Below, piece after piece: positions 1-64,000 of a DNA stretch of 64,000 nucleotides. The DNA lies in NCBI RefSeq assembly GCF_003721565.1, contig NZ_RJJE01000002.1:186001-250000 (forward strand), written 5' to 3'. Both the position numbers and the translations under genes were made by a program. This DNA comes from Rufibacter immobilis. GTDB lineage: Bacteria > Bacteroidota > Bacteroidia > Cytophagales > Hymenobacteraceae. Within the stretch, counting starts at the first letter, position 1; each line of letters begins with the position of its first letter. Under the pieces are notes generated by a model. That model made no database searches. It saw nothing but the letters and a program-made list of their open reading frames with translations, and was not told where the DNA came from.

Positions 1-141
1 AGAGATTGAATCTTGTAGACTCTCTATCTTAGCTTGCGGATCTTTAATTTCAATTTCATCAAGTACTTCAAGTTCTTCTTTGCAAGAATTAAGCAGGAAT
101 AAAAAAGATAAAAAGGGTAATAGCAGAAAATTTGGTTTCAT
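1..141 (-). CDS. Putative lipoprotein, 3' end outside window
   Basis: An open frame starts at the ATG at 141 and runs off the left edge, so only 47 codons are visible. It begins MKPNFLLLPFLSFLF and reaches a lipobox, LLNSC, with Cys at residue 20, followed by an acidic stretch (KEELEVLDEIEIKD). This is a classical signal-peptidase-II signal, so the protein is expected to be lipidated and anchored in the outer or inner membrane. The mature domain is not visible and no function can be assigned. It lies in the AT-rich first 1.7 kb together with another small lipoprotein. Confidence 0.7.
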   Translation of the reverse strand, partial: MKPNFLLLPFLSFLFLLNSCKEELEVLDEIEIKDPQAKIESLQDSIS

Positions 142-549
142 TTATTAAAAGGTTGAATAAAATAATTTATTGTTCTAGATTCTATCTCTAAAGTAGGCTA
201 AAATATTTAGTTAAGCTAATTTTACATCTATACTAACGGACTTGTAGAAACAACTTGCAAGGCCGTGGGCCGAAGTATGGTGTTTATACAATAATGGCTT
301 TAGTTATATATTACCTTCACTCTGGCTCATTTGGCAATACATAGTGAATATTGCTGCCAATCCAATTAGCTATTCCGTTTTGCCAAAAAGGCTTCTAAGC
401 AATATCACATCAAAAGCGATAGAAAATATCTGTCACTAGTGACAAGTCTAATGTATGTCTGCCAATTTTCAGAGGAATCTTATGGTCTTTTCTTGGTAGT
501 CCCCTCAATTGTAGGCCAGACTGCTCATTGAAGCACTACCCAGCCAATC
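142..549. other. AT-rich gene-free stretch
   Basis: No convincing reading frame lies here. The only structured part I see is the attC-like segment listed at 231-297. The rest is AT-rich and probably holds the upstream region of the partial lipoprotein gene that starts at 141. Confidence 0.5.
231..297. repeat. attC-like imperfect hairpin, copy 1
   Basis: Contains GGCCGTGGGCCGAAG (261-275) followed by TTTATACA (283-290). A near-identical core (14 of 15 bases) with the same downstream TTTATACA is found at 1202-1230. In integrons, cassettes are separated by such short imperfect palindromes. Here the outer arms are poorly matched, so this copy may be decayed. Confidence 0.35.
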
Positions 550-969
550 TTATTTGATGCGCTTGTACTTGTATGAGCATCCTTCAATGCATGTGGGTGA
601 AGTAGGAACAATGGTAAGTTCTCCAGTTGGTTGAATTTTACCGATAAGCTCGCTTTGCTTAACGTATCCAGTACTGCACGAAACGGTAATTATAATATCT
701 TGGCCGTTTGCTACCGAATACTGCCCAGAGCAGTCTTCTTTGCCGCTGATATAATCTCCATTTGCTTTGAATTCAATAATAGAAGGTTGAGCCGGGTCTG
801 CTTTAGTCCAAGAGCCAGGGCCACCAATACTCATATAGTATTCTTCCAACTGCCATTTACCTGTTACGATGGCATTATTTTCTGAACGAGGCTTAATGTC
901 CTCTTGGTGCTGGCATTGAAAAGCTGACAATAATATAAAAAACAGCAAAGAAGTATAGGTGATTTTCAT
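550..969 (-). CDS. Small lipoprotein, lipocalin-like
   Basis: A 139-residue protein with a hydrophobic signal peptide and a lipobox-type SAFQC ending at Cys19. The mature part starts with GKWQLEEYYMSIGG, then an IIEFKANGDY strand and paired cysteines (DCSGQY, VSCSTG, TCIEGCSY). The GKW...F..NG pattern resembles the small lipocalin-like lipoproteins common in Bacteroidota, so a beta-barrel envelope protein of unknown ligand is the best guess. It stands alone, with about 270 bp of gene-free DNA upstream. The function is unknown; the lipoprotein call is firm, the lipocalin fold is inference. Confidence 0.75.
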   Translation of the reverse strand: MKITYTSLLFFILLSAFQCQHQEDIKPRSENNAIVTGKWQLEEYYMSIGGPGSWTKADPAQPSIIEFKANGDYISGKEDCSGQYSVANGQDIIITVSCSTGYVKQSELIGKIQPTGELTIVPTSPTCIEGCSYKYKRIK

Positions 970-1172
970 GATGGTGGAGATAAGGTTATAGTGATTTTAT
1001 AGATGACCCGGCCATGAAGGATTTGGTTGCAAGCCAATCAAAATAAATAAAAGACTGCAACTCCGTATTTAATATTAGCAAGAGCCGGTTTATTAAATAT
1101 GAAGCATTCAGATTATTCTCAAAGCGGGGCATCTTCCTTTATCTCTTTCTTTATTTTATTCTTTTCACTTTA

Positions 1173-1240
1173 AATTAACGATTAGTATAAACGACGGCGG
1201 AGGCCGTCGGCCGAAGCTGACTTTTATACAGTGTTATGTG
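1173..1240 (-). repeat. attC-like imperfect hairpin, copy 2
   Basis: Read on the minus strand this begins with ACATAAC (1239-1233), has nested arms TATAAA/TTTATA and GCCGTCG/CGACGGC (1203-1209 with 1192-1198), and ends with GTTAAT (1179-1174). It starts 4 bp after the stop codon of the 1244-1642 gene. The order R''-L''-L'-R' is that of an integron recombination site, although the right-hand GTTAAT only loosely fits GTTRRRY. Confidence 0.4.
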
Positions 1241-1243
1241 TTG

Positions 1244-1642
1244 TTATTTTTCTTTTTTAAATTTTATACCTCTTTCGAAAAGACACGCTTTTGCATCATT
1301 TCTCACTGATTTATCTTCATGATTTACAAATTCTAATACCAACTGTAAATCTTCATCTTGCCCAATCACACATAAAACTTGAATCGCAGTTCTAATCATT
1401 ACATGATTGTCGATTTCTAATGACTTCAATGCAACTGTTCTGGCTCTTTCATAAAACTTTTCGATTGTTTCTGCACGCTCGTCAATAAAATTTTCCAGAT
1501 AATGCAAATCACTTTCGGCGTAACTAGGTTTTTCCCAAGTGAATCTTTCTCCATGAGGTCCATTGCAAATAAACCAATGCCATACTGGGTCACTAGGGTC
1601 CTCGGCTAATGAAAGAGGCGGGTGAGTGCCATATAAAGCCAT
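1244..1642 (-). CDS. Hypothetical protein, HEAT-repeat-like
   Basis: A 132-residue soluble protein with no signal peptide. The N-terminal half (WHWFICNGPHGERFTWEKP) is not recognised. From about residue 65 it is all-helical with a repeat-like pattern (ARTVALKSLEIDNHVMIRTA, then VLEFVNHEDKSVRNDAKACL) resembling HEAT-type helical repeats that bind other proteins. GTTATGT lies 19 bp before its ATG on the coding strand, and ACATAAC lies 4 bp after its stop, so the gene is packed between attC-like motifs as an integron cassette gene would be. No function can be given. Codon use is AT-rich compared with the rest of the window. Confidence 0.65.
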   Translation of the reverse strand: MALYGTHPPLSLAEDPSDPVWHWFICNGPHGERFTWEKPSYAESDLHYLENFIDERAETIEKFYERARTVALKSLEIDNHVMIRTAIQVLCVIGQDEDLQLVLEFVNHEDKSVRNDAKACLFERGIKFKKEK

Positions 1643-1803
1643 TTCTTAATTTTTTAATTACACATAACATCTGTATATCTGCACCGGTACATTTATTTTC
1701 AATATATCTCTTATAAAACATCCTTTTATCCCTTGAAATCAGCAAATAACAGGAATCGCACTATCTAATATAATAAATAGCTACCATTTAAGGAAGTGCC
1801 TCC

Positions 1804-1841
1804 CGTTTAGGGGCTCTTTTTAGAAAAATAGCCCCTAAACG
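1804..1841. repeat. GCGTTTAG palindrome, near-perfect copy
   Basis: CGTTTAGGGGCT and its reverse complement around a T/A-rich centre. The copy ends 1 bp after the SNF2 helicase stop codon. Confidence 0.9.
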
Positions 1842-1842
1842 C

Positions 1843-4785
1843 TTAGCTCAACAGGTTCTCAATGTCTTCTTTGGTGAGGCGTTTGATGACGGCTTCATCG
1901 GTGGAGATGAGGTCAGAGACCATCTGGAGTTTCTTGTCCTGGAGGGCCAGGATCTTCTCTTCCACGCTGTTCTTGGTGATGAACTTGTAGGTGAACACGG
2001 TGTTTTGCTGGCCTATGCGGTGGGCACGGTCTACGGCCTGGGCCTCCACGGCGGGGTTCCACCAGGGGTCTAGGATGAACACGTAGTCGGCGGCGGTGAG
2101 GTTGAGGCCCACGCCTCCGGCCTTGAGCGAGATCAGGAAGACGGGCAAGTGAGGGTCGTTCTGGAAATGGGCCACCTGCGCCTGGCGGTCTTTGGTGGAG
2201 CCGTCTAAGTACGCGTAGTTGATCTTCCGTTCATCCAGCGCCTCGCGTACAATGTCCAGGTGCTTCACAAATTGGCTGAAGATAAGGACTTTATGGCCTT
2301 CGCTCACTACATTTCTGGTGAGGCGCAGCACTTCGCCCAACTTGCCAGACTCCGCTTCTGAGGCCGGGTCGGCCATGCGGGGGTGGTTGGCAATCTGGCG
2401 CAGCTTCATGAGGCCCTGCAAGAGCATGAACTGCGATTTACCGGCCCCCTGCTCCTCAATGTTCTTCAGGATCTTGTTGCGGTAGTAAGACTTGGTTTCC
2501 TCGTAGGCATGCTCCTGCTCCTCGGTCATTTTGCAGAACGTGACGTGCTCAATCTTCTCGGGCAGTTCTTTGGCTACCTGGCTTTTGTGGCGACGCAGAA
2601 TGAACGGTTTTATGAGGGTGTGGAGGCGGCGGGTTTTGTGTTCGTCTTTTAGTTTCTCAATGGGGCGCAGGAACTCCTTCTTGAAGAAGTTCTGGGTGCC
2701 CAGCAACCCCGGGTTAATAAACGACATCTGGCTCCACAAATCCAGGGTGCTGTTCTCCACGGGCGTACCCGTTAAGATGAGCCGGTGCTTAGACTTCAGC
2801 TCCCGGATGCTCATAGACGTGTTGGAGTTAGGGTTCTTGATGGCCTGGCTTTCGTCCAGAATCACGTAGTCGAACTGGTATTTCTTCAGGATCTCGTAGT
2901 CCAGGCGCACAATGCCGTAAGACGTGAGAATAAGGTCATAGTGCTTGAACTGCGCCACGCTTTTGTTCCGGTACGTGCCGGTATAGGTGAGAATGCGCAG
3001 CTGCGGCGTGAATTTCTGGGCCTCGGCGAGCCAGTTGTAAATCAAGGAGGTGGGCATGACCAGCAGAGAGGCACTCTGGGCTCCATTTTCTTTGCGGTGC
3101 TGCAGCATGGCCAGCGTTTGCACGGTTTTCCCCAAGCCCATGTCATCTGCCAGACAGCCACCAAAGTGGTATTCCTGCACAAAATGCAGCCAGTTGTAAC
3201 CCGCTTTCTGGTACGGGCGCAGCTCGCCCATGAAGCCAGCTGGCAGGGGCTTGTCTTCTACGGTTTCAAACTCGCGCAGCTTCTCCAGTTTGCGGCTCAT
3301 GGTCACGTGGGCCAGGTTGCCGTTCTGGAGGTCACTGACCAGCGAGAGGTGGTGCTTGTGCAGTTTGAGGTCATCATCGCCTTCAGAGAAGGCAAACAGC
3401 TCCAGGTACTGCGTAAACCACTCCTCCGGAATAATGGCGATCTGGCCGTTGGGCAGCTTGTATTCGCGGCGTTTGGTAAGGATGTGGTTACGTAGTTTGA
3501 TGAACGGGATCTCATAAGGCCCAAACCGCACGGTGCCGTAAATGTCAAACCAGTCGTTGGTCTCGGAGATGCCCACGCTCACGCTGGTTTCGCCTATAAA
3601 GTAGTTCTTCTCAGACTCGCTTTGTTTAAAGGTGAACCCCAGTTCTTCCAGCGCCCGGGCGTGGTGGTTGAGCCAGCCAAAGGCTTTAGGTTTGTCCAGC
3701 ACGGCCTTCCCGTTCCTGATGTCCAGGCCGCGGCTGGAAAGTTCGCGCAGGAAAGCGGTTTCCTGCTCCAGGTTGCGGTGCAGCCGGTGGAAGATGTAGG
3801 AGTCTTCGGTTTTCTCCACGCTTACGCTAATCTTGCGGCTCTCCTGGGTGCTTACGGTGTAACTGCCGTACTGGAAGTTGAGTTGGAACACAATTTTATC
3901 GCCGTCTGAAGGGTGGTGAACTTCTTCTTCCTCTTCCTCCTCGCCGCCGGCGGTGGCAAACAAAGCGGGAGCCGGTTCAGCCACGGTCAGTTCTGAGAAC
4001 TGCAACTGGGGCTGCGGCGCGTACCGTTCCGTTTTTATGTCAAACCCCTTGGCGTACACGTCAAACTGCTCTATGAGCGGGGCCACAAACTTGCGGTAAT
4101 AGCTTTCCTCCACGTTGCGCGGCACCGCAATGAACTTCTTGTTGAGGAAAGGCTGTAGTTTTTTGCCGTCTACCTGTTTCTCAAAGTTGTGGAGCACGTC
4201 GTTCAGGAGCAGCCAGGCGGGTTCTTTGCAGACCAGAACGGCATTCTGGTACTGGAAATCAAGCCGTTCGCCTTTGTACTTGATGGTAGGGAAATAATGG
4301 GTATTGTCTTCGTTGCGCCGGAAGTGGAAGAGCACGGTGGCTTTCTCCGGGGCCATTTTCAGGCGCTTCCATGTGGGTTCGCCGTCTTTGCCCATCACAA
4401 ACACCATCTTGTCCTGGAGCAGGTCCAGGATCTTGGCCATGCGGCTCTGCACGTAGTGCTCAATGTTTTCCTGCAAGGGCTTATCGCCTTTGGCGGGGTC
4501 ATAGGTACGCAGGAAGAAATCAGCTAAGGTGCCTTTCTTCACCGAGAATTTCTTGAACACGGCGTCCTGCTGGATCTGGTCCATGAGGTCAATGAGCAGG
4601 AAATCGGTCTCGTCCAGGCGGGAAGAGAATTCCTCGGCGTTCTTGGTGGAGATGTTCTGGTGCTGGAGCGTGAGCTGGCGTTTGGAGTTGACCTGCACCA
4701 CGAAAGACTCAAACAGATAGCCCAGGTATTCATGCTCAAACAGAGAATAAATGACTTGAAAAGGCTGTGTGGTATATACTTTCAT
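1843..4785 (-). CDS. SNF2-family DEAD/DEAH-box helicase
   Basis: A 980-residue Swi2/Snf2 ATPase that uses ATP to move along duplex DNA and remodel protein-DNA complexes; bacterial members are linked to RNA polymerase recycling (RapA) or are of unknown role. The Walker A motif ADDMGLGKT lies near residue 550, the DESQ box (DEAH position) near 645, LTGTPVENSTLDLWS near 670, and the C-terminal helicase motif with AHRIGQQ near 921. The N-terminal 500 residues are a Bacteroidota-type extension with an acidic run of seven Glu near residue 285. A separate transcription unit is likely, since about 300 bp lie upstream. ATP-binding and arginine-finger motifs look intact. Confidence 0.93.
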   Translation of the reverse strand: MKVYTTQPFQVIYSLFEHEYLGYLFESFVVQVNSKRQLTLQHQNISTKNAEEFSSRLDETDFLLIDLMDQIQQDAVFKKFSVKKGTLADFFLRTYDPAKGDKPLQENIEHYVQSRMAKILDLLQDKMVFVMGKDGEPTWKRLKMAPEKATVLFHFRRNEDNTHYFPTIKYKGERLDFQYQNAVLVCKEPAWLLLNDVLHNFEKQVDGKKLQPFLNKKFIAVPRNVEESYYRKFVAPLIEQFDVYAKGFDIKTERYAPQPQLQFSELTVAEPAPALFATAGGEEEEEEEVHHPSDGDKIVFQLNFQYGSYTVSTQESRKISVSVEKTEDSYIFHRLHRNLEQETAFLRELSSRGLDIRNGKAVLDKPKAFGWLNHHARALEELGFTFKQSESEKNYFIGETSVSVGISETNDWFDIYGTVRFGPYEIPFIKLRNHILTKRREYKLPNGQIAIIPEEWFTQYLELFAFSEGDDDLKLHKHHLSLVSDLQNGNLAHVTMSRKLEKLREFETVEDKPLPAGFMGELRPYQKAGYNWLHFVQEYHFGGCLADDMGLGKTVQTLAMLQHRKENGAQSASLLVMPTSLIYNWLAEAQKFTPQLRILTYTGTYRNKSVAQFKHYDLILTSYGIVRLDYEILKKYQFDYVILDESQAIKNPNSNTSMSIRELKSKHRLILTGTPVENSTLDLWSQMSFINPGLLGTQNFFKKEFLRPIEKLKDEHKTRRLHTLIKPFILRRHKSQVAKELPEKIEHVTFCKMTEEQEHAYEETKSYYRNKILKNIEEQGAGKSQFMLLQGLMKLRQIANHPRMADPASEAESGKLGEVLRLTRNVVSEGHKVLIFSQFVKHLDIVREALDERKINYAYLDGSTKDRQAQVAHFQNDPHLPVFLISLKAGGVGLNLTAADYVFILDPWWNPAVEAQAVDRAHRIGQQNTVFTYKFITKNSVEEKILALQDKKLQMVSDLISTDEAVIKRLTKEDIENLLS

Positions 4786-4891
4786 GGCAGAGGCTCGCTA
4801 TCCCAACTTTGAAAGTACAAATTTTCTCTCTTCTGCCTAAGCAAAAGACATAATTTTTAGCAGCGCCTAATCTGTTTGGCACCGGCCTTTC

Positions 4892-4930
4892 CTGTTTTTG
4901 GCCTAATTCCGGAAAAAGAGCCGCTAAACG
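4892..4930 (-). repeat. GCGTTTAG palindrome, half-decayed copy
   Basis: Reverse orientation: conserved arm GGAAAAAGAGCCGCTAAACG on the right, decayed arm TGTTTTTGGCCTAATTCC on the left. Faces the copy at 5058-5094. Confidence 0.8.
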
Positions 4931-5057
4931 CCCTCATTCCCATAGAGTTGAAGCAGAGGTAAGCCATGCCCCGGAAAAGCCATCCGAGCATCGGCTTTAG
5001 CCGAATGAGATGATCTGTTTACGGTGGCGCGGCCGAAAGCCGAAAGAAGGGCAAAGC

Positions 5058-5094
5058 CGTTTAGCGGCTCTTTTTCCGGAAACTGAGCCAAACC
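5058..5094 (+). repeat. GCGTTTAG palindrome, half-decayed copy
   Basis: Conserved arm CGTTTAGCGGCTCTTTTTCC followed by decayed GGAAACTGAGCCAAACC. Ends 4 bp before the permease stop codon, on its 3' side. Confidence 0.85.
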
Positions 5095-5098
5095 AGCT

Positions 5099-6322
5099 TT
5101 ACAGGTTCTCTCTGATGGAAATGGCGGCGGCGCGGCGGGCGGGCCTGATGGAAACGATGAGCGTGATGAGGATAATGGCCACGGCGGTAAACACAAAGTC
5201 TGTGGGGCGCATAAGCACGGGGTACGCCTCTACCACTGAGGTACTCATGCCCATGGAAACCCAGCCAAACGTCTGCTGCAGCCAACAGATGGTGCCGCCC
5301 ACCACCAGGCCCACAAAAGCCCCGGAGAAAGCCACAATGGCTCCTTCCAGCAGGAAAATACGCCTAATGGTGCGGGCATCGGCACCCAGTGAGGTGAGAA
5401 TGGCAATGTCTTTCTGCTTGTCCAGCACCAGCATGGAGAGCGAGAAAAAGATGTTGATGGAGGCAATGAGCAGCACAAACGTGAAGGTGACAAACACAAA
5501 CAGCTTCTCTACCTTCACGGCCCGGAGCAGGCTCACGTGCTGTTCCTCACTGTTCTGCACATTAAAACCCGGGCCAAGTACCTTCTGGAGGGCCGCTTTT
5601 ACCTTGTCTACGTCTTCTACGTGCTGGGTCTTGATCTCCAAGGATGTGCGCTTGCTGCCGTAGCTCAGGAGCTCCTCCGCGAAGGCCAGGGGCACGAACA
5701 CGTACTGGTCATCGTACTGGCGCTCAATCGCGAAAACGCCGCCCGCCTGTATACCCAGCTGCCGGAATGCGTTCTCTGGGTTGATGATGGTTTTCTTGCC
5801 GGCCTTGGGGTACAGGAACTGCATGGGCGAGAACGGGTTCTCTGGCCTAATGGAGAGCTGGTACTGCACCCCCCTACCAATGAGCGCGTACTGCTGGCCG
5901 CGGCGTTTCAGGCGGTAGTCACCGTCTACAATGGCGGAGTCTATCTGGTTCTGCTGGAAAAAGTTATCGCTCACGCCTTTCACCTTCACCACCATTTGGC
6001 GGTCATTGTAGCGGAGCAGGGCGTTGTCTTCAATCACCTCGGTGAGCAGCGCCACGCCCGGGGTCTTCCTGATGCGCTCCAGCAGCTGTTCATCTGTCTC
6101 AAAAGACTTGCCTTCCACTGACGTGATCTTGATCTCGGGGTCAAACTTACCGTAGAGCGACCGGATGAGGTCTTCCAGCCCGTTGAACACTGAGAGTACC
6201 ACAATGAGCGCCATGGTGCCCACGCCCACGCCAATCATGGCAATGATGGAGATGATGTTGATGATGTTGCGCTTCTTCTTGGAGAAAAAGTACCGCCGGG
6301 CGATAAAGAGAGCAACGTTCAT
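5099..6322 (-). CDS. ABC transporter permease, LolC/LolE-type
   Basis: A 407-residue inner-membrane permease of the MacB/FtsX superfamily. An N-terminal membrane helix (INIISIIAMIGVGVGTMALI, residues about 20-40) is followed by a large periplasmic MacB_PCD-like domain (about 45-260) and three C-terminal helices (about 270-400), the FtsX fold. LolC/E proteins extract lipoproteins from the inner membrane with the ATPase LolD, which is absent here. In this window it follows GNAT, a methyltransferase and rbfA on the same strand, with gaps of 130-190 bp. The general class is firm; the lipoprotein substrate is inference. Confidence 0.85.
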   Translation of the reverse strand: MNVALFIARRYFFSKKKRNIINIISIIAMIGVGVGTMALIVVLSVFNGLEDLIRSLYGKFDPEIKITSVEGKSFETDEQLLERIRKTPGVALLTEVIEDNALLRYNDRQMVVKVKGVSDNFFQQNQIDSAIVDGDYRLKRRGQQYALIGRGVQYQLSIRPENPFSPMQFLYPKAGKKTIINPENAFRQLGIQAGGVFAIERQYDDQYVFVPLAFAEELLSYGSKRTSLEIKTQHVEDVDKVKAALQKVLGPGFNVQNSEEQHVSLLRAVKVEKLFVFVTFTFVLLIASINIFFSLSMLVLDKQKDIAILTSLGADARTIRRIFLLEGAIVAFSGAFVGLVVGGTICWLQQTFGWVSMGMSTSVVEAYPVLMRPTDFVFTAVAIILITLIVSIRPARRAAAISIRENL

Positions 6323-6451
6323 CTGGTATGTAATGTGTGAATGAGTGGTTGTAAGAATACGAAGCAGCCTGCGCCGTTCCGGTCACGTTTACTGTTCTAC
6401 CGCAAAAGGGTTCCGTTTTTTAGCGATTGGGCAGCAGTTGCGCCGGTAAAG

Positions 6452-6919
6452 TTACAGCATCCTTTCCTGATTCAAAGCTTTCTGCATGCACACGCTGCTT
6501 TCAATGTTCTGGTACTGCCCGTAGTTGGGGATAACGGTAAAGCCGCTTTTGGTGTAGAGCCTGATGGCCTCTGGCTGCGCCTTGCCGGTTTCCAGAATGA
6601 GCTTCTTGAAGTGCAGCTCGGCTGCCCAGCGCTCCAGTTCCTGTAATACCTGCCCGGCAATTCCCTGCCCCCTGAACTCCGGCAGCACAAACATACGCTT
6701 CACTTCTGCGGTATCTGGGGTGTATTGCTTGATAGCCCCGCAACCTACCGCCAAGGAATCCAGATACGCCACCACCGCGTGCCTGATGTTGGTGAGTTTG
6801 TTGAACTGCGCGAAAAAAGAATGGTCATCTCCGTCTCTCACGTGCAAGTCGGCGTCCAGCAAGGTGACCAGCTCTGTAAAATCTGGGTTGTCTGAATCTG
6901 TTCGGGCTAACTCTACCAT
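6452..6919 (-). CDS. GNAT family N-acetyltransferase
   Basis: A 155-residue acetyl-CoA-dependent acetyltransferase. The central strand-turn KRMFVLPEFRGQGIAGQVLQ (about residues 94-112) carries the Q/RxxGxG/A acetyl-CoA pyrophosphate loop, and the C-terminal AIRLYTKSGFTVIPNYG is the usual motif B. The substrate is not visible. Single-domain, normal length, cytoplasmic. It sits 130 bp from the permease and shares its direction, so it might be a separate unit. Confidence 0.9.
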   Translation of the reverse strand: MVELARTDSDNPDFTELVTLLDADLHVRDGDDHSFFAQFNKLTNIRHAVVAYLDSLAVGCGAIKQYTPDTAEVKRMFVLPEFRGQGIAGQVLQELERWAAELHFKKLILETGKAQPEAIRLYTKSGFTVIPNYGQYQNIESSVCMQKALNQERML

Positions 6920-7000
6920 TTTAAGGGGAATGAGTGGAACGTATGCACGCTATGAAGTTACTAGTTCTCAACCCTTTCTCAAAGCCTGCCCAAAGTTTTG

Positions 7001-7038
7001 CGTTTAGGGGCTATTTTTCTGAAAATAGCCCCTAAACG
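7001..7038. repeat. GCGTTTAG palindrome, near-perfect copy
   Basis: CGTTTAGGGGCTATTTTT and complement around a CTG centre, with TTTTG/TAAA extending the stem outside. Lies 30 bp after the methyltransferase stop (7069) and 80 bp before the GNAT start. Confidence 0.9.
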
Positions 7039-7068
7039 TAAACCCTTTTTGAAATTACAGGGGATCGC

Positions 7069-7878
7069 TTACTTCCAGGCCTTCACAATAAGACCGGTGC
7101 CGGTGGGGTGTTTTCCGTTAGTGTCTAGCCAATTGAGCACAAGGCAGAACGGGTACACCAGCAGGTAGTAGAACGGCAGAAGCACGAAAAACAGTTTAGA
7201 TGCCCCCAGCATCAAGATTGGGTACTTCATGCTCAGGCGCCAGGAGATTTTACCCGGGGCACCGTAGGAATAGTGGGCCTCTGTGCGGCTGAACCCGGCG
7301 CTCTTCAGTTTCTGCTGTATCTCCTGAATGTTGTAGCCGTCGCGCACGTGTTCTTCAATGAAGGAGCTCTCGTCATCGCCGTGCACGTCTGAACCGCCCT
7401 GGTCAGAAGGGGTGGAAATGAGCACCATACCGCCGGGCCGCAGCGAGGCGTGGAAGTTTCTGAACACCTCCACATCTTCCAGAATGTGCTCCATCACGTC
7501 TACAGACAGCACCAGGTCAAAGGCCTGCGGGTCCTGGAACGTAACCAAGTCTTCTTTGCGGAACATCACGTTGTGGCGCTTGATCTTTTGGAAGAAGTTG
7601 CCGCAGTCTGCAATCTGCTCGTCTTTCACGTCAACGGCCAGAATGCGCCATTTAGGGCTCATACCGGAGAGGTAGTACGTGTATTGCCCAAAGCCCGAGC
7701 CGGCATCCAGAATCTGCACCGGTTGCTGGCGTTTGCCTTTGGCCCAGGCCCGCAGTTCTTTGTGGATGTGCCACGTGCGCAGCAGCAGCAGGTCTAGGAG
7801 GTTGTAAAAGAGCTTGCGCAGGAGAGGCGTCTTGTTGAAGGCCTCGCCCAGAACGCGTTTTATGGGATCGTACTGCAT
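7069..7878 (-). CDS. Class I SAM-dependent methyltransferase
   Basis: A 269-residue protein. Motif I, LDAGSGFGQYTYYL, is at about residues 57-70 and binds S-adenosylmethionine; DLVLSVDVMEHI (about 125-136) and RPGGMVLISTP (about 146-157) are motifs IV and V of the Methyltransf_11/23 type. After the Rossmann domain comes a hydrophobic segment, LFFVLLPFYYLLVYPFCLVL (about 230-250), which suggests membrane association and a lipid or quinone-like substrate. It lies 45 bp downstream of rbfA and is probably cotranscribed. Confidence 0.85.
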   Translation of the reverse strand: MQYDPIKRVLGEAFNKTPLLRKLFYNLLDLLLLRTWHIHKELRAWAKGKRQQPVQILDAGSGFGQYTYYLSGMSPKWRILAVDVKDEQIADCGNFFQKIKRHNVMFRKEDLVTFQDPQAFDLVLSVDVMEHILEDVEVFRNFHASLRPGGMVLISTPSDQGGSDVHGDDESSFIEEHVRDGYNIQEIQQKLKSAGFSRTEAHYSYGAPGKISWRLSMKYPILMLGASKLFFVLLPFYYLLVYPFCLVLNWLDTNGKHPTGTGLIVKAWK

Positions 7879-7923
7879 GGGTGGGTTTAGTAGCTGGCTG
7901 CTGGCTGGATAACAGGTGCGGGA

Positions 7924-8376
7924 TTAGCGGTCTTCGGCGTCTTCTTCGTCATCCTCGCCGTCTTCGTCAGATAGATAGTAGTCTTCCTCGGTGCGGAAGG
8001 GGTTGGTAGGGTCTTCCTTAGATTCAGCGGGTATGTCAAGTTCTGAGATGATTTTGTCCATTTTGGCGGCGTACTCAGCGGTCTCGTCCAGGTAGAAGAT
8101 CAGCTCCGGGATCACGCGCACCTGGTTTTTGATGCGCTTGGCCAGCTCATGCCGAATGGTCTTGGTATGGATCTGGATTTCTTTGAGCATTTCGCGGCCT
8201 TTGGGGTTGAGCAACAGGCTCAGGTGTACTTTGGCTACCCCTAAGTCTGGCGACACTTTCACTCCGCTTACAGATATATAGGCGCCCTGAAACAAGTGCG
8301 ATACCTCACGCTGAAAAATCTCAGCAAGTTCTTTTTGAATCAGTCGGGCGAATTTTTGTTGGCGTTTACTTTCCAT
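7924..8376 (-). CDS. rbfA: 30S ribosome-binding factor A
   Basis: A 150-residue RbfA, which binds the 30S subunit and helps process the 5' end of 16S rRNA during late maturation, especially in the cold. The family opening KRQQKFARLIQKELAEIFQR, the KH-like core (ISVSGVKVSPDLGVAKVHLS) and the IPELIFYLDETAEYAAKMD segment are all present. A strongly acidic tail (EDGEDDEEDAED) extends past the usual end at about residue 120. It is the first gene of a minus-strand group, divergent from the gene at 8473. Confidence 0.95.
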   Translation of the reverse strand: MESKRQQKFARLIQKELAEIFQREVSHLFQGAYISVSGVKVSPDLGVAKVHLSLLLNPKGREMLKEIQIHTKTIRHELAKRIKNQVRVIPELIFYLDETAEYAAKMDKIISELDIPAESKEDPTNPFRTEEDYYLSDEDGEDDEEDAEDR

Positions 8377-8472
8377 GGTTCAGCAAATATCGTATTAATT
8401 TCACATTTTTACCCCACAAACCGCTTTCCTCTTCTCCGTAAGGCAAGAGCGAGGGCTAAGCCGCGCATACGC

Positions 8473-9882
8473 TTGATACGATTCTTCCGCAGTTTGTTTC
8501 CGTCCAGGTGGGTGGTGTTGGTGCTGCTGTTTCTGCTTCTTCGGCTTCCGTTGCTCTTTTTTGGGCTTCCTACCACGCTTTCTGAGCTGCACCATGTGTT
8601 GGTGGGCGAGCGCCTGCACCAGGGCTATACCCTTTACCAGAGCCTTTATGATACCATAGGTCCGCTCTCAGGGGCGGTGTACGGGTTGCTGGACATGGTG
8701 GCGCCCAAGTCTTACCTGGCGCACCGGTTGCTGGCGATGGCGCTTATTGCGTACCAGGCGTTTCTGCTCAACTTTATTTTTAACCGCAACCAGGTACACC
8801 CTTTCAAGTCTTTTGTGCCGGCGCTGCTGTACCTGCTCTTTGGGAGCATTTTCTTTGAGCTGGATATTCTTTCTCCGTTGCTATTGGGGCATACATTTGT
8901 GCTGCTGGCGGTCTACAGCCTCACGGTAATCTCTAAGGAAGCCACCAACGCCGGCCGGTTGTTTGAGGCCGGTTTTATGCTGGGGCTGGCGGCGCTGTGC
9001 TATCTGCCGCTGGTGTGGTTTCTGGTGCTGGGTTTCTTCGCGATTATCTATTTTGCCTCCAACGCCTTCCGGAGTACGCTCCTGATGCTGACGGGCTTTG
9101 TTTTCCCGTTCACGGTGGTGCTCACGTACTTTCTATACCAAAATGCGCTGGTGCCGTTTCTTGAGCAGGGCCTGTCTTGGTCCTGGCAGTTTACGTTTGA
9201 CTTTGGGCTGCCCATCAAGCAGGTACTCATGGTGGCGGCTTTGCCTCTGAGTATTCTGGTATTGTCTTTCCTCTCGCTTCCGCTCATCAACTTAGGGCCT
9301 AACTACCAGGCGCGTTTCCTGCAGTTTATGTTCATTTGGGCTATTGTGGTGGTGCTGGTGCTCATTAGCGGCCACGATGGCTCTGCCAAAGGTCTCATCC
9401 TGCTGCTGCCTTTGCTGGCGTATTTCGGGCTGTTTCTGTTTGGCTTTTGGGAAAAGCGTTTCTGGGTGGCCGAGATTCTGTTTCTGGTGGTAGCCGCCGG
9501 TGTTGTGGCCATGCGCTACAATCCCTTGGGAGTAGTGTACCATCCTTTAGGCATTGACCCCGAGCTGGTGCAAGTGCGCGATGCGCCGCAATACCGGCAA
9601 GTGCAAGGCGAGCGCCTGTTGGTGCTGGGCCCAGACCTGAATTACTACCAACACAACAGCTTGGGCTCCCCCTACCTGCGCTGGGACTTGGCCCAACCCT
9701 ACTTTGGCCGACTGAACTACTATGAAGCCCTGTTCACCATCTTGCAGGACCTCAGGAAAGCCCCTCCCACCTATATTGTGGACCAGAAGAACCTCATGCC
9801 GGAACTACAGTATAAATTACCTTTGGTGTTTCAGCGCTACGAGAAGGTTGATGACGGCCCCTTTTACCGGTTGGTGAAGTAG
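8473..9882 (+). CDS. Polytopic membrane protein, DUF6427-like
   Basis: About 469 residues with at least ten hydrophobic helices. I place the start at TTG 8473, giving MIRFFRSLFPSRWVVLVLLF, because this opening is typical of the Bacteroidota family DUF6427 and because an earlier in-frame ATG at 8296 would lie inside rbfA on the other strand. The ELHHVLVGERLHQGYTLYQS segment lies after the first helix. No enzyme motif is visible. DUF6427 proteins are unassigned inner-membrane proteins, sometimes thought to be glycosyltransferase-like. Neighbours give no clue. The start is the least certain part. Confidence 0.7.
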   Translation: MIRFFRSLFPSRWVVLVLLFLLLRLPLLFFGLPTTLSELHHVLVGERLHQGYTLYQSLYDTIGPLSGAVYGLLDMVAPKSYLAHRLLAMALIAYQAFLLNFIFNRNQVHPFKSFVPALLYLLFGSIFFELDILSPLLLGHTFVLLAVYSLTVISKEATNAGRLFEAGFMLGLAALCYLPLVWFLVLGFFAIIYFASNAFRSTLLMLTGFVFPFTVVLTYFLYQNALVPFLEQGLSWSWQFTFDFGLPIKQVLMVAALPLSILVLSFLSLPLINLGPNYQARFLQFMFIWAIVVVLVLISGHDGSAKGLILLLPLLAYFGLFLFGFWEKRFWVAEILFLVVAAGVVAMRYNPLGVVYHPLGIDPELVQVRDAPQYRQVQGERLLVLGPDLNYYQHNSLGSPYLRWDLAQPYFGRLNYYEALFTILQDLRKAPPTYIVDQKNLMPELQYKLPLVFQRYEKVDDGPFYRLVK

Positions 9883-9913
9883 AAGCCATCAGACTCATTT
9901 ACTTTCCTCATTT

Positions 9914-9953
9914 GCGTTTAGGAGCCATTTTAAGAAAAAAAGCCGCTAAACGC
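9914..9953. repeat. GCGTTTAG palindrome copy
   Basis: GCGTTTAGGAGCCATTTT ... AAAAAGCCGCTAAACGC, 31 bp after the stop codon of the 8473 gene; some mismatches in the middle of the stem. Confidence 0.85.
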
Positions 9954-9954
9954 C

Positions 9955-9991
9955 AACCCACCCCTCCCCCTCCCAGGAGGGGAGTCTCGCA
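9955..9991 (+). repeat. CCCCT-run / AGGGG hairpin repeat, copy 1
   Basis: CCCACCCCTCCCCCTCCC followed by AGGAGGGGAGTCTCGC. A similar unit in the same orientation occurs at 10549-10586. Such C-run hairpins are familiar dispersed repeats in Bacteroidota. Confidence 0.6.
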
Positions 9992-10290
9992 GTCAACAGC
10001 TCAATACGCAGTTCCTTGAATTCATTTCCCCCATACTCCAGCCACATCCGCAGGGGACGATGAAAGCATGTAAAAGGCACCAAAGCCGTTACACAGGCAG
10101 TTGGTTTGCCTGCGGGAGCGGGCAACGCAGGGGCAATATGCCCCGAGGCGCTTAGCGGGAGCACGCTCAGACGGTAAAAGCCTGCAACGGCCCGCGCTCC
10201 CTATGGAACAGAGGACGGTTGCCCGGTGGTACAGAACCGAAGCTCCGCCTGTTTGAGCGTCAGCGAGTTCGGAGCTTCTTGATTCTTTTG

Positions 10291-10320
10291 GTTACTTTTC
10301 TCATCAAGGAGAAAAGTGAC
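10291..10320. repeat. Hairpin repeat with 12-bp stem
   Basis: GTTACTTTTCTC, loop ATCAAG, then GAGAAAAGTGAC; one wobble pair. It is followed at once by the first unit of the direct repeat (10313-10333). The second unit at 10439-10459 also follows a hairpin, GTTGTCG/CGACAAC. Confidence 0.65.
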
Positions 10321-10548
10321 AGACGCGGGCAGAGCGCATCAGCCGCCAAGAACTTAGCAGGAAAAGGCGTGGAGAGTAAAGACGGATAGCTAACCGGGGC
10401 GGCAGTTTTGGTTGTCGGTGAGAACAGCGACAACGGCGAAAGTGACAGACACGGGCAGAAGGTAATATAGCCCTAGGTTCGGCAGGAACGGGAGTGAAAG
10501 GTAGTTGCCCTTGCAGACAGCTCAGCAGAAGAGAGATCTGCTCGTGTC

Positions 10549-10586
10549 AACATCCCCCTACCCCCTTCAAAGGGGGAATCTGCGGA
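10549..10586 (+). repeat. CCCCT-run / AGGGG hairpin repeat, copy 2
   Basis: ATCCCCCTACCCCCTTCAA followed by AGGGGGAATCTGCGG; the counterpart of the unit at 9955-9991. Confidence 0.55.
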
Positions 10587-10661
10587 GCAAAACCAATTGA
10601 GGTTAAGAACTCCCATTCAACAGAAGGTGAACAAAAGACGATAATTAGGAAAAGCAAAATT

Positions 10662-10701
10662 GCGTTTAGGGGCCGCTTTTCCAAAAACAGCCCCTAAACG
10701 C
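10662..10701. repeat. GCGTTTAG palindrome, near-perfect copy
   Basis: GCGTTTAGGGGCCGCTTTT ... AACAGCCCCTAAACGC; the stem extends outward with AATT/AATT. Lies 25 bp past the rpiB stop. Confidence 0.9.
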
Positions 10702-10726
10702 AATTCCCTAAAAAGATGTATTGGTT

Positions 10727-11158
10727 TTACGCGCAGGCAATTTTGTCTACGCGGGTCTGGTGGCGGCCACCCTCAAACGGCGTGGTTAAAAATGCATCTA
10801 CCATTTCCTTGGCTGCTTCCTGGCTCACAAACCTGGCCGGGAGGCATAGTACGTTGGCATTGTTGTGCGAACGGGCCAGTTCGGCCAATTCCTTCGCCCA
10901 GCACAGGGCGGCTCTGATGCCCGCGTGTTTGTTGGCGGTGATGGCTACCCCGTTGCCACTGCCGCAGATCAGGATGCCCAATTCGTACTCTTTGTTCTCT
11001 ACGGCGGTAGAAAGCGGGTGCACAAAGTCTGGGTAATCTACAGAGGCGTTAGAGAATGGCCCGAAGTCTTTCACCTCATGGCCCTGGGCCTCCAGGTGCT
11101 GGATCACGATGCCCTTATATTCAAAGCCGGCGTGGTCGCCGCCTAATGCAATTTTCAT
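10727..11158 (-). CDS. rpiB: Ribose 5-phosphate isomerase B
   Basis: A 143-residue RpiB of normal length, interconverting ribose 5-phosphate and ribulose 5-phosphate in the pentose phosphate pathway. The opening KIALGGDHAGFEYK, the VDYPDFVHPL segment, and GILICGSGNGVAITANK with the catalytic Cys and anion-binding GSGNG loop are all present, as is the C-terminal FEGGRHQTRVDKI. It is the last gene of a glyA-tatC-rpiB operon, 10 bp after tatC. Confidence 0.96.
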   Translation of the reverse strand: MKIALGGDHAGFEYKGIVIQHLEAQGHEVKDFGPFSNASVDYPDFVHPLSTAVENKEYELGILICGSGNGVAITANKHAGIRAALCWAKELAELARSHNNANVLCLPARFVSQEAAKEMVDAFLTTPFEGGRHQTRVDKIACA

Positions 11159-11168
11159 GTCTTAGAAG

Positions 11169-12023
11169 TTAAGAAGTAGCTTGTTCATTCAGTTTGGCCA
11201 GATCGCGGCGGCGTACCCACCAGGAGATATTGATACTCACCTCATAGAGCAGCAGCAGCGGAATCCCCATCAGGGTCATGCTCAACACATCTGGCGGCGA
11301 AAGTACCGCGGCCACAAACGCAATGACCACAATGGCGTGTTTGCGGTAAATGCGCATGAGCTCCGGAGATAAGATACCCGCCCGGGAGAGGAAGAACACA
11401 ATCATGGGCAACTCAAACATGATCCCGCAAGACAACACCAGCGTCACCAGCGTAGAGATATACGATGACAGGTCAAACTCATTGGCGATACTGGGGTCCA
11501 CCTGGTAAGAAGCCAGAAAGTTGATGGAGAGCGGCGACACAATAAAATACCCAAACAAGGACCCCAGCAAAAACAGGAACGACACAAAGAACACCGCCCC
11601 GCGGGAATTCTCCCGTTCATTGGGGTACAGTCCCGGTTTAATGAACCGCCATATCTCCCAGAACAGGTACGGGAAACCCAGTAGCAAACCTATCACGAAG
11701 GAACTGGTGAGGTGCATGGTGAACTGCGAAGACAGTTCGCGGCTCTGCAACGTGAAATCCAGTTTATTGATGCACAACCCCGGCGAGTTAATGGCCGCCC
11801 CCACCTCGCACAGTTTTCTATAGGTGAAAAAGTCTGTGCGCGAAGGCCCCAGGATAATGTCATGGAAGACAATCTCCTTGTTGGCCATGGCAATGCCCGT
11901 GAATACCACAATGGCCACCGCCGAACGGATCAAGTGCCACCTGAGAATCTCCAGGTGGTCCAAAAAGGTCATTTCATGTTCCTCACCGCCGTGCGCTGCC
12001 ACCTCTCCGGATCGTTGTGTCAT
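11169..12023 (-). CDS. tatC: Sec-independent translocase TatC
   Basis: A 284-residue TatC, the twin-arginine signal-peptide receptor that exports folded proteins across the inner membrane. The family hallmarks are present: MTFLDHLEILRWHLIRS near the N terminus, a conserved FVIGLLLGFPYLFWEIWRFI region with the PGLYPNER loop, and FELPMIVFFLSRAG later. Six membrane helices can be read. Between helices 1 and 3 there is a periplasmic stretch (GPSRTDFFTYRKLCEVGAAI) longer than in E. coli, common in Bacteroidota. TatA is not in the window. It lies 14 bp after glyA. Confidence 0.95.
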   Translation of the reverse strand: MTQRSGEVAAHGGEEHEMTFLDHLEILRWHLIRSAVAIVVFTGIAMANKEIVFHDIILGPSRTDFFTYRKLCEVGAAINSPGLCINKLDFTLQSRELSSQFTMHLTSSFVIGLLLGFPYLFWEIWRFIKPGLYPNERENSRGAVFFVSFLFLLGSLFGYFIVSPLSINFLASYQVDPSIANEFDLSSYISTLVTLVLSCGIMFELPMIVFFLSRAGILSPELMRIYRKHAIVVIAFVAAVLSPPDVLSMTLMGIPLLLLYEVSINISWWVRRRDLAKLNEQATS

Positions 12024-12037
12024 GTAATAGTGAGTGC

Positions 12038-13312
12038 TTAGTAACTGAACAACGGAAACTCCTGCATCCAGTTGTTGATCTCTTTTCTGGTGTCAGAAAG
12101 AATGGTTTCATTCTCATGGTTCATGAGCACGCGGTCAATATAGTCCACCACGCGGTCCATGTCCTGCTCTTTCAGACCACGGGTAGTTACGGCGGCGGAG
12201 CCAATCCGGATTCCGGAGGTCACAAAAGGAGACTTATCATCAAACGGCACCATGTTTTTGTTGATGGTGATGTCTGCTTTGATAAGTGTATTCTCGGCCA
12301 GTTTACCCGTCAGGTTTTTAGACCGAAGGTCAATGAGCATGAGGTGGTTGTCTGTGCCGCCAGAGATAAGCTTATAGCCGCGGTCTACGAGAGACTTGGC
12401 CAACGCCTGGGCGTTCTTCTGCACCTGGGCAGTATATTCTTTATAGGAAGGCGAGAGGGCCTCAAAGAAAGCGACGGCCTTGGCGGCAATCACATGCTCC
12501 AACGGACCACCCTGTGTGCCTGGGAACACGCCACTGTCTAGCAAGGAAGACATCATGCGCAGCTCGCCTTTAGGCGTCTTCAGCCCAAAGGGGTTTTCAA
12601 AGTCTTTCCGCATCATGATCATACCGCCGCGTGGGCCCCGCAGGGTTTTGTGGGTGGTGGTGGTCACAATGTGGCAGTGCTCAAACGGGTCGTTCAATAA
12701 GCCAGTGGCAATTAAACCGGCTGGGTGAGAAATATCGGCCAGCAACAGGGCGCCAACGGCATCAGCGGCTTCGCGCAGAGCCTGGTAGTTCCAGTCACGG
12801 GAATAGGCTGAGGCGCCGCAGATGATGAGTTTAGGTTTCTCCCGCTCCGCTACCTCTCTTACTTTGGTCCAGTCAATCTCGCCGGTTTCTGGCTCTACAC
12901 CATAGAAAGAAGGCTGGTACAGTTTACCGGAGAAGTTCACCAATGAACCGTGCGTTAAGTGCCCCCCGTGCGACAGGTCAAAACCTAAGATTTTATCTCC
13001 TGGATTCAGAACCGCCAGCATTACGGCGGCGTTGGCCTGCGCGCCGGAGTGCGGCTGTACGTTCACCCACTCAGCTCCAAACAATTGCTTTGCGCGATCA
13101 ATGGCTAATTGCTCTGACTGGTCCACAATCTCACAGCCGCCATAATAGCGTTTGGCGGGTAAGCCTTCTGCGTATTTATTGGTGAGCACACTGCCCATGG
13201 CTTGCATTACCTGCTCAGAAACAAAGTTCTCAGAAGCGATAAGTTCAATGCCATGCAGCTGACGCTGGTGCTCTTTCTGGATAAGATCAAAGATTTGGGA
13301 ATCGCGTTGCAT
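12038..13312 (-). CDS. glyA: Serine hydroxymethyltransferase
   Basis: A 424-residue PLP enzyme converting serine and tetrahydrofolate to glycine and 5,10-methylene-THF. I start it at ATG 13312 ([20 protein letters not shown]). The longer frame to 13435 would translate the palindromic repeat and a terminator, so it is rejected. The PLP-binding lysine is in [14 protein letters not shown] near residue 222; [18 protein letters not shown] and [10 protein letters not shown] are all typical. First gene of the glyA-tatC-rpiB operon. Confidence 0.97.
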
Positions 13313-13402
13313 TTTGATATTGTTAGTGGGTGCCCAAAAGTACAGCCATTGCGGCAAATTACCAATGTTTTGAAGCGGCAAGCGTACACAGAAATATGAA
13401 AG

Positions 13403-13440
13403 GCGTTTAGGGGCTCTTTTTCCTAAATAAAGCAAAAACC
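13403..13440 (+). repeat. GCGTTTAG palindrome, half-decayed copy
   Basis: Conserved arm GCGTTTAGGGGCTCTTTTTCC, then TAAATAAAGCAAAAACC. It lies about 90 bp upstream of glyA, and its decayed end merges with the left arm of the terminator at 13434. Confidence 0.85.
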
Positions 13441-13464
13441 CCCAGGGTGCGCCTGGGGGTTTTT
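13434..13464. terminator. Bidirectional intrinsic terminator
   Basis: AAAAACCCCCAGG, loop GTGCG, CCTGGGGGTTTTT: a perfect 13-bp stem with T-tracts on both strands. It ends 22 bp beyond the stop of the T9SS protein gene (13487), which it should terminate. Confidence 0.9.
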
Positions 13465-13486
13465 GAAGGTGGTATGTGAATGTTAA

Positions 13487-15946
13487 CTATTTCTTTAAGA
13501 TGCGCTGGGTAATGATTTTACCGTTCAGCTCAGTGAACAGGTAATACAGACCTGGTTTCATCTTAGGGTCAACTCTGACCTCTGTCTCAGACTTGCCCTT
13601 TGGCACCATCACTCTCTTGGACATGCTTTCTTTGCCGTTGCTGGAGATAAGCTTGATGTTGAGGTCTCCGGCTTTGGGCGTGCTTACAGAAAGCTTGAGG
13701 AGGTCTGTGAACGGGTTAGGAGAAGCCTGTACAACCTGCACGCCGCAATTGAACCTCACTATCAGAATTCTGCTGTAGTACTTTCTGCCTTTGGCGTCAT
13801 ACATCTTCAGGCGGTAGTATCTGATGGACTCGTTTCCGGTTTTGCTGTCTTTCAGTTCAAAGGTCTGGGCCTTGTGCTTGGAATTGTTCTTCTGGAACTT
13901 GCCAATCACTTTGAAGTCGCCTTTGAAAAGATCGGTGGCTACTTCCAATTCATAGTAGAGTTTCTTGCTTCTTGGGTGGGCGTTCCACTTCAGTTTGATG
14001 ATGCTGCAGTCAGTTGGGTCTTCTTCCGGCTCCAGTTCTTCGTCCTCGTCATCCTGGTCTTCACCAGGAGTAGGTTGCTCTACTACCGGTGGGGCTGGCT
14101 TAGAAGCCTCAAAGTCAATGGCGGTTCCTCCGTTATGCAGGTAAAGTTCTGTAAAGTCTGTGAGGCCCGTTAGTTCAGCAGTGAAGTAATTACCGGCGGT
14201 AGCGAAAGATGCATTGCTGATCAAGGTGGTGATGCCTGCCGCGGTATTGTCTAGATAGGCGCAGTTTTCTGTGCTGTCCTGGTTGCTGTATGAGGTGAAA
14301 AACAGATCTGTCAGGGCCGCCACACTACCCGTTGCCGCCTGATAATTGCTGAACTCAGACTGTAAACCGTACACTCTAATGCTCACCGGTTTGTCAGAAG
14401 CAGGCGGGTTAGTGGAGGAGACTCTCCAGTTTCTGGGCATCAGGCTGATTTCTGCCCCGCCTGCATTTTTTACAGTGCGGCTGCTGTCTGCGCTTACGGT
14501 AAAATCTACGGTTACTTCGCCCAAGGCATTGCCCCCATCTCTGATAGCGCCAACCAACTCACCGTTGAACTTGATTTCCTGCCACTTGTTTGATCCGTCT
14601 GAAACTACCGGTATGGTGGTGAATACAGTGTCAAAATCAGCGGTTTTTTTGGGGCTGTACACATTGGTGGCACAGGTAATGAAATGCCAGCCGTTGTTGT
14701 TTCCTTTGTTTTCGCTGTTCAAACCCGCAAAATAGTTGCCTGGGCCTGTAGCATGCACATCTGATACAATCAGGTAATCTGTGCAGAAGCCAAGGGAGGT
14801 AAAGTTGAAGGCGGCATTACTTCCTTTCACTGAAGACTGGATAGTGGTATAAGGTGCGCTGCCCAAGGTGGACAATGTTTCTATGGTCTGGGTTTGGCCG
14901 CTTTCTAAGGTTAAGATATTACCGGCGGTGCTGTCTGTTGTAATGTTGATAGGCAAAGACAGCTCCTTGAACGTGTTGCTGTTGTTTACAAAAGATTCTG
15001 GGCCGTGGAGGACTACAGATCTATAAACCTGATCTCCGCCATTGAAGGTGTGGGTGCCGGGGCCATTCAGCACTAGTTTAGATTCTGTTGCACTCAGGTT
15101 GAGGGAAGAAGAGACATCCCAGGTGCTCATGTTGTTGATGGTGGTAGTGCCTAACTCCAATGTTCTTGCTTTCTCACCAATAGACCTGAAGGTATTGATG
15201 GAAATGTTCTGGTTATTGGTCTTGAGCGTTCCTTCAACCAAGGTAATGCTGCTCCCTTGCCCGGCACTCAATTGGCTTTGTAGTATCCAGCCGCCACTAC
15301 CTTCAAAGGTGATTCTGGAGGAGCCCGGGAAAGATTTGTTCAGCAGGTTAATAGGTGTCTCAGGGGTAGCCGACTTGAAGTTGATGGTAAAGCCGGCCGG
15401 CCCTGCCAACAAAAGGTTGCTGTGCACTTGGAAAGAGCCATAGACATTCAGGGCGGCGCCGCTACCTTCTAAGGTGGTAGATCTAATGTTCACCCAAGAA
15501 ATGTTTTTGGCGTTGGCTTCTACGTCTACCGTAACTTTCTGCCCGGTAAATAAGAATGAGTTGAGGTCAAATACAACATCATCTGCGGCAGTGGGTAGAG
15601 TTGTATGTTTCACTTTGCCGCCACTGGTGGTAGCCCAGTGCCCTAGTTCACTCCAGGCTCCGCTGCCTCTGTTGTTTACGCCAAACGGCACCCAATAATA
15701 TGTTTTTCCTGAAGCCGTTGAATCATTCATGGTGAGCGGAGACAAAGATTGTCCTAGCCATGTGAGATTTGAGAGCGACAGAGGAGCTTGCAGGCTTCTG
15801 AAAGACTCCACTCTGTTGAGCATGCTTATGCTACTATAGCGGGCGGAGGGGCTATTTGCCGTAGCCATGGTTCCGCTAATCAGAAGGAAGCTGAGTGCGA
15901 AATACACTACCTTCTTTAGAAGAGTAAAAGTTTGCTTCATAGACAT
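13487..15946 (-). CDS. Secreted protein with T9SS C-terminal sorting domain
   Basis: An 819-residue exported protein. Residues 1-30 are a signal peptide (VVYFALSFLLISGTMATANS). The middle is a repetitive, glycine- and serine-rich beta region (SSLNLSATESKLVLNGPGTH) resembling beta-helix surface proteins. A long acidic linker (GEDQDDEDEELEPEEDP, about residues 640-656) precedes a beta-sandwich (SIIKLKWNAHPRSKKLYYEL). The last 80 residues are a type A T9SS sorting domain: ASPNPFTDLLKLSV ... KPGLYYLFTELNGK ... RILKK. It is expected on the cell surface, anchored through the sorting domain. No enzymatic motif is visible. Confidence 0.85.
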   Translation of the reverse strand: MSMKQTFTLLKKVVYFALSFLLISGTMATANSPSARYSSISMLNRVESFRSLQAPLSLSNLTWLGQSLSPLTMNDSTASGKTYYWVPFGVNNRGSGAWSELGHWATTSGGKVKHTTLPTAADDVVFDLNSFLFTGQKVTVDVEANAKNISWVNIRSTTLEGSGAALNVYGSFQVHSNLLLAGPAGFTINFKSATPETPINLLNKSFPGSSRITFEGSGGWILQSQLSAGQGSSITLVEGTLKTNNQNISINTFRSIGEKARTLELGTTTINNMSTWDVSSSLNLSATESKLVLNGPGTHTFNGGDQVYRSVVLHGPESFVNNSNTFKELSLPINITTDSTAGNILTLESGQTQTIETLSTLGSAPYTTIQSSVKGSNAAFNFTSLGFCTDYLIVSDVHATGPGNYFAGLNSENKGNNNGWHFITCATNVYSPKKTADFDTVFTTIPVVSDGSNKWQEIKFNGELVGAIRDGGNALGEVTVDFTVSADSSRTVKNAGGAEISLMPRNWRVSSTNPPASDKPVSIRVYGLQSEFSNYQAATGSVAALTDLFFTSYSNQDSTENCAYLDNTAAGITTLISNASFATAGNYFTAELTGLTDFTELYLHNGGTAIDFEASKPAPPVVEQPTPGEDQDDEDEELEPEEDPTDCSIIKLKWNAHPRSKKLYYELEVATDLFKGDFKVIGKFQKNNSKHKAQTFELKDSKTGNESIRYYRLKMYDAKGRKYYSRILIVRFNCGVQVVQASPNPFTDLLKLSVSTPKAGDLNIKLISSNGKESMSKRVMVPKGKSETEVRVDPKMKPGLYYLFTELNGKIITQRILKK

Positions 15947-16458
15947 GGGCTTAGTGATTCATGATAAATAAGGTATGCTTTCAGAAATAGTAACAGTCAG
16001 CTAGGGCAGATAAGGTAGTATTGAAGTGTGATATATGTAGAAATCGCAGATGTTTCTAAGGGTGGTTGTGCAGTTTTAGTACTATCATAATCCCCTTAAT
16101 TTTTACATATAAACACTTTTAGATACTAATCCCTCTATTGCGCGTTCTAATATAGAATATTAATATATAAATACAAGGATTTTAGGGATTATTATATCTT
16201 TAAATATATATTGTTATATATGGGCAGATAAGACTTTTTAGAAGCAGAAAAAGCTCCCAGCTTACGAGAGGTGATAGGATTTGAGCTGTAAACTTAGAAT
16301 TGGTGAAGAGATTCAACACTCTTTTTTCTTACAAGAACAGCAGGAAATAAGTGAATGGCCGCTGGGGCAGGGGATTGGGCCAAATAGGTATGGCGGTTGC
16401 AGAAGGCATAAAAAAAGGGAGACGATAGTCTCCCTTTTTTTATTTGGTCAGAGGGTGG
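15947..16458. other. AT-rich intergenic region
   Basis: About 500 bp, very AT-rich at 16080-16220, with no protein-like frame. It holds the promoter region of the 13487 gene and, at its right end, the terminator of the 16459 gene. The dispersed palindrome is absent. Confidence 0.5.
16408..16443. terminator. Bidirectional intrinsic terminator
   Basis: AAAAAAGGGAGAC, loop GATA, GTCTCCCTTTTTT (stem 16411-16423 with 16428-16440) followed by a T-tract on each strand. It lies 15 bp past the stop of the 16459 gene. Confidence 0.92.
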
Positions 16459-19400
16459 CTATTTTTTTACCACTCTTGTAGTTGTTGTTTGACCGTTCAG
16501 TTCAGTAGATAAGATGTACATTCCTGCGCCAATTGAAGCAGTGTTTACTGGTAGCTCAATGGTGGATATGCCGCTCTCTACATTGAATGAGCGCTCAAAA
16601 GCTTTCTTACCTGTAACGTAATAGAGAACCACGTTCAGTTGGCCAGCTTGTTCAGCTGTCACCTCAATAGTTAGGTTACTTCTGTCGTCAAACGGGTTTG
16701 GATAAACAGTAACTGGTGTTGCAGCTGGAGTAGCAGCAGCAGCAGTGCGTGCTACCGCAATAGTTTTGCTGTATTCTACAGAACCATCTAAATCTACCTG
16801 TTTCAGGCGGTAATAAGTAGTAGTGCTCTTGGCTGGAGTACGGTCTTCTATTTCATAGGAGGTCAAAGAAGAACTGTTAGTTACTTTGCTTTCTACGCGT
16901 TTAACCGTCTTGAATTCCTCTCTCTTTGGATTAGCGCTTGCCTGTACTTCAAAATAGGCGTTGTTCTTTTCTGTAGCGGTTTTCCAGCTCAGCATAACAG
17001 CGTTAGAAGCAGGCGTTGCTGTGAAGTCTACCAGTTCTACTGGCAAGGTGGTGGTTAGAACGAAGAAGTTCATTTCTGCAGTTCCTCCAGCCGTTTTCAC
17101 AATGATTGGCCCTTCTGTGGCGGCTTCAGGCACAATGGTAACTAAGCCTTCTGCAGTTTCTTCAAATTGTGCAGGAGTGTTTTTGAAGGATACGGAGAGA
17201 ACTCTGCTTAAGTCTGTGCCTGTGATGGTCACCACTGTTCCGGCCGGACCAGCGTTAGGTTCAACATTGTTGATCACTGGGGCAGGCACAATCATGGTAA
17301 ACTTAGAGTCTGTTTCAGTTAGTCCATATTCTCCGTCCACGGCAATGAAGTCAGTGGCTGCATCGGCTGGTACGGTAGCTCTTACTTCATTCTCGCTAAT
17401 GAACTCGTAGTTGTCTGCGTAGATATAATTGCCAGAGGCGTCCTTGAAGTACACGTTGCCGTCTACCCAGAAGTTAGCACCTGTGATGGTCACCACTGTG
17501 CCCGCAGGGCCAAACTTAGGAGAGAAATCTGTGATGATTGGAGTTGGAACCGTTACGGTAAAGTTAGTTTGTGCAGCGCCTCCTGCTGTGGTAACTATCA
17601 TGTTGCCTGAGACTGCTCCCTCTGGAACGATCACGATTAAATTGTTCTCGTCTGTGTCATCATATTCCGTGGCAAGAGTTCCACCAAAGGTGATGCTTTG
17701 GATCCCTTTTAGGTTAGAGCCTTGTACATAAACGATTGTTCCTACAGGGCCTGCGTTAGGGTCAACAGTGGCGATTACTGGTGCAGGAACCGTTACAGTG
17801 AATTTGGTGGCAGTTTCAGTAAGTCCAGACTCTCCGTCCACGGCAATAAAGTCTGATGCCGCATCGGCTGGAACAGTGGCTCTTACCTCAGTGGTGCTCA
17901 CGTACTCGTAGTTGTCTGCGTAGATGTATTCACCTGACGCATCCTTGAAGTACACATTGCCGTCTACCCAGAAGTTGGAGCCAGTAATGGTGACCACTGT
18001 GCCCACTGGGCCAGACTTAGGAGAGAAATCTGTGATGATTGGAGCTGAGATAACGGTAAAAACAGCTATGCTGGTAGTGGTCTGCGAAAAGTTGTTATAA
18101 GATAACTTCACAGTTCCTGTAGCAGCGCCTGCTGGCACTGTGGCGGTTAATGTGTTGTCATCTACTACCGTATAGGTGGCTGTTTTTCCGTTTTCAAAGA
18201 TAACGCTTGTGGTGTTTACCAGATTGGAACCCTTGATCAAAATGGTGTTTCCTACCGCTGCCGCGTTAGGCTCAAAGCTGCTGATAGTAGGCGGAAGAAG
18301 AACTCCTGTTCCTGAAAGGTTAATGGAATAAGGGTTCTCATTGGCGTCATTATTGGCAATTAAGATGTTCGCAGTTTTGGCCGATACTGAAGTTGGCTTA
18401 AACGCTACCTCAAAGGTAGACGAACCGCCGGCTGGGATGGAAGCATCTGGTTGCTTCGTGATCTGAAACTGGTTTGCATCTGTGCCTCTTAAAGCCAACG
18501 GGGTGGTTAGGGTAAGAGGTACATTGCCCGTGTTGTGGATAGTGAAAGTAAAAGGAGCGCTGGTGGTGTTGATGTTGCGTTCCCCAAAGGCTTGGGCGGA
18601 GCTGCCTCCCTGAGAGTTGCTGCCAGGAGTTACATCAATTTCTGGAGCTTGCACTGTAAAGGAAGCAGTACTGGTTGAACTTTGAGAGTTGTTATTGTAC
18701 GTAAGCTTCACTAGTCCGGAAACAGCACCGGCGGGTACTGTGGCCGTGAGGGTATTGTCGTCCAGTACTTTAGGAACTACGGTTTTATTACTTTCAAAAA
18801 CTACGTTGTTCGTATTGGTCAGATTAGAGCCTTTGATCGTAATGGTAGTACCCACCGAAGCCGCATTGGGTTCAAAGCTGCTGATGGTAGGGGCAAGAAG
18901 GACACCTTTCCCGGTTAAGTTAATTGTATAAGGATTCTCAGTGGCATCATCATTAATGATGCTGATTGTTGCGGTCTTGGTAAGTACTGAAGTGGGTTTA
19001 AACGCTACCTCAAAGGTAGACGAACCGCCGGCTGGGATGGAAGCATCTGGCTGCTTCGTAATTTGGAACTGGCTCGGGTCTGTACCACTTATCGTAATTG
19101 GAGTAGTAACTGATAAAGCTGCAGGGCCAGTATTCTGGATAGTAAAGGTAACCGGAGCACTAACTACATTCAGGTTCTGATCTGCAAAAGTATAAGAAGA
19201 ACTGCCTCCCTGTGCACTGCTGCCTGGGATGACATTGATCTCAGGAGCAGATGGTGGTGGTGGAGTAGCTTCTGCAATACTTACTCGGTCAATCAATACA
19301 GCGCCATTGGTTTGTAGGTTTGTGGCTAATCTAAGTCTCACAAACTTCGTACTTGGTTTAATATTGACTTTTTTCTCTTCACCGTCACCGCTTGAGTTTA

Positions 19401-19875
19401 TTTGTCTCACTAAAGTCGTGTATGAAGCTATTGGAGAGTAATTGCCATCTGTTTCAGATTCTTCAACCACAAAAGTACCGTCATATAGTGCCGTGCCTGT
19501 GCCAGTATATCTATAAGCGATATAAAAGCTTAGTTCACCGGGTATTATACTGGCAGGTAAGCCAGAGAGATTTATTTTGATGAAATCTCCAGTACCGTCA
19601 AAACCTGCTGATCTTGTATTCAGGGCATTGTTAGTGGACGGACCTAAGTTAACAGAGGGGTCAGTGGCTAAACCATTTTGAGACCAACCTGAGGGATAGG
19701 GTAATGTGGGGGTGCTATTATCCCAACGACCATAATGTAACGTGGGCAAACTTGTTACCTGCGCCTGCGCTTGCAGCATAGGCATCAATCCGTAAAGCAG
19801 CACGGCTATAAATAACCAGACCCTGCTCGCATTTCTTTTCCCGGAAGACTTACTTCTGAGTAAATGTTTCTCCAT
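16459..19875 (-). CDS. Modular surface protein, choice-of-anchor D + IPT/TIG repeats + T9SS domain
   Basis: An 1138-residue exported protein. Signal peptide at about 1-40; a lectin-like region at 50-200 (GDFIKINLSGLPASIIPGEL); two choice-of-anchor-D modules (about 213-325 and 411-525), each with FQITKQPDASIPAGGSSTFE; about six IPT/TIG immunoglobulin-like modules (PIITDFSPKSGPVGTVVTIT and variants) from about 330 to 950; an FN3-like block (LPVELVDFTATPASNAVMLS); and a type A T9SS sorting domain ending MYILSTELNGQTTTTRVVKK. It is probably an adhesin or polymer-binding surface protein. Some modules are nearly identical at DNA level, a sign of recent internal duplication. Confidence 0.88.
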   Translation of the reverse strand: MEKHLLRSKSSGKRNASRVWLFIAVLLYGLMPMLQAQAQVTSLPTLHYGRWDNSTPTLPYPSGWSQNGLATDPSVNLGPSTNNALNTRSAGFDGTGDFIKINLSGLPASIIPGELSFYIAYRYTGTGTALYDGTFVVEESETDGNYSPIASYTTLVRQINSSGDGEEKKVNIKPSTKFVRLRLATNLQTNGAVLIDRVSIAEATPPPPSAPEINVIPGSSAQGGSSSYTFADQNLNVVSAPVTFTIQNTGPAALSVTTPITISGTDPSQFQITKQPDASIPAGGSSTFEVAFKPTSVLTKTATISIINDDATENPYTINLTGKGVLLAPTISSFEPNAASVGTTITIKGSNLTNTNNVVFESNKTVVPKVLDDNTLTATVPAGAVSGLVKLTYNNNSQSSTSTASFTVQAPEIDVTPGSNSQGGSSAQAFGERNINTTSAPFTFTIHNTGNVPLTLTTPLALRGTDANQFQITKQPDASIPAGGSSTFEVAFKPTSVSAKTANILIANNDANENPYSINLSGTGVLLPPTISSFEPNAAAVGNTILIKGSNLVNTTSVIFENGKTATYTVVDDNTLTATVPAGAATGTVKLSYNNFSQTTTSIAVFTVISAPIITDFSPKSGPVGTVVTITGSNFWVDGNVYFKDASGEYIYADNYEYVSTTEVRATVPADAASDFIAVDGESGLTETATKFTVTVPAPVIATVDPNAGPVGTIVYVQGSNLKGIQSITFGGTLATEYDDTDENNLIVIVPEGAVSGNMIVTTAGGAAQTNFTVTVPTPIITDFSPKFGPAGTVVTITGANFWVDGNVYFKDASGNYIYADNYEFISENEVRATVPADAATDFIAVDGEYGLTETDSKFTMIVPAPVINNVEPNAGPAGTVVTITGTDLSRVLSVSFKNTPAQFEETAEGLVTIVPEAATEGPIIVKTAGGTAEMNFFVLTTTLPVELVDFTATPASNAVMLSWKTATEKNNAYFEVQASANPKREEFKTVKRVESKVTNSSSLTSYEIEDRTPAKSTTTYYRLKQVDLDGSVEYSKTIAVARTAAAATPAATPVTVYPNPFDDRSNLTIEVTAEQAGQLNVVLYYVTGKKAFERSFNVESGISTIELPVNTASIGAGMYILSTELNGQTTTTRVVKK

Positions 19876-20279
19876 AAAGGCTACTTTAAGTTAATTAATT
19901 GTTTTTGTTGCTGTATGTTTAATCTATTGTGCAATACTTATTTATAAGTATTCGCTGATTCTTGTGTGCTGCAAAAATTTAAAATTATATAAGATTAATT
20001 ATGTATTAAGCCACTTAAATATTTAAGCGGCTTAATACGTGTAAATTTAATAGAAAGTTCCATTACAGATGCTAAAAAGATATAAATCTTTTTAGCTGTT
20101 ATTTACCCCTAGGCAATAACATCTATATATACGAATTGGCTAATTTATGTTTATAAGCCTTGAGAAAGCCCATTTTTTGGCAGGTAAGTTCTAGCAATTG
20201 TGAGGGTATTTGTAATAAGGATGTAAATATTAAGATTGTAGCAACTAATATATTATATTATAAATATGAATATTTATAA
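19876..20279. other. AT-rich intergenic region
   Basis: About 400 bp with no protein-like frame. It holds the 36-bp palindrome at 20003-20038 and the upstream region of the T9SS protein gene. The rest looks like AT-rich promoter DNA. Confidence 0.5.
20003..20038. repeat. 36-bp palindrome, no loop
   Basis: GTATTAAGCCACTTAAAT followed directly by ATTTAAGCGGCTTAATAC: 18-base arms with one mismatch. It lies 128 bp upstream of the T9SS protein start. It has no T-tract and is not a copy of the CGTTTAG family. It may be an operator for a dimeric regulator. Confidence 0.6.
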
Positions 20280-20981
20280 TTACTTGACATTGATGGGATA
20301 AGATTGTTCTATATTCTTTAGAAAGAATAGTGCTACTTCATCTAAGTGAAAGGCGCAAAGCTGTCCAAATTCTTCATTACGGTAATAAGTGCAGCCTGCA
20401 TCTAGATTGATGGCTGCCTTTTTCTTATTGGTCGCTTTTCTAATAGTACTGGCTGTAACGGGTACGTGACCATGCAACAGCAGGCGCTCTCCCAACTTGG
20501 CTTTGGAAGGTTGCATGCGTTTTGTGTTCAATAGAAGGTGATTACTGGTGAGCAATGGGTTAGTGAGTGAAAAATCTAGCCCCGCGTGTACCAGGATGTA
20601 ATCATCCAGCACAACCAGGAGCGGCATGGCTCTGATGAAGGCGATGTATTTGGAAGGGATGTCCTTGAACTGATGTACGCCAAAGTTTTGCAGAGTCTTC
20701 TGCTTTTCGGCTTCCGGAAGCCATACAGTATGCTCTCCCTGGTCTATGGCATCTAATAAAAGCTGGTCATGGTTACCACGCAGGCAGGTAAGTTGGTAGC
20801 CTCTCTGCTGGAGCGTGAAGAGGTAATCTAACACACCTTTGCTATCAGGGCCTTTGTTAATGTAGTCTCCCAGCAGGTAGAGGTGGTCCTGGGGGCGCAA
20901 TTGTATGATTTCTTCAACCATGGTTCTGAACGTGACCAGACACCCATGAATATCTGAGATGGCATAGCGGGCCATAGGCAA
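20280..20981 (-). CDS. Serine/threonine protein phosphatase (PPP family)
   Basis: A 233-residue metallophosphatase of the PPP family, like bacterial PrpA/lambda phosphatase. Motifs: ISDIHGCL (metal ligands Asp, His; residues 8-15), LLGDYINKGPDSKG (36-49), CLRGNHDQLLLDA (about 65-77), and LLHGHVPV near residue 168. The enzyme would dephosphorylate phospho-Ser/Thr or Tyr residues, or diadenosine polyphosphates. A start at the third codon (MARYAISDIHG) is equally possible. It stands alone; its promoter lies beyond the palindrome at 21017. Confidence 0.9.
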   Translation of the reverse strand: MPMARYAISDIHGCLVTFRTMVEEIIQLRPQDHLYLLGDYINKGPDSKGVLDYLFTLQQRGYQLTCLRGNHDQLLLDAIDQGEHTVWLPEAEKQKTLQNFGVHQFKDIPSKYIAFIRAMPLLVVLDDYILVHAGLDFSLTNPLLTSNHLLLNTKRMQPSKAKLGERLLLHGHVPVTASTIRKATNKKKAAINLDAGCTYYRNEEFGQLCAFHLDEVALFFLKNIEQSYPINVK

Positions 20982-21016
20982 GTGGTTTTGTGAAACAGGA
21001 AGCCGTTGAAGAGTAG

Positions 21017-21054
21017 CCGTTTAGGGGCCGTTTTTCCAGAATTAGCTCTAAACC
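21017..21054 (+). repeat. GCGTTTAG palindrome, half-decayed copy
   Basis: CCGTTTAGGGGCCGTTTTTCC then AGAATTAGCTCTAAACC. Between the phosphatase start (20981) and the terminator of the next minus-strand gene. Confidence 0.85.
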
Positions 21055-21059
21055 AGCCA

Positions 21060-21096
21060 CAAAAAAGCACCTTCTGGTGGGGAAGGTGCTTTTCTT
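21060..21096 (-). terminator. Intrinsic terminator
   Basis: AAAAGCACCTTC (21063-21074) with GAAGGTGCTTTT (21082-21093), 12-bp stem and 7-base loop, T-tract on the minus strand. It ends the transcript of the small gene at 21113. Confidence 0.9.
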
Positions 21097-21112
21097 GAAG
21101 AGGCATGGCAAA

Positions 21113-21355
21113 TCAAGTTCCGCCGTAGCCGGGCTTGTTGATGCTTGGTTTATTGGTGTTGCGGTTAGGGTGCGTGATAGCCTCCGGAACCGGACGCTCC
21201 TGGTCGTCTAAATGTTTGGCCACAATTTCCTCGGCTCTGTCAATTTCCTCTGGGCCACCGGTGGTTTTCATTCCGGCTTTTGAGGTGCCGTGGGCAGTAG
21301 GGTCGCCTTTCTGAGACTTAGAGTCGTGGCTGGTGTTCTTGCTTTTATAAGGCAT
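21113..21355 (-). CDS. Small hydrophilic hypothetical protein
   Basis: An 80-residue, strongly hydrophilic protein without signal peptide or membrane helix, rich in Lys, Ser, Pro, Asn and Thr (MPYKSKNTSHDSKSQKGD; HPNRNTNKPSINKPGYGG). It looks disordered. Unusually for this group, a near-perfect Shine-Dalgarno AAGGAGGA lies 5 bases before the ATG. It follows another small hydrophilic gene (56 bp) and an SDR oxidoreductase, a set often found in stress or desiccation clusters. Function unknown. Confidence 0.65.
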   Translation of the reverse strand: MPYKSKNTSHDSKSQKGDPTAHGTSKAGMKTTGGPEEIDRAEEIVAKHLDDQERPVPEAITHPNRNTNKPSINKPGYGGT

Positions 21356-21368
21356 AGTAATCCTCCTT
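21356..21368 (-). promoter_or_regulatory. Strong Shine-Dalgarno ribosome binding site
   Basis: On the minus strand AAGGAGGATTACT-ATG: full pairing to the 16S 3' end with a spacing of five bases. Most genes here have no such site, so it marks the start of the 21355 gene and suggests special translation control. Confidence 0.8.
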
Positions 21369-21411
21369 CGCTTTTAGTTCAACATCAAAAAAAGTACTGT
21401 GACAACGGGCA

Positions 21412-21699
21412 TCAGGTGCCGCGGCCTTCTTCCTCGGTGCGCATGTTATCTTTGGGCGGCTCAGTGCTATCGGCTTCTTCATTTACGCTTACGCCGGTTG
21501 GTCCGTCAGAGGAATCTGAACCGTAGCCTTCCTTGCCGTCTCTGTTCCCAAAGCCGCCGCGCTGAGCTTCGTTTTTGGGCGGATCTGCGCCCGGAATGAT
21601 ATGCCCGGCCATCATGTCTTCCATGTTGGTGGCCGTGTCATCTATAACCCGTATAGGACGATCGTGCCCGTTGGGGTGTCCATTATTTTCAGTTGCCAT
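21412..21699 (-). CDS. Small hydrophilic hypothetical protein
   Basis: A 95-residue acidic, glycine-rich protein (MATENNGHPNGHDRPIRVID ... EGYGSDSSDGPTGVSVNEEA) with no membrane segment. It is predicted to be mostly disordered. A MAGHIIPGADPP segment may be its only ordered part. It lies between the SDR gene and the 80-residue protein, gaps 63 and 56 bp, probably cotranscribed. Not recognised; such short hydrophilic proteins often accompany stress genes. Confidence 0.6.
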   Translation of the reverse strand: MATENNGHPNGHDRPIRVIDDTATNMEDMMAGHIIPGADPPKNEAQRGGFGNRDGKEGYGSDSSDGPTGVSVNEEADSTEPPKDNMRTEEEGRGT

Positions 21700-21762
21700 A
21701 GGCGTTTGTGTTAGGTGAGTTGGTCTTACCGTTTACTGTTTTCCACGTGGAAAGGTTGAGGC

Positions 21763-22623
21763 TTACCCTCCTATCTGCTCGCCGCCGTTCACGTGAATGG
21801 TCTGCCCGGTAATGTAAGAAGCGTCTTCAGAGGCCAGGAAAACGTAGGCAGGGGCCACTTCTGAAGGCTGACCCAACCGGCCCATGGGCTGGCTTTTGCC
21901 AAACTCCCCTACTTCCTCCAATGTGGCCGGAATCAAGGGCGTCCAGATAGGGCCCGGAGCTACGGCGTTTACCCTAATGCCTTCCTTGGCCAGGTTCTGC
22001 GACAGCGAGCGGGTAAAAGAGGTAATGGCGCCTTTGGTGGCTGAGTAGTCCATGAGGTGGTCTGAGCCGCGGTAAGACGTAATGGAGGTGGTGTTAATGA
22101 TGCAGTCGTTTTTCTGGAGGTGGTTCAGGGCTGCCTGCGCCACGTAGAAGTACGCGAAAATATTGGTCCTAAAGGTCTTCTCCAGTTGGTCAGCGGTGAT
22201 TTCACGCAGGTCTTCTTTTTCGTGCTGCTCCGCGGCGTTGTTCACCAGAATGTTGAGGCCGCCCAGTTCTTTCACGGCCTGCGCCACGCTGTCTTTGCAG
22301 AAAGCTTCATCGCGCAGGTCGCCGGGGATGAGCACGCACTTGCGGCCTTCCTTCTCCACCATCGCTTTGGTGTCCTGGGCATCCTGGTCTTCGTTGAGGT
22401 AAACAATGGCCACATCGGCGCCTTCGCGGGCGAAATGCACCGCCACCGCCCGACCAATGCCGCTGTCGCCGCCGGTGATGAGGGCTTTCTTGCCTTTCAG
22501 CTTGTCGCTGCCTTTGTAGCTTTCCCGTATCACAATGGGCTCAGGACCCATTTCATGTTCATGACCGGGCTGGCTGCTCTGGTGCTGGTCTGGCACCTCT
22601 TGGGGTTTCTGTTCTTCTGCCAT
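21763..22623 (-). CDS. SDR family oxidoreductase (YghA/YdaD-like)
   Basis: A 286-residue short-chain dehydrogenase. An N-terminal 45-residue extension (QEVPDQHQSSQPGHEHEMGP) is typical of the YghA/YdaD group. The NAD(P)-binding TGGDSGIGRA is at about residues 50-59, NNAAEQ near 128, and the catalytic Ser..Tyr-x-x-x-Lys (TSITSY, YSATKGA) near 178 and 193. The close of the chain, GQTIHVNGGEQIGG, is also typical. Members such as B. subtilis YdaD/YhdF are general-stress proteins; the substrate is unknown. First gene of a three-gene minus-strand unit. Confidence 0.9.
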   Translation of the reverse strand: MAEEQKPQEVPDQHQSSQPGHEHEMGPEPIVIRESYKGSDKLKGKKALITGGDSGIGRAVAVHFAREGADVAIVYLNEDQDAQDTKAMVEKEGRKCVLIPGDLRDEAFCKDSVAQAVKELGGLNILVNNAAEQHEKEDLREITADQLEKTFRTNIFAYFYVAQAALNHLQKNDCIINTTSITSYRGSDHLMDYSATKGAITSFTRSLSQNLAKEGIRVNAVAPGPIWTPLIPATLEEVGEFGKSQPMGRLGQPSEVAPAYVFLASEDASYITGQTIHVNGGEQIGG

Positions 22624-22759
22624 AGTTTTATAATGGTTGGAATAGGTTTCAGCTATACCGCTGATGCCGGCTACTCCAGAGGGAGCCAGACCATCAGGGG
22701 TTGGCCTTCGCAGAATGCGAGGGCGTTAAAAGAATACGAGGGGCGAGAAAAGAAAAGCT

Positions 22760-22800
22760 ACGTTTAGCGGCTGTTTTTCTGAAAACAGAGTAAAAACACG
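22760..22800 (+). repeat. GCGTTTAG palindrome, half-decayed copy
   Basis: ACGTTTAGCGGCTGTTTTTC then TGAAAACAGAGTAAAAACACG. It lies between the divergent SDR and pterin dehydratase genes, 33 bp before the latter start. Confidence 0.8.
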
Positions 22801-22832
22801 GAGACCAGAACCAATAGACAAACCCTCTTGCT

Positions 22833-23078
22833 ATGTGGACCGAAGAAGAAAACTGCCTGCGCCGCCGCTTCACGTTCAAAGACTTTAAGGAGGCCTTCGG
22901 GTTTATGGTGGAGGTGGCCCTGGTGGCCGAGGAACTGAATCATCACCCGTGGTGGAGCAACGCCTACAACCGCGTGGAGATCAGGCTCAGCACCCATGAC
23001 GCCGGGAACGTTGTTACGCCCAAAGACCATGAACTGGCCCGCCGCATTGATAGAATAGCCCAGGGCTATGGCCTCTGA
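22833..23078 (+). CDS. phhB: 4a-hydroxytetrahydrobiopterin dehydratase
   Basis: An 81-residue pterin-4-alpha-carbinolamine dehydratase. It regenerates the pterin cofactor after aromatic amino-acid hydroxylation, and in some bacteria acts with molybdopterin. The catalytic ELNHHPWWSNAYNRVEIRL with two His and the STHDAG..VTPKDHELAR..D segment are all there. The N terminus is shorter than in human PCD but as in other bacterial members. No phenylalanine hydroxylase is near. It stands alone, between the SDR gene (divergent) and rsmI. Confidence 0.92.
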   Translation: MWTEEENCLRRRFTFKDFKEAFGFMVEVALVAEELNHHPWWSNAYNRVEIRLSTHDAGNVVTPKDHELARRIDRIAQGYGL

Positions 23079-23081
23079 GGT

Positions 23082-23118
23082 GCGTTTAGCGCCTCTTTTT
23101 CCTAAAACAAGGCCAAAC
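23082..23118 (+). repeat. GCGTTTAG palindrome, half-decayed copy
   Basis: GCGTTTAGCGCCTCTTTTTCC then TAAAACAAGGCCAAAC. 4 bp after the phhB stop and 51 bp before the rsmI promoter. Confidence 0.85.
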
Positions 23119-23168
23119 TGGAAATCAATTCAAACCCCAAGACTCAGAACTCAGGACTAAATAATTAG

Positions 23169-23176
23169 TATCTTTG
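23169..23176 (+). promoter_or_regulatory. Bacteroidota -7 box, rsmI promoter
   Basis: TATCTTTG, a perfect match to TAnnTTTG, ending only 4 bases before the rsmI ATG. Transcription would therefore start at or very near the start codon. Confidence 0.75.
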
Positions 23177-23180
23177 ACCT

Positions 23181-23870
23181 ATGGCCGAACCTACTGAAGA
23201 GACCTGTTTATATTTAGTGCCCACGCCCATTGGCAACCTGGAAGACATTACCCTGCGCGCCATCCGGATTCTGAAGGAAGTGGACGTGGTGCTGGCAGAA
23301 GATACCCGCACCAGCGGCAAATTGCTGAACCACCTGGGCATTGAGAAACGCATGCACAGCCACCACCTGCACAATGAGCACAAAGCCGTGGCGCACCTGG
23401 TGGAGCGCCTGAAAAAAGGCGAGAAAATGGCCATGGTGTCAGATGCCGGTACGCCCGGAATCTCAGACCCGGGGTTTCTGTTGGTGCGGGCCTGCGTGCA
23501 GGAAGGAATCAAGATTGAGTGCCTCCCCGGCCCCACCGCCTTTGTGCCCGCGCTGGTAAAATCTGGGTTCAGCACCGATAGGTTTACGTTTGAAGGTTTC
23601 CTGCCCGTGAAGAAAGGCCGCCAGACGCGCTTGCAGAGCCTGGCCCAGGAAGAGCGCACCATGATCTTCTATGAATCGCCGCATAGGGTGTTAAAGACGC
23701 TGGAGCAGTTCAAGGAATACTTTGGGGCGGAGCGCCAGGCCTCCGTGAGCCGCGAGATCAGCAAACTATTTGAAGAAACGCTCAACGGCACCCTGGAGGA
23801 GCTGGTGCAGACGTTTACCACTAAAGCTATAAAAGGAGAATTTGTCATTGTTGTTCAAGGAAGCAAATAA
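23181..23870 (+). CDS. rsmI: 16S rRNA (cytidine-1402-2'-O)-methyltransferase
   Basis: A 229-residue RsmI, which methylates the ribose of C1402 in the decoding centre of 16S rRNA. The family opening LYLVPTPIGNLEDITLRAI, VVLAEDTRTSGKLLNHL, SDAGTPGISDPGFLLVR and the LPGPTAFVPALVKSGFSTDR loop are all seen. The SAM-binding tetrapyrrole-methylase fold is complete, but the C-terminal HTH-like extension of E. coli RsmI is lacking. It overlaps lnt by 29 bp, so the two are translationally coupled. Confidence 0.96.
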   Translation: MAEPTEETCLYLVPTPIGNLEDITLRAIRILKEVDVVLAEDTRTSGKLLNHLGIEKRMHSHHLHNEHKAVAHLVERLKKGEKMAMVSDAGTPGISDPGFLLVRACVQEGIKIECLPGPTAFVPALVKSGFSTDRFTFEGFLPVKKGRQTRLQSLAQEERTMIFYESPHRVLKTLEQFKEYFGAERQASVSREISKLFEETLNGTLEELVQTFTTKAIKGEFVIVVQGSK

Positions 23871-25479
23871 CCGCTTTTACCTCCCGCTGCTGGCGCTGCT
23901 GAGCGCTTTTACGTTGTGGTTGGGCTGGCCCGTGAAGCCGCTGGCCATTGTGTTGTTTCTGGGTTGGGTGCCGTTCCTGTTCATGGAGCAGGCCATCTCG
24001 GCCAAGGCCGAACCCAAGCGCGGGCGCACGTTTTTCAAGAACACGTACCTGCTGCTGCTGCTCTGGAATATCTTCACCACGTATTGGGTAAGCTACTCTA
24101 CGCTGGGTGGCGGTATTGCGGCGGTGCTGTTCAATGCGCTGTTCATGTCTGTGCCGCTGGTGGCGTTCTTTTTCACGAAGAAAGCGGCGGGCAAAACTAT
24201 TGGCTACCTCAGTTTGCCCGTGTACTGGATCGCGTTTGAGCAGTTCCATCTCAACTGGGACCTAAGCTGGCCCTGGCTCACGCTGGGTAACGGCTTCTCG
24301 GCGCTGCCCGCTTGGGTGCAGTGGTATGAATACACCGGTTTTTTAGGTGGCTCAGTTTGGGTGTGGGTAGTGAATCTGCTGGCCTTCTTTGCTTTGCAGG
24401 CTCCCAAGGATGCCTGGGGGAAACGTTTGGCGCCGGGACTGGCCGTGTTGGTGCCCATGATCATCTCCTTCCTTATCTACAGCAACTATGAAGAGCAGGG
24501 CGAGCAGGCCGAGGTAGTGGTGGTGCAGCCCAACGTAGACCCGTACCGCGAGAAGTTTGAGGGCGGCGAAGGCTACATCCCGTTTGAGCAGCAGCTGAAC
24601 CGCCTCATTAAACTGTCTGAGCAGCAAATCACCCCCAACACCAGGTTTCTGCTCTGGCCCGAGACCTCCATCAGCAACGGGCTTAACTGGGAAGAGAACT
24701 TCAGTACCAGCAGTGTGCGCTACGTGCTCAGTGATTTCCTGAGCCGCCACCCCGGCCTGGAACTGGTGGCGGGCATTACCACCGCCAAGTTGTATCCAGA
24801 CTCTACCCAAAGATCCGGCACGGCCCGCTTTCATCCGCAGATTGGGTATTTTGATGTCTATAACGCGGCCCTGCACTTGAAGCAGAACGGCCAGCATGAG
24901 TTCTACCACAAATCCAAACTGGTGCCGGGCGTGGAGAAAACCCCTTACCCTGGGTTCTTCAAGATTCTGAAAGCCCTGGCCATTGATCTGGGCGGCATTG
25001 CCGGGAACATGGGTAGCCAAGACACCCGCTCCGTGTTCGCGCATAGCCAAGCACCTACTTTGGTGGGCGCCCCCGTGATCTGCTATGAGTCTATCTACGG
25101 CGAGTTTGTGAGCGAATACATCCGCAACGGGGCCAGTGCCATCTTCATCATCACCAATGATGCCTGGTGGAGCGACAGCCCCGGCTACAAGCAGCACCTG
25201 AGCTACGCCTCTCTGCGGGCCATTGAAACCCGCCGTGACGTAGCCCGCGCGGCCAATACCGGCATCTCGGGGTTCATCAATCAGAAAGGCGAGTTATTGC
25301 AGAAATCGGGGTGGTGGGAACAGGCGGCCCTCCGTGACCAGATCCGGTTCAACCAGAAGCAGACGTTTTACACCCGCTACGGCGAGTTCATTGGGCACGG
25401 CACCCAGTGGCTGGCCATTGGCTTGGCGGTGCTGGCGGTGGTGCTGGGCATTACGCGCCGAAACAGAAATGCCGTATAA
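23842..25479 (+). CDS. lnt: Apolipoprotein N-acyltransferase
   Basis: A 545-residue membrane enzyme that adds the third acyl chain to the N-terminal Cys of lipoproteins, fitting the many lipoproteins in this window. Eight or so helices occupy residues 12-225; a nitrilase-like domain follows with Glu of WPETS (about 274), Lys of HKSKLVPGVE (about 359) and Cys of CYESIYGE (about 414) as the catalytic triad; a last helix closes the chain. The frame opens at TTG 23842 inside rsmI, with AAAAGGAG seven bases upstream, but TTG at 23848 or 23851 would serve equally. Length slightly above E. coli Lnt. Confidence 0.94.
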   Translation: MSLLFKEANNRFYLPLLALLSAFTLWLGWPVKPLAIVLFLGWVPFLFMEQAISAKAEPKRGRTFFKNTYLLLLLWNIFTTYWVSYSTLGGGIAAVLFNALFMSVPLVAFFFTKKAAGKTIGYLSLPVYWIAFEQFHLNWDLSWPWLTLGNGFSALPAWVQWYEYTGFLGGSVWVWVVNLLAFFALQAPKDAWGKRLAPGLAVLVPMIISFLIYSNYEEQGEQAEVVVVQPNVDPYREKFEGGEGYIPFEQQLNRLIKLSEQQITPNTRFLLWPETSISNGLNWEENFSTSSVRYVLSDFLSRHPGLELVAGITTAKLYPDSTQRSGTARFHPQIGYFDVYNAALHLKQNGQHEFYHKSKLVPGVEKTPYPGFFKILKALAIDLGGIAGNMGSQDTRSVFAHSQAPTLVGAPVICYESIYGEFVSEYIRNGASAIFIITNDAWWSDSPGYKQHLSYASLRAIETRRDVARAANTGISGFINQKGELLQKSGWWEQAALRDQIRFNQKQTFYTRYGEFIGHGTQWLAIGLAVLAVVLGITRRNRNAV

Positions 25480-25499
25480 ACAAAGTTTAAGTGTCCGTT

Positions 25500-25539
25500 G
25501 CGTTTAGCGCCTGTTTTTGCAAAAACAGGCGCTAAACGC
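25500..25539. repeat. GCGTTTAG palindrome, perfect copy
   Basis: GCGTTTAGCGCCTGTTTTTG and its exact complement: 40 bp with no mismatch. 20 bp after the lnt stop codon. Confidence 0.95.
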
Positions 25540-25564
25540 AAATCAGACGTAACGTTTTACCAAA

Positions 25565-25685
25565 CTCTCGCTCGCCTCTGGCGAGTGTGGGTGACCTGCG
25601 GCCTCTGGCCGAGTTAAGAAGTGTAAGCGCTAAAGCGGCGGCGGGACGCCGTATGCAGCTCACACTCGCCAGAGGCGAGCGAGAG
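25565..25685. repeat. 121-bp inverted-repeat element
   Basis: A perfect 25-bp inverted repeat, CTCTCGCTCGCCTCTGGCG + AGTGTG (25565-25589) and its complement (25661-25685), encloses about 70 bp that contain further small hairpins (GGCCTCTGGCC; GGCGGCGGGACGCC). Each arm is itself a hairpin (CTCGCC-TCT-GGCGAG). It looks like a MITE or a structured RNA element, not a terminator. Confidence 0.75.
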
Positions 25686-25735
25686 GTTATTTAAGAACTA
25701 TAAACAGACTGTATCAGTCATTCCTTTTTGAATTT

Positions 25736-26536
25736 ATGACAGATTTATCCGCGCTCCGCGACCAGGTAGTGACCCTAACCAGAGAAGTTGGGAAATTCAT
25801 TTTTTCTGAGGCTGCCAACTTTGACGCTTCCCGCATGGAGCACAAAGGCCTCAATGATTTAGTCTCCTACGTAGACAAAGAAGCCGAAAAGCGCCTGGTG
25901 GAAGGTCTGGAGAAGTTCTTGCCCCAGGCTGGGTTCATTGCCGAGGAAGGCACCAAGACCGAGCAGGCCGAGGAATTCAACTGGATCATTGACCCGCTGG
26001 ACGGCACCACCAACTTCATCCACGGCTTGCCGGTGTACTCGGTGAGCATCGCCCTGATCCAGAGAGACGAGCTGGTACTGGGCGTGGTGTATGACATCTG
26101 CCGCGATGAGTGCTATCACGCCATCAAAGGCGGCGGGGCATACTGCAATGAGGAGCGCATCTACGTGTCTAAAGTGCCGTCTCTGTCCGGTTCCCTGATA
26201 GCCACCGGTTTCCCGTACTACAGCTTTGACCTCATGCAGAAATACCTGCAGGTGATGGGCTCGTTCATGCAGGGCTGCCACGGCCTGCGCCGGTTAGGCT
26301 CTGCCGCGTTGGATCTGGCCTACGTAGCCGCGGGTCGGTTTGAAGGGTATTTTGAGTTCAACATCAACTCCTATGACGTGGCCGGCGGCGCAATTCTGGT
26401 GCAGGAAGCTGGCGGGCAGGTCACTGACTTCAGGGGCGGCAAGAACTTTGTGTTCGGGCGGGAAATCTGCGTGAGCAACAGCCCACAGGTGCAGCAGGAA
26501 ATGCTAGGCCTCATTGAGCCTTTCTGGAAGGAATAG
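25736..26536 (+). CDS. Inositol monophosphatase family protein
   Basis: A 266-residue Mg2+-dependent phosphatase of the IMPase/FBPase fold. Motif EEGTKTEQ (about 63) and WIIDPLDGTTNFIHGLPVYS (about 82-101) bind the metals; NSYDVAGGAILVQEAGGQVTDF (about 211-232) is the second hallmark with the WD/YD metal Asp. Substrate could be inositol phosphate, or histidinol phosphate or PAP in related enzymes. Monocistronic between two repeat elements. Confidence 0.94.
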   Translation: MTDLSALRDQVVTLTREVGKFIFSEAANFDASRMEHKGLNDLVSYVDKEAEKRLVEGLEKFLPQAGFIAEEGTKTEQAEEFNWIIDPLDGTTNFIHGLPVYSVSIALIQRDELVLGVVYDICRDECYHAIKGGGAYCNEERIYVSKVPSLSGSLIATGFPYYSFDLMQKYLQVMGSFMQGCHGLRRLGSAALDLAYVAAGRFEGYFEFNINSYDVAGGAILVQEAGGQVTDFRGGKNFVFGREICVSNSPQVQQEMLGLIEPFWKE

Positions 26537-26544
26537 AGAGCGTG

Positions 26545-26600
26545 GGGCCTTTCCGTTTAGGGGCTGTTTTTGGAAAAAGAGGCCCTAAACGGGAAGGCCC
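26545..26600. repeat. GCGTTTAG palindrome with extended stem
   Basis: Core 26553-26592 plus outer arms GGGCCTTTCCG / CGGGAAGGCCC (26545-26555, 26590-26600; one mismatch). The outer part is not shared with other copies. Starts 9 bp after the phosphatase stop. Confidence 0.9.
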
Positions 26601-26633
26601 GGCGCACATTTTAGACGGGCGGTAAACTATTTG

Positions 26634-26641
26634 TACCTTTG
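26634..26641 (+). promoter_or_regulatory. Bacteroidota -7 box
   Basis: TACCTTTG, matching TAnnTTTG, 19 bp before the ATG at 26661. It argues against the longer frame that starts at TTG 26631. Confidence 0.65.
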
Positions 26642-26660
26642 CCCGCGTTACGCTTGTGTT

Positions 26661-26846
26661 ATGGTACAGGAAATCATCATCTTCATCATATTTGCGTTGG
26701 CCAGCGGTTACGTGCTGCGGCTGGGCTACAAGAGCTTCTTTGCCAAAGAGGCGGGGTGTGCCAAAGGCTGCGGCGGGGCCTGCTCCTCCATAGACCTCAA
26801 AAAGATTGAACGCGAGATACAGGCGAAGCAGGCCGCTGCTAAGTAA
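26661..26846 (+). CDS. FeoB-associated Cys-rich membrane protein-like
   Basis: I start this 61-residue protein at ATG 26661 because the TAnnTTTG box overlaps the longer frame. One membrane helix (IIIFIIFALASGYVLRLGYK) is followed by a short Cys cluster (AGCAKGCGGACSS) and a charged tail. This design resembles the FeoB-associated Cys-rich family found next to ferrous iron transporters. FeoB is not in the window, so the link is family resemblance only. It is followed by its own terminator. Confidence 0.6.
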   Translation: MVQEIIIFIIFALASGYVLRLGYKSFFAKEAGCAKGCGGACSSIDLKKIEREIQAKQAAAK

Positions 26847-26872
26847 CCTGTTCTTCCCTTCGCTCCTACCTG

Positions 26873-26905
26873 AAAAGCCATTCTACCCAGAATGGCTTTT
26901 TCTTT
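26873..26905 (+). terminator. Intrinsic terminator
   Basis: AAAAGCCATTCT, loop ACCC, AGAATGGCTTTTT: 12-bp stem then T-tract, 27 bp after the small gene. The palindrome copy follows immediately. Confidence 0.92.
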
Positions 26906-26951
26906 TGCGTTTAGGGGCTGTTTTTGGAAAAAGAGCCCCTAAACGCAAAAG
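26902..26951. repeat. GCGTTTAG palindrome, near-perfect copy
   Basis: Core 26907-26946 with outer CTTTT/AAAAG pairs; one G-G mismatch in the stem. It follows directly on an ordinary terminator, so termination there does not need it. Confidence 0.93.
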
Positions 26952-27078
26952 CTATCCGGAGCATCTTCCATCGGCTTGAATATCTTTTTTTTTGAATATA
27001 ACTGGCAACCACCGGCGGGTTTTACGTATAGGCCACATATAAACCAACGATTCTGACAACACCTTAACATACCTAGCC

Positions 27079-27417
27079 ATGCAAGACAAGGAAGAAGAAA
27101 GAAGCTTGATAAACGTAGAAGCCCGCCTGAAGAAAGAAGGATATGTCACCGATTTCAGAGTGACCGAAGACAACCGCCTCTGTACCCTGAAGGGCGATAA
27201 AAGTTATTCTGTGGAAGAAGTGCGCATTGTGGATTTCTACCGCTTTGAGGGCGAGACCAACCCAGATGACATGTCCATTCTGTACGCCATTGAATGCACA
27301 GACGGCACCAGAGGCACTATCTCCAACTCCTACGGCCCCTACGCCGACCAGAACATTGACGCCTTCCTCAAAGAGGTGGAAGACATGGGCAAGAACCTGG
27401 ACAAGAGCGACAAGTAA
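27079..27417 (+). CDS. Hypothetical protein of a conserved Bacteroidota family
   Basis: A 112-residue soluble protein, acidic at both ends. The core FYRFEGETNPDDMSILYAIEC followed by GTRGTISNSYGPYAD fits a family widespread in Hymenobacteraceae that is often labelled phosphoribosylpyrophosphate synthetase by mistake; no PRPP-synthetase motif is present. Its function is unknown. Single gene with a terminator in common with the convergent mscS. Confidence 0.75.
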   Translation: MQDKEEERSLINVEARLKKEGYVTDFRVTEDNRLCTLKGDKSYSVEEVRIVDFYRFEGETNPDDMSILYAIECTDGTRGTISNSYGPYADQNIDAFLKEVEDMGKNLDKSDK

Positions 27418-27433
27418 TCTGTACAGTTAGCCA

Positions 27434-27478
27434 CAAAGAAAAAGCGGCAGAGGTTATTCCTCTGCCGCTTTTTCTTTG
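27434..27478. terminator. Bidirectional terminator spanning the mscS stop codon
   Basis: CAAAGAAAAAGCGGCAGAGG (27434-27453), loop TTATT, and its exact complement (27459-27478): 20-bp stem with T-tracts on both strands. The mscS stop codon lies in the loop. Confidence 0.93.
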
Positions 27479-28428
27479 CCTTCGTCTTGCTGGGTGGGGT
27501 GCACTTCCAATTTGGTGGTTTTGGCCAGGGAGGGCAGCCCGTCCTTTTCTTTGAGTTCTATAGAGAGGTCTTTGCCGCCCTTCACCCCAAAGTTGAGGGT
27601 CGTGATTGGGAACGGTATTTCTATCTTATGCTGGTCAAAGGCTTTCTTGATCTTCATGATGGCCTCGCTCTTGGCGTACACGAAATCGGTCTGGCGTTTG
27701 TAGTTGATCCAGTAGCGCACCAGAAAGTTGATGCTGCTGTCCCCAAACTCCTCATACACCACTTCCACCTCCTTGCTGGAGATCATGTTGGTGATGTCTT
27801 TCATGGCCTCTTTGACCACGTGCTGCACCCGTTCCAGGTCCTCGGCGTAAGAGACGCCCACTTTCAGGTCAATGCGCCGGATGCCGTAGTGCGAGAAGTT
27901 GGTGAGCGCAGATTCAAACACCTTGCGGTTGGGCACCTTCACCAACTCGCCGGTCTGTCTTCTAATATCCACGGTACGCAGGTTAATGCGCTCAATGGTC
28001 CCGAAGTGCTCATTCGTTTCAATGACATCACCTACCACAAACGGTTTTCGGAAGGCGATGATCACCCCAGAGATAAAGTTGGCGGCAATGTCCTGGAACG
28101 CGAAACCCAAGGCCAAACCAATGATACCGGCACCCGCCAATAAGGTGGTGACTGTTTTGTCCAGCTTGAGAATACTGAGGGTGAAAAAGATGCCCAAGGT
28201 AAGAATACCCACATACACTGAGGTGCCCACCAGGTTGTTGAGGGCGCTGCTATGGGTGAACCTGATGAGCAGTTTGTCTGAGGTACGGCGCAGGAGCCGG
28301 GCCGCAATGAACGTAAGCACCAGCACCAGCATGGCCAAAAACAGGTTGGGCAGCATGAGTACAATCTGCTTCAGCCAGATCTCAAGCTTGCGCCAAAGGA
28401 GTTGAAACGCTTCGTTTATTTCAGTCAC
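27454..28428 (-). CDS. Mechanosensitive ion channel, MscS family
   Basis: A 324-residue channel that opens at high membrane tension to release solutes after osmotic downshock. Three helices lie at about 20-135; the pore-lining TM3 with AGAGIIGLALGFAFQDIAAN is near 98-117, and VGDVIETNEHFGTIERINLR (about 134-153) starts the cytoplasmic beta domain. The tail (about 285-324) is charged; its last seven codons form one arm of the terminator. The upstream gap to the radical SAM gene is 111 bp. Confidence 0.95.
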   Translation of the reverse strand: MTEINEAFQLLWRKLEIWLKQIVLMLPNLFLAMLVLVLTFIAARLLRRTSDKLLIRFTHSSALNNLVGTSVYVGILTLGIFFTLSILKLDKTVTTLLAGAGIIGLALGFAFQDIAANFISGVIIAFRKPFVVGDVIETNEHFGTIERINLRTVDIRRQTGELVKVPNRKVFESALTNFSHYGIRRIDLKVGVSYAEDLERVQHVVKEAMKDITNMISSKEVEVVYEEFGDSSINFLVRYWINYKRQTDFVYAKSEAIMKIKKAFDQHKIEIPFPITTLNFGVKGGKDLSIELKEKDGLPSLAKTTKLEVHPTQQDEGKEKAAEE

Positions 28429-28539
28429 AGGAATGGGAATAGTAGAAAACAGAAACCACGCCCAAGAACGACGGCTCAGGCACTGAATTCCTCATACGGA
28501 AGATAAGGAAATCTAGCTACGGAAACCAATGCCAACGGG

Positions 28540-29595
28540 TTAGCCCCAGACTTTGGTGCCCTCAGAACAGTTGCGGCACATCTCTATCTGGCTGCGCCCC
28601 CTGAGCAGGGAACCCCTGAACTTGCGGTACGTCTCGCTTTTCCAAAGCTCCTTGAAGCTCTGCTCCTTCAGGTTGCCCAGGCGGTTATGTGCGTCTTTGT
28701 CAAAGCAGCAGGGCACCACCAGCCCATCCCAGGTGATGACGCAGGAATGCCACATTTTCCAGCAGCCATCAATGAGTTTGTTCTTGAGCGAGTACGTGCC
28801 GTTAGGCTGCGCCTGGTAGCGCGAATAGTAATCTATGGTAGGAATGAGCGGGGAGCCGTTCTGGTAATCGTAGATCTGGGCGGTTTTAAACCAGACATCG
28901 TCCACGCCCAGTTCTTTGGCCAGCTGCCGGGCCTCGTCTATTTGGTGCTCGTTGGGGCGCACCACCAGAAACTGGAAGATGAGGTACGGGGTCTTCGACT
29001 TGAGCTCGCGCTTGTACTTCACCAGCCGTTTGGTGCCCTCCAGCACTTTGTCCAGTTTACCGCCTACGCGGTATTGCTTGTACACCTCCTGGGTGGTGCC
29101 GTCCAGGGAAATGATGAGCCGGTCCAGGCCAGATTCAACGGTGCGGCGGGCATTTTCTTCGGTGAGATAATGGGCGTTGGTGGAGGTGGCCGTGTAAATG
29201 CCTTTGCCGGAGGCGTACTTTACCATGTCCAGAAAGGAAGGGTTGAGGTACGGTTCGCCCTGGAAATAGAACAGCAGGTACAGCAAACGGTCCTGGAGCT
29301 CGTCAATGGTTTGCTTGAACAGATCATCGGCCAGCATGCCCGTGGGCCGCGTGAATGACCGAAGGCCGCTGGGGCACTCTGGGCAGCGCAGGTTGCAGGA
29401 GGTGGTGGGCTCAAACGAAATACTGACCGGGCTGCCCCAGTGCCGGGGCTTCTTGGTAAGGCGGGCCAAGGCATAACTGCTCACCACCTGCAGCGCGTTC
29501 CAGGCGCGGCGCGGCGTAAGCTTAGACGCTAAATTCAATCCGTCTTGTAAGGTGCCTCGGGTCAAAGTGAGTGGGGTATAGACAACAAATGCCAC
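28540..29595 (-). CDS. Radical SAM/SPASM domain protein
   Basis: A 351-residue iron-sulfur enzyme. The radical SAM motif CNLRCPEC is at residues 67-74, and a C-terminal SPASM domain carries auxiliary-cluster cysteines (GCWKMWHSC, VVPCCFDKDAHNRLGN, IEMCRNCSEG). SPASM enzymes modify peptides or sugars; the substrate cannot be seen. The start is GTG 29595 (MAFVVYTPLTLTRG); an alternative TTG 29565 would shorten it by 10 residues. It lies 62 bp downstream of the TlpA gene, whose promoter it may share. Confidence 0.9.
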   Translation of the reverse strand: MAFVVYTPLTLTRGTLQDGLNLASKLTPRRAWNALQVVSSYALARLTKKPRHWGSPVSISFEPTTSCNLRCPECPSGLRSFTRPTGMLADDLFKQTIDELQDRLLYLLFYFQGEPYLNPSFLDMVKYASGKGIYTATSTNAHYLTEENARRTVESGLDRLIISLDGTTQEVYKQYRVGGKLDKVLEGTKRLVKYKRELKSKTPYLIFQFLVVRPNEHQIDEARQLAKELGVDDVWFKTAQIYDYQNGSPLIPTIDYYSRYQAQPNGTYSLKNKLIDGCWKMWHSCVITWDGLVVPCCFDKDAHNRLGNLKEQSFKELWKSETYRKFRGSLLRGRSQIEMCRNCSEGTKVWG

Positions 29596-29617
29596 CTTTT
29601 ACGGATGGCACCTGTCT

Positions 29618-29656
29618 GTGTTTAGAGCCTCTTTTTTCAAAAGTAAGCAAAAAACG
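29618..29656 (+). repeat. GCGTTTAG palindrome, half-decayed copy
   Basis: TGTTTAGAGCCTCTTTTTT then CAAAAGTAAGCAAAAAACG. Ends right at the TlpA-protein stop codon and lies 23 bp before the radical SAM start. Confidence 0.8.
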
Positions 29657-31102
29657 TTATTTGCGGGCAGAGGAGTTACGGTATTGGTCTACGGCGGCGG
29701 CAATGTCGCGGGCTCCTTCGGCGTGGCCCGGACGGCGGGCGTTGGTGTTAATGAGGGTACCGTCTGGCGCGATGAGGAAGTATGCCGGGAAAGATTTCAC
29801 ATCATAGTCCTTCAGAATCTGCGCCGACAGGTCTGGGGCGTACAGGTGCGTTCCCGGCAGTTTTTTCTGCGCGATGTTCGCTTTCCAGGTATTAAAGTCT
29901 TCGCCTACGGAGACCTGCAGTAACTCAATGCCTTTAGATGCCAGCTGCTCCGCGAAGTATTTGTAAGCCAGTTGGTCTACGGTGCAAATGCCGCAGTGCG
30001 TGCGCCAGAAGCCCAGATACACCATTTTGTTTTTGAAACTGCTCAAAGAAACGCTGTCTCCGTCTGAGGATATCAAGGTAAACGCCGCTGCTTTGGTGCC
30101 TAACCCTACCCTTCTGAACTGACGGTATTGGCTCGTGACATAAGAAAGGTAATTGGTGTCTTTCACTTCTTTCTGGAAATCAAGATACATGGCGTCTGCG
30201 TCTGGCACATATCCAAACCGGAACGTCTGAGACAGGATACGGGACAGCATCATGTCACGGGCGCTGCCACGCAGCTCTTGTTTCACTAATTTGTAGAGCG
30301 TAGGGTAATAGTCTCTCTCCAGGTTGGTGGGCTGCTCCTGCAAAGCTCTGTACTGGAAGTAATTGTTCAGGAAGTCTAAATAGGCTTGGTTGCGCAGGGC
30401 GCCGGGGGCATTCAGGTTAACTTCCTTCAGGAAATCATAATAAGTAGGGGAAAGCTCGGGCGGAAGGCCACCCACCCGCTTGCGCACATCTACATACGTA
30501 AGGCGGTCGTTGGCGTAGCTGAAGTCTATCTGGGCCTGGGCATAAGCTTTAAACGCCTCAGAAACTTTATTACTTTTCAGGAACTTCTCTAGGAACTTGC
30601 GTTGGTCCTGGCGGCGCTCGTCCAGAAACAGCAGGAAGTTCTTTTCCTGTTTAAAGATGTTGCTGGGCAGTACCTGGTAATCTTCCTCTTCCTCAAACTT
30701 GCGCTCAAACTGCACCAGATAGTTGTTCTCCACAAAACCCTGGCCTTTGAGTTTCAGGCTGCTCACAAAGTCTTCGGCATCTACCCGTACATCCAAATTG
30801 TCGCCGGGTTGCAGGTACAGCATGACAGACTCCGGGCCGTGCACCAGCTCACCCAGCATTGGCTCCGCAACCGGAACTTGCAGGGTAAACTCGCCATTGC
30901 CTTTGAGGGCAACCGTGTGCGATTGACCAGAGTAAGAAGCCGGCACGGTGTAAAGCTCCAGCAGCACGCTGTCACTAACGGAATTGTCTATTTTGCCGGT
31001 GATGGTAGCCGTGCCCTGAGCCCAGGCAGCAGAGCCGGTTCCAAAGAAGATGGTCAGGAAAAACACCGCAGAAGTCAGCAACCTTTGAGTAGGGAAACGC
31101 AT
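29657..31102 (-). CDS. TlpA-family disulfide reductase with N-terminal DUF4369-like domain
   Basis: A 481-residue exported protein. Signal peptide (residues 1-28, VFFLTIFFGTGSAAWAQ), an N-terminal beta domain (TATITGKIDNSVSDSVLLEL) as in DUF4369 proteins, a helical middle, and a C-terminal thioredoxin fold: PGTHLYAPDLSAQIL and KSFPAYFLIAPDG with the redox pair CGIC near residue 371. The usual WCxxC Trp is replaced by His. Such proteins are periplasmic thiol-disulfide oxidoreductases of Bacteroidota. Confidence 0.88.
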   Translation of the reverse strand: MRFPTQRLLTSAVFFLTIFFGTGSAAWAQGTATITGKIDNSVSDSVLLELYTVPASYSGQSHTVALKGNGEFTLQVPVAEPMLGELVHGPESVMLYLQPGDNLDVRVDAEDFVSSLKLKGQGFVENNYLVQFERKFEEEEDYQVLPSNIFKQEKNFLLFLDERRQDQRKFLEKFLKSNKVSEAFKAYAQAQIDFSYANDRLTYVDVRKRVGGLPPELSPTYYDFLKEVNLNAPGALRNQAYLDFLNNYFQYRALQEQPTNLERDYYPTLYKLVKQELRGSARDMMLSRILSQTFRFGYVPDADAMYLDFQKEVKDTNYLSYVTSQYRQFRRVGLGTKAAAFTLISSDGDSVSLSSFKNKMVYLGFWRTHCGICTVDQLAYKYFAEQLASKGIELLQVSVGEDFNTWKANIAQKKLPGTHLYAPDLSAQILKDYDVKSFPAYFLIAPDGTLINTNARRPGHAEGARDIAAAVDQYRNSSARK

Positions 31103-31190
31103 CGCTATTAGTTATGTAAGAGGATGAATGTTGTCTTCAAGTATGGTTGGTAAACGCCCAGGCTCATTGAAATAGTTCAAATCCAGTAAA

Positions 31191-32570
31191 CTATCCGAAC
31201 AGGCCACTAAACACTTCCTCCAGTCTGCAGGCGGCATGGATTCTGATGTTGAACCTATCCAGATCTACTCCCTTTTTGTTGTACTTGGAGATGTATATAT
31301 CCTGGAACCCTAGCTTTTCGGCTTCAGAGATGCGTTGCTCAATGCGGTGCACGGCACGTACCTCTCCTCCCAGACCCACCTCGGCGGCGAAGCAGGTGGT
31401 ATGCGGAATGGCCACATCTTCAAAAGAGGAAAGCAGGGCCGCGCAGATGGCCAGGTCCAGGGCCGGGTCTTCTACTTTGAGGCCTCCGGCGATGTTCAGG
31501 AATACGTCCTGCGTACCCAGTTTAAAGCCGCCGCGCTTCTCCAGTACAGCCAGCAGCATGTTCAGGCGCTTCACGTCAAAGCCGGTGGCGGTGCGCTGCG
31601 GAGTGCCGTACGTAGCCGGGGAAACCAGGCTCTGTACCTCAATGAGCAGCGGGCGGTTGCCTTCCATGGTGCCGCCAATGGTAATGCCGCTGAACGACTC
31701 CTCGCGCTGCGAAATCAAAATCTCCGAAGGGTTGCTCACCTCGCGCAGGCCGGTGCCCAGCATCTCGTAAATACCCAGCTCAGAGGTAGAGCCGAAGCGG
31801 TTTTTGGTGGTGCGCAGAATGCGGTACGTCATGTGGCGGTCGCCCTCAAATTGCAGCACGGTGTCTACCATGTGCTCCAGAATCTTGGGCCCGGCCAGGT
31901 TGCCTTCTTTGGTGATGTGCCCAATCAGAAACACCGGCGTGCCGCTCTCCTTCGCGAACTTGAGCAGCTCAGCCGTACATTCCCGCACCTGCGCCACGCT
32001 GCCCGCACCGCTTTCAATAAAGGAAGAGTGCAGGGTCTGGATGGAGTCAATGATCAGGACATCGGGCTGCAGTTGTTCTATCTGCTTGAAGATGTTCTGC
32101 GTGCCGGTCTCGGTGAGGATAAAGCAGTTGGGGTGCTGGGCGCCCAGGCGCTCGGCCCGCATTTTTATCTGTTGCTCACTTTCCTCCCCAGAGATGTAGA
32201 GCACGCGCTGGCCGCGCAGGCTCAAGGCAATCTGGAGCATGAGCGTGGATTTGCCAATGCCCGGTTCTCCGCCAATCAGGACCATGGAGCCGGGCACAAT
32301 GCCGCCGCCCAACACGCGGTTCAGTTCGGCGTCTTGGGTCACAATGCGAGCCTGCTCAGAGTACGTAATTTCCGCGATGGGTTTGGGTTTGCTGGCCACT
32401 TGCTGGCTGCTGGTGCCCACTTTCCAGGCGGTGGTGGGCGTCACGTCTTCGCGCGCCAGCACTTCCTCCACGTAGGTGTTCCACTCGCCGCAGGCCGGGC
32501 AACGGCCAATCCATTTAGCCGATTGCGCTCCGCAGTTCTGACAAAAATATGCTGTTTTGATCTTAGCCAT
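31191..32570 (-). CDS. radA: DNA repair protein RadA
   Basis: A 459-residue RadA (Sms), a RecA-like ATPase that drives branch migration in recombination. An N-terminal zinc finger CQNCGAQSAKWIGRCPACGE (residues 10-29), Walker A GGEPGIGKSTLMLQI (about 97-111), the KNRFGS motif (about 253) and a C-terminal Lon-like domain (about 290-459) are all present. Normal length. The + strand shows an overlapping 441-codon frame, which is a shadow of its GC-rich codons. Confidence 0.97.
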   Translation of the reverse strand: MAKIKTAYFCQNCGAQSAKWIGRCPACGEWNTYVEEVLAREDVTPTTAWKVGTSSQQVASKPKPIAEITYSEQARIVTQDAELNRVLGGGIVPGSMVLIGGEPGIGKSTLMLQIALSLRGQRVLYISGEESEQQIKMRAERLGAQHPNCFILTETGTQNIFKQIEQLQPDVLIIDSIQTLHSSFIESGAGSVAQVRECTAELLKFAKESGTPVFLIGHITKEGNLAGPKILEHMVDTVLQFEGDRHMTYRILRTTKNRFGSTSELGIYEMLGTGLREVSNPSEILISQREESFSGITIGGTMEGNRPLLIEVQSLVSPATYGTPQRTATGFDVKRLNMLLAVLEKRGGFKLGTQDVFLNIAGGLKVEDPALDLAICAALLSSFEDVAIPHTTCFAAEVGLGGEVRAVHRIEQRISEAEKLGFQDIYISKYNKKGVDLDRFNIRIHAACRLEEVFSGLFG

Positions 32571-32665
32571 AAAAGGATGTTCCGCGCCGCCCGAATGGTG
32601 AATGAGTTGGGAAAGCAGTCTGCTAACGCGGATACAGAGTTAACAAATCTGCCGGTATAAATACT

Positions 32666-32705
32666 CCGTTTAGCGGCTCTTTTTCTAAAAATAAGCTAAA
32701 AACGC
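32666..32705 (+). repeat. GCGTTTAG palindrome, half-decayed copy
   Basis: CCGTTTAGCGGCTCTTTTTC then TAAAAATAAGCTAAAAACGC. It lies between the divergent radA and the lipoprotein gene at 32779, 73 bp before the latter. Confidence 0.85.
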
Positions 32706-32778
32706 AGGAACAACCAATACTGGGTTCAGCTGTTTTTGCGCTGTTTCCGTTCATAGATTCCAACCTAACTGTAAGACC

Positions 32779-33234
32779 ATGAAGAAGATAAAAATCCTCT
32801 GGGGCTATCTGTTGTTTTCTGTTCTCTGCAGCGTTTACCTGCTGGGCTGCCAGGCCACGGCCCCCGCCGGGCCAGACGCCACCGCCAATGCCACCGCCAA
32901 TGCCACCACCGCAGACTCCACGGCAACTGAAGCCCCTGCCCGTCTGGCCCCTAAGCGGGTAGATTTACGCGGCACCATTACCAGAAGGGTCTATGACAGA
33001 GGGCAGGTCACCATTGAGGTGGAAGGATTTACAGATGTGCAGCAGTCGCGCTATAGCCGGGGGTATGTACTGGTCACGCCCACCACCCAGATCATTAGTG
33101 AGGAAGGCCGCACCATAAGCTTAAGCGAACTGTATGAAGGGCAGAACGTGGCCATTTTTATGCGCGGCGGCGGAAGGGGGAATTTTGTAGGATTAGGGGT
33201 TGCCCGCAAGATGTGGATTGAGCCGAGGTTCTGA
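32779..33234 (+). CDS. Putative lipoprotein, unknown
   Basis: A 151-residue exported protein. Signal peptide with lipobox LLGC (Cys24), then a low-complexity Ala/Thr linker with repeats of ATANATANATT, then a small beta domain (VDLRGTITRRVYDRGQVTIE ... GYVLVTPTTQI ... LYEGQNVAIFMRGGG) that looks like an OB-fold. Conserved family of Bacteroidota at best; no function known. A start at 32779 is supported by the signal peptide. Confidence 0.75.
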   Translation: MKKIKILWGYLLFSVLCSVYLLGCQATAPAGPDATANATANATTADSTATEAPARLAPKRVDLRGTITRRVYDRGQVTIEVEGFTDVQQSRYSRGYVLVTPTTQIISEEGRTISLSELYEGQNVAIFMRGGGRGNFVGLGVARKMWIEPRF

Positions 33235-33291
33235 TTATGAGGCGTTTTTCGTAAATTAGCGCCAAAATAAAATTTTACTTCTGCTTGCTGT

Positions 33292-34365
33292 ATGTCTGGC
33301 AATTCCTTTCGTTCTGTTCTGGCTCTCTGCGGGCTGTTTCTGAGTTTTTCCTTGGCCACCGTGGCCCAGTCTGGCAAGGCCATCAAGATTGCCGACCTGG
33401 AGGTGCAGGTGGCGGGCACCAAGCAGCCGGCCACGCAACTGCAATACGCGTTTCAGGCCGGCGATGTGCTGGTGCTGGACCTGGAGAACAAAGCCAAAAC
33501 CAACTACAAAGTAACGGTGCAGGAGTATTTCTCCAACTCACCGCTCTACAGCACGGAGGAAACCAAGAAACTGAGCAAACTGCGTCTCACGGTTCCGCAG
33601 AAATCGGTGTACACTATTACGATGCAGAGCTTGTCTGAGACCAGCACCAAAAGCCATTTCACCCTTACCCGCATTCCGGCCAGTGCGGCCAGCCAGAACT
33701 TCAGCACGCACGTAGCCTGGCGCACCGTGCAGGACACCGCCTGGACCACCGGCACCGAGAAAGTGCTGGTGAAAAATGACCTGAAGCCCGAAACCGTGGT
33801 AGACAAAACCTTCCGGCTGGCCTCGCTCACCAACATCACCAGCAACAACCGCAGTACGGAGCGCTTTAAGCTACCGGCCAACACCAGGCACTGGGTGTAC
33901 TGGGTAGGCGTGGGGCAGGAATCTGTGCAGGCCTTGCAGGAAACGGGCAAGACGCTGGCCAAAGGAGCCACGGCGTTGCTGTCGGGGGGGAATCCTTTGG
34001 TGGCTTTCGGGTTGGGCCTGTTGCCGCAGCTGCCGCAGGTGAAGTCCAGCGGGTACATCAGCTACTACTTGTTCAACAAGAGCAACGCCAACCTGTTCAC
34101 CCAAGACGAAGACGGCTGGAAGCCCTACGGCGTGGCCAAAGGCCAGGATGTGCTCTCAGACTACGGCAAAATCCTGATCTCCCAAACGCCCAAGACCGAT
34201 GACGGATATCTGTACCTGGGTTTCCAGAACCCCAGCACCATCACGGGCCTTGACCTTACCCTCAAAGTAGTGGCCTTTGTGGACAACCCCGTGTACCAGA
34301 CCCGCACCGTGCGCAAGCCCGCTAAAATCACCACGCGCCGGGAACCCATTTTGGCAGCGGACTAG
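33292..34365 (+). CDS. Secreted protein of unknown function
   Basis: A 357-residue exported protein with signal peptide VLALCGLFLSFSLATVAQ. The mature part is beta-rich (VVDKTFRLASLTNITSNNRS; FKLPANTRHWVYWVGVGQES) with one hydrophobic segment at about residue 230 (GGNPLVAFGLGLLPQLPQV). The pattern is known to me only from Bacteroidota hypothetical proteins. It lies 57 bp after the lipoprotein gene, probably cotranscribed. No catalytic motif. Confidence 0.7.
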   Translation: MSGNSFRSVLALCGLFLSFSLATVAQSGKAIKIADLEVQVAGTKQPATQLQYAFQAGDVLVLDLENKAKTNYKVTVQEYFSNSPLYSTEETKKLSKLRLTVPQKSVYTITMQSLSETSTKSHFTLTRIPASAASQNFSTHVAWRTVQDTAWTTGTEKVLVKNDLKPETVVDKTFRLASLTNITSNNRSTERFKLPANTRHWVYWVGVGQESVQALQETGKTLAKGATALLSGGNPLVAFGLGLLPQLPQVKSSGYISYYLFNKSNANLFTQDEDGWKPYGVAKGQDVLSDYGKILISQTPKTDDGYLYLGFQNPSTITGLDLTLKVVAFVDNPVYQTRTVRKPAKITTRREPILAAD

Positions 34366-34366
34366 A

Positions 34367-34405
34367 GGCGTTTAGCAGCTCTTTTTCCGGAAACAGGGCA
34401 AAAAC
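34367..34405 (+). repeat. GCGTTTAG palindrome, half-decayed copy
   Basis: GGCGTTTAGCAGCTCTTTTT then CCGGAAACAGGGCAAAAAC. 2 bp after the previous stop and 8 bp before the next promoter box. Confidence 0.85.
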
Positions 34406-34413
34406 AGAATTGG

Positions 34414-34421
34414 TATCTTTG
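34414..34421 (+). promoter_or_regulatory. Bacteroidota -7 box
   Basis: TATCTTTG (TAnnTTTG) 35 bp before the methyltransferase ATG, directly after the palindrome copy. Confidence 0.7.
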
Positions 34422-34456
34422 CAGGTGCTTCGGCCTAAGCCCGAGGACTGATTTTT

Positions 34457-35872
34457 ATGAGCCTAGAACTTCCCGCTTCTTTCCAGACCCGCATGCAGAC
34501 GCAGTTGGGGGCTGCCTACCCCGCCTTCGCGCAAGCCCTGGCCCAGCCCTCGCCCACCAGCATCAGGGTGAATCAGGCCAAAACCGCTTTGCCAGAAGGG
34601 CTGCCGCAGGTGCCTTGGTCAGAGACCGGATTTTATCTTTCGGCGCGGCCGAGTTTTACCTTAGACCCTCTTTTCCACGGCGGGGCCTATTATGTGCAGG
34701 AGGCCAGTTCCATGTTTCTGGAGCAGGCGCTCAGGCAATGCGTGGACTTAAAGGAGCCGCTGGCGGTGCTGGATCTGTGTGGGGCCCCCGGCGGAAAGTC
34801 CACGCACATCGCCTCACTGCTTTCCCCGGAGAGTCTGTTGGTGGCCAATGAAGTCATTAAACCAAGAGCCAACATCCTGGCCGAGAACATCCAGAAATGG
34901 GGCAGCGGCAACGTGGTAGTCACCAACAATGATCCCAGCCATATTGGGCAGCTCACCGGTTTCTTTGACGTGATGGTGGTAGACGCGCCCTGTTCGGGCG
35001 AAGGCATGTTCCGCAAAGACCCAGATGCCATGTCTGAATGGTCTGAGGCCAACGTGAAACTCTGCTCTGAGCGCCAGCGCCGCATTCTCATGGATGTCTG
35101 GGACGCGCTCAAACCCGGCGGCGTACTCATTTACAGCACCTGTACCTACAACCTGGAAGAAAACGAGGAGAACTTGGCCTGGCTGGCCAAGCAGCAAGAC
35201 GCTGAAACCCTGGCGCTGCAGCTACACCCAGACTGGGGCGTGACCGCAACCGAACTGGAAGGCATGCACGGCTACCGCTTCTACCCGCACCAAACCCAGG
35301 GCGAGGGCTTCTTCCTGGCCGCCGTGCGCAAAACCGATGGCGAGGAAGCCCGACCCTACCGCAAGAGCAAGCGTCCGTTTCTGGTCATCGCTTCCAAACA
35401 GGAGAAAGCCCTGGTGCAGGATTGGCTGCGGGAGCCGAAGTTCTGGGAGATTGTGAAGCACAAGGAAACCCTCAGGGCCTTGCCCAACGCCTGGATGCTG
35501 GAACTGGAGCAGCTCTATGAAAACCTGCGCGTGGTCTACGGCGGCATTGAACTGGCTGAGGTAATGAAAAACAACGCCAAGCCTCTGCCCGCCCTGGCTT
35601 TGTCGCAGCACTTAGCGGAAGACGCCTTCCCCGCCGCCGAGGTTGACCTGGCCACCGCCCTCAAATACCTGCACCGCGAAGACGTTTCTCTGGAAGAATC
35701 TGCCAACGGATGGGTACTGGTGCAGTTCAATGGCGTGGCGCTGGGCTGGGGCAAGAAGCTCCAGAACCGCGTCAATAACCACTACCCCAAAGAATGGCGC
35801 ATTAGAATGAGTTTAGATGAGGCCCTGCAACCGGAGAATCTAGCGAAGCAGTTTGTGCTGGGTGGTCAGTAG
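34457..35872 (+). CDS. rRNA cytosine-C5-methyltransferase (RsmF/NOL1-type)
   Basis: A 471-residue protein of the RsmB/NOP family. SAM-binding LDLCGAPGGKSTHIASLLSP (about 105-124), the catalytic PCSGEGMFRKDPDA (Cys at about 180) and YSTCTYNLEENE (second Cys at about 225) are present. After residue 300 comes an RsmF-like C-terminal PUA-type extension (HREDVSLEESANGWVLVQFN). It methylates C5 of a cytosine in rRNA; the exact position is unknown. Confidence 0.93.
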   Translation: MSLELPASFQTRMQTQLGAAYPAFAQALAQPSPTSIRVNQAKTALPEGLPQVPWSETGFYLSARPSFTLDPLFHGGAYYVQEASSMFLEQALRQCVDLKEPLAVLDLCGAPGGKSTHIASLLSPESLLVANEVIKPRANILAENIQKWGSGNVVVTNNDPSHIGQLTGFFDVMVVDAPCSGEGMFRKDPDAMSEWSEANVKLCSERQRRILMDVWDALKPGGVLIYSTCTYNLEENEENLAWLAKQQDAETLALQLHPDWGVTATELEGMHGYRFYPHQTQGEGFFLAAVRKTDGEEARPYRKSKRPFLVIASKQEKALVQDWLREPKFWEIVKHKETLRALPNAWMLELEQLYENLRVVYGGIELAEVMKNNAKPLPALALSQHLAEDAFPAAEVDLATALKYLHREDVSLEESANGWVLVQFNGVALGWGKKLQNRVNNHYPKEWRIRMSLDEALQPENLAKQFVLGGQ

Positions 35873-35910
35873 TATCAGGTAGCGCGTATCAGGTATCAGG
35901 ATTTCGTTTT

Positions 35911-35950
35911 GCGTTTAGGGGCTGTTTTTGGAAAAAGAGCCTCTAAACGC
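35911..35950. repeat. GCGTTTAG palindrome, near-perfect copy
   Basis: GCGTTTAGGGGCTGTTTTTG ... GAAAAAGAGCCTCTAAACGC, 38 bp after the methyltransferase stop. Confidence 0.93.
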
Positions 35951-36019
35951 ATGCATTGGATGTTCTCTTGCAGCCCTGATGGTTAGAGGAAAGGCCGTTT
36001 TTTACACACAAAGTTGGCA

Positions 36020-36092
36020 GTAGGGGCAATCCCTTGTGGTTGCCCTAACGCGGTGGAATACGTAAAGGGCAACCACAAGGGATTGCCCCTAC
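36020..36092. repeat. 27-bp perfect inverted repeat
   Basis: GTAGGGGCAATCCCTTGTGG + TTGCCCT (36020-36046) and its exact complement (36066-36092), 19-bp loop. This sequence resembles a hairpin repeat I know from many bacterial genomes, thought to be non-autonomous and IS200/RAYT-related. Confidence 0.8.
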
Positions 36093-36153
36093 GTTTCTAA
36101 AGCTCTTTCAATGACTTAAGAAGCTATATAACCGCTAAGGAAGCGGCAGTACT

Positions 36154-36192
36154 CATTTTAACTGTTTTTCTCCAAAAACAGCCCCTAAACAG
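36154..36192 (-). repeat. GCGTTTAG palindrome, half-decayed copy
   Basis: Reverse orientation: CATTTTAACTGTTTTTCT then CCAAAAACAGCCCCTAAACA. Confidence 0.8.
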
Positions 36193-36238
36193 GAGGTCAT
36201 AGTCTTGCTACGTGATACGCGCTACTTGCTACCAAATC

Positions 36239-37426
36239 CTACTCCACGTACAGCACCAAGCCCTTCAAATACTCTCCTTCCGGGTGGAAGATGCTCACGG
36301 GGTGGTCGGCGGGTTGGGAGAGGTGGTGCATGACTTTTACGTTGCGCCCGGCTTCAATGGCGGCGGCCATAATGGTGCTGTCAAATAGGTATTTGTCTAC
36401 CACGCCTGAGCAGGAGAAGGTGAACAGAATGCCGCCAGGCTTTATTTTCTGAATGGCTTCGGCGTTCAGGCGCTTGTAGCCCATGAGCGCGTTGTGGCGT
36501 ACTTTCTGGCTTTTCGCGAAGGCCGGCGGGTCCAGGATGATCAGATCATACAAACCTTCTTTCCCCCTCAGATACTCAAAAGTGTCTACGGCGTAGGCTT
36601 CGTGGCGGTCCTGACCGTGGTTCAGTTCGGCGTTCTGGTTCGTGAGATCAATGGCTTTTTTGGAGACATCCACTGAATGGACCGCCTTGGCCCCGGCATT
36701 GAGCGCATAAATGGAGAAGCCCCCGGTGTAGCAGAACGTGTTGAGCACGGTTTTGCCTTTGGAGTAATGCGCCAGCAATTGGCGGTTTTCGCGCTGATCA
36801 ATGAAGAAACCGGTTTTCTGTCCGGTCACCCAGTCTACCAGAAACTGGTTGCCGTTCTCGGTCACCACGTGGGGCACCGGCGTATCACCAAACAGATAAC
36901 CGTTTTGGCCCTGCACCGGACCTTTGGCTGGAAGCGTCTCGGCAGACTTATCGTACACCGCGGTCAGTTTGCCCTCAAAGACCTCCATGAGCGCCTGCGC
37001 AATCTGCTGACGCACGTGGAACATGCCCACGTTGTGCGCCTGCAACACAGCGGTATTGCCGTACACGTCCACAATGAGGCCGGGCAGCTGGTCGCCTTCG
37101 GCGAAAACCAGGCGGTATACATCGGTATCTGGGGTGTCCAGGAAGCCCTGCTGGCGGCGGTAATCCACGGCCTGCTGCACGCGGCTGCGCCAGAAAGCAT
37201 AATCAGGCTCTACTTCCTCAAAGGAGAAAATGCGCACGGCAATGGAGCTCGGCTGGTAGTGCCCAATGCCCAGAAACTCACGGCGGTTGGTGTACACGGC
37301 CACTATGTCGCCCTCCTGCACGTCACCTTCAATTTTCTTGATGGCCCCCGAGAAAACCCACGGGTGGAAACGTCTGAGCGAATGTTCTTTGCCTGCGTGT
37401 AAAAGGATGGAAGGAAGTGTTGCCAT
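36239..37426 (-). CDS. rlmI: 23S rRNA (cytosine-1962-C5)-methyltransferase family
   Basis: A 395-residue RlmI-like enzyme methylating C5 of C1962 in 23S rRNA. An N-terminal PUA domain with HPWVFSGAIKK (residues 20-30) and a class I SAM fold: FFIDQRENRQLLAHY, VLNTFCYTGGFSIYALNAGA (about 230-249), IILDPPAFAKSQK (about 298-310) and FTFSCSGVVDKYLF (about 337-350). Single gene, divergent from the dipeptidase. Confidence 0.93.
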   Translation of the reverse strand: MATLPSILLHAGKEHSLRRFHPWVFSGAIKKIEGDVQEGDIVAVYTNRREFLGIGHYQPSSIAVRIFSFEEVEPDYAFWRSRVQQAVDYRRQQGFLDTPDTDVYRLVFAEGDQLPGLIVDVYGNTAVLQAHNVGMFHVRQQIAQALMEVFEGKLTAVYDKSAETLPAKGPVQGQNGYLFGDTPVPHVVTENGNQFLVDWVTGQKTGFFIDQRENRQLLAHYSKGKTVLNTFCYTGGFSIYALNAGAKAVHSVDVSKKAIDLTNQNAELNHGQDRHEAYAVDTFEYLRGKEGLYDLIILDPPAFAKSQKVRHNALMGYKRLNAEAIQKIKPGGILFTFSCSGVVDKYLFDSTIMAAAIEAGRNVKVMHHLSQPADHPVSIFHPEGEYLKGLVLYVE

Positions 37427-37587
37427 AGCGTATGAAAGAGGCCGGCCTTTCGGCTCCGCCGATGAAATTTCTGCAAAATTCGGTAAAAAATCCGGCTTTG
37501 CGGCGGCTTGTGGGGCAGTTCTTCGTAAACTCGGCGGTAATGTCTCATTTTATATGATGTACAACATCATTCCCCGTTCCGTTGCCC

Positions 37588-38574
37588 ATGAACCTTCCCA
37601 TTGTTGACCTGCATTGCGACCTCACCGGCTACCTGGCCTGGGTGCCCGGCGCCACCGCCATGGACGTGAACCGCATTGGCTGTGCCATTCCGCATTTACA
37701 GGCCGGGCGGGTGAGGCTGCAGACCATGGCTTTTTTCACGCCCACTGAACCGGGAAGCGCCGCGTTTACCCTAAAGCAGGCCCGGTTATTCAGAGAAAAC
37801 CTGTTGCAGAACCAGGAAGTGTTTGCGCCCATCAGGCCGCAGGAACTGGAAGAGCAGGTGGTGCACGGGGAGCGGGTGGCTTTGGTGGCGGCTATTGAAA
37901 ATGCCTCAGGGTTATGCGAGGAAGACGAGCCGCTGGAGCAGGCATTTCTGCGCCTGGAGGAAATTATAAGGTTGGCGGGTCCGCTGCTGTACATCGGGTT
38001 TACCCACGCCGATGAGAACCGGTTTGCGGGCGGAAACTTTACCCCTGGCATTGGCCTGAAACCCGATGGTGAAGAGCTACTGCGCTACATGAGCGGCCGC
38101 AAGATTGCGTTAGATCTGGCCCACACTTCAGATGCCGCCGCGCTGGACATGCTCCGGTTCATAGACCAAAACCGGCTGGACATTCCCGTCATAGCCAGCC
38201 ACTCCAACTTCAGGGCCGTGTATGACAATGCCCGTAACCTGCCCCTGGAACTGGTGCAGGAAGTAGTGCGTCGCCAAGGGCTCATCGGGATCAATTTCCT
38301 GAAGACGTTTGTGCACCCGCACCGCCCCCAGATCCTGTTGGAACACATCTGCTACGGATTGGAACACGCCCCTCTGGCCCTCAGCTTCGGCGCCGATTTC
38401 TTTCAGGAATCTGGCATGATGGAGGGCGGGGAATCCTACTTCCACGAGGAACACCGCAATGCCTGCCGCTACCAATCTATCCTGAAGGAGCTACGCCAAC
38501 AGTTCTCTAGGGAGGAGATGGCCGCTATTAGTCACCAGAACGCCCTACGGTTTATGAAGCGGTTGTGGCAGTAA
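37588..38574 (+). CDS. Membrane dipeptidase family (peptidase M19)
   Basis: A 328-residue enzyme (start ATG 37588, MNLPIVDLHCDLTGYLAW; a TTG two codons before is possible). The opening DLHCD gives the first zinc His and Asp, AAIENASGL the bridging Glu, and VIASHSNFRAVYDNARNL a second metal site. It hydrolyses dipeptides, or other dipeptide-like bonds in relatives. It lacks a signal peptide, so it would act in the cytoplasm. Confidence 0.88.
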   Translation: MNLPIVDLHCDLTGYLAWVPGATAMDVNRIGCAIPHLQAGRVRLQTMAFFTPTEPGSAAFTLKQARLFRENLLQNQEVFAPIRPQELEEQVVHGERVALVAAIENASGLCEEDEPLEQAFLRLEEIIRLAGPLLYIGFTHADENRFAGGNFTPGIGLKPDGEELLRYMSGRKIALDLAHTSDAAALDMLRFIDQNRLDIPVIASHSNFRAVYDNARNLPLELVQEVVRRQGLIGINFLKTFVHPHRPQILLEHICYGLEHAPLALSFGADFFQESGMMEGGESYFHEEHRNACRYQSILKELRQQFSREEMAAISHQNALRFMKRLWQ

Positions 38575-38607
38575 CGTAAGCTATTCCCTTGGTGAGGTGA
38601 GCGGTTT

Positions 38608-38647
38608 GCGTTTAGGGGCTGTTTTTCCAAAAACAGCCCCTAAACGC
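38608..38647. repeat. GCGTTTAG palindrome, perfect copy
   Basis: GCGTTTAGGGGCTGTTTTT, CC, and the exact complement: 19-bp stem. 33 bp after the dipeptidase stop. Confidence 0.95.
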
Positions 38648-38798
38648 AATGTTTTTGCAAAAGCAGCGCCTTGTCTGTTTTCTATAGTATTTAATAAACT
38701 ATATACTTAGATATAATAGTTATAAAGCCCTGTGTTTTATTTACATTTAGCACAGTATTCCATATCAAATCATTATATACAACCCCATATTATATTTT

Positions 38799-41570
38799 AT
38801 GCTTTCTAAGACTAAAGTTGTCGCTAGCCTAGTGACAGTACTTCTTTTAGCGGCCCTAGTCTCGTTTGCTCCTAAGGCTTGGCAAGGCGGAATGCTGGAG
38901 AAAATTACCTCTAAACTTACCTTCTTTGAGAACAACTATCCGCAGGAAAAAGTCTTTCTACATTTAGACAAGCCTTATTACGCCGCCGGCGATGATGTGT
39001 GGTTCAGCGCCTATCTGGTAAACAGTTCAGACCACGCCCCTAGTCCCTTGAGTAAGGTGCTGTATGTAGAGTTGGTAAACCCGGAAGACTCAATTGCCCA
39101 GCGGGTAGTGCTTAATATGCAAGAAGGCAAAGGGTTTGGAGACTTTACCTTGCCAGACAGTATTCAAGCGGGCCTTTACCGCGTGAGAGCCTATACCAGC
39201 TGGATGCAGAACTTTCATGAAGATTATTTCTTCCACCAGAACATTCAGATTTGGAACCCTAGAGAAAGCGATTTGACACCCGCTGCCAATTTTTCCTTCA
39301 AACGTCAAGGGAGTGGGGATTCAGTTATAGTAGACCTACAGCTACTGACCCCTAAAAAAACTCTGGCTCCGCCGACGGCTATCACTTATACTGTATTGCA
39401 GGGGGCGAAAAGAGCAGCTTCCAGAAAGCTCAATACCAGCCCTACGGGTAAGACTAAATTGCGCTTTTATCTGCCAGACGCAGGTGACAATCAAGTAGCC
39501 CAGCTACAGCTTTCCATCCCGCAGGGGCAGAAGACAGTAAAAAAGAAGCTTGTCGTTCCAAGATCAGGCAGCGCCCTTGATCTTCAGTTTTTCCCCGAAG
39601 GAGGGAATTTAGTGAGCGGTTTCTGGAACAATATAGGATTTAAAGCTACCAATGCACAGGGGTTGGGCGAAGACGTGAAGGGAGTGGTGGTAGATCAGAG
39701 TGGGGCTAAAGTGGCAGATCTCACTAGCCTTAAGTTTGGGATGGGCCGCATTGGGTTCATGCCTGAAAAAGGCAAGCGCTATGAAGCAAAGATCAAAGGG
39801 GCAGACGGCAGTGAAACTACATATTCCTTGCCACCGGCGCAGGATAAGGGTATAATCATGACCGTAGACAATTCAAAGCCTGATAAAGTGCGGGTAAAAT
39901 GCTATACTATAGGTTTTGCAGATGGAGCCGGAAAGCCGACGGCTTTGCATGTAGTAGCCCAATCAAGAGGTACAGCCTTCTTTGGTGCCAGCAGTACTAC
40001 CGGCCGAGATGTATTTCAGGCAGATATCCCAAAGGAGAAGTTCCCTACCGGTATTTCACAAATCACTCTCTTTGATCAAGCAGGTGAACCGTTGGCCGAA
40101 CGGCTAGTCTTTGTGAATCAAAACAAGAACCTCCAGATAACCATTACGCCAGATAAGCCTACCTATAAGCCCAGGGAGAAAGTGACCCTTCAGGTAGAGG
40201 TAAAAGACGCTGCAGGAAGTCCGGTGGCCGGTAACTTTTCAATGAGCGTCACAGATGGGCAAACGGTGGTGCCTGACGCCAACAGCGCTACGCTTATCTC
40301 TTACCTGCAGTTATCTTCAGACCTGAGAGGATACATAGAGCAGCCAGACTTTTACTTCTCAGCTACCCAAGAGGAGGCGCAGACAGCACTTGATAACCTA
40401 ATGCTCACTCAGGGCTGGCGCCGGTTTGTCTGGAAAGACATTCTGCAAGATAAGTTTCAGGCTATGCCCGCCCCTTTGGAGCAGGGTTTATCAGTAAGTG
40501 GAGTAGTCACTCAGTACAATGAAAAAAAGCCTGTGAAAGATGCGGTGGTGACTATGTTTGATGTGGCTAATATGAAGAATATTCTGTTTGGGAATACAGA
40601 TGCGCAAGGACGATTCTCTATTGCATTGCCCACCCTCAAAGACAGCTCCCGGGTAGTGCTGCAGGCCCGTAACCCCAAAGGCAAAAGCAATCTCATTGTC
40701 TCCTTAGAGGATCCTGCTCCCGCGCTGGTGAAGCCTCAGGTGCCTTATGGTACCGTAGCTGCTTCCCTTTCTGACCAACAATGGGCATACCTGCGCAATA
40801 ACCAGGAGCAGATGAAAGTAGACCAGTCCATGGGCAAGGGCGTGCTGTTGGGAGAGGTAGTGGTGAAAGGCAGAAAAGACCCGTATGCGAACAAAAGCAT
40901 TGCCGACCGAACCACCTTGCACTCTCCCGGTGATGTGAGTTACTCCGTAAGAGGGGATAGATTTCCGCCGGGGTTAGACATTATCTCAGCGCTGCCGGGC
41001 CGTACACCGGGGGTGCAAATGAAGGAGGGAAAGTTGGTGCTGAGGGGCGGTGTGACCCAGTCATTTGATTTTGGCGGGGAAGGTGGCGCCAGCGAGGGAG
41101 GATCAACCGAGCCCATGTATCTGATAGATGGTGTGCGGGCAGACATGGGATTAGCCCAAACTCTTGATCCCACCCAGGTAGAGCGGATAGATGTCCTCAT
41201 GCCTGGAGCGCCTTCTGCTATTTACGGGGGAGAAGGAGTGAACGGGGTGATCTCTATCATTATGAAAGTTCCTGGTTCCTTTGTGGCTAAAACCAATGCA
41301 AGATGGCAAGGTGTAGCCATTTATAGAGGACCAAAGTTCCAGACCGTACGCGAGTTCTACATGCCCAAATATGACAAGCCCTCAAAAGAGTTTACTCCTG
41401 ACTGGAGAAGCACGCTGTACTGGAACCCAGTGATCAAAACCAATGCCGAGGGCAAAGCTCAAGTCGCCTTCTATTGTGCAGACGCTAAAACAACTTACCG
41501 TGCCGTGGTGCAAGGCTTAACTTCTAAAGGGCTGTTAGGCAAAGGAGTCACGGCAATGCAAGTACGGTAG
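38799..41570 (+). CDS. MG2 domain plus TonB-plug protein, copy 1
   Basis: A 923-residue exported protein. Signal helix VVASLVTVLLLAALVSFAP; macroglobulin-type MG2 domain with NNYPQEKVFLHLDKPYYAAGD (about 45-65) and YRVRAYTSWMQNF; several further Ig-like domains; a TonB receptor plug domain (about 720-830: DIISALPGRTPGVQMKEG ... PMYLIDGVRADMG ... GAPSAIYGGEGVNGVISII); a last Ig-like domain. No 22-strand barrel follows the plug. It is probably an envelope-anchored partner of an outer-membrane system. Role unknown. Upstream 130 bp is AT-rich. Confidence 0.85.
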   Translation: MLSKTKVVASLVTVLLLAALVSFAPKAWQGGMLEKITSKLTFFENNYPQEKVFLHLDKPYYAAGDDVWFSAYLVNSSDHAPSPLSKVLYVELVNPEDSIAQRVVLNMQEGKGFGDFTLPDSIQAGLYRVRAYTSWMQNFHEDYFFHQNIQIWNPRESDLTPAANFSFKRQGSGDSVIVDLQLLTPKKTLAPPTAITYTVLQGAKRAASRKLNTSPTGKTKLRFYLPDAGDNQVAQLQLSIPQGQKTVKKKLVVPRSGSALDLQFFPEGGNLVSGFWNNIGFKATNAQGLGEDVKGVVVDQSGAKVADLTSLKFGMGRIGFMPEKGKRYEAKIKGADGSETTYSLPPAQDKGIIMTVDNSKPDKVRVKCYTIGFADGAGKPTALHVVAQSRGTAFFGASSTTGRDVFQADIPKEKFPTGISQITLFDQAGEPLAERLVFVNQNKNLQITITPDKPTYKPREKVTLQVEVKDAAGSPVAGNFSMSVTDGQTVVPDANSATLISYLQLSSDLRGYIEQPDFYFSATQEEAQTALDNLMLTQGWRRFVWKDILQDKFQAMPAPLEQGLSVSGVVTQYNEKKPVKDAVVTMFDVANMKNILFGNTDAQGRFSIALPTLKDSSRVVLQARNPKGKSNLIVSLEDPAPALVKPQVPYGTVAASLSDQQWAYLRNNQEQMKVDQSMGKGVLLGEVVVKGRKDPYANKSIADRTTLHSPGDVSYSVRGDRFPPGLDIISALPGRTPGVQMKEGKLVLRGGVTQSFDFGGEGGASEGGSTEPMYLIDGVRADMGLAQTLDPTQVERIDVLMPGAPSAIYGGEGVNGVISIIMKVPGSFVAKTNARWQGVAIYRGPKFQTVREFYMPKYDKPSKEFTPDWRSTLYWNPVIKTNAEGKAQVAFYCADAKTTYRAVVQGLTSKGLLGKGVTAMQVR

Positions 41571-41653
41571 ACTTCCTATAGGCGGATTAGGTTAAACGCA
41601 TGAAAGGCATGATCTGCTTTATTGTTTTTAGAGCAGAACAACCTATAATAAGT

Positions 41654-41696
41654 ATATCCCTCAGGCTGCTTTTTTAAGGAATATTCTGAGGGATAT
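41654..41696. other. Hairpin between paralogous genes
   Basis: ATATCCCTCAG (41654-41664) and CTGAGGGATAT (41686-41696), 11-bp perfect stem with a 21-base loop containing T6. It may be a weak terminator or a regulator of the second paralogue. Confidence 0.55.
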
Positions 41697-41780
41697 CCTT
41701 CCATCCTTTCTACAAGCAGCTACTACTTGAGTTCTGCCTAGGCACATAGGTGTTAATCTTGAATCTTCAAATAATTTATA

Positions 41781-44483
41781 ATGATAATGGCCGGTAGAAA
41801 TAAGTTACTCTTATTAGTAGGGGTATGTGTGTTAACGGCATTTAGCTTCATCTCTAAAGGATTCAGAGATGAAGCAATGCTGCAGAAGGTGCTGGCCAAA
41901 CTCACAGCCTACACGGCTAATTATCCGCAGGAGAAAGTGTACCTGCACCTGGACAAACCCTATTACGCCGCCGGCGAAGATGTCTGGTTCAAAGCCTATC
42001 TGGTCAATGCCGACAACCATGCCCCCAGCCTTCTGAGTCAGGTGATGTACGTAGACCTCATCAACCAGGAAGATTCACTCTTTAGCCGCTTGGCGGTGAA
42101 TGTGAAGAACGGCGTGGGGCACGGAGATTTTGCGCTGCCAGACACCATCCCGGCGGGGCAGTACCGCCTGCGGGCCTACACCAGCTGGATGCAGAATTTT
42201 GGGCAGGACTATTTCTTCCACCGGAACCTGCAGATCTTCAACCCCAGAGTAGATGACATGGTGGTAGTCCCTACGTACAGCTACAAGCGCCAAGGCTCCG
42301 GAGATTCTGTCTTGGTGAACCTGAGCCTCAAGAACCTGTGGGAGGAGCTACTGGCCCAGGTGCCGCTTTCCTACAGCCTGCAAACAAGCCGTAAAACCTC
42401 TGGCAGACGCAAAGGAGTCACAAACGCCGCCGGGGAAACACAGCTTCGGTTTTACCTGCCAGACGGGGAAAACCGGCAGCAGGCCCAGATTCTGTTAACA
42501 GTTAACCAAGACAAGCAAAGTGTGCAGAAAAGGATTCCGGTACCAGGCGCAACCCAGAAAGTAGACCTGCAATTCTTTCCCGAAGGCGGGGAACTGGTCA
42601 ACGGCATGTGGAGCGTCGTTGGTTTCAAGGCCATAGCTGCCAATGGGCTAGGCAGAGACGTGCAGGGGGAGGTCTATGACAATACAGGGGCAAAAGTAAC
42701 CAGTTTCAAGAGTCTGAAATGGGGCATGGGGCGCTTTGGGTTTCTACCCCAGAAAGGAAAACAGTACCACGCCCGCCTCCTAAACACAGATGGCGCCATA
42801 AAAGAATATCCGTTGCCCGTAGCGCGGGAGAAAGGGGTAATACTGACGGTGAACAGCGCGCAGCCAGACGTGGTGCAACTCAAAGCATTCATAGTGGGGT
42901 ATGCCGGCGGAGACGGCAGGCCGGAAGCTGTGAGTATTGTAGGCCAGAGCCGGGGCACTGTCTATTTCACTGCGTATACCACTACCGCCAAAGACCTTCT
43001 GCTGATCAACGTGCCCAAACGCAAGCTACCTACTGGAATCACGCAGTTTACCCTGTTCTCCAGTACCGGGGAGCCCCTGGCGGAACGTCTGGTTTTTGTC
43101 AATCATCAAGACCAACTGCGGCTAACGGTCACGGCAGATAAACCCAGCTACAAATCTCGTGAGAAAGTAACCATGCAGGTACAGGCCGCAGACACGGCCG
43201 GTCGGCCAGTGGTAGGGCATTTTTCTGTGGCCGTCACAGATGCCCAGAAAGTGATGCCAGAGCCGTACGCTCCTACCCTGCTTTCCAATCTGCTGCTCAC
43301 CTCAGATTTGCGTGGCCACGTAGAACATCCCGGCTATTATTTCTCGGCCAAAGACCCTGAAGCTCCCCAAGCCTTGGATAACCTCATGCTTACGCAAGGC
43401 TGGCGCCGGTTCACGTGGAAAGACGTTCTGGAGGATAAGCAACCCAATCTCACCTATCCGCTGGAGCGTGGTTTGGCTGTAAGCGGCACCGTCTTGAAGC
43501 TGTCCGGTAAACCAGAGCCGTACGCCATTGTGACGTTAATTAGTATGCGCCCGCCCAGCCTGATTTTACTGGACACCGCCGATGCGCAAGGCAAATTCGC
43601 GTTTGGGGTCTCTTCTTTGGATGACAGTGCCCGCATAGTGGTACAGGCCCGTAACGCCAAAGGCAAGAGCAATTTGGAAGTAGTACTGGACAAGCATGTG
43701 CCTATCATGCCCATTGCGCCACTGCCGTACTTCTTGCCGCCAAGCCTGCTGTCGCAGACGCAGTGGGCTTATTTGCGCGGCAACCGCGAGCAGTTGCGGT
43801 TAGACCAGCTTTCCGGGAAGAGCATCTTGTTGAGTGCGGTAGAAATTAGGGCGAAGAAACTGCAGGAAGAAGAGCGCATGTCTAGAGGGCTGTACAGCCA
43901 CGCAGACCATACCCTCAAAGCCGAAAGTTTGCCTCCCGGAACAGATGTGATCTCCGCACTGTCGGGCAGGGTGGCCGGACTGATGGTAAGGGGCGACAAC
44001 GTTTCCATGCGTGGTGCCGGCCCGCCGCTCTTTTTAGTAGACGGAATGCCCATAGACATAGACTTTGTGCGCAATCTGTCCATGGTAGAAGTAGAAACCA
44101 TTGACATTCTCAAACCCGGGGCGTCTTCCGCTATTTACGGTTCTCAGGGAGGCAACGGGGTAATTGCCATCAACCTGAAGAGAGGCAGCTCCGGGGGGGC
44201 AGCCTCCAGTACCCGTTACCAAGGGGTAGCCGCGTACAAAGGCATCCGTTCCCAGACCCCAAGGCAATTCTACGTACCGGCGTATACCAAACCCGAAGAA
44301 GCAGAACTGCCTGACCTGCGCACTACTTTGTATTGGAACCCAACCGTACAGACAGATGCCACTGGCAAGGCAAGTTTCACGTTCTTTGCCGCAGACGCTA
44401 AGACCAGTTATAGGACCATTTTAGAAGGAGTGAGTACCAAAGGGCAATTAGGCCGCGCCGAGGCAGAGGTGTTGGTGAAGTAG
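41781..44483 (+). CDS. MG2 domain plus TonB-plug protein, copy 2
   Basis: A 900-residue paralogue of the preceding gene: NYPQEKVYLHLDKPYYAAGE, YRLRAYTSWMQNF, LNLMLTQGWRRF-type segment (ALDNLMLTQGWRRFTWKDVL) and the plug PPGTDVISALSGRVAGLMVR, FLVDGMPIDID, GASSAIYGSQGGNGVIAINL are in the same order. This copy is more GC-rich than copy 1, so the duplication is old or one copy came from another source. Signal peptide LLLVGVCVLTAFSFIS. Again no barrel. 210 bp separate the two. Confidence 0.85.
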   Translation: MIMAGRNKLLLLVGVCVLTAFSFISKGFRDEAMLQKVLAKLTAYTANYPQEKVYLHLDKPYYAAGEDVWFKAYLVNADNHAPSLLSQVMYVDLINQEDSLFSRLAVNVKNGVGHGDFALPDTIPAGQYRLRAYTSWMQNFGQDYFFHRNLQIFNPRVDDMVVVPTYSYKRQGSGDSVLVNLSLKNLWEELLAQVPLSYSLQTSRKTSGRRKGVTNAAGETQLRFYLPDGENRQQAQILLTVNQDKQSVQKRIPVPGATQKVDLQFFPEGGELVNGMWSVVGFKAIAANGLGRDVQGEVYDNTGAKVTSFKSLKWGMGRFGFLPQKGKQYHARLLNTDGAIKEYPLPVAREKGVILTVNSAQPDVVQLKAFIVGYAGGDGRPEAVSIVGQSRGTVYFTAYTTTAKDLLLINVPKRKLPTGITQFTLFSSTGEPLAERLVFVNHQDQLRLTVTADKPSYKSREKVTMQVQAADTAGRPVVGHFSVAVTDAQKVMPEPYAPTLLSNLLLTSDLRGHVEHPGYYFSAKDPEAPQALDNLMLTQGWRRFTWKDVLEDKQPNLTYPLERGLAVSGTVLKLSGKPEPYAIVTLISMRPPSLILLDTADAQGKFAFGVSSLDDSARIVVQARNAKGKSNLEVVLDKHVPIMPIAPLPYFLPPSLLSQTQWAYLRGNREQLRLDQLSGKSILLSAVEIRAKKLQEEERMSRGLYSHADHTLKAESLPPGTDVISALSGRVAGLMVRGDNVSMRGAGPPLFLVDGMPIDIDFVRNLSMVEVETIDILKPGASSAIYGSQGGNGVIAINLKRGSSGGAASSTRYQGVAAYKGIRSQTPRQFYVPAYTKPEEAELPDLRTTLYWNPTVQTDATGKASFTFFAADAKTSYRTILEGVSTKGQLGRAEAEVLVK

Positions 44484-44563
44484 CGGCAACTTTTTCTGTT
44501 TCTGTACTGTTCCTTTTAAAAATAGCCTGAACACACACGTCCGTAAATGCAAGGGAAATTCTC

Positions 44564-44571
44564 TATCTTTG
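44564..44571 (+). promoter_or_regulatory. Bacteroidota -7 box, prfA promoter
   Basis: TATCTTTG, 25 bp before the prfA ATG at 44597; an ordinary short leader. Confidence 0.7.
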
Positions 44572-44596
44572 CGGCCTGAATTAAGTAACGCAGAAG

Positions 44597-45670
44597 ATGT
44601 TAGATAAACTGGAAGCCATAAAGCAGCGGTTTGAAGAGGTAAACGAGCAACTCATCCAGCCAGATGTAGCCAGTGACCTGAAGAGATATAAGTCCTTGAA
44701 CAAGGAGTTCAAAGACCTGGAAAAGATTGTGGCAGAGTACGAACGCTACAAATTATTGCTCAGCAACATTGAGCATACCAAAGAAGTCATTGCCACCGAG
44801 AAGGACGAAGATTTCCGGGAAATGGCCAAAGAAGAACTGGACGAGCTCCTGCCGCAGCGCAATGAGATGGAAGAGCGCATCAAAGAGATGCTTATCCCCA
44901 AAGACCCGGATGACAGCAAGAACATCATCATGGAGATCAGGGCCGGGGCCGGGGGCGATGAGGCTTCTCTGTTTGCCGGTGACCTGTACCGCATGTACAG
45001 CCGCTTCGCGGAGAAGCAAGGCTGGAGAATTGAGGTGATTGACGTGATGGAAGGTACCGCTGGTGGGTACAAAGAAGTTATCGTGAACATTTCCGGCGAA
45101 GACGTGTACGGCAAGCTCAAGTTTGAATCTGGCGTGCACCGCGTACAGCGGGTACCCGCCACAGAAACCCAGGGGCGTATTCACACCTCGGTGGCTTCAG
45201 TGGTAGTGTTGCCAGAGGTAGAGGAGTTTGACATCGAGCTCAATATGAACGACATCCGGAAGGATCTTTTCTGTTCTTCGGGACCGGGTGGTCAGTCTGT
45301 GAACACCACGTATTCTGCCGTTCGTCTCACACACATCCCAACCGGATTGGTGGCGCAGTGCCAAGACCAGAAATCGCAGCTCAAGAACTTTGACAAAGCC
45401 TTGGCGGTACTTCGGTCCCGTATCTATGAGCAGGAATTGGCGAAGAAGAACGAAGCCGAAGGTGCCCAGCGCAAGAGCATGGTGGGCGGCGGCGACCGTT
45501 CAGACAAAATCAGAACCTACAACTATCCGCAGGGCCGCGTAACCGATCACCGTATTGGCTTAACGGTATACAACCTGCCCAGTGTGGTAGACGGAAATAT
45601 TGACGAGTTTGTGGAGCAGCTCCGTATTGCGGAGAACGCTGAGCGCTTGAAAGAAGGCGCCCAGGTATAA
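44597..45670 (+). CDS. prfA: Peptide chain release factor 1
   Basis: A 357-residue RF1, which terminates translation at UAA and UAG. The GGQ motif ([15 protein letters not shown]; residues about 231-233) that triggers peptidyl-tRNA hydrolysis is present, as is the tripeptide anticodon region ([13 protein letters not shown], with PAT at the expected place). Domain 1 is a helical coiled region (residues 1-100). Normal length. It has its own promoter and terminator. Confidence 0.98.
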
Positions 45671-45685
45671 GCAAACTTTCTGGAG

Positions 45686-45717
45686 AAAGCGCAGCCTGAA
45701 CAGGCTGCGCTTTTTTA
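45686..45717 (+). terminator. Intrinsic terminator of prfA
   Basis: AAGCGCAGCCTG, loop AA, CAGGCTGCGCTT (45687-45712), then T-tract; 16 bp after the prfA stop. Confidence 0.93.
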
Positions 45718-45730
45718 TTTTGACAGCATT

Positions 45731-45768
45731 GCGTTTAGCGGCTCTTTTTCCAAAATAAGGCCTAAACC
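45731..45768 (+). repeat. GCGTTTAG palindrome, half-decayed copy
   Basis: GCGTTTAGCGGCTCTTTTTCC then AAAATAAGGCCTAAACC. 32 bp before the beta-helix lipoprotein start. Confidence 0.87.
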
Positions 45769-45799
45769 GGAAACTGGTATTTAACTTAATTAGTACGCC

Positions 45800-47224
45800 T
45801 TGTCAGCATCTCCTCACGTTTCTGGTGGTTTTCTGAAAGCTTTCTGGCAGAGCCTGGCGCTGCTGTGCGCCCTTGGCTGGAGCATGGGCAGCTGTACGCC
45901 CACAGAGGAAGAAATCACGCCAGATGCCGGGGCCATGCTCCGCTTTGAGGCCGACACGGTGCTGTTTGACACCGTGTTCACCCAGGTAGGCAGCATCACC
46001 AAACGTCTGAAGGTATATAACCCCAGCAAGAACGCGGTCAGGATCTCTGAGGTGAGAGTAGGTGGTTTGGGCAGTTCGGCGTTTCAGGTGTACGTGAACG
46101 GAATGCCGGGGCCACAGGTGCAGAACCTGGAGCTGAGAGGCCGTGATAGCTTATTGGTGCTGGTAAAAGCCACCATCAATCCCACTTCGGCGGAGCAGCC
46201 TTTCCTGGTGCAGGATTCACTCTTGTTTTCCACCAACGGGAACCAGCAGAAGGTAAAACTGGTGGCCTACGGGCAGAACGCCACCTATTACAAGCATAAC
46301 TACACCACCGCTCCCGCAGAAACCTGGACGGCCGCCAAAGCCCACGTTATCTATGATTCTGTGACCGTGCCCGCCGGACAGACACTTACCATTGAGAAAG
46401 GAACCCAGGTGTATCTGCACCGCAGGGCCAAAATAAAGGTGCAAGGCACGCTCCTGGTAGAAGGGGAGCACGAGCAGCGAGTGGTGTTCCAGCAGGTGCG
46501 CCAGGAAGATACCTACCGGAACGCGCCGGGCCAGTGGCAGGGGCTTGAGTTTTTGCCAGCCAGCCAGGGCAATGAAATCCGCTACGCTGAGATTAAAAAC
46601 GCCGTAACCGGTATCTACCTGCGCGCCGAAGGTGCTACCGTGCCGCAGGTGATGCTGCAAAACAGTTTTGTGAGGAACATGCTCCAGAACGGTGTCCTGA
46701 GCCACGGCGGAAACCTTCGCTTGCAGAACAGCATGGTGGCCAATTGCGGGGAATATGCGTTGGCGGGCTTGGGTGGCGGACGCTATGAGATTATCTTCAG
46801 TACGCTGGCCAATTATGCGAATGAATTTATCCGGCTCTCGCCCTCCTTTGTATTTGATGAGAAATGGCAGGCAAATAATAACGTAGTGCGGCAAGCACCT
46901 TACCACCTGATTGTTCTCAACAGTATTCTGTGGGGGCGGCAGGACGAAGAACTACAGTTTGGCGCCATGGGGCAGAGTTCCAGCAGAATCATCCGGCACT
47001 CGTTCCTCAAGACCAAAGCTTACGTTGCTGAGTTTGACAAACTGGGGAATCAGCTCAACGTAGATCCCTTGTTCAGAGACGGGCCTAATTCCGATTTCCA
47101 GATCATTAAATTATCGCCGGCCAATGCTGCCGGAGAGCCGGTGGCGGGCATTACGCTGGATTATGAAGACAAAGCCCGCGATGCCGCCAAACCCGATGCC
47201 GGTGCTCTGGAGGTAGATTATTGA
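45800..47224 (+). CDS. Lipoprotein with right-handed parallel beta-helix
   Basis: A 474-residue exported protein, starting at TTG 45800. Signal peptide with lipobox MGSC (Cys32). A beta-sandwich of about 150 residues (VLFDTVFTQVGSITKRLKVY) is followed by a beta-helix region (APGQWQGLEFLPASQGNEIR ... GGNLRLQNSMVANCGEYAL) like pectate-lyase-type surface proteins. The family occurs in Bacteroidota, function unknown. The nearest TTG-start choice has no other Met before residue 29. Confidence 0.78.
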   Translation: MSASPHVSGGFLKAFWQSLALLCALGWSMGSCTPTEEEITPDAGAMLRFEADTVLFDTVFTQVGSITKRLKVYNPSKNAVRISEVRVGGLGSSAFQVYVNGMPGPQVQNLELRGRDSLLVLVKATINPTSAEQPFLVQDSLLFSTNGNQQKVKLVAYGQNATYYKHNYTTAPAETWTAAKAHVIYDSVTVPAGQTLTIEKGTQVYLHRRAKIKVQGTLLVEGEHEQRVVFQQVRQEDTYRNAPGQWQGLEFLPASQGNEIRYAEIKNAVTGIYLRAEGATVPQVMLQNSFVRNMLQNGVLSHGGNLRLQNSMVANCGEYALAGLGGGRYEIIFSTLANYANEFIRLSPSFVFDEKWQANNNVVRQAPYHLIVLNSILWGRQDEELQFGAMGQSSSRIIRHSFLKTKAYVAEFDKLGNQLNVDPLFRDGPNSDFQIIKLSPANAAGEPVAGITLDYEDKARDAAKPDAGALEVDY

Positions 47225-47240
47225 TATTTGTTTCTTGCCT

Positions 47241-47663
47241 ATGAAGTGGTTCCAAAAAGCTATCCGCCTGCCCGCCGTTCCGCGGGGCTTTCATCTCATC
47301 ACTGATCTGCTGGAGGCGCAATTGCCCGAGTTGGAGGAAATAGAGGTGGGGCTGGCGCATGTTTTTATTCAGCACACCTCGGCCAGCCTGTGCATCAATG
47401 AGAACGCAGACCCTACCGTGCGGCATGACTTTGAGCAACACTTCAACCGGGCTGTGCCAGAGAACGCTCCCTATTACCGCCATACCCTGGAAGGGGCAGA
47501 TGACATGCCCGCGCACATCAAGGCGGCTTTGTTAGGTGCCTCGGTGACGGTGCCCATCACCAAAGGCCGTTTCAATCTGGGGACCTGGCAGGGCATTTAC
47601 CTCTGCGAACACCGTAACCACGGCGGCAAAAGAACGGTGATGGTCACGCTACAGGGCCAATAG
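47241..47663 (+). CDS. YjbQ family (UPF0047) protein
   Basis: A 140-residue protein, start ATG 47241 (MKWFQKAIRLPAVPRGFHLI). Conserved YjbQ features: HVFIQHTSASLCINENADP (about 41-59), DMPAHIKAALLGASVTVPI, and the C-terminal TWQGIYLCEHRNHGGKR with metal-ligand His. Members have been reported to have weak thiamine-phosphate synthase activity; the real role is open. Two codons upstream lies an in-frame TTG. It is separated by only 16 bp from the beta-helix lipoprotein gene. Confidence 0.92.
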   Translation: MKWFQKAIRLPAVPRGFHLITDLLEAQLPELEEIEVGLAHVFIQHTSASLCINENADPTVRHDFEQHFNRAVPENAPYYRHTLEGADDMPAHIKAALLGASVTVPITKGRFNLGTWQGIYLCEHRNHGGKRTVMVTLQGQ

Positions 47664-47690
47664 AAATCCATCCATTTCCTTCCGGAATAG

Positions 47691-47740
47691 TTTTTGCGTT
47701 TAGGGGCCGTTTTTGGAAAAAGAGCCCCTAAACGCAAAAA
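47691..47740. repeat. GCGTTTAG palindrome with extended stem
   Basis: Core 47696-47735 with flanks TTTTT/AAAAA extending the stem by 5 bp. It sits between two convergent genes, 27 bp after YjbQ. Confidence 0.92.
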
Positions 47741-47773
47741 CCGCTTCTCCTCAAAGACGGGTTAAAGCTCGGG

Positions 47774-50017
47774 CTATGCCCTGGAAGCGGAGTTATAGTC
47801 AATCTCCCCGAAGTGAACGGTAAACGTGGTGCCCACTCCTTCCTGACTTTCCACCTCTATGGTGCCGCCTAAGGCTTTTACCTGCATTTTGGTGAGGTAT
47901 AGCCCTAAGCCTTTGGATTGTTCATGGCTGTGGAAGACTTTGTATAAGCCAAATAGCTTATCCCCTACCCTTTGCAGGTCCATGCCCAGGCCGTTGTCTG
48001 CCACTGAAAGGTGGAGAATATCATCTGAGGTGCGCCAGCTTCTAATGAGCACTTCCGGCGCCCGGTCTGGGGAGCGGTACTTCAGGGCGTTGGAAATGAA
48101 GTTGTGCAGGATGCTCTCCAGGTACAGCTTAGGAATGTAGATGGAGGCCTCTTCCAGATCAGTTTTGATCTGGGCGCCGGTCTGTTCAATAAGGGTGGCC
48201 AGATTCTGGGCTTCCTTTTCAATGAGTTCGGCTAAGGGCACCTCTTCATGCGGAAGCTGCTTTACCAGGTGGGTCTTGAGGATCACGTTCAGATCATCAA
48301 TGGTCTCAGACATGTTGTCACTGACCCGCTGCACGTTCTTCATGGCGTAAGCGGCGCTTTCTTCACCCGGTTCGGCGACATAGAACTGGTGGAGGCTCTT
48401 GATGGTGGCCAGTGGGGAACGGAGGTTGTGCGAGATGATGTACGCGAAGTCCTCCAATTGGGCATTTCTGGTGCGCAGCTGCTCTGTGTTGAGCAGTAGT
48501 TCCTGGTTCAGGCGCTGGAGCTTAGAAGCTTGGTTGCGCAGCCGGATGGCAATCAAGTCTTTGAGCAGGATCTGGGTGATCTCTATCTCATTCATGGTCC
48601 AGGGCTCAGACTTGCCTCTGATGACTTCCACCCATTGCTCAAAGGATTTGCGGGGGTGCAGATGCAGGTTCTGGTCTTCCAGCATGGGTTTTTCCGGGTT
48701 GCCGGCCCAAATCCTGGTTTCCTGAATCTCGGGTTTGAAGAACAGCAGGTATTCTTGGTTGTAGCGTGAAATCTCCAGCGCCAACAAGCCGCTGGCCGTG
48801 TCACTGTAAGTGCTAGCCTGCGGCCACTCCTGAGACAGCTGCCGGGTATAGAAAACACCTTCAGACACATGTTCAGAAAGCCACTGCGCCATTTCTTTGA
48901 TTTCCTGGGCGGGCGGCGTTTTTCCTATAGTAGTGACGGAACTGTCCAGCAGCAGTGCGGCGCCGTGGCTTTCTGTGATGTCCAGCAAATTGGGATGCTG
49001 GTCAAAGAGAGCTTTCTCCATGCCCAACCCTTTGTTTAGGTGCTCTATCAGGGTCTGCTCATTGGCTTTAAACCTGTTGAACTGCTCCTGGTCGCGTTTC
49101 TCCTGCATGGAAGAAATGGTGTTGGCGAAGGCTTTGGTGACCAGATCACAGAGCTGGCGGCGCCATACATCAATATAGATGGGTTCCACGTGGTGGCAGG
49201 CAATCACTCCCCAAAGCTGGTCTTTCACAATGATGGAGAACGAGATAGTGGCGGCCACACCCGTGTTTCTGATGTACTCCAGGTGTATCTCAGAGGGATT
49301 CCTGAATTCAGAGAGAAGAATGTTGGTGGGTTTGCCGGTAGCGGGATTCAGGTAAGGCGTTATCTCCACGGCCTGGGCGTCCACGTCTGGGATTTGCCGC
49401 ACGTGCTTGTGCAGGAGCAGCTGCCGCGCCGGGGAGGGAATGTCTGTAGCCGGGAAATGGTGGCCTATAAAAGAATGCAGCCGCTCATTGCGGCTTTCGG
49501 CAATTACGTCTGTGTTCCACTCCTGGTCAAACCTGGTCACGTCTACCCGATCATAGGCTAAGATGGTGCGGAGGGTGTGGGCAACGGCTTCGGCGGCATG
49601 CTCCAAGGTATATACCATGTTCAGTTTGTTGTGCAGCTGGTACAAGAGCGTGTTGTGCTGCATTTTCTGGGTGTCTGGGTACGGGGCGCTGGGCTCGCAC
49701 TCCAGTACCAGCTTGTCTCCAGACACATGGGTATAAGCCACAAAAGGAGCCTTGGCCAGCACTACAAACTGCGCCTCCGGCACTGTTGGGTCAAAAGTAG
49801 CGGACTCTTCTGGGAAGAGAATACTTAGCGGCTTGCCCAGAAGTTCTTCTAAGGCAAAAGGAAGAAACTGGGGAATGTTCTGACTGCCCTGTTCTATCTG
49901 AAGTGTCTCCTGGTCCAGTACAAGTAGAAAACCGTGCGGTTGTATGCGGCCTATGATGTGAATAGGTTCTGTGTCACAGTTGGAGAGATCTACTTGGTGG
50001 TTCTGGTAATTTTGCAT
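47774..50017 (-). CDS. Bacteriophytochrome sensor histidine kinase
   Basis: A 747-residue light-sensing kinase (start ATG 50017, MQNYQNHQVDLSNCDTEPIH; the longer frame to GTG 50056 is less likely). The biliverdin-binding Cys is residue 14 in the DLSNCDTEPIHII motif; PAS (about 15-125), GAF (about 135-300; FPATDIPSPARQL at about 189), PHY with the tongue PRKSFEQW at about 456, HisKA with SHNLRSPLATI near 530, and HATPase_c (about 620-740) follow. IHIIG replaces the usual IHIPG. It should sense red/far-red light and phosphorylate an unlinked regulator. Confidence 0.95.
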   Translation of the reverse strand: MQNYQNHQVDLSNCDTEPIHIIGRIQPHGFLLVLDQETLQIEQGSQNIPQFLPFALEELLGKPLSILFPEESATFDPTVPEAQFVVLAKAPFVAYTHVSGDKLVLECEPSAPYPDTQKMQHNTLLYQLHNKLNMVYTLEHAAEAVAHTLRTILAYDRVDVTRFDQEWNTDVIAESRNERLHSFIGHHFPATDIPSPARQLLLHKHVRQIPDVDAQAVEITPYLNPATGKPTNILLSEFRNPSEIHLEYIRNTGVAATISFSIIVKDQLWGVIACHHVEPIYIDVWRRQLCDLVTKAFANTISSMQEKRDQEQFNRFKANEQTLIEHLNKGLGMEKALFDQHPNLLDITESHGAALLLDSSVTTIGKTPPAQEIKEMAQWLSEHVSEGVFYTRQLSQEWPQASTYSDTASGLLALEISRYNQEYLLFFKPEIQETRIWAGNPEKPMLEDQNLHLHPRKSFEQWVEVIRGKSEPWTMNEIEITQILLKDLIAIRLRNQASKLQRLNQELLLNTEQLRTRNAQLEDFAYIISHNLRSPLATIKSLHQFYVAEPGEESAAYAMKNVQRVSDNMSETIDDLNVILKTHLVKQLPHEEVPLAELIEKEAQNLATLIEQTGAQIKTDLEEASIYIPKLYLESILHNFISNALKYRSPDRAPEVLIRSWRTSDDILHLSVADNGLGMDLQRVGDKLFGLYKVFHSHEQSKGLGLYLTKMQVKALGGTIEVESQEGVGTTFTVHFGEIDYNSASRA

Positions 50018-50186
50018 GCGGCTTCTTTCTTCTCCCTGATCTGCCGAAGGAGGCACAGGAATAAACTTTCCGATAACGGGGCAGATTCAATTACGTTACA
50101 ATTTTGCCTAACTTACTGCCAATTACAAATCTTACGTAAAACGCCGGGTCCGCAGATGTAGCGTTTAAGAATTAGAAAAGCAATAT

Positions 50187-50486
50187 ATGTTCATAGCCCT
50201 CAGTACTTTTACCATAGCCAATGACACCGAAGCCAGTGTGAAAGAGGCGTTCAGAAACCGTCCGCACATGGTAGACAGCACCCCCGGGTTTCAGAAACTG
50301 CAGGTACTTTCTCCGCAGGACAATCCCAATGAGATCTGGCTCATGACGTACTGGGACGATGAGGAAAGCTTCAAGACCTGGTACAAAAGCCACCAGTACC
50401 AAGAGTCGCACAAAGGCATCCCGAAAGATACCAAGCTGGTGCCTGGAAGTACCAAAGTACGTTACTTCTCTGTAGTGGGTGAATAG
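50187..50486 (+). CDS. IsdG/HmoA-like antibiotic biosynthesis monooxygenase (ABM) domain protein
   Basis: A 99-residue dimeric alpha-beta barrel protein. Compared with the heme-degrading IsdG, the Trp (TYWDDEESFKTWYKS, W65) and the axial His (YQESHKG, H75) are kept, while Asn7 is Thr here, so heme cleavage may be impaired or changed. It lies 169 bp from the divergent bacteriophytochrome ATG, a chromophore-using gene. It could therefore produce biliverdin, but could also be a small quinone monooxygenase. Confidence 0.8.
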   Translation: MFIALSTFTIANDTEASVKEAFRNRPHMVDSTPGFQKLQVLSPQDNPNEIWLMTYWDDEESFKTWYKSHQYQESHKGIPKDTKLVPGSTKVRYFSVVGE

Positions 50487-50508
50487 GCGGCAGTGGGCAC
50501 GGTAACTT

Positions 50509-50548
50509 GCGTTTAGCGGCTCTTTTTTGAAAAACAGGCCCTAAACAG
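50509..50548. repeat. GCGTTTAG palindrome copy
   Basis: GCGTTTAGCGGCTCTTTTTT then GAAAAACAGGCCCTAAACAG. Between two convergent genes, 23 bp after the monooxygenase stop. Confidence 0.88.
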
Positions 50549-50583
50549 AAAACCAGAAGAATCACCTTAGGGCTAATGCTTTC

Positions 50584-51207
50584 TTAGCGCACTACTTCGG
50601 CGGCCACGCCGTAATGCTGCGCATCCATCAAAAGAAGTTTCTGGGTTTCTTCCAGACGGTACCGTTGCAGGCTGGGCGTGGTGCCGGGCTGGGCTTGCAG
50701 GAACAATTGCTTCTGCGTTCTGAACAGCATGTTTTCCTGTACTATGGTGGCACTTAACTGGACCAATTGCCCCTGGGCATTTACCGTATATGTTACCTCC
50801 TGCACGTTTGTATTGGCCCCGTCTTTAGCTTTATAACGATGTACCTGCTGCCCGGCGGCATTATTGGACGTTTCCTGGGTGAAAACGCCGGCAAGGGCAG
50901 GTTTATTGATGTCGGCGTCAGCGAAGGCACCTAGTTCTTCCCCCCAATGGAGGGTAGCGATGGTTTTGGTTTCAGTGGGTTTGCCTTCCTCTGAGACCGT
51001 TTTGCGCACAGCGGCTGGTTGGGCACTCAACGCTTTGGCTTCCTGATCCAGGAAGGTTACCAAGTCAAACGCCTGCTGGGTACGTCTGGCGGTGGTAGGG
51101 CCGGTGGGCTGCTCTTCTTCACAGGCACTTGCCCCAAACAAAATGAAAACGAGGCCTAGAAGCAGGGCTCTCCTGAACCAAAAGCGTACAGCGGTAGCGA
51201 GAAACAT
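50584..51207 (-). CDS. Putative lipoprotein, unknown
   Basis: A 207-residue exported protein. Signal helix LLLGLVFILFGASAC with Cys29 as the lipidation site. The mature part is hydrophilic with a beta-rich stretch (QQVHRYKAKDGANTNVQEVT) and a helix (RYRLEETQKLLLMDAQHYGV). No family recognised. Single gene, its promoter beyond the palindrome at 51230. Confidence 0.7.
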   Translation of the reverse strand: MFLATAVRFWFRRALLLGLVFILFGASACEEEQPTGPTTARRTQQAFDLVTFLDQEAKALSAQPAAVRKTVSEEGKPTETKTIATLHWGEELGAFADADINKPALAGVFTQETSNNAAGQQVHRYKAKDGANTNVQEVTYTVNAQGQLVQLSATIVQENMLFRTQKQLFLQAQPGTTPSLQRYRLEETQKLLLMDAQHYGVAAEVVR

Positions 51208-51229
51208 AGCGGTGATGGATGAATGATGG

Positions 51230-51268
51230 GCGTTTAGAGCCTATTTTACGGAAAACAGATGAAAAACG
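51230..51268 (+). repeat. GCGTTTAG palindrome, half-decayed copy
   Basis: GCGTTTAGAGCCTATTTTAC then GGAAAACAGATGAAAAACG. The decayed end is shared with the left arm of the gpmI terminator. Confidence 0.8.
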
Positions 51269-51310
51269 GAGACAGAGAAAGCAGGTTCATGTTTCTCTGT
51301 CTCCGTTTTT
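51262..51310. terminator. Bidirectional intrinsic terminator of gpmI
   Basis: AAAAACGGAGACAGAGAAA (51262-51280), loop 11 bases, exact complement (51292-51310): 19-bp stem, T-tracts on both strands. Confidence 0.93.
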
Positions 51311-51325
51311 TATAGTGGAGTAAGG

Positions 51326-52861
51326 TTACTCTGCCTTTGCAATAAGCAACGAAGTGCCGCTCATGTCAGCGGGAGCTTCTACGCCCAGCAGGGCCAGCAC
51401 GGTGGGGGCAATATCACCTAATTTCCCATCCTGCAATTCTCCCTGGTAGTTGTTGTCGGCTAAGATAACGGGCACCAGGTTGGTGGTATGGGCCGTGTTA
51501 GGCGTACCGTCCGGGTTGCGCATCACATCGGCGTTGCCGTGGTCTGCAATGATGATAGACGCATAGCCATGCGCCAGAGCGGCAGAAATAACGGCCTCAG
51601 CGCATTGGTCCACCGTCTCCACAGCTTGTACGGCGGCTTCAAACACCCCGGTATGGCCCACCATGTCTGGGTTGGCGAAGTTGAGGCAGATGAAATCAGC
51701 GGTTTCCGCTTCAATTTCTGGTACAATGGCATCTCTGATGTCAAAGGCGCTCATCTCGGGCTGCAGGTCATAGGTAGCCACTTTAGGCGAAGGGCACAAC
51801 AGCCGCTTTTCGCCGTCAAAAGGCTGCTCGCGGCCGCCGGAGAAAAAGAACGTCACGTGCGGGTATTTCTCGGTCTCCGCAATCCTGATCTGGGTTTTGC
51901 CGGCGCTGGCCAGTACTTCGCCCAGCGTGTTGGCCAGGTTGTCTTTGTCAAAGATGGGGTGTACGCCTACAAAGGTGTCATCATAGTTGGTGAGCGTGTA
52001 GTAGCGCAGCTGGAGCGGTTGCATGTCCTGCTCCGGGAACGCGCGTTGGGTGAGCGCCTGGGTAATTTCGCGCCCGCGGTCGGTCCTGAAGTTGAAGCAG
52101 ATCACCACATCGCCCTCCTGGATCTTGGCCATCGGCTCGCCGGCCTCGTTCAGGCACACAATGGGCTGGATAAACTCATCGGTCACGCCGTTGTCATAAG
52201 ATTCCTGCATGGCTTCGCGCCAGTTCACAGAGCCTCTTCCCTGGGCGTGCACCAGCAGGTCATAAGCCAGTTTTACGCGCTCCCAGCGGTTGTCGCGGTC
52301 CATGGCGTAGTAGCGGCCAATAATAGAAGCCAGCTTGCCGCCCGTGGTATCTAAGGTGTTCTGGAGGTCTGTGAGGTAAGGCAAGCCTCCTTTGGGGTCT
52401 GTGTCGCGGCCATCAGTGAAGGCGTGCACAAATATCTGGGGAGCGCCTTGCTCCTGCGCCAACGTGCACAGGGCCTTTAAGTGGTCTATATGGGAATGCA
52501 CGCCGCCGTCAGACACCAGGCCAATGAAATGCACCGGTTTGCCGTTCTCGCGGGCGTACTGGAAAGCGTCTTGCAGCACCGGGTTCTGGCCCAGGCTCTT
52601 CTCCCTGATGGCCACGTTCACTTTCACCAGGTCTTGGTACACCACCCGGCCGGCGCCCAGGTTCATGTGGCCTACCTCAGAGTTGCCCATCTGGCCTTCC
52701 GGTAATCCTACGGCTTCGCCGGAGGCTTGCAGGCGCGCGTGCGGGAAACGCTGGAAAAGAGAATCCATGAAAGGGGTTTTGGCGTGCTCAATCGCCGATA
52801 CGGAAGGGTCTGTTCCCAGGCCCCAACCGTCTAGAATCATCAAAAGTACCTTCTTGCTCAT
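51326..52861 (-). CDS. gpmI: 2,3-bisphosphoglycerate-independent phosphoglycerate mutase
   Basis: A 511-residue Mn2+-dependent enzyme converting 3-phosphoglycerate to 2-phosphoglycerate in glycolysis. MILDGWGLG (about 7-15) and GNSEVGHMNLGAGR with the phospho-serine at about residue 61, FTDGRDTDPKGG and ADHGNADVMRN (metal ligands) are present. Normal length. A TATCTTTA box lies 5 bases before the ATG. Confidence 0.97.
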   Translation of the reverse strand: MSKKVLLMILDGWGLGTDPSVSAIEHAKTPFMDSLFQRFPHARLQASGEAVGLPEGQMGNSEVGHMNLGAGRVVYQDLVKVNVAIREKSLGQNPVLQDAFQYARENGKPVHFIGLVSDGGVHSHIDHLKALCTLAQEQGAPQIFVHAFTDGRDTDPKGGLPYLTDLQNTLDTTGGKLASIIGRYYAMDRDNRWERVKLAYDLLVHAQGRGSVNWREAMQESYDNGVTDEFIQPIVCLNEAGEPMAKIQEGDVVICFNFRTDRGREITQALTQRAFPEQDMQPLQLRYYTLTNYDDTFVGVHPIFDKDNLANTLGEVLASAGKTQIRIAETEKYPHVTFFFSGGREQPFDGEKRLLCPSPKVATYDLQPEMSAFDIRDAIVPEIEAETADFICLNFANPDMVGHTGVFEAAVQAVETVDQCAEAVISAALAHGYASIIIADHGNADVMRNPDGTPNTAHTTNLVPVILADNNYQGELQDGKLGDIAPTVLALLGVEAPADMSGTSLLIAKAE

Positions 52862-52866
52862 GCGCG

Positions 52867-52874
52867 TAAAGATA
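52867..52874 (-). promoter_or_regulatory. Bacteroidota -7 box, gpmI promoter
   Basis: TATCTTTA on the minus strand, near match to TAnnTTTG, only 5 bases before the gpmI start codon. Confidence 0.55.
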
Positions 52875-52956
52875 CAAGCCTCTCTTGAAAAAGAAGCGCC
52901 TAGTCTTTGATTCTACAGATTTCGTGTATCTTTAGGGGGCTGAACTTATCTGCCTT

Positions 52957-52972
52957 TGGCATAGTTTTGGCA
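52957..52972 (+). promoter_or_regulatory. Putative sigma-54 promoter
   Basis: TGGCATAGTTTTGGCA: GG (52958-52959) and GC (52970-52971) with 10 bases between, as sigma-54 requires at -24/-12. Expected start about 52983, leader about 20 bases to the DUF4783 gene. A sigma-70-type TATCTTTA box (52927-52934) also lies upstream. Confidence 0.5.
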
Positions 52973-53002
52973 TACGAAGAAGAAAATCTGGTTTAAGAAA
53001 AC

Positions 53003-53404
53003 ATGAAAAATTTCAGAAGATTGATGGCGATGACCGTGGTGCTGTTGGGGATTCTGGTTGGTGCCGGACAGGTAACCGCCCAGTCTGACGTGATGGGAGG
53101 CATCCAGTCGGCGATAAAATCTGGTTCTTCCCGTGACCTTGCCCGCTATTTCAATTCTAAGGTAGACGTGAACATTGACGGCGACAACGGCAGCTACAGC
53201 CAGAGCCAGGCCGAGATGGTGGTTCGCAACTTCTTCAGTAAAAACGCGCCGGTAAGCTTCTCCTTTGACCACCAGGGTGGTTCTGAAGACGGCCAGCGCT
53301 ACGCCATTGGCAAATACAACCACAAAGGCGGCCGCTACAATGTGGTGGTGAAAGTGAGGAAATACGGCGATTCCTATAAGATTGACACCATTGAGTTTAA
53401 GTAA
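53003..53404 (+). CDS. DUF4783 secreted protein
   Basis: A 133-residue exported protein. Signal peptide (VVLLGILVGAGQVTAQ), then a NTF2-like cone (VMGGIQSAIKSGSSRDLARY ... YSQSQAEMVVRNFFSKNAPV ... GRYNVVVKVRKYG). DUF4783 precedes nadC in many Bacteroidota; the function is unknown. It has a probable sigma-54 promoter and a terminator after it. Confidence 0.9.
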   Translation: MKNFRRLMAMTVVLLGILVGAGQVTAQSDVMGGIQSAIKSGSSRDLARYFNSKVDVNIDGDNGSYSQSQAEMVVRNFFSKNAPVSFSFDHQGGSEDGQRYAIGKYNHKGGRYNVVVKVRKYGDSYKIDTIEFK

Positions 53405-53463
53405 ATAAGGCAAGACTACTCACTTAATAGAAATATAATGGCGGCTTTGCGCCGATAGAAAGG

Positions 53464-53494
53464 AAAAGGCACCGTAGATTCGGTGCCTTTTTTT
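53464..53494 (+). terminator. Intrinsic terminator joined to nadC promoter
   Basis: AAAAGGCACCG, loop TAGATT, CGGTGCCTTTT (53464-53491), T-tract. The T-tract runs directly into the nadC -7 box. Confidence 0.92.
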
Positions 53495-53501
53495 ATTTTT
53501 G
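53494..53501 (+). promoter_or_regulatory. Bacteroidota -7 box, nadC promoter
   Basis: TATTTTTG, a match to TAnnTTTG, four bases before the GTG start of nadC. Confidence 0.65.
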
Positions 53502-53505
53502 CACC

Positions 53506-54363
53506 GTGAAAGCTCCGTACCTAACCCCCGATGCCATAAAAGCCTTCATCCGGCAGGCCCTGCAGGAAGACGTAGCCGATGGCGATCACTCTTCATTGGC
53601 CTCAATTCCGGCAGATGCCACAAACCAAGCCAAGCTTCTGGTGAAAGCCGAGGGCATTCTGGCCGGAGTGGAACTGGCGGGCTATATCTTTGCAGAGGTA
53701 GACCCGGCGCTCAAGCTGGAGCTCCGCATGAAAGACGGCGACTCCATGAAGCCCGGAGACATTGCGTTCACGGTGCACGGCAAGGCGCAGTCTATCTTAA
53801 CGGCAGAGCGATTGGTTCTGAATTGCATGCAGCGCATGAGCGGCATTGCCACCTACACGCAAAGCATTGTGCAGCTCATTGAAGGCACCGGTGCCCGACT
53901 ACTGGATACCCGCAAAACCACGCCCAACTTCAGGATGATGGAGAAATGGGCGGTGTTAATTGGCGGCGGCACCAACCACCGGTTCGGGTTGTATGACATG
54001 ATTATGCTCAAAGACAACCACGTAGACTATGCCGGGGGCATCAGGCAAGCCATTGAAGCCACGCACCGCTACCTGGAGAAACTGGGCCGGAAGTTGAAGA
54101 TTGAAGTGGAGACCCGTAATTTGGACGAGGTGCGGCAGGCCCTGGAAACGGGCGGCATTGACCGCATCATGCTAGACAACTTTGAGGTGAATAAACTGCG
54201 GGAAGCGGTGGAACTCATTGGCGGCCGCTATGAAACCGAAGCCTCTGGCGGAATCACGGAGCAGACCATTAGAGCCGTGGCAGAGACGGGAGTGAATTTC
54301 ATCTCCGTGGGCGCCTTAACGCACTCTAACCGCAGCCTGGACCTGAGTTTGAAAGCATTTTAA
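53506..54363 (+). CDS. nadC: Nicotinate-nucleotide pyrophosphorylase (quinolinate phosphoribosyltransferase)
   Basis: A 285-residue enzyme making nicotinate mononucleotide from quinolinate and PRPP in NAD synthesis. LNCMQRMSGIATYT (about 105-118), RLLDTRKTTPNFRMMEKWAV (about 129-148), GGTNHRFGLYDMIMLKDNHV and EASGGITEQTIRAVAETGVN are typical. GTG start 53506. Normal length. First plus-strand gene of its own transcript. Confidence 0.97.
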   Translation: MKAPYLTPDAIKAFIRQALQEDVADGDHSSLASIPADATNQAKLLVKAEGILAGVELAGYIFAEVDPALKLELRMKDGDSMKPGDIAFTVHGKAQSILTAERLVLNCMQRMSGIATYTQSIVQLIEGTGARLLDTRKTTPNFRMMEKWAVLIGGGTNHRFGLYDMIMLKDNHVDYAGGIRQAIEATHRYLEKLGRKLKIEVETRNLDEVRQALETGGIDRIMLDNFEVNKLREAVELIGGRYETEASGGITEQTIRAVAETGVNFISVGALTHSNRSLDLSLKAF

Positions 54364-54504
54364 GGAGACGTAAGATTTAAGACCTAAGACATAAGACTAA
54401 AAGAGTAAAACAGAAGATTGGGCTAGAGGTTAGGAGAAGTTGTTAAGGAAAATCATACATCTTGTGTCCTTGGTCTTATGTCCATTTACAAAGTAGAGTA
54501 AATT

Positions 54505-55104
54505 ATGCAACAACCAAATCAACGCGGCGGACAGCGGATGCAGCAACAGCAGCCCTTTAACCCATTGGCCATCCGCACAAAGAAAAATCAGTTAGATAAA
54601 AACGACTACGCCAAGATGGCGCTGCTCCAGGTTTGGAAAAAAGAATGGTGGCGGGCGCTCATTCCGCTGGTGCTTTTCTCTCTGCCGGCCGCTTTCGCCT
54701 TCTCCTGGTGGTGGGTGGCGGGTGCCGTGTTGGTAACCGTGCTGTACGTTCTGGTGCGCTCTGCCCAGGTGATGGGGGTAACCCAGATGGAACAGAGCAA
54801 CGTGCTGTTTGAGCGCGTGATGTTTGAGATTGACCAGCGCCAGATTCTCATGAAGCGAAATGACCGCGAGGGCATGGCCCTGCAATGGGATATGATTGAG
54901 CGCGTAAGCCAAACCAAAGACGCCTACCAGATGTACCTGAAAGGCCCCTCTCCGGAGCAGATGCCCAAAGGCTGGAAAGGCTGGTTAGCCAAAACTTTCA
55001 ACGTGCCGGTTTTTTTGCACCTGCCCTACAAAATCTTCAACAGCCCCAATGACCTCAAGTTGATGGAGTCGCTGTTGCGCCGTAAAAACTTTATTCCCGC
55101 GTAA
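54505..55104 (+). CDS. Two-helix membrane protein, YcxB-like
   Basis: A 199-residue protein. N-terminal Gln-rich region (MQQPNQRGGQRMQQQQPFN), two membrane helices (LIPLVLFSLPAAFAFSWWWV ... AVLVTVLYVLVRS, about 50-85), then a cytoplasmic YcxB-like domain (VLFERVMFEIDQRQILMKRN ... WDMIERVSQTKDAY) ending FLHLPYKIFNSPNDL. No enzymatic motif; unknown function. It lies 142 bp after nadC. Confidence 0.7.
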   Translation: MQQPNQRGGQRMQQQQPFNPLAIRTKKNQLDKNDYAKMALLQVWKKEWWRALIPLVLFSLPAAFAFSWWWVAGAVLVTVLYVLVRSAQVMGVTQMEQSNVLFERVMFEIDQRQILMKRNDREGMALQWDMIERVSQTKDAYQMYLKGPSPEQMPKGWKGWLAKTFNVPVFLHLPYKIFNSPNDLKLMESLLRRKNFIPA

Positions 55105-55146
55105 GCGTCTAAAACAAAATCTGTTTCAGGCTTAATTTCCGTAAAA

Positions 55147-55446
55147 ATGATAAAAAATACTCTTTCCGTTTTCGCCGTGGCCGGTGCCCTTTTGCTGGCT
55201 TCTTGCAGCAGCGAGCCGTCTGACCTGCGTCCTGAGGTAAAAGTTACTACAGATTCCGTTCCTCCAGGAATGCGCAACAACACGTCTAACATTGACAACG
55301 GCAACGCCGAAGAAGCGGTGGCCCGTGAAGACGTGCAGGTAAACCATGATGAGCACGAGAACGCCACCAAGCCTGGCGCTGAGAAAGGGGTTGTTGACCC
55401 AGCTCAGAAAGCCAACACCAAAGAAGTGGTAGAAAACCACGAGTAA
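55147..55446 (+). CDS. Small lipoprotein
   Basis: A 99-residue lipoprotein: signal helix SVFAVAGALLLASC (Cys20), then a hydrophilic, mostly disordered mature part (NSNIDNGNAEEAVARE-like, rich in Asn, Asp, Glu). Not recognised. It is followed 10 bp later by a palindrome copy whose stem is extended. Confidence 0.75.
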   Translation: MIKNTLSVFAVAGALLLASCSSEPSDLRPEVKVTTDSVPPGMRNNTSNIDNGNAEEAVAREDVQVNHDEHENATKPGAEKGVVDPAQKANTKEVVENHE

Positions 55447-55456
55447 TCACCTCTGG

Positions 55457-55510
55457 CCAAAGCCCGTTTAGGGGCTGTTTTTCCAAAAACAGCCCCTAAA
55501 CGGGCTTTGG
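55457..55510. repeat. GCGTTTAG palindrome, perfect 26-bp stem
   Basis: CCAAAGCCCGTTTAGGGGCT + GTTTTT, CC, exact complement. The CCAAAG/CTTTGG outer part is found only in this copy. Confidence 0.95.
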
Positions 55511-55526
55511 CTTACCTTTTATTTTC

Positions 55527-55766
55527 ATGAAAAAGACTTTCTATACCTGGGCGTTGGCGTTAACGGCCCTGGCCACTGTCTCTTCCTGCAATAGTTCTTC
55601 CACCGCTGAGCAGCCCGCCACTTCTGCCCAGCAAATGGCGTACATATGCCCCATGGAGTGCGAAGGCAGTGCCAGCATGCAGCCGGGCAAGTGCCCCGTA
55701 TGCGGCATGGACTTAGAGAAGAATCCTAAGTTCCAGGCATCGGCAGACAGTACTACCACTTTATAG
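55527..55766 (+). CDS. Heavy-metal-binding domain lipoprotein
   Basis: A 79-residue lipoprotein: lipobox VSSC (Cys21), then YICPMECEGSASMQPGKCPV followed by CGMDLEKNPK, a heavy-metal-binding domain (HMBD) with the CPM..GKCPVCGM pattern usually fused to CusB-type or copper ATPase proteins. As a free lipoprotein it may sequester copper or another metal. It sits three genes before a ZIP transporter. Confidence 0.88.
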   Translation: MKKTFYTWALALTALATVSSCNSSSTAEQPATSAQQMAYICPMECEGSASMQPGKCPVCGMDLEKNPKFQASADSTTTL

Positions 55767-55824
55767 GCCCAGCCCCGGAGAAAGAAGCCGGAGCGGTGGC
55801 ATTGCTTTTCATCCTTGTCTGCCC

Positions 55825-56565
55825 ATGCCCATGACACATCCCGCAGAATGGTTTCACACCTGGTTTGATTCACCGTATTACCACATCCTGTACAAGAACC
55901 GCGATGCCCGGGAGGCCCAGCGGTTCCTGGACAATCTGTTGGATCATCTCAGGCCTAAATCTACCTGCAAATTTATGGACCTGGCCTGCGGCCGAGGGCG
56001 GCATTCTGTGTACCTCAACCAGAAAGGCTTTGACGTAACCGGGCTAGACTTGTCTGAGCACAGCATCGCCTATGCCCGGCAGTTTGAGAACGCAAAGCTA
56101 CGGTTCCACGTGCATGACATGCGCGAAGTGTTTGCCCCAGATGCGTTTGACTTCGTCTTCAACCTGTTCACCAGCTTCGGTTACTTCGCCCCAGATTATG
56201 AGAACGTGGTGGCGTTGCGGTCTACGGCGGCTTCCATCAAACCCGGCGGCAAGCTCATCATTGACTTTATGAACACACGGCGGGTCATTAACCGTTTGGT
56301 GGCCAAGGAAACCAAGCAGATAGACCAGCTCACGTTTCATATTACCCGCAAAGTAGAGGCTGGCTTCATTCTCAAGACCATCCGGTTTGAGGACCAGGGC
56401 CAGCCCTATGAATTTATAGAAAGAGTACGCGCCCTGGAGTATGAGGAGTTTCTGGAGTACTTCCGGATGGCAAACCTGCGGCTGGCCAACGTGTTTGGCG
56501 ACTACCAACTGCGGCCTTTTGACCCTCAGCAGAGTGAGCGTATGATTTTCATCCTGAAGAAATAA
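55825..56565 (+). CDS. Class I SAM-dependent methyltransferase
   Basis: A 246-residue protein. Motif I LDLACGRGRHSVYLNQKGFD (about 50-69), GLDLSEHSIAYARQF, VFNLFTSFGYF and KPGGKLIIDFMNTRRVINR are typical of the SAM methyltransferases of Bacteroidota. The substrate is unknown. A start at the third codon (ATG) is equally good. It overlaps nothing and is 3 bp from the ZIP gene, so both are cotranscribed. Confidence 0.87.
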   Translation: MPMTHPAEWFHTWFDSPYYHILYKNRDAREAQRFLDNLLDHLRPKSTCKFMDLACGRGRHSVYLNQKGFDVTGLDLSEHSIAYARQFENAKLRFHVHDMREVFAPDAFDFVFNLFTSFGYFAPDYENVVALRSTAASIKPGGKLIIDFMNTRRVINRLVAKETKQIDQLTFHITRKVEAGFILKTIRFEDQGQPYEFIERVRALEYEEFLEYFRMANLRLANVFGDYQLRPFDPQQSERMIFILKK

Positions 56566-56568
56566 CCC

Positions 56569-57363
56569 ATGATAGTAGCGGTTTCCGTTCTATTCTTTAC
56601 TGTATTGCTGGCGGGGTGGCTGGTGCGTTTTCTGCCTCAGAACAACCAGCGGTGGCTTAAATTGCTGTTGGCCTTTAGTGGCGCCTACCTGTTTGCGCTC
56701 ACCATCCTGCACATTTTGCCAGATGTGCTCCTGAGCACCCAAGACCCACACCGGGTAGGCTTTTACATTCTGGCGGGTTTCTTCCTGCAGCTGGTGCTGG
56801 AGGTTTTTTCCCACGGGGTGGAGCACGGGCACATCCACGCGCACCCGCAGGGACACCATCACCACCACCAAGGCATTGGCGCCGTTCCGGTGCTGCTGCT
56901 CACCTCCCTGGTGATCCATTCTTTTCTGGAGGGCAGCGTGATGGTGCAGAGCCGTATGGCCGCCCAGCAAGCGCATGAGCATTTACACAGCCACGCCCAC
57001 ACTCATGTGGGGGATAATTTTTACCATATTCTGGCTGGTATTGCGTTGCACCACATCCCGGCGGCCATCGCGCTCATGTCGGTGTTGGTGGAGCGGCTGC
57101 ATAGTTTCAAGAAAGCCTTTGGGTACCTGCTCCTGTTCGCTTTGGCCTCGCCTTTGGGGCTTTTGTTCAGCAATTACGTAGCCTTGGAGAAACTTCTTTC
57201 CGGCGAAGCCTACACTGTTTTATCTGGTCTAGTGGTAGGGAACTTCCTGCACATCTCCACCACCATCTTGTTTGAAACCAGCCCGGAACACCGCTTCAAC
57301 CGGGGCAAACTGCTGGCCACCATAGCCGGGGCCTTGATCGCCATTGGCGCGGGCATGCTGTAG
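56569..57363 (+). CDS. ZIP family metal transporter
   Basis: A 264-residue polytopic protein importing Zn2+ (or related divalent ions) into the cytoplasm. Helices carry the ZIP signature: LTILHILPDVLLSTQD (about 44-59), TSLVIHSFLEGSVM with metal His and Glu (about 110-123), ILAGIALHHIPAAIALMSVL (about 160-179). A His-rich loop between them (HGHIHAHPQGHHHHHQG; HLHSHAHTHVGD) is usual for metal sensing. It lies 3 bp after the methyltransferase. Confidence 0.94.
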   Translation: MIVAVSVLFFTVLLAGWLVRFLPQNNQRWLKLLLAFSGAYLFALTILHILPDVLLSTQDPHRVGFYILAGFFLQLVLEVFSHGVEHGHIHAHPQGHHHHHQGIGAVPVLLLTSLVIHSFLEGSVMVQSRMAAQQAHEHLHSHAHTHVGDNFYHILAGIALHHIPAAIALMSVLVERLHSFKKAFGYLLLFALASPLGLLFSNYVALEKLLSGEAYTVLSGLVVGNFLHISTTILFETSPEHRFNRGKLLATIAGALIAIGAGML

Positions 57364-57390
57364 ATTATCTCTCTTATTTTTCCTTGGGTG

Positions 57391-57457
57391 AGCCGAGGAT
57401 GCGTTTAGCGCCTGTTTTCAGAAAAACGGGCGCTAAACGCACCCTCGGCTTTTTCTT
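57391..57457 (+). terminator. Terminator with GCGTTTAG palindrome nested in its stem
   Basis: GCCGAGG (57392-57398) ... CCTCGGC (57443-57449) then TTTTTCTTT: an ordinary terminator outer stem, but the interior is palindrome copy 57401-57440. Acts for the ZIP gene. Confidence 0.85.
57401..57440. repeat. GCGTTTAG palindrome, near-perfect copy
   Basis: GCGTTTAGCGCCTGTTTT ... ACGGGCGCTAAACGC. Lies within the outer stem of the terminator at 57391. Confidence 0.93.
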
Positions 57458-57524
57458 TGAAGAGACATTGGCAGACATTGCTTTTTTCCGTAGATAGAAG
57501 TCAGACAGACAAACGGAAAACGAT

Positions 57525-58208
57525 ATGAAAAGAATCATGGTGGTGCTCTCGGTGCTGGTGCTGGTGGGGGCCGTGGGCTTCTGGCTGTACAAGCGTTACG
57601 CCCAAGGGCCCGAATATTCCCTGTACCAGATTAAGCAGGCCGTAGATAACCGCGACCTGGTGGCGCTGGAGAAATACGTAGACGTAGACCGCACCACGGC
57701 CAGTTTCCTGGACCAGGCGGTAAAAGCTGGCATGGCCGAACTGCCCCAGAAAGAACAGGCGCTGGCGGCTATGGCCTTAGGCATGGCCATGGCCTCTAAG
57801 AAAGAACAGGTGTTGCAGGCCATGCGGAGCGGGATTGAGGAGTACGTGGAGAAAGGCGAAGCTGGCAAGAACCCGCCCGCCCAGGTGAGCGAGGAAGAAT
57901 GGCAACAGTTGCAGTCCGTGCTGCCCGTGCAAAAGCTCTTGCAGGAAAACCCACTCATGAACAGCCGCCTGGAGGGAATCACCTACGTACGCCGACAAGA
58001 TTCGCTGGCCGTGGTGGGGCTTGACCTTAGGGTAGCATCGCAGGCTAACCCGGTGATTGTGGAAGTGCAGATGCGGGACCAGGGCAATTATTGGCAGGTG
58101 GTGGGCTTGCCCAACGCCGGCGCCGTCATGAAGCAGCTGGGCCTGCTGGAAACCTTCAAAGAACTGCAGAACCTCAAAAACCTGCCGCAGCTGAAACTAC
58201 GCTTTTAA
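57525..58208 (+). CDS. DUF2939 membrane-anchored protein
   Basis: A 227-residue protein. One N-terminal helix (VVLSVLVLVGAVGFWLYKRY) anchors it; the rest is soluble and starts with GPEYSLYQIKQAVDNRDLVA, typical of DUF2939. A helical Ala/Met/Lys-rich middle (ALAAMALGMAMASKKEQVLQ) follows. Function unknown. Single gene, flanked by palindromes on both sides. Confidence 0.85.
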   Translation: MKRIMVVLSVLVLVGAVGFWLYKRYAQGPEYSLYQIKQAVDNRDLVALEKYVDVDRTTASFLDQAVKAGMAELPQKEQALAAMALGMAMASKKEQVLQAMRSGIEEYVEKGEAGKNPPAQVSEEEWQQLQSVLPVQKLLQENPLMNSRLEGITYVRRQDSLAVVGLDLRVASQANPVIVEVQMRDQGNYWQVVGLPNAGAVMKQLGLLETFKELQNLKNLPQLKLRF

Positions 58209-58246
58209 ACCATTGGGATTCAGTTGCGCCCAACTTTATTATATTG

Positions 58247-58286
58247 GCGTTTAGCGGCTCTTTTTCCAAAAACAGGCGCTAAACGC
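58247..58286. repeat. GCGTTTAG palindrome, near-perfect copy
   Basis: GCGTTTAGCGGCTCTTTTTCC then AAAAACAGGCGCTAAACGC, 38 bp after the DUF2939 stop. Confidence 0.93.
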
Positions 58287-58309
58287 AAACCCGTCACGCT
58301 CAAGTAAAA

Positions 58310-59140
58310 ATGGTCCATATCCTCCTCATTGACTGCCCAGACCGCAAAGGCCTCATCTTCACCGTTACCCAAATCGTTTTTAGGAACAACCTCAACATCA
58401 CCAGCAACGATGAGTTTGTGGACCGGCAGCAGAATCAGTTTTTCATGCGGGCCGAACTGGCGGGGGACGTGCAGCCCGAGGCGCTGGTGCAGGAACTTAA
58501 AGCTGAACTTCCGCCCGAGGCCAACATCCGGCTGGTGCCGGAACGCAAAAAAGACATCGTGATTCTGGTCACCAAGGAGCATCATTGTTTAGGCGATCTG
58601 CTCATCCGGCACGAGTACGGCGACCTCAACGCGAACATTCTGGCGGTGCTGGGCAATTACGCCGAGCTGGAATCGCTGGTGTCGCGCTTCGGGATTCCGT
58701 TCCACCACGTGCCGCACGAGGGAAAGACCCGTGAAGAGCACGATCAGGAAATGGCCCAAGTGCTCACCGCCTACGCCCCAGAGTACGTGGTGCTGGCCAA
58801 GTACATGCGGGTGCTGAGCCCGGGGTTTGTGGCGCAGTTTCCCAACCGCATCATCAACATCCACCACTCGTTTTTGCCCGCATTCATTGGGGCCAACCCG
58901 TACCGGCAGGCCTATGAGCGCGGCGTGAAGATCATTGGCGCCACGGCCCACTTCGTGAACAGCGACCTGGACGAAGGCCCCATCATCGCGCAGAACGTGA
59001 TTCAGGTAAACCACGCCCAGAGTGCCCGAGACATGGCCCAGTCTGGCCGCGATGTGGAGAAGATTGTGCTGGCGCAGGCGCTTAAGCTGGTGTTCACGGA
59101 GAAGGTGTTTGTGAGCAACAACAAGACCATTATCTTCTAA
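58310..59140 (+). CDS. purU: Formyltetrahydrofolate deformylase
   Basis: A 276-residue enzyme hydrolysing 10-formyl-THF to formate and THF. An N-terminal ACT domain (LLIDCPDRKGLIFTVTQIVF, about 5-75) and a formyltransferase fold with NRIINIHHSFLPAFIGANPY (about 183-202, catalytic His) and VKIIGATAHFVNSDLDEGPI (Asp at about 222) are present. Normal length. Start at ATG 58310. Confidence 0.95.
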   Translation: MVHILLIDCPDRKGLIFTVTQIVFRNNLNITSNDEFVDRQQNQFFMRAELAGDVQPEALVQELKAELPPEANIRLVPERKKDIVILVTKEHHCLGDLLIRHEYGDLNANILAVLGNYAELESLVSRFGIPFHHVPHEGKTREEHDQEMAQVLTAYAPEYVVLAKYMRVLSPGFVAQFPNRIINIHHSFLPAFIGANPYRQAYERGVKIIGATAHFVNSDLDEGPIIAQNVIQVNHAQSARDMAQSGRDVEKIVLAQALKLVFTEKVFVSNNKTIIF

Positions 59141-59161
59141 ACCTGCGCATCTGGCATGGGT

Positions 59162-59200
59162 ACGTTTAGGGGCGCTTTTTGGAAAAACGGCTCCTAAACA
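59162..59200. repeat. GCGTTTAG palindrome copy
   Basis: ACGTTTAGGGGCGCTTTTTGG then AAAAACGGCTCCTAAACA. Between convergent purU and dgt, 21 bp past purU, 2 bp before dgt end. Confidence 0.88.
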
Positions 59201-59202
59201 GG

Positions 59203-60570
59203 TTAATACATCTTGGGCAGTTCTATCCCTTTGATTTTGCGGTACAGGCCAATGGCGCTGCCGTCGGTGAGGCCGGAGATAAAGTCTGTGATGTTGAGGA
59301 TTTTCTCGTAAGGGTCTTGGGAAAGCTGCCGCTGCGGGCTCAGGAACTGATCTGGTACCAAATCTAAGTACTTGCGGTGGCGGCCGGCGGTGGGGTCAAA
59401 CACGGCCTTGAGAAAGGCTTCGAGCAATCCGCCCAGCACCTCAAACCCAGCGGCTTCAATCTCCAGCACCGGCCGGTTGCGGTAAATGCGGTCAATGGAA
59501 ATTTTCTTGATCTCATCCAGCGCTGCCTTCTGCTGCACCAGATTAATGAGTGATTGGTCAAAGGTGCCGTTCAGGATAGCCTCCTCCTGATCCAGGAAAA
59601 TGCTGCGGCATTCATAGATGAGCTTGTTGATGATGACCGCCCGCCACACGCCCAGCTGTTCGCGCCAGTCATAGAACGTGGTGCTGTGCACCTTACCGGG
59701 TTGCTCGTTGAGCAGCGGGCGCAGCAGTTCCCGAGCCTGCTCAAACGGGATGAGGCCCAAACGGCAACCGTCCTCAAAGTCAATGATGCGGTAACAGATA
59801 TCGTCGGCGGCTTCTACCAGAAAAGCCATGGGGTGGCGGTGGAACGCATTCTCTCCGGCCGGTAACATGCCCAATTCCTGCGCAATTTTCCTGAAGTGCG
59901 CCTGCTCGGCCTGGAAGAAGCCGTACTTTTTCTCGCTCGCATTCTTAGAGCCTTTCACCACCGCGTCTGAGGGGCGCGGGTATTTGGTGAACGTGGCCAG
60001 GGTGCTGTAAGTTAGGCGCATGCCGCAGGTGCCGTTGCTCTGGCCCGGGTGCGTGTGCGTGAGAATCCGGAAGCCGGCGGCGTTGCCCTCAAAGTTCTGG
60101 AGATCCAAAATCTGGGCGGGAGTTAAGTCTTGCAGAAAGCCGGCGGCCTCAGGGCTCCTGAAAAATGAAGAAATCGCGTCTTCGCCGGAGTGCCCGAAGG
60201 GCGGGTTCCCGATGTCGTGCGTGAGGCAGGCCGCCGCCACCATGTCCCCGAAGTCAGACTCCAGCATGCGGTTAGGCGAAGTCTGTATCTCTGGGTGGCG
60301 TTCCAGCAGCACCTTGCCCACCATGCGGCCCAGGGAGCGGCCCACGCACGATGTCTCCAGGCTGTGCGTGAGCCGGTTGTGCACGAAATCGCTCTCCGGC
60401 ATGGGCATCACCTGCGTCTTGTTCTGCAGGCGGCGGAAGGGTGTGGAAAACACCAGCCGGTCATAATCGCGCTGAAACTCGCCGCGCACAGACTCATCTG
60501 TGGCGTGTTCTAAGGTTTGTTCATCAAAGCGTTTCTTGGAGATCAGGCGCTCCCAGGTCATCTGTGGCAT
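59203..60570 (-). CDS. dgt: Deoxyguanosinetriphosphate triphosphohydrolase-like protein
   Basis: A 455-residue HD-domain dNTPase splitting dGTP to deoxyguanosine and triphosphate. RRLQNKTQVMPMPESDFVHN and RLTHSLETSCVGRSLG begin the HD domain; CLTHDIGNPPFGHSGE (about 115-130) supplies the metal His-Asp; YLVEAADDICYRIIDFEDG (about 218-236) gives the distal His/Asp. Normal length. It may be an antiphage or nucleotide-balance enzyme; no phage gene is near. Confidence 0.95.
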   Translation of the reverse strand: MPQMTWERLISKKRFDEQTLEHATDESVRGEFQRDYDRLVFSTPFRRLQNKTQVMPMPESDFVHNRLTHSLETSCVGRSLGRMVGKVLLERHPEIQTSPNRMLESDFGDMVAAACLTHDIGNPPFGHSGEDAISSFFRSPEAAGFLQDLTPAQILDLQNFEGNAAGFRILTHTHPGQSNGTCGMRLTYSTLATFTKYPRPSDAVVKGSKNASEKKYGFFQAEQAHFRKIAQELGMLPAGENAFHRHPMAFLVEAADDICYRIIDFEDGCRLGLIPFEQARELLRPLLNEQPGKVHSTTFYDWREQLGVWRAVIINKLIYECRSIFLDQEEAILNGTFDQSLINLVQQKAALDEIKKISIDRIYRNRPVLEIEAAGFEVLGGLLEAFLKAVFDPTAGRHRKYLDLVPDQFLSPQRQLSQDPYEKILNITDFISGLTDGSAIGLYRKIKGIELPKMY

Positions 60571-60642
60571 GGCAAAACTCTAAACCCCGAAGCTACGGCT
60601 CCGGCGCGAGCAAAGCAACCGGCTGGCGTTGGACAGAAGGGT

Positions 60643-60682
60643 GCGTTTAGGGGCTGTTTTTCCAAAAACAGCCCCTAAACGC
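60643..60682. repeat. GCGTTTAG palindrome, perfect copy
   Basis: GCGTTTAGGGGCTGTTTTT, CC, and the exact complement, 4 bp from the stop of the metzincin gene (60687). It is identical to the copy at 38608. Confidence 0.95.
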
Positions 60683-60686
60683 AAGG

Positions 60687-62843
60687 TTACAGTTTGTCTA
60701 CTTTGATGTACCGGAAAGTGCCGCTCTCCCTGCCAGATTGCCACCTGATGAGGAACAAGCCCTGGCCGGCTACCGGCAGCGTGAGCTCATAGCGGTTAGA
60801 TGCCGGCACCACATCTACCGTGAGTGAGGCGTGTAGGCGGCCAGAGAGATCATAAACCGTTAATTGCAGCCGGTCGGCCACGGGAGAGTCAAAGTACAGA
60901 GAAGTCTGGCTGCCGCCCGGGTTAGGCGCCAACTGCCGTACAAACTGAGGGCCCGTTACCTGCACTACATTGGAGAACTCTGTTTGCCCATTGTCTTTGA
61001 GCACCCGCAGGCGGTAATAGTTGAGGCTGCCCAGCGGCGCCGGGTCTGTGAATTCATAGGCGCTGGGCGAGGTGGTGGTGCCGTTGGCCGCAACACGGCC
61101 TATTTCTGTATACGTGATGCCATCTGGGCTTCTTTCCACCGCAAACTGGGTGAACCCGTCCTCGGCCTCCGTGGTCCATTGCAGTTGTACCTGGTTATTG
61201 GCCGTGAGGGTAGCTTCCAGCTCTATGAGGATTACCGGGATGGCACAGGCATTGGCCGGTCTTGATTCCATGAGGTTATAGTCGCAGATGGTGGGCCGTT
61301 GGCTTAGCTCCATCACGTAATTTCCCCCGGCAATGTCATTGGAGGCGTTCAGTTCTCGGGAAACCTGTCCTCTGGCCACGGCGTAATGCATGACGGCGCG
61401 AGGCAAGATCAAGTGGCTCAGTTGGTGGGCATGGCCCAGTTCATGCACCACCACCGACTGGAAATCGAACTGTTGGTTGCTGGGGGTGCCCGGGCCGAAT
61501 TGCCAGTTGAAGTTGGAGGCGTACTCCATGTCTATCTCATCTACCGCCCAGTCAAGGGTGTTGTTGGTGGTGGAAATACAGCCCGCGTACCTGCTGATGG
61601 TGCGGCCCAAGACCCGTTCCGGTAAGTCGCCGTTGTTCACAAAGCGCACAGAGTTGATGTTGTCATCGGCGGTGGTGGCTACGGGAGCGTTGGGGATGGT
61701 GTTCCAGTTCACGAAAGTAGCGCAGGACCATTCGTTCATGGCGCGTTTGAACGCATGCAACGCCGGTTTATTGGCCTCAAAGCTGGCTCCAAACCGGAAG
61801 TTATAGCCACCCTCAGCATTTTTGGAGATCATCCTCACGGGGTAACTCTGCAGCGTAATGTTACGGTCTGCATTTTCATACTGTACATTGGAGTGGGCGA
61901 AAACGATGCTGAGCTGCGTTTCTGAGGTGGCGGTGTTGGGGTCATTGTTGGTGACTCTTATCACGCCAGAGCCGGCCGTGCCGTTGTCTTCGCCGGCGGT
62001 GGGTACTTTCACGCGTATCTCGGTGTTGGTCCAGCTCACGTAATCGGTGGGCAGCGGTTTAATGAAGGTGGCGCCTCCGTCATCGGCGTTCCGGAACTCC
62101 ACAAAACCGTTGCCGCGCGTGTTCCCGAAGTTGTTACCCCTGATGGTGAGCACCTCGCCGGTACCGGCCCGCAGGCTGGCCGGGCTGAAGCTGCTGATGG
62201 CCGGGGTGAGCCTGCGCTGGTTCATGGTGCTTTCTTTGGGCTGTAAGGCTTTCTCCAGCTCCACGTTGGCTTTCACGGTACGCGCCGCCCGCCCAGACAA
62301 ACGGGTAATAGAGCCATAGACTTGCAGCGGAATAGAGGAATACCGGGCGAAGGGGTCTTGGGCGGTGCCCTCAGAAAGCTGGTACTTGATGAAACCCTGC
62401 ATGCTCCCAAAAACAGTGTAGCGTTTCTCTGTAGATTTCCCTTTAGAAGGGTTCAGGAAAAAGATGCCTTGTTGCTGCGGTTTCAGTTGCAGCGTGGCGG
62501 AGTAAACGTGCAGGTCAAGGTCTACCCGGCCTCCCTCCGTGATGACTTCCACGGTACTGGTGCCGGGAGTGCCTTTGAAGACTTTGTACACTTCCACCTG
62601 GTGCGCGGTGTAGATGTTCTCGTGCTTATCGTCCCAGAAAGAGCGTTGGCTCACCACCTTTCCCTCCACCACCACCTCGGCGGCTTGTACGCGTTCCTCC
62701 AGAGACAACGGCAGGAGCAGGCACACCTCCTGGCCCTGGGCCGAAGTAGCGGAAAGCCAGCCTATGAGGTTAAACGCCAGCAGCAAAACGGCCAGACGGT
62801 TCTTGAGAAAATAAGAAAACAGACGGGTAAACCTGTGCTTCAT
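60687..62843 (-). CDS. Secreted metzincin-like protease with IPT domain and T9SS sorting domain
   Basis: A 718-residue exported protein, start ATG 62843 (the longer frame to 63002 would add 53 residues without a signal peptide function). Signal helix LAVLLLAFNLIGWLSATSAQG; an IPT/TIG domain (about 220-320); a metzincin zinc motif HELGHAHQLSH (near residue 465) and Met-turn AVMHYAV; an FN3-like block (IELEATLTANNQVQLQWTTE); and a C-terminal T9SS-like domain (RQLAPNPGGSQTSLYFDSPV). The motif lacks the usual Gly at position 8 (HExxHxxGxxH). Confidence 0.83.
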   Translation of the reverse strand: MKHRFTRLFSYFLKNRLAVLLLAFNLIGWLSATSAQGQEVCLLLPLSLEERVQAAEVVVEGKVVSQRSFWDDKHENIYTAHQVEVYKVFKGTPGTSTVEVITEGGRVDLDLHVYSATLQLKPQQQGIFFLNPSKGKSTEKRYTVFGSMQGFIKYQLSEGTAQDPFARYSSIPLQVYGSITRLSGRAARTVKANVELEKALQPKESTMNQRRLTPAISSFSPASLRAGTGEVLTIRGNNFGNTRGNGFVEFRNADDGGATFIKPLPTDYVSWTNTEIRVKVPTAGEDNGTAGSGVIRVTNNDPNTATSETQLSIVFAHSNVQYENADRNITLQSYPVRMISKNAEGGYNFRFGASFEANKPALHAFKRAMNEWSCATFVNWNTIPNAPVATTADDNINSVRFVNNGDLPERVLGRTISRYAGCISTTNNTLDWAVDEIDMEYASNFNWQFGPGTPSNQQFDFQSVVVHELGHAHQLSHLILPRAVMHYAVARGQVSRELNASNDIAGGNYVMELSQRPTICDYNLMESRPANACAIPVILIELEATLTANNQVQLQWTTEAEDGFTQFAVERSPDGITYTEIGRVAANGTTTSPSAYEFTDPAPLGSLNYYRLRVLKDNGQTEFSNVVQVTGPQFVRQLAPNPGGSQTSLYFDSPVADRLQLTVYDLSGRLHASLTVDVVPASNRYELTLPVAGQGLFLIRWQSGRESGTFRYIKVDKL

Positions 62844-62986
62844 AGTAGCCTTTGATAGATGCCGCAGTATAGAATTAGCGTTGCGTGGTAACCCCTCCGC
62901 TAGAGAAAGATACTGTACCGGCGGCACCCTTGCAATACACCTACGGAAATTTGCCCCGGTACGGATGTGGCCCAGGCGGCAGGCAT

Positions 62987-63026
62987 AAAAAAACTGAGGC
63001 ACCTACCCCTAAAGGTAAATGCCTCA
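62987..63026 (-). terminator. Orphan intrinsic terminator
   Basis: On the minus strand TGAGGCATTTACC, loop, GGTAGGTGCCTCA, G, TTTTTTT: an imperfect 13-bp stem and T7 tail (stem 63014-63026 with 62995-63007). No minus-strand gene lies upstream of it. Confidence 0.7.
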
Positions 63027-63099
63027 AGCTAAACAGGAACTACTTCAGTAATAGAAACGGGTAGCGGTGCCCTATATTGCACAGAACATAAATAAAGTT

Positions 63100-63136
63100 G
63101 TTTTTAAGCTGAATCTGGAAAAACAGCCCTAAACGG
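63100..63136 (-). repeat. GCGTTTAG palindrome, half-decayed copy
   Basis: Reverse orientation: GTTTTTAAGCTGAATCTGG then AAAAACAGCCCTAAACGG. Confidence 0.75.
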
Positions 63137-63259
63137 CTTTAGAGGAGGCAGCGGAAAACCGAAGAGCCAAGAGAAAGACTTTGCATCTCGGCTCCGCCAC
63201 TGTCACATGATCTTCTTGCCCTATAATAGCGGCAACATGGGCTGCTGTCTGGTAACTAA

Positions 63260-63295
63260 CAAAGGGAGCCAGCTATAATCAGCTCACTCCCTTTG
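63260..63295. other. Structured hairpin
   Basis: CAAAGGGAG (63260-63268) and CTCCCTTTG (63287-63295) with an inner AGCT/AGCT stem. No T-tract follows, so it is probably an RNA stem within a leader or a small RNA. Confidence 0.55.
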
Positions 63296-63373
63296 CTACG
63301 GTACACAACAACTATTTCGCCCTTAAAACGGAGGAGGTAGGCGGGATATTGTGTGGCTGAGAAAATTTATTTT

Positions 63374-63412
63374 GCGTTTAGCGGCTCTTTTTCCAGAATT
63401 GAGGTAAAAACG
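63374..63412 (+). repeat. GCGTTTAG palindrome, half-decayed copy
   Basis: GCGTTTAGCGGCTCTTTTTCC then AGAATTGAGGTAAAAACG, 55 bp before the prolyl oligopeptidase promoter box. Confidence 0.87.
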
Positions 63413-63467
63413 AATCCTTGCGGAAAGCGGAACTGTACCGGAAATTGTCTTCCTGGCGTTAGAAATA

Positions 63468-63475
63468 TATCTTTG
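63468..63475 (+). promoter_or_regulatory. Bacteroidota promoter of the prolyl oligopeptidase gene
   Basis: TATCTTTG with a TTG at 63445-63447, 20 bases upstream, matching the -33/-7 spacing. Leader about 56 bases. Confidence 0.72.
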
Positions 63476-63536
63476 GAAGGAGCCTTTTTCCTGTTAAGGC
63501 TACTGTAGAACCCTCCAGGCTATAACCCACTAAAAC

Positions 63537-64000
63537 ATGAACAGACAAACTTCGTTTCTATGCCTTGCGGCGCTGGTGGCGTTCACCGGTTGCAAAACCA
63601 GTACACCCGCTGGTACGGCCGCAACTACCGCCGTGGCCGCAGAAGCTCCTGCGGTGGCGGCAAAACCTTCAGATATGTACCCTAAAACCGAGAAAACAAA
63701 TCACGTAGATACCTACCACGGGACCCAGGTGCCAGATCCTTACCGCTGGCTGGAAGCCGATACGGCCCAGAACGTGGCGGCGTGGGTCAAAGAACAGAAC
63801 CAAGTGACGTTTAATTACCTGGATAAGATTCCGTTCCGGGAGCAGATCAAGCAGCGCCTGACGCAACTCTGGAACTATCCTAAGTACGGTGCCCCTTTCC
63901 GCGAAGGCGACTATTACTACTTCTATAAAAACGACGGGCTCCAGAACCAGGCGGTGCTCTACCGCCAGAAAGGCCTGAACGGCACCCCGGAAGTGTTCCT
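63537..64000 (+). CDS. Prolyl oligopeptidase family (S9) lipoprotein, N-terminal part
   Basis: The frame starts at ATG 63537 and runs off the right edge; 154 residues are visible. Signal peptide [12 protein letters not shown] gives Cys19 as a lipobox, followed by an Ala/Thr/Pro linker. The sequence then enters the S9A family: [20 protein letters not shown], then [20 protein letters not shown] and [19 protein letters not shown], the start of the beta-propeller domain. The catalytic Ser, Asp and His are beyond the window. Expected to cut short peptides after proline in the periplasm. Confidence 0.88.

Follow-up and report, generated by a model that had tools for sequence, protein, structure and literature searches.

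A genus-limited family of intergenic inverted repeats in Rufibacter probably joins a shared DNA dyad to gene-specific terminator stems

The stretch of DNA analyzed here (the window; 64,000 nucleotides [nt] of the Rufibacter immobilis genome, hereafter G000) carries a long hairpin between two reading frames. Its arms (55456 to 55482 and 55485 to 55511) are 27 nt each, 100% complementary, and 2 nt apart, confirming the perfect stem that an earlier sequence-only reading had placed at 55457 with a length of 26 nt. The upstream frame (55270 to 55446) ends with a TAA stop codon at 55444 to 55446, and the hairpin begins 9 nt later; an ATG at 55527, 15 nt beyond the hairpin end at 55511, starts a 79-codon frame. 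This downstream frame (55527 to 55766), which was missed by our gene-calling script, has a lipoprotein-like start and a CPMEC..CPVCGM motif, and we take its product to be of the heavy-metal-binding type. Within the hairpin, a 38-nt palindromic core (55465 to 55502) reads CGTTTAGGGGCTGTTTTT-CC-AAAAACAGCCCCTAAACG, with both arms in the G000 form, or dialect. Outside the core are 9 more pairs, formed by a left flank arm at the hairpin base (GCCAAAGCC, 55456 to 55464, plus strand) and a right flank arm (GGCTTTGGC, 55503 to 55511, plus strand), each a 9-nt paired run. The predicted fold of positions 55448 to 55520 has an energy of −51.6 kcal/mol (z = −11.0). We located this gap in 14 of the 16 genomes of the genus; all 14 have the 38-nt geometry and paired flanks, with differing core sequences.

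Cores of the same family recur throughout the window. Arm search and folding identified one at 26554 to 26591 within a hairpin spanning 26545 to 26600, where the outer-arm pairing previously proposed at 26545 holds over 9 positions, one of them a G·T wobble. The flank pairing proposed at 47691 stands less firmly: arm search and folding place a core at 47697 to 47734 with GTTTTTG/CAAAAAC flanks (47690 to 47741), but this is the weakest of the three examples because its core-adjacent TTG/CAA pairs belong to a weak consensus present next to the core in 55 to 65% of both-arm copies. The core at 57402 to 57439 is embedded in a stem that resembles a terminator, AGCCGAGG..CCTCGGCT, with TTTTT after it (57391 to 57450), downstream of a gene (56605 to 57363) that presumably encodes a ZIP-like transporter, and arm search found a core at 26908 to 26945 with CTTTTG/CAAAAG flanks (26902 to 26951). 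Further cores with both arms in the G000 form lie at 1804 to 1841 (core-adjacent flank positions unpaired), 7001 to 7038, 9915 to 9952, 10663 to 10700 (flanks AATTG/CAATT), 25501 to 25538, 35912 to 35949, 38609 to 38646, 50510 to 50547, 58248 to 58285, 59163 to 59200, and 60644 to 60681. Elements with a single G000-form arm are found on the plus strand at 5058 to 5095, 13404 to 13441, 21018 to 21055, 22761 to 22798, 23083 to 23120, 29619 to 29656, 32667 to 32704, 34369 to 34406, 45732 to 45769, 51231 to 51268, and 63375 to 63412 and on the minus strand at 4893 to 4930 and 36154 to 36191. In the divergent gap containing the element at 22761, the non-dialect arm GAAAACAGAGTAAAAACA (22781 to 22798) is followed by CGGAG in the flank beyond; this arm is near-identical in most of the congeners shown while the other arm differs, and it is possibly a separate regulatory site.

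The window also contains repeats of other kinds. A perfect 27-nt inverted repeat with a 19-nt loop at 36020 to 36092 is unlike the family core. One long reading frame contains pairs of 300-nt direct repeats with 77 to 80% identity, separated by 501 and 600 nt (17231 to 18031 and 18192 to 19091), and two adjacent long genes at 38799 to 44483 represent a gene duplication, with stretches 73 to 84% alike at a spacing of 2,982 to 2,985 nt. No Rfam model matched the window at its gathering score.

Across the 4.77-Mb G000 genome, the half-motif CGTTTAGNGGCTNTTTTT has 1,293 exact matches (673 + 620; reversed control, 0), and the spacing between the two ends is fixed, with 118 pairs at one distance and 1 at another. 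A 704-kb sample of the genome contains 323 elements (reversed sequence, 0), 9 of them within called genes; five tiny contigs (201 to 1,115 nt) without the motif were excluded from later counts. By arms, 157 elements are both-arm (P type), 151 are one-arm (A type), and 15 are generic; in A-type elements the second arm keeps a looser form, similar to the motif of the relatives. The sequence CGTTTAGNGGC occurs 4 times in 541,497 coding nt (reversed control, 1) versus 322 times in 141,186 intergenic nt. Among gaps of at least 60 nt in the sample, elements are present in 58 of the 68 between convergent genes, 152 of the 272 between co-directional genes, and 32 of the 73 between divergent genes; genes were called with our own codon-usage script, which makes these contexts approximate, and small genes may be concealed in some "divergent" gaps. 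A replication-strand motif of the KOPS or Chi type was considered and rejected, as one-arm copies on the sampled part of contig C1 (GC skew negative in all seven bins) number 64 forward and 74 reverse, with no clear bias.

We compared flank pairing with a chance level obtained by permuting right flanks among copies (2,000 permutations). Both-arm copies in the 704-kb sample (n = 155) have paired flank runs of at least 5, 7, 9, and 12 nt in 45, 26, 18, and 7 cases, respectively, against permuted means of 2.3, 0.29, 0.12, and 0.04 and permuted maxima of 8, 3, 3, and 1. One-arm copies (n = 150) have no excess, with 1 run of at least 5 nt against a mean of 0.62. The possibility that flanks pair merely at the rate expected by chance is thereby ruled out for both-arm copies, whereas one-arm copies do sit at that level. 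The excess is also seen among copies picked by sequence, blind to pairing, in a within-genome permutation that did not use our pairing-rewarding element score: flank z values reach 8.3 in G000 (224 copies), 4.6 in G048, G017, and G022 together (135 copies), and 4.8 in 12 other genomes (191 copies). Long flanks are present on 35 of the 154 both-arm copies of G000; counted across all 16 genomes, 128 of 679 elements have them.

The flanks were then aligned across orthologous gaps, requiring a best 38-mer score of at least 36 for each relative's row, which retained 15 of 16 rows at 57402 (including a G045 row that represents an element elsewhere in the gap), 8 of 9 at L036:1738, and 14 of 14 at 55465. 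Covariation of the flanks, proposed earlier as a check, was found: double changes keep the flanks paired at these three sites, which were chosen for their pairing among 16 P sites with at least four rows. The flank covariation score is 0.83 at L036:1738 (8 genomes; 0.30 shuffled, ≤0.32 slid) and 0.65 at 57402 (15 genomes; 0.25 shuffled, ≤0.31 slid). Flank sequences at 57402 and L036:1738 are widely different between genomes, yet 80% and 92% of cells, respectively, are paired. Double changes affect 5 of 8 flank pairs at 55465 (14 genomes) and 8 of 8 at 57402, although sliding by +3 leaves the latter count at 8 of 8, which makes it uninformative; such counts are not independent events because the species are related. 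Pooling 21 P sites gave 112 relatives' copies (159 gaps) with flank pairing above permutation, e.g., 0.58 versus 0.25 paired at the third flank position, with the rows of relatives shared between the two G000 elements at 9915 and 10663, which lie in one gap. The 71 relatives' copies (125 gaps) at 15 pooled A sites showed no flank pairing above permutation, and at several of the other P sites (e.g., 35912, 38609, L036:5816, and L036:10887) the relatives' flanks pair little. As to whether pairing precedes the repeat, at the sites compared it precedes the G000 form, the relatives being paired around another core.

The distribution of long flanks depends on gene orientation. Of the elements in the 16 genomes, those with long flanks number 63 of 180 in convergent gaps, 58 of 388 in co-directional gaps, and 5 of 84 in divergent gaps (P = 1e−7 for convergent versus divergent; P = 0.03 for co-directional versus divergent). 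Long-flank hairpins in co-directional gaps have a T-tract downstream in 16 of 58 cases versus upstream in 4 of 58 (P = 0.006), and T-tracts lie beside long-flank hairpins on 43 of 126 sides in convergent gaps and 0 of 10 in divergent gaps; the element score underlying these orientation and T-tract counts rewards core pairing. Short-flank co-directional copies also have a downstream T-tract excess, albeit a smaller one (44 versus 26 of 330; P = 0.03), and the T-tract is therefore shared by both flank classes. A TTTT tail follows just 16 of the 58 co-directional hairpins with long flanks, so that under the classical rule many of them would count as weak terminators. Mismatches within the flanks comprise 25 G·T and 13 A·C (P = 0.07), against 95 and 15 in simple terminators as a positive control; this G·T excess is only suggestive as a sign of RNA pairing. 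A separate simple terminator shares the gap with the element in 16 of 58 convergent and 21 of 147 co-directional cases. Judging from these sequence patterns, the flanks are most likely gene-specific intrinsic-terminator stems under selection for pairing.

The sequence-only reading had offered a second explanation, in which the local flank is copied in inverted form. Template switching at the palindrome could do this, and the pairing is indeed often perfect, contiguous, and confined to foldable copies, and the core shows little strand asymmetry. However, mutation alone would not account for pairing that depends on gene orientation, nor does it fit the polarity of the T-tracts. At 55465, moreover, the flank arms are recognizably the same sequence in 14 of 14 genomes, with 3 of the 8 pairs unchanged throughout and pairing in 95.5% of cells, rather than one arm having been freshly copied from its partner. 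These observations do not require inverted copying, and we regard it as an improbable origin of the flank pairing, in which template switching may still act as a helper.

The core behaves differently from the flanks. In 388 co-directional elements, core mismatches comprise 425 G·T and 378 A·C (P = 0.10), against 95 and 15 in 179 simple terminators from the same genomes, and the two arms are almost uncoupled within copies: core positions in G000 stay close to what permutation gives (z = −1.2 to 1.8), with positions 8 (z = 3.3) and 12 (z = 2.4) as exceptions, and coupling is likewise nearly absent in G048, G017, and G022. Several A sites combine one arm in the G000 form with a second, relatives-like arm (43 relatives' rows passed the filter); that other arm has 0 to 2 of 18 differences in the 6 relatives compared at 22761 to 22798, 1 to 3 of 18 in 6 at 29619 to 29656, and 1 to 2 of 18 in 5 of 6 at 51231 to 51268, in a comparison that was anchored on this other arm and is biased toward low difference in it. 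The lack of a clear G·U bias in the core, the uncoupled arms, and the mixed arms at A sites together point to half-sites that are read as DNA. The proposal of RNA-structure selection thus fares differently in the two parts of the hairpin: double changes at the three chosen sites, location at gene 3′ ends, and the exit-side T-tract favor it for the flanks, and the mismatch and coupling results leave it unsupported for the shared core.

The whole hairpin, core included, might nevertheless be a single RNA element (a terminator or 3′-end stabilizer) selected for pairing, which we consider unlikely. The four both-arm copies tested fold very stably (z = −6.9 to −11.0), convergent gaps are occupied at the high frequency given above, and two sites show covariation of core pairs from genome to genome. 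Core pairs also covary within copies in the 12 relatives without a strong dialect (positions 3, 5 to 7, and 14; z = 2.5 to 5.9), so the core is not a purely fixed motif everywhere, and in these relatives core symmetry itself seems to be kept. Such selection would leave unexplained the mismatch pattern and uncoupled arms described above, as well as the 151 of 323 elements whose single G000-form arm pairs poorly with its partner; the one-arm copy tested (45732 to 45769) has no stable fold (z = +0.16), and A-type elements in co-directional gaps have no transcription polarity (47 versus 44). The core instead looks, from sequence comparison, like a pair of 18-nt DNA half-sites in inverted orientation, with a dialect that is species specific.

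The family is limited to Rufibacter, inside which Sabulibacter ruber is nested. A generic 38-nt pattern allowing up to 2 mismatches has 50 to 1,346 matches per genome in 16 of 16 genomes of the genus and 3 matches in 3 of 134 genomes from five other genera of the family; the reversed control is more frequent in the latter set (10 matches in 9 genomes), placing those matches at chance level. Loci from Pontibacter and Hymenobacter (151 kb) contain no element, against 28 in Rufibacter-group loci (75 kb), and downstream of one conserved gene 12 of 13 congeners have an element scoring 36 or more, with every one of the 16 sister-genus loci scoring under 29. The core is homogeneous in G000, whose form is nearly private (1,293 exact half-motifs versus 0 to 38 in the 15 congeners); G048 has its own homogeneous form, and G017 and G022 have another in common. 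Elements nonetheless occupy largely the same gaps: by the pairing-rewarding score, relatives carry an element in 201 of 263 gaps whose G000 counterpart has one and in 16 of 163 whose counterpart lacks one, against 0 of 263 in shuffled sequence (score of at least 34); at a score of at least 36 the counts are 170 of 263 and 11 of 163. The core dyad is therefore genus limited and largely stable in place, with a sequence that differs between species at the same sites. We found no description of such an element from Rufibacter in the open-access literature in PMC, and one may exist elsewhere; the 2025 RepRanger paper makes no mention of Rufibacter in its main text.

Stability in place bears on whether the core is a mobile hairpin of the REP type, inserted into the loops of terminators. 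Its position at the apex of terminator-like stems and its high copy number are in favor of this, and the element at 50510 is missing from seven relatives, whose gap is tiny. The sharing of gaps across the genus runs counter to mobility, as does the site at 55465, where species have different core sequences, each of exactly 38 nt, between retained flanks, and G017 has 953 copies of the generic pattern with no match to a Y1 transposase. On balance, insertion of this kind is doubtful, at about the same low level as template switching. The convergent gap at 50487 to 50583 records a gain or loss event: G000 and G012 each have an element there, and seven congeners have gaps of 9 to 36 nt without one; as an empty-site proof of insertion we rejected it, the gaps being too diverged for a target-duplication search.

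We infer that the element probably has two layers, a shared DNA dyad and a gene-specific terminator stem outside it. The first is a 38-bp dyad of inverted 18-nt half-sites (CGTTTAGNGGCTNTTTTT in this species) 2 bp apart, genus-wide, almost exclusively intergenic, and found in largely the same gaps across species with a species-specific sequence; it would be the probable site of a putative dimeric, sequence-specific DNA-binding factor. The second, in about a fifth to a quarter of copies, is a gene-specific inverted repeat directly outside the core, a predicted intrinsic-terminator stem with the palindromic core as its apex, acting two ways between convergent genes and one way in co-directional gaps. 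Being kept by selection on RNA pairing, it would vary in sequence by gene and species while pairing stays. More tentatively, the family could be a genus-wide punctuation of gene ends, in which the putative factor reads hundreds to more than 1,000 inverted half-sites per genome, the factor and its sites having co-evolved in place toward species dialects and the terminator stems evolving separately; the factor is possibly a transcription roadblock or a chromosome organizer. Arm permutation, together with the G·T versus A·C comparison and its positive control, separates two forces on one hairpin, copy-specific pairing outside the core and shared sequence inside it. A high-copy motif whose sequence changes from one species to the next within shared gaps offers a natural experiment in dialect change, here outside the bacteria known for uptake sequences, and the element family predicts a DNA-binding factor.

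Among known systems, intrinsic (Rho-independent) terminators resemble the long-flank stems in their location at gene 3′ ends, exit-side T-tract excess, and two-way arrangement in convergent gaps, but here a 38-nt palindromic core of near-constant length replaces the short loop. REP, BIME, and REPIN sequences associated with RAYTs are, in the passages cited, likewise small intergenic palindromes present in hundreds of copies and persistent within lineages (PMC3733652, PMC6006769), and our elements are high copy, extragenic, and palindromic. Unlike them, the Rufibacter elements occupy gaps common to several species, have longer symmetric arms, and need no Y1 transposase, as G017 illustrates. REPs are defined, in the relevant part of one account, by an unpaired GTAG or CGTC tetranucleotide tag at one end (PMC3733652); this tag is absent from our consensus, whose ends are paired CG..CG with TTG/CAA outside. 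The Y1 transposase family PF01797 was found in 15 of the 16 genomes of the genus and 0 times in G017, and we ruled out REP/RAYT membership on the basis of the missing tag and of G017. Around Y1 transposase genes (10 loci) there are 0 to 3 elements per ∼3.3 kb, with no consistent flanking. The sole Y1-type (RAYT-like) match in G000 at the threshold used (contig C1, 452724 to 452942; L127) has generic and dialect elements within ∼1.1 kb.

DNA uptake sequences offer the remaining comparison. Could the half-motif be an uptake-type sequence with dialects, co-opted as inverted terminator pairs as in Neisseria? We consider this very improbable, even though G000 has more than 1,000 half-motifs, the species have dialects, single and inverted-pair arrangements occur with a link to terminators, and a ComEC-family gene is present; the ∼1,000 or more copies with dialects match what uptake sequences display, with lower numbers in several congeners (generic pattern, 50 to 1,346). 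There is no clear build-up in coding DNA, given the 4 coding matches in 541 kb against 1 in the reversed control, and the best match in G000 to the type IV pilus/type II secretion ATPase (PF00437) scores 19.8 bits, below the cutoff of 24.9; on these two tests a typical uptake sequence (DUS or USS) was rejected. The coding-DNA test is weakened because, according to the section cited, the majority of Neisseria uptake sequences are intergenic as well (PMC2397512); intragenic copies are called common in Neisseria in a passage of another account (PMC3630211). Unlike the Neisseria and Pasteurellaceae pairs, the Rufibacter elements have an 18-nt half-motif, a fixed 2-nt spacing, and almost no presence in coding DNA. 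The inverted uptake-sequence pairs in Neisseria terminators are still the closest counterpart, with a strikingly similar organization: in the portions of the literature cited, the pairs of Neisseria and Pasteurellaceae, like the elements described here, involve a high-copy short motif with a DNA-level role of its own (a probable one in Rufibacter) and species dialects, and they form terminator stems enriched between convergent genes (PMC1852404, PMC3630211, PMC2397512).
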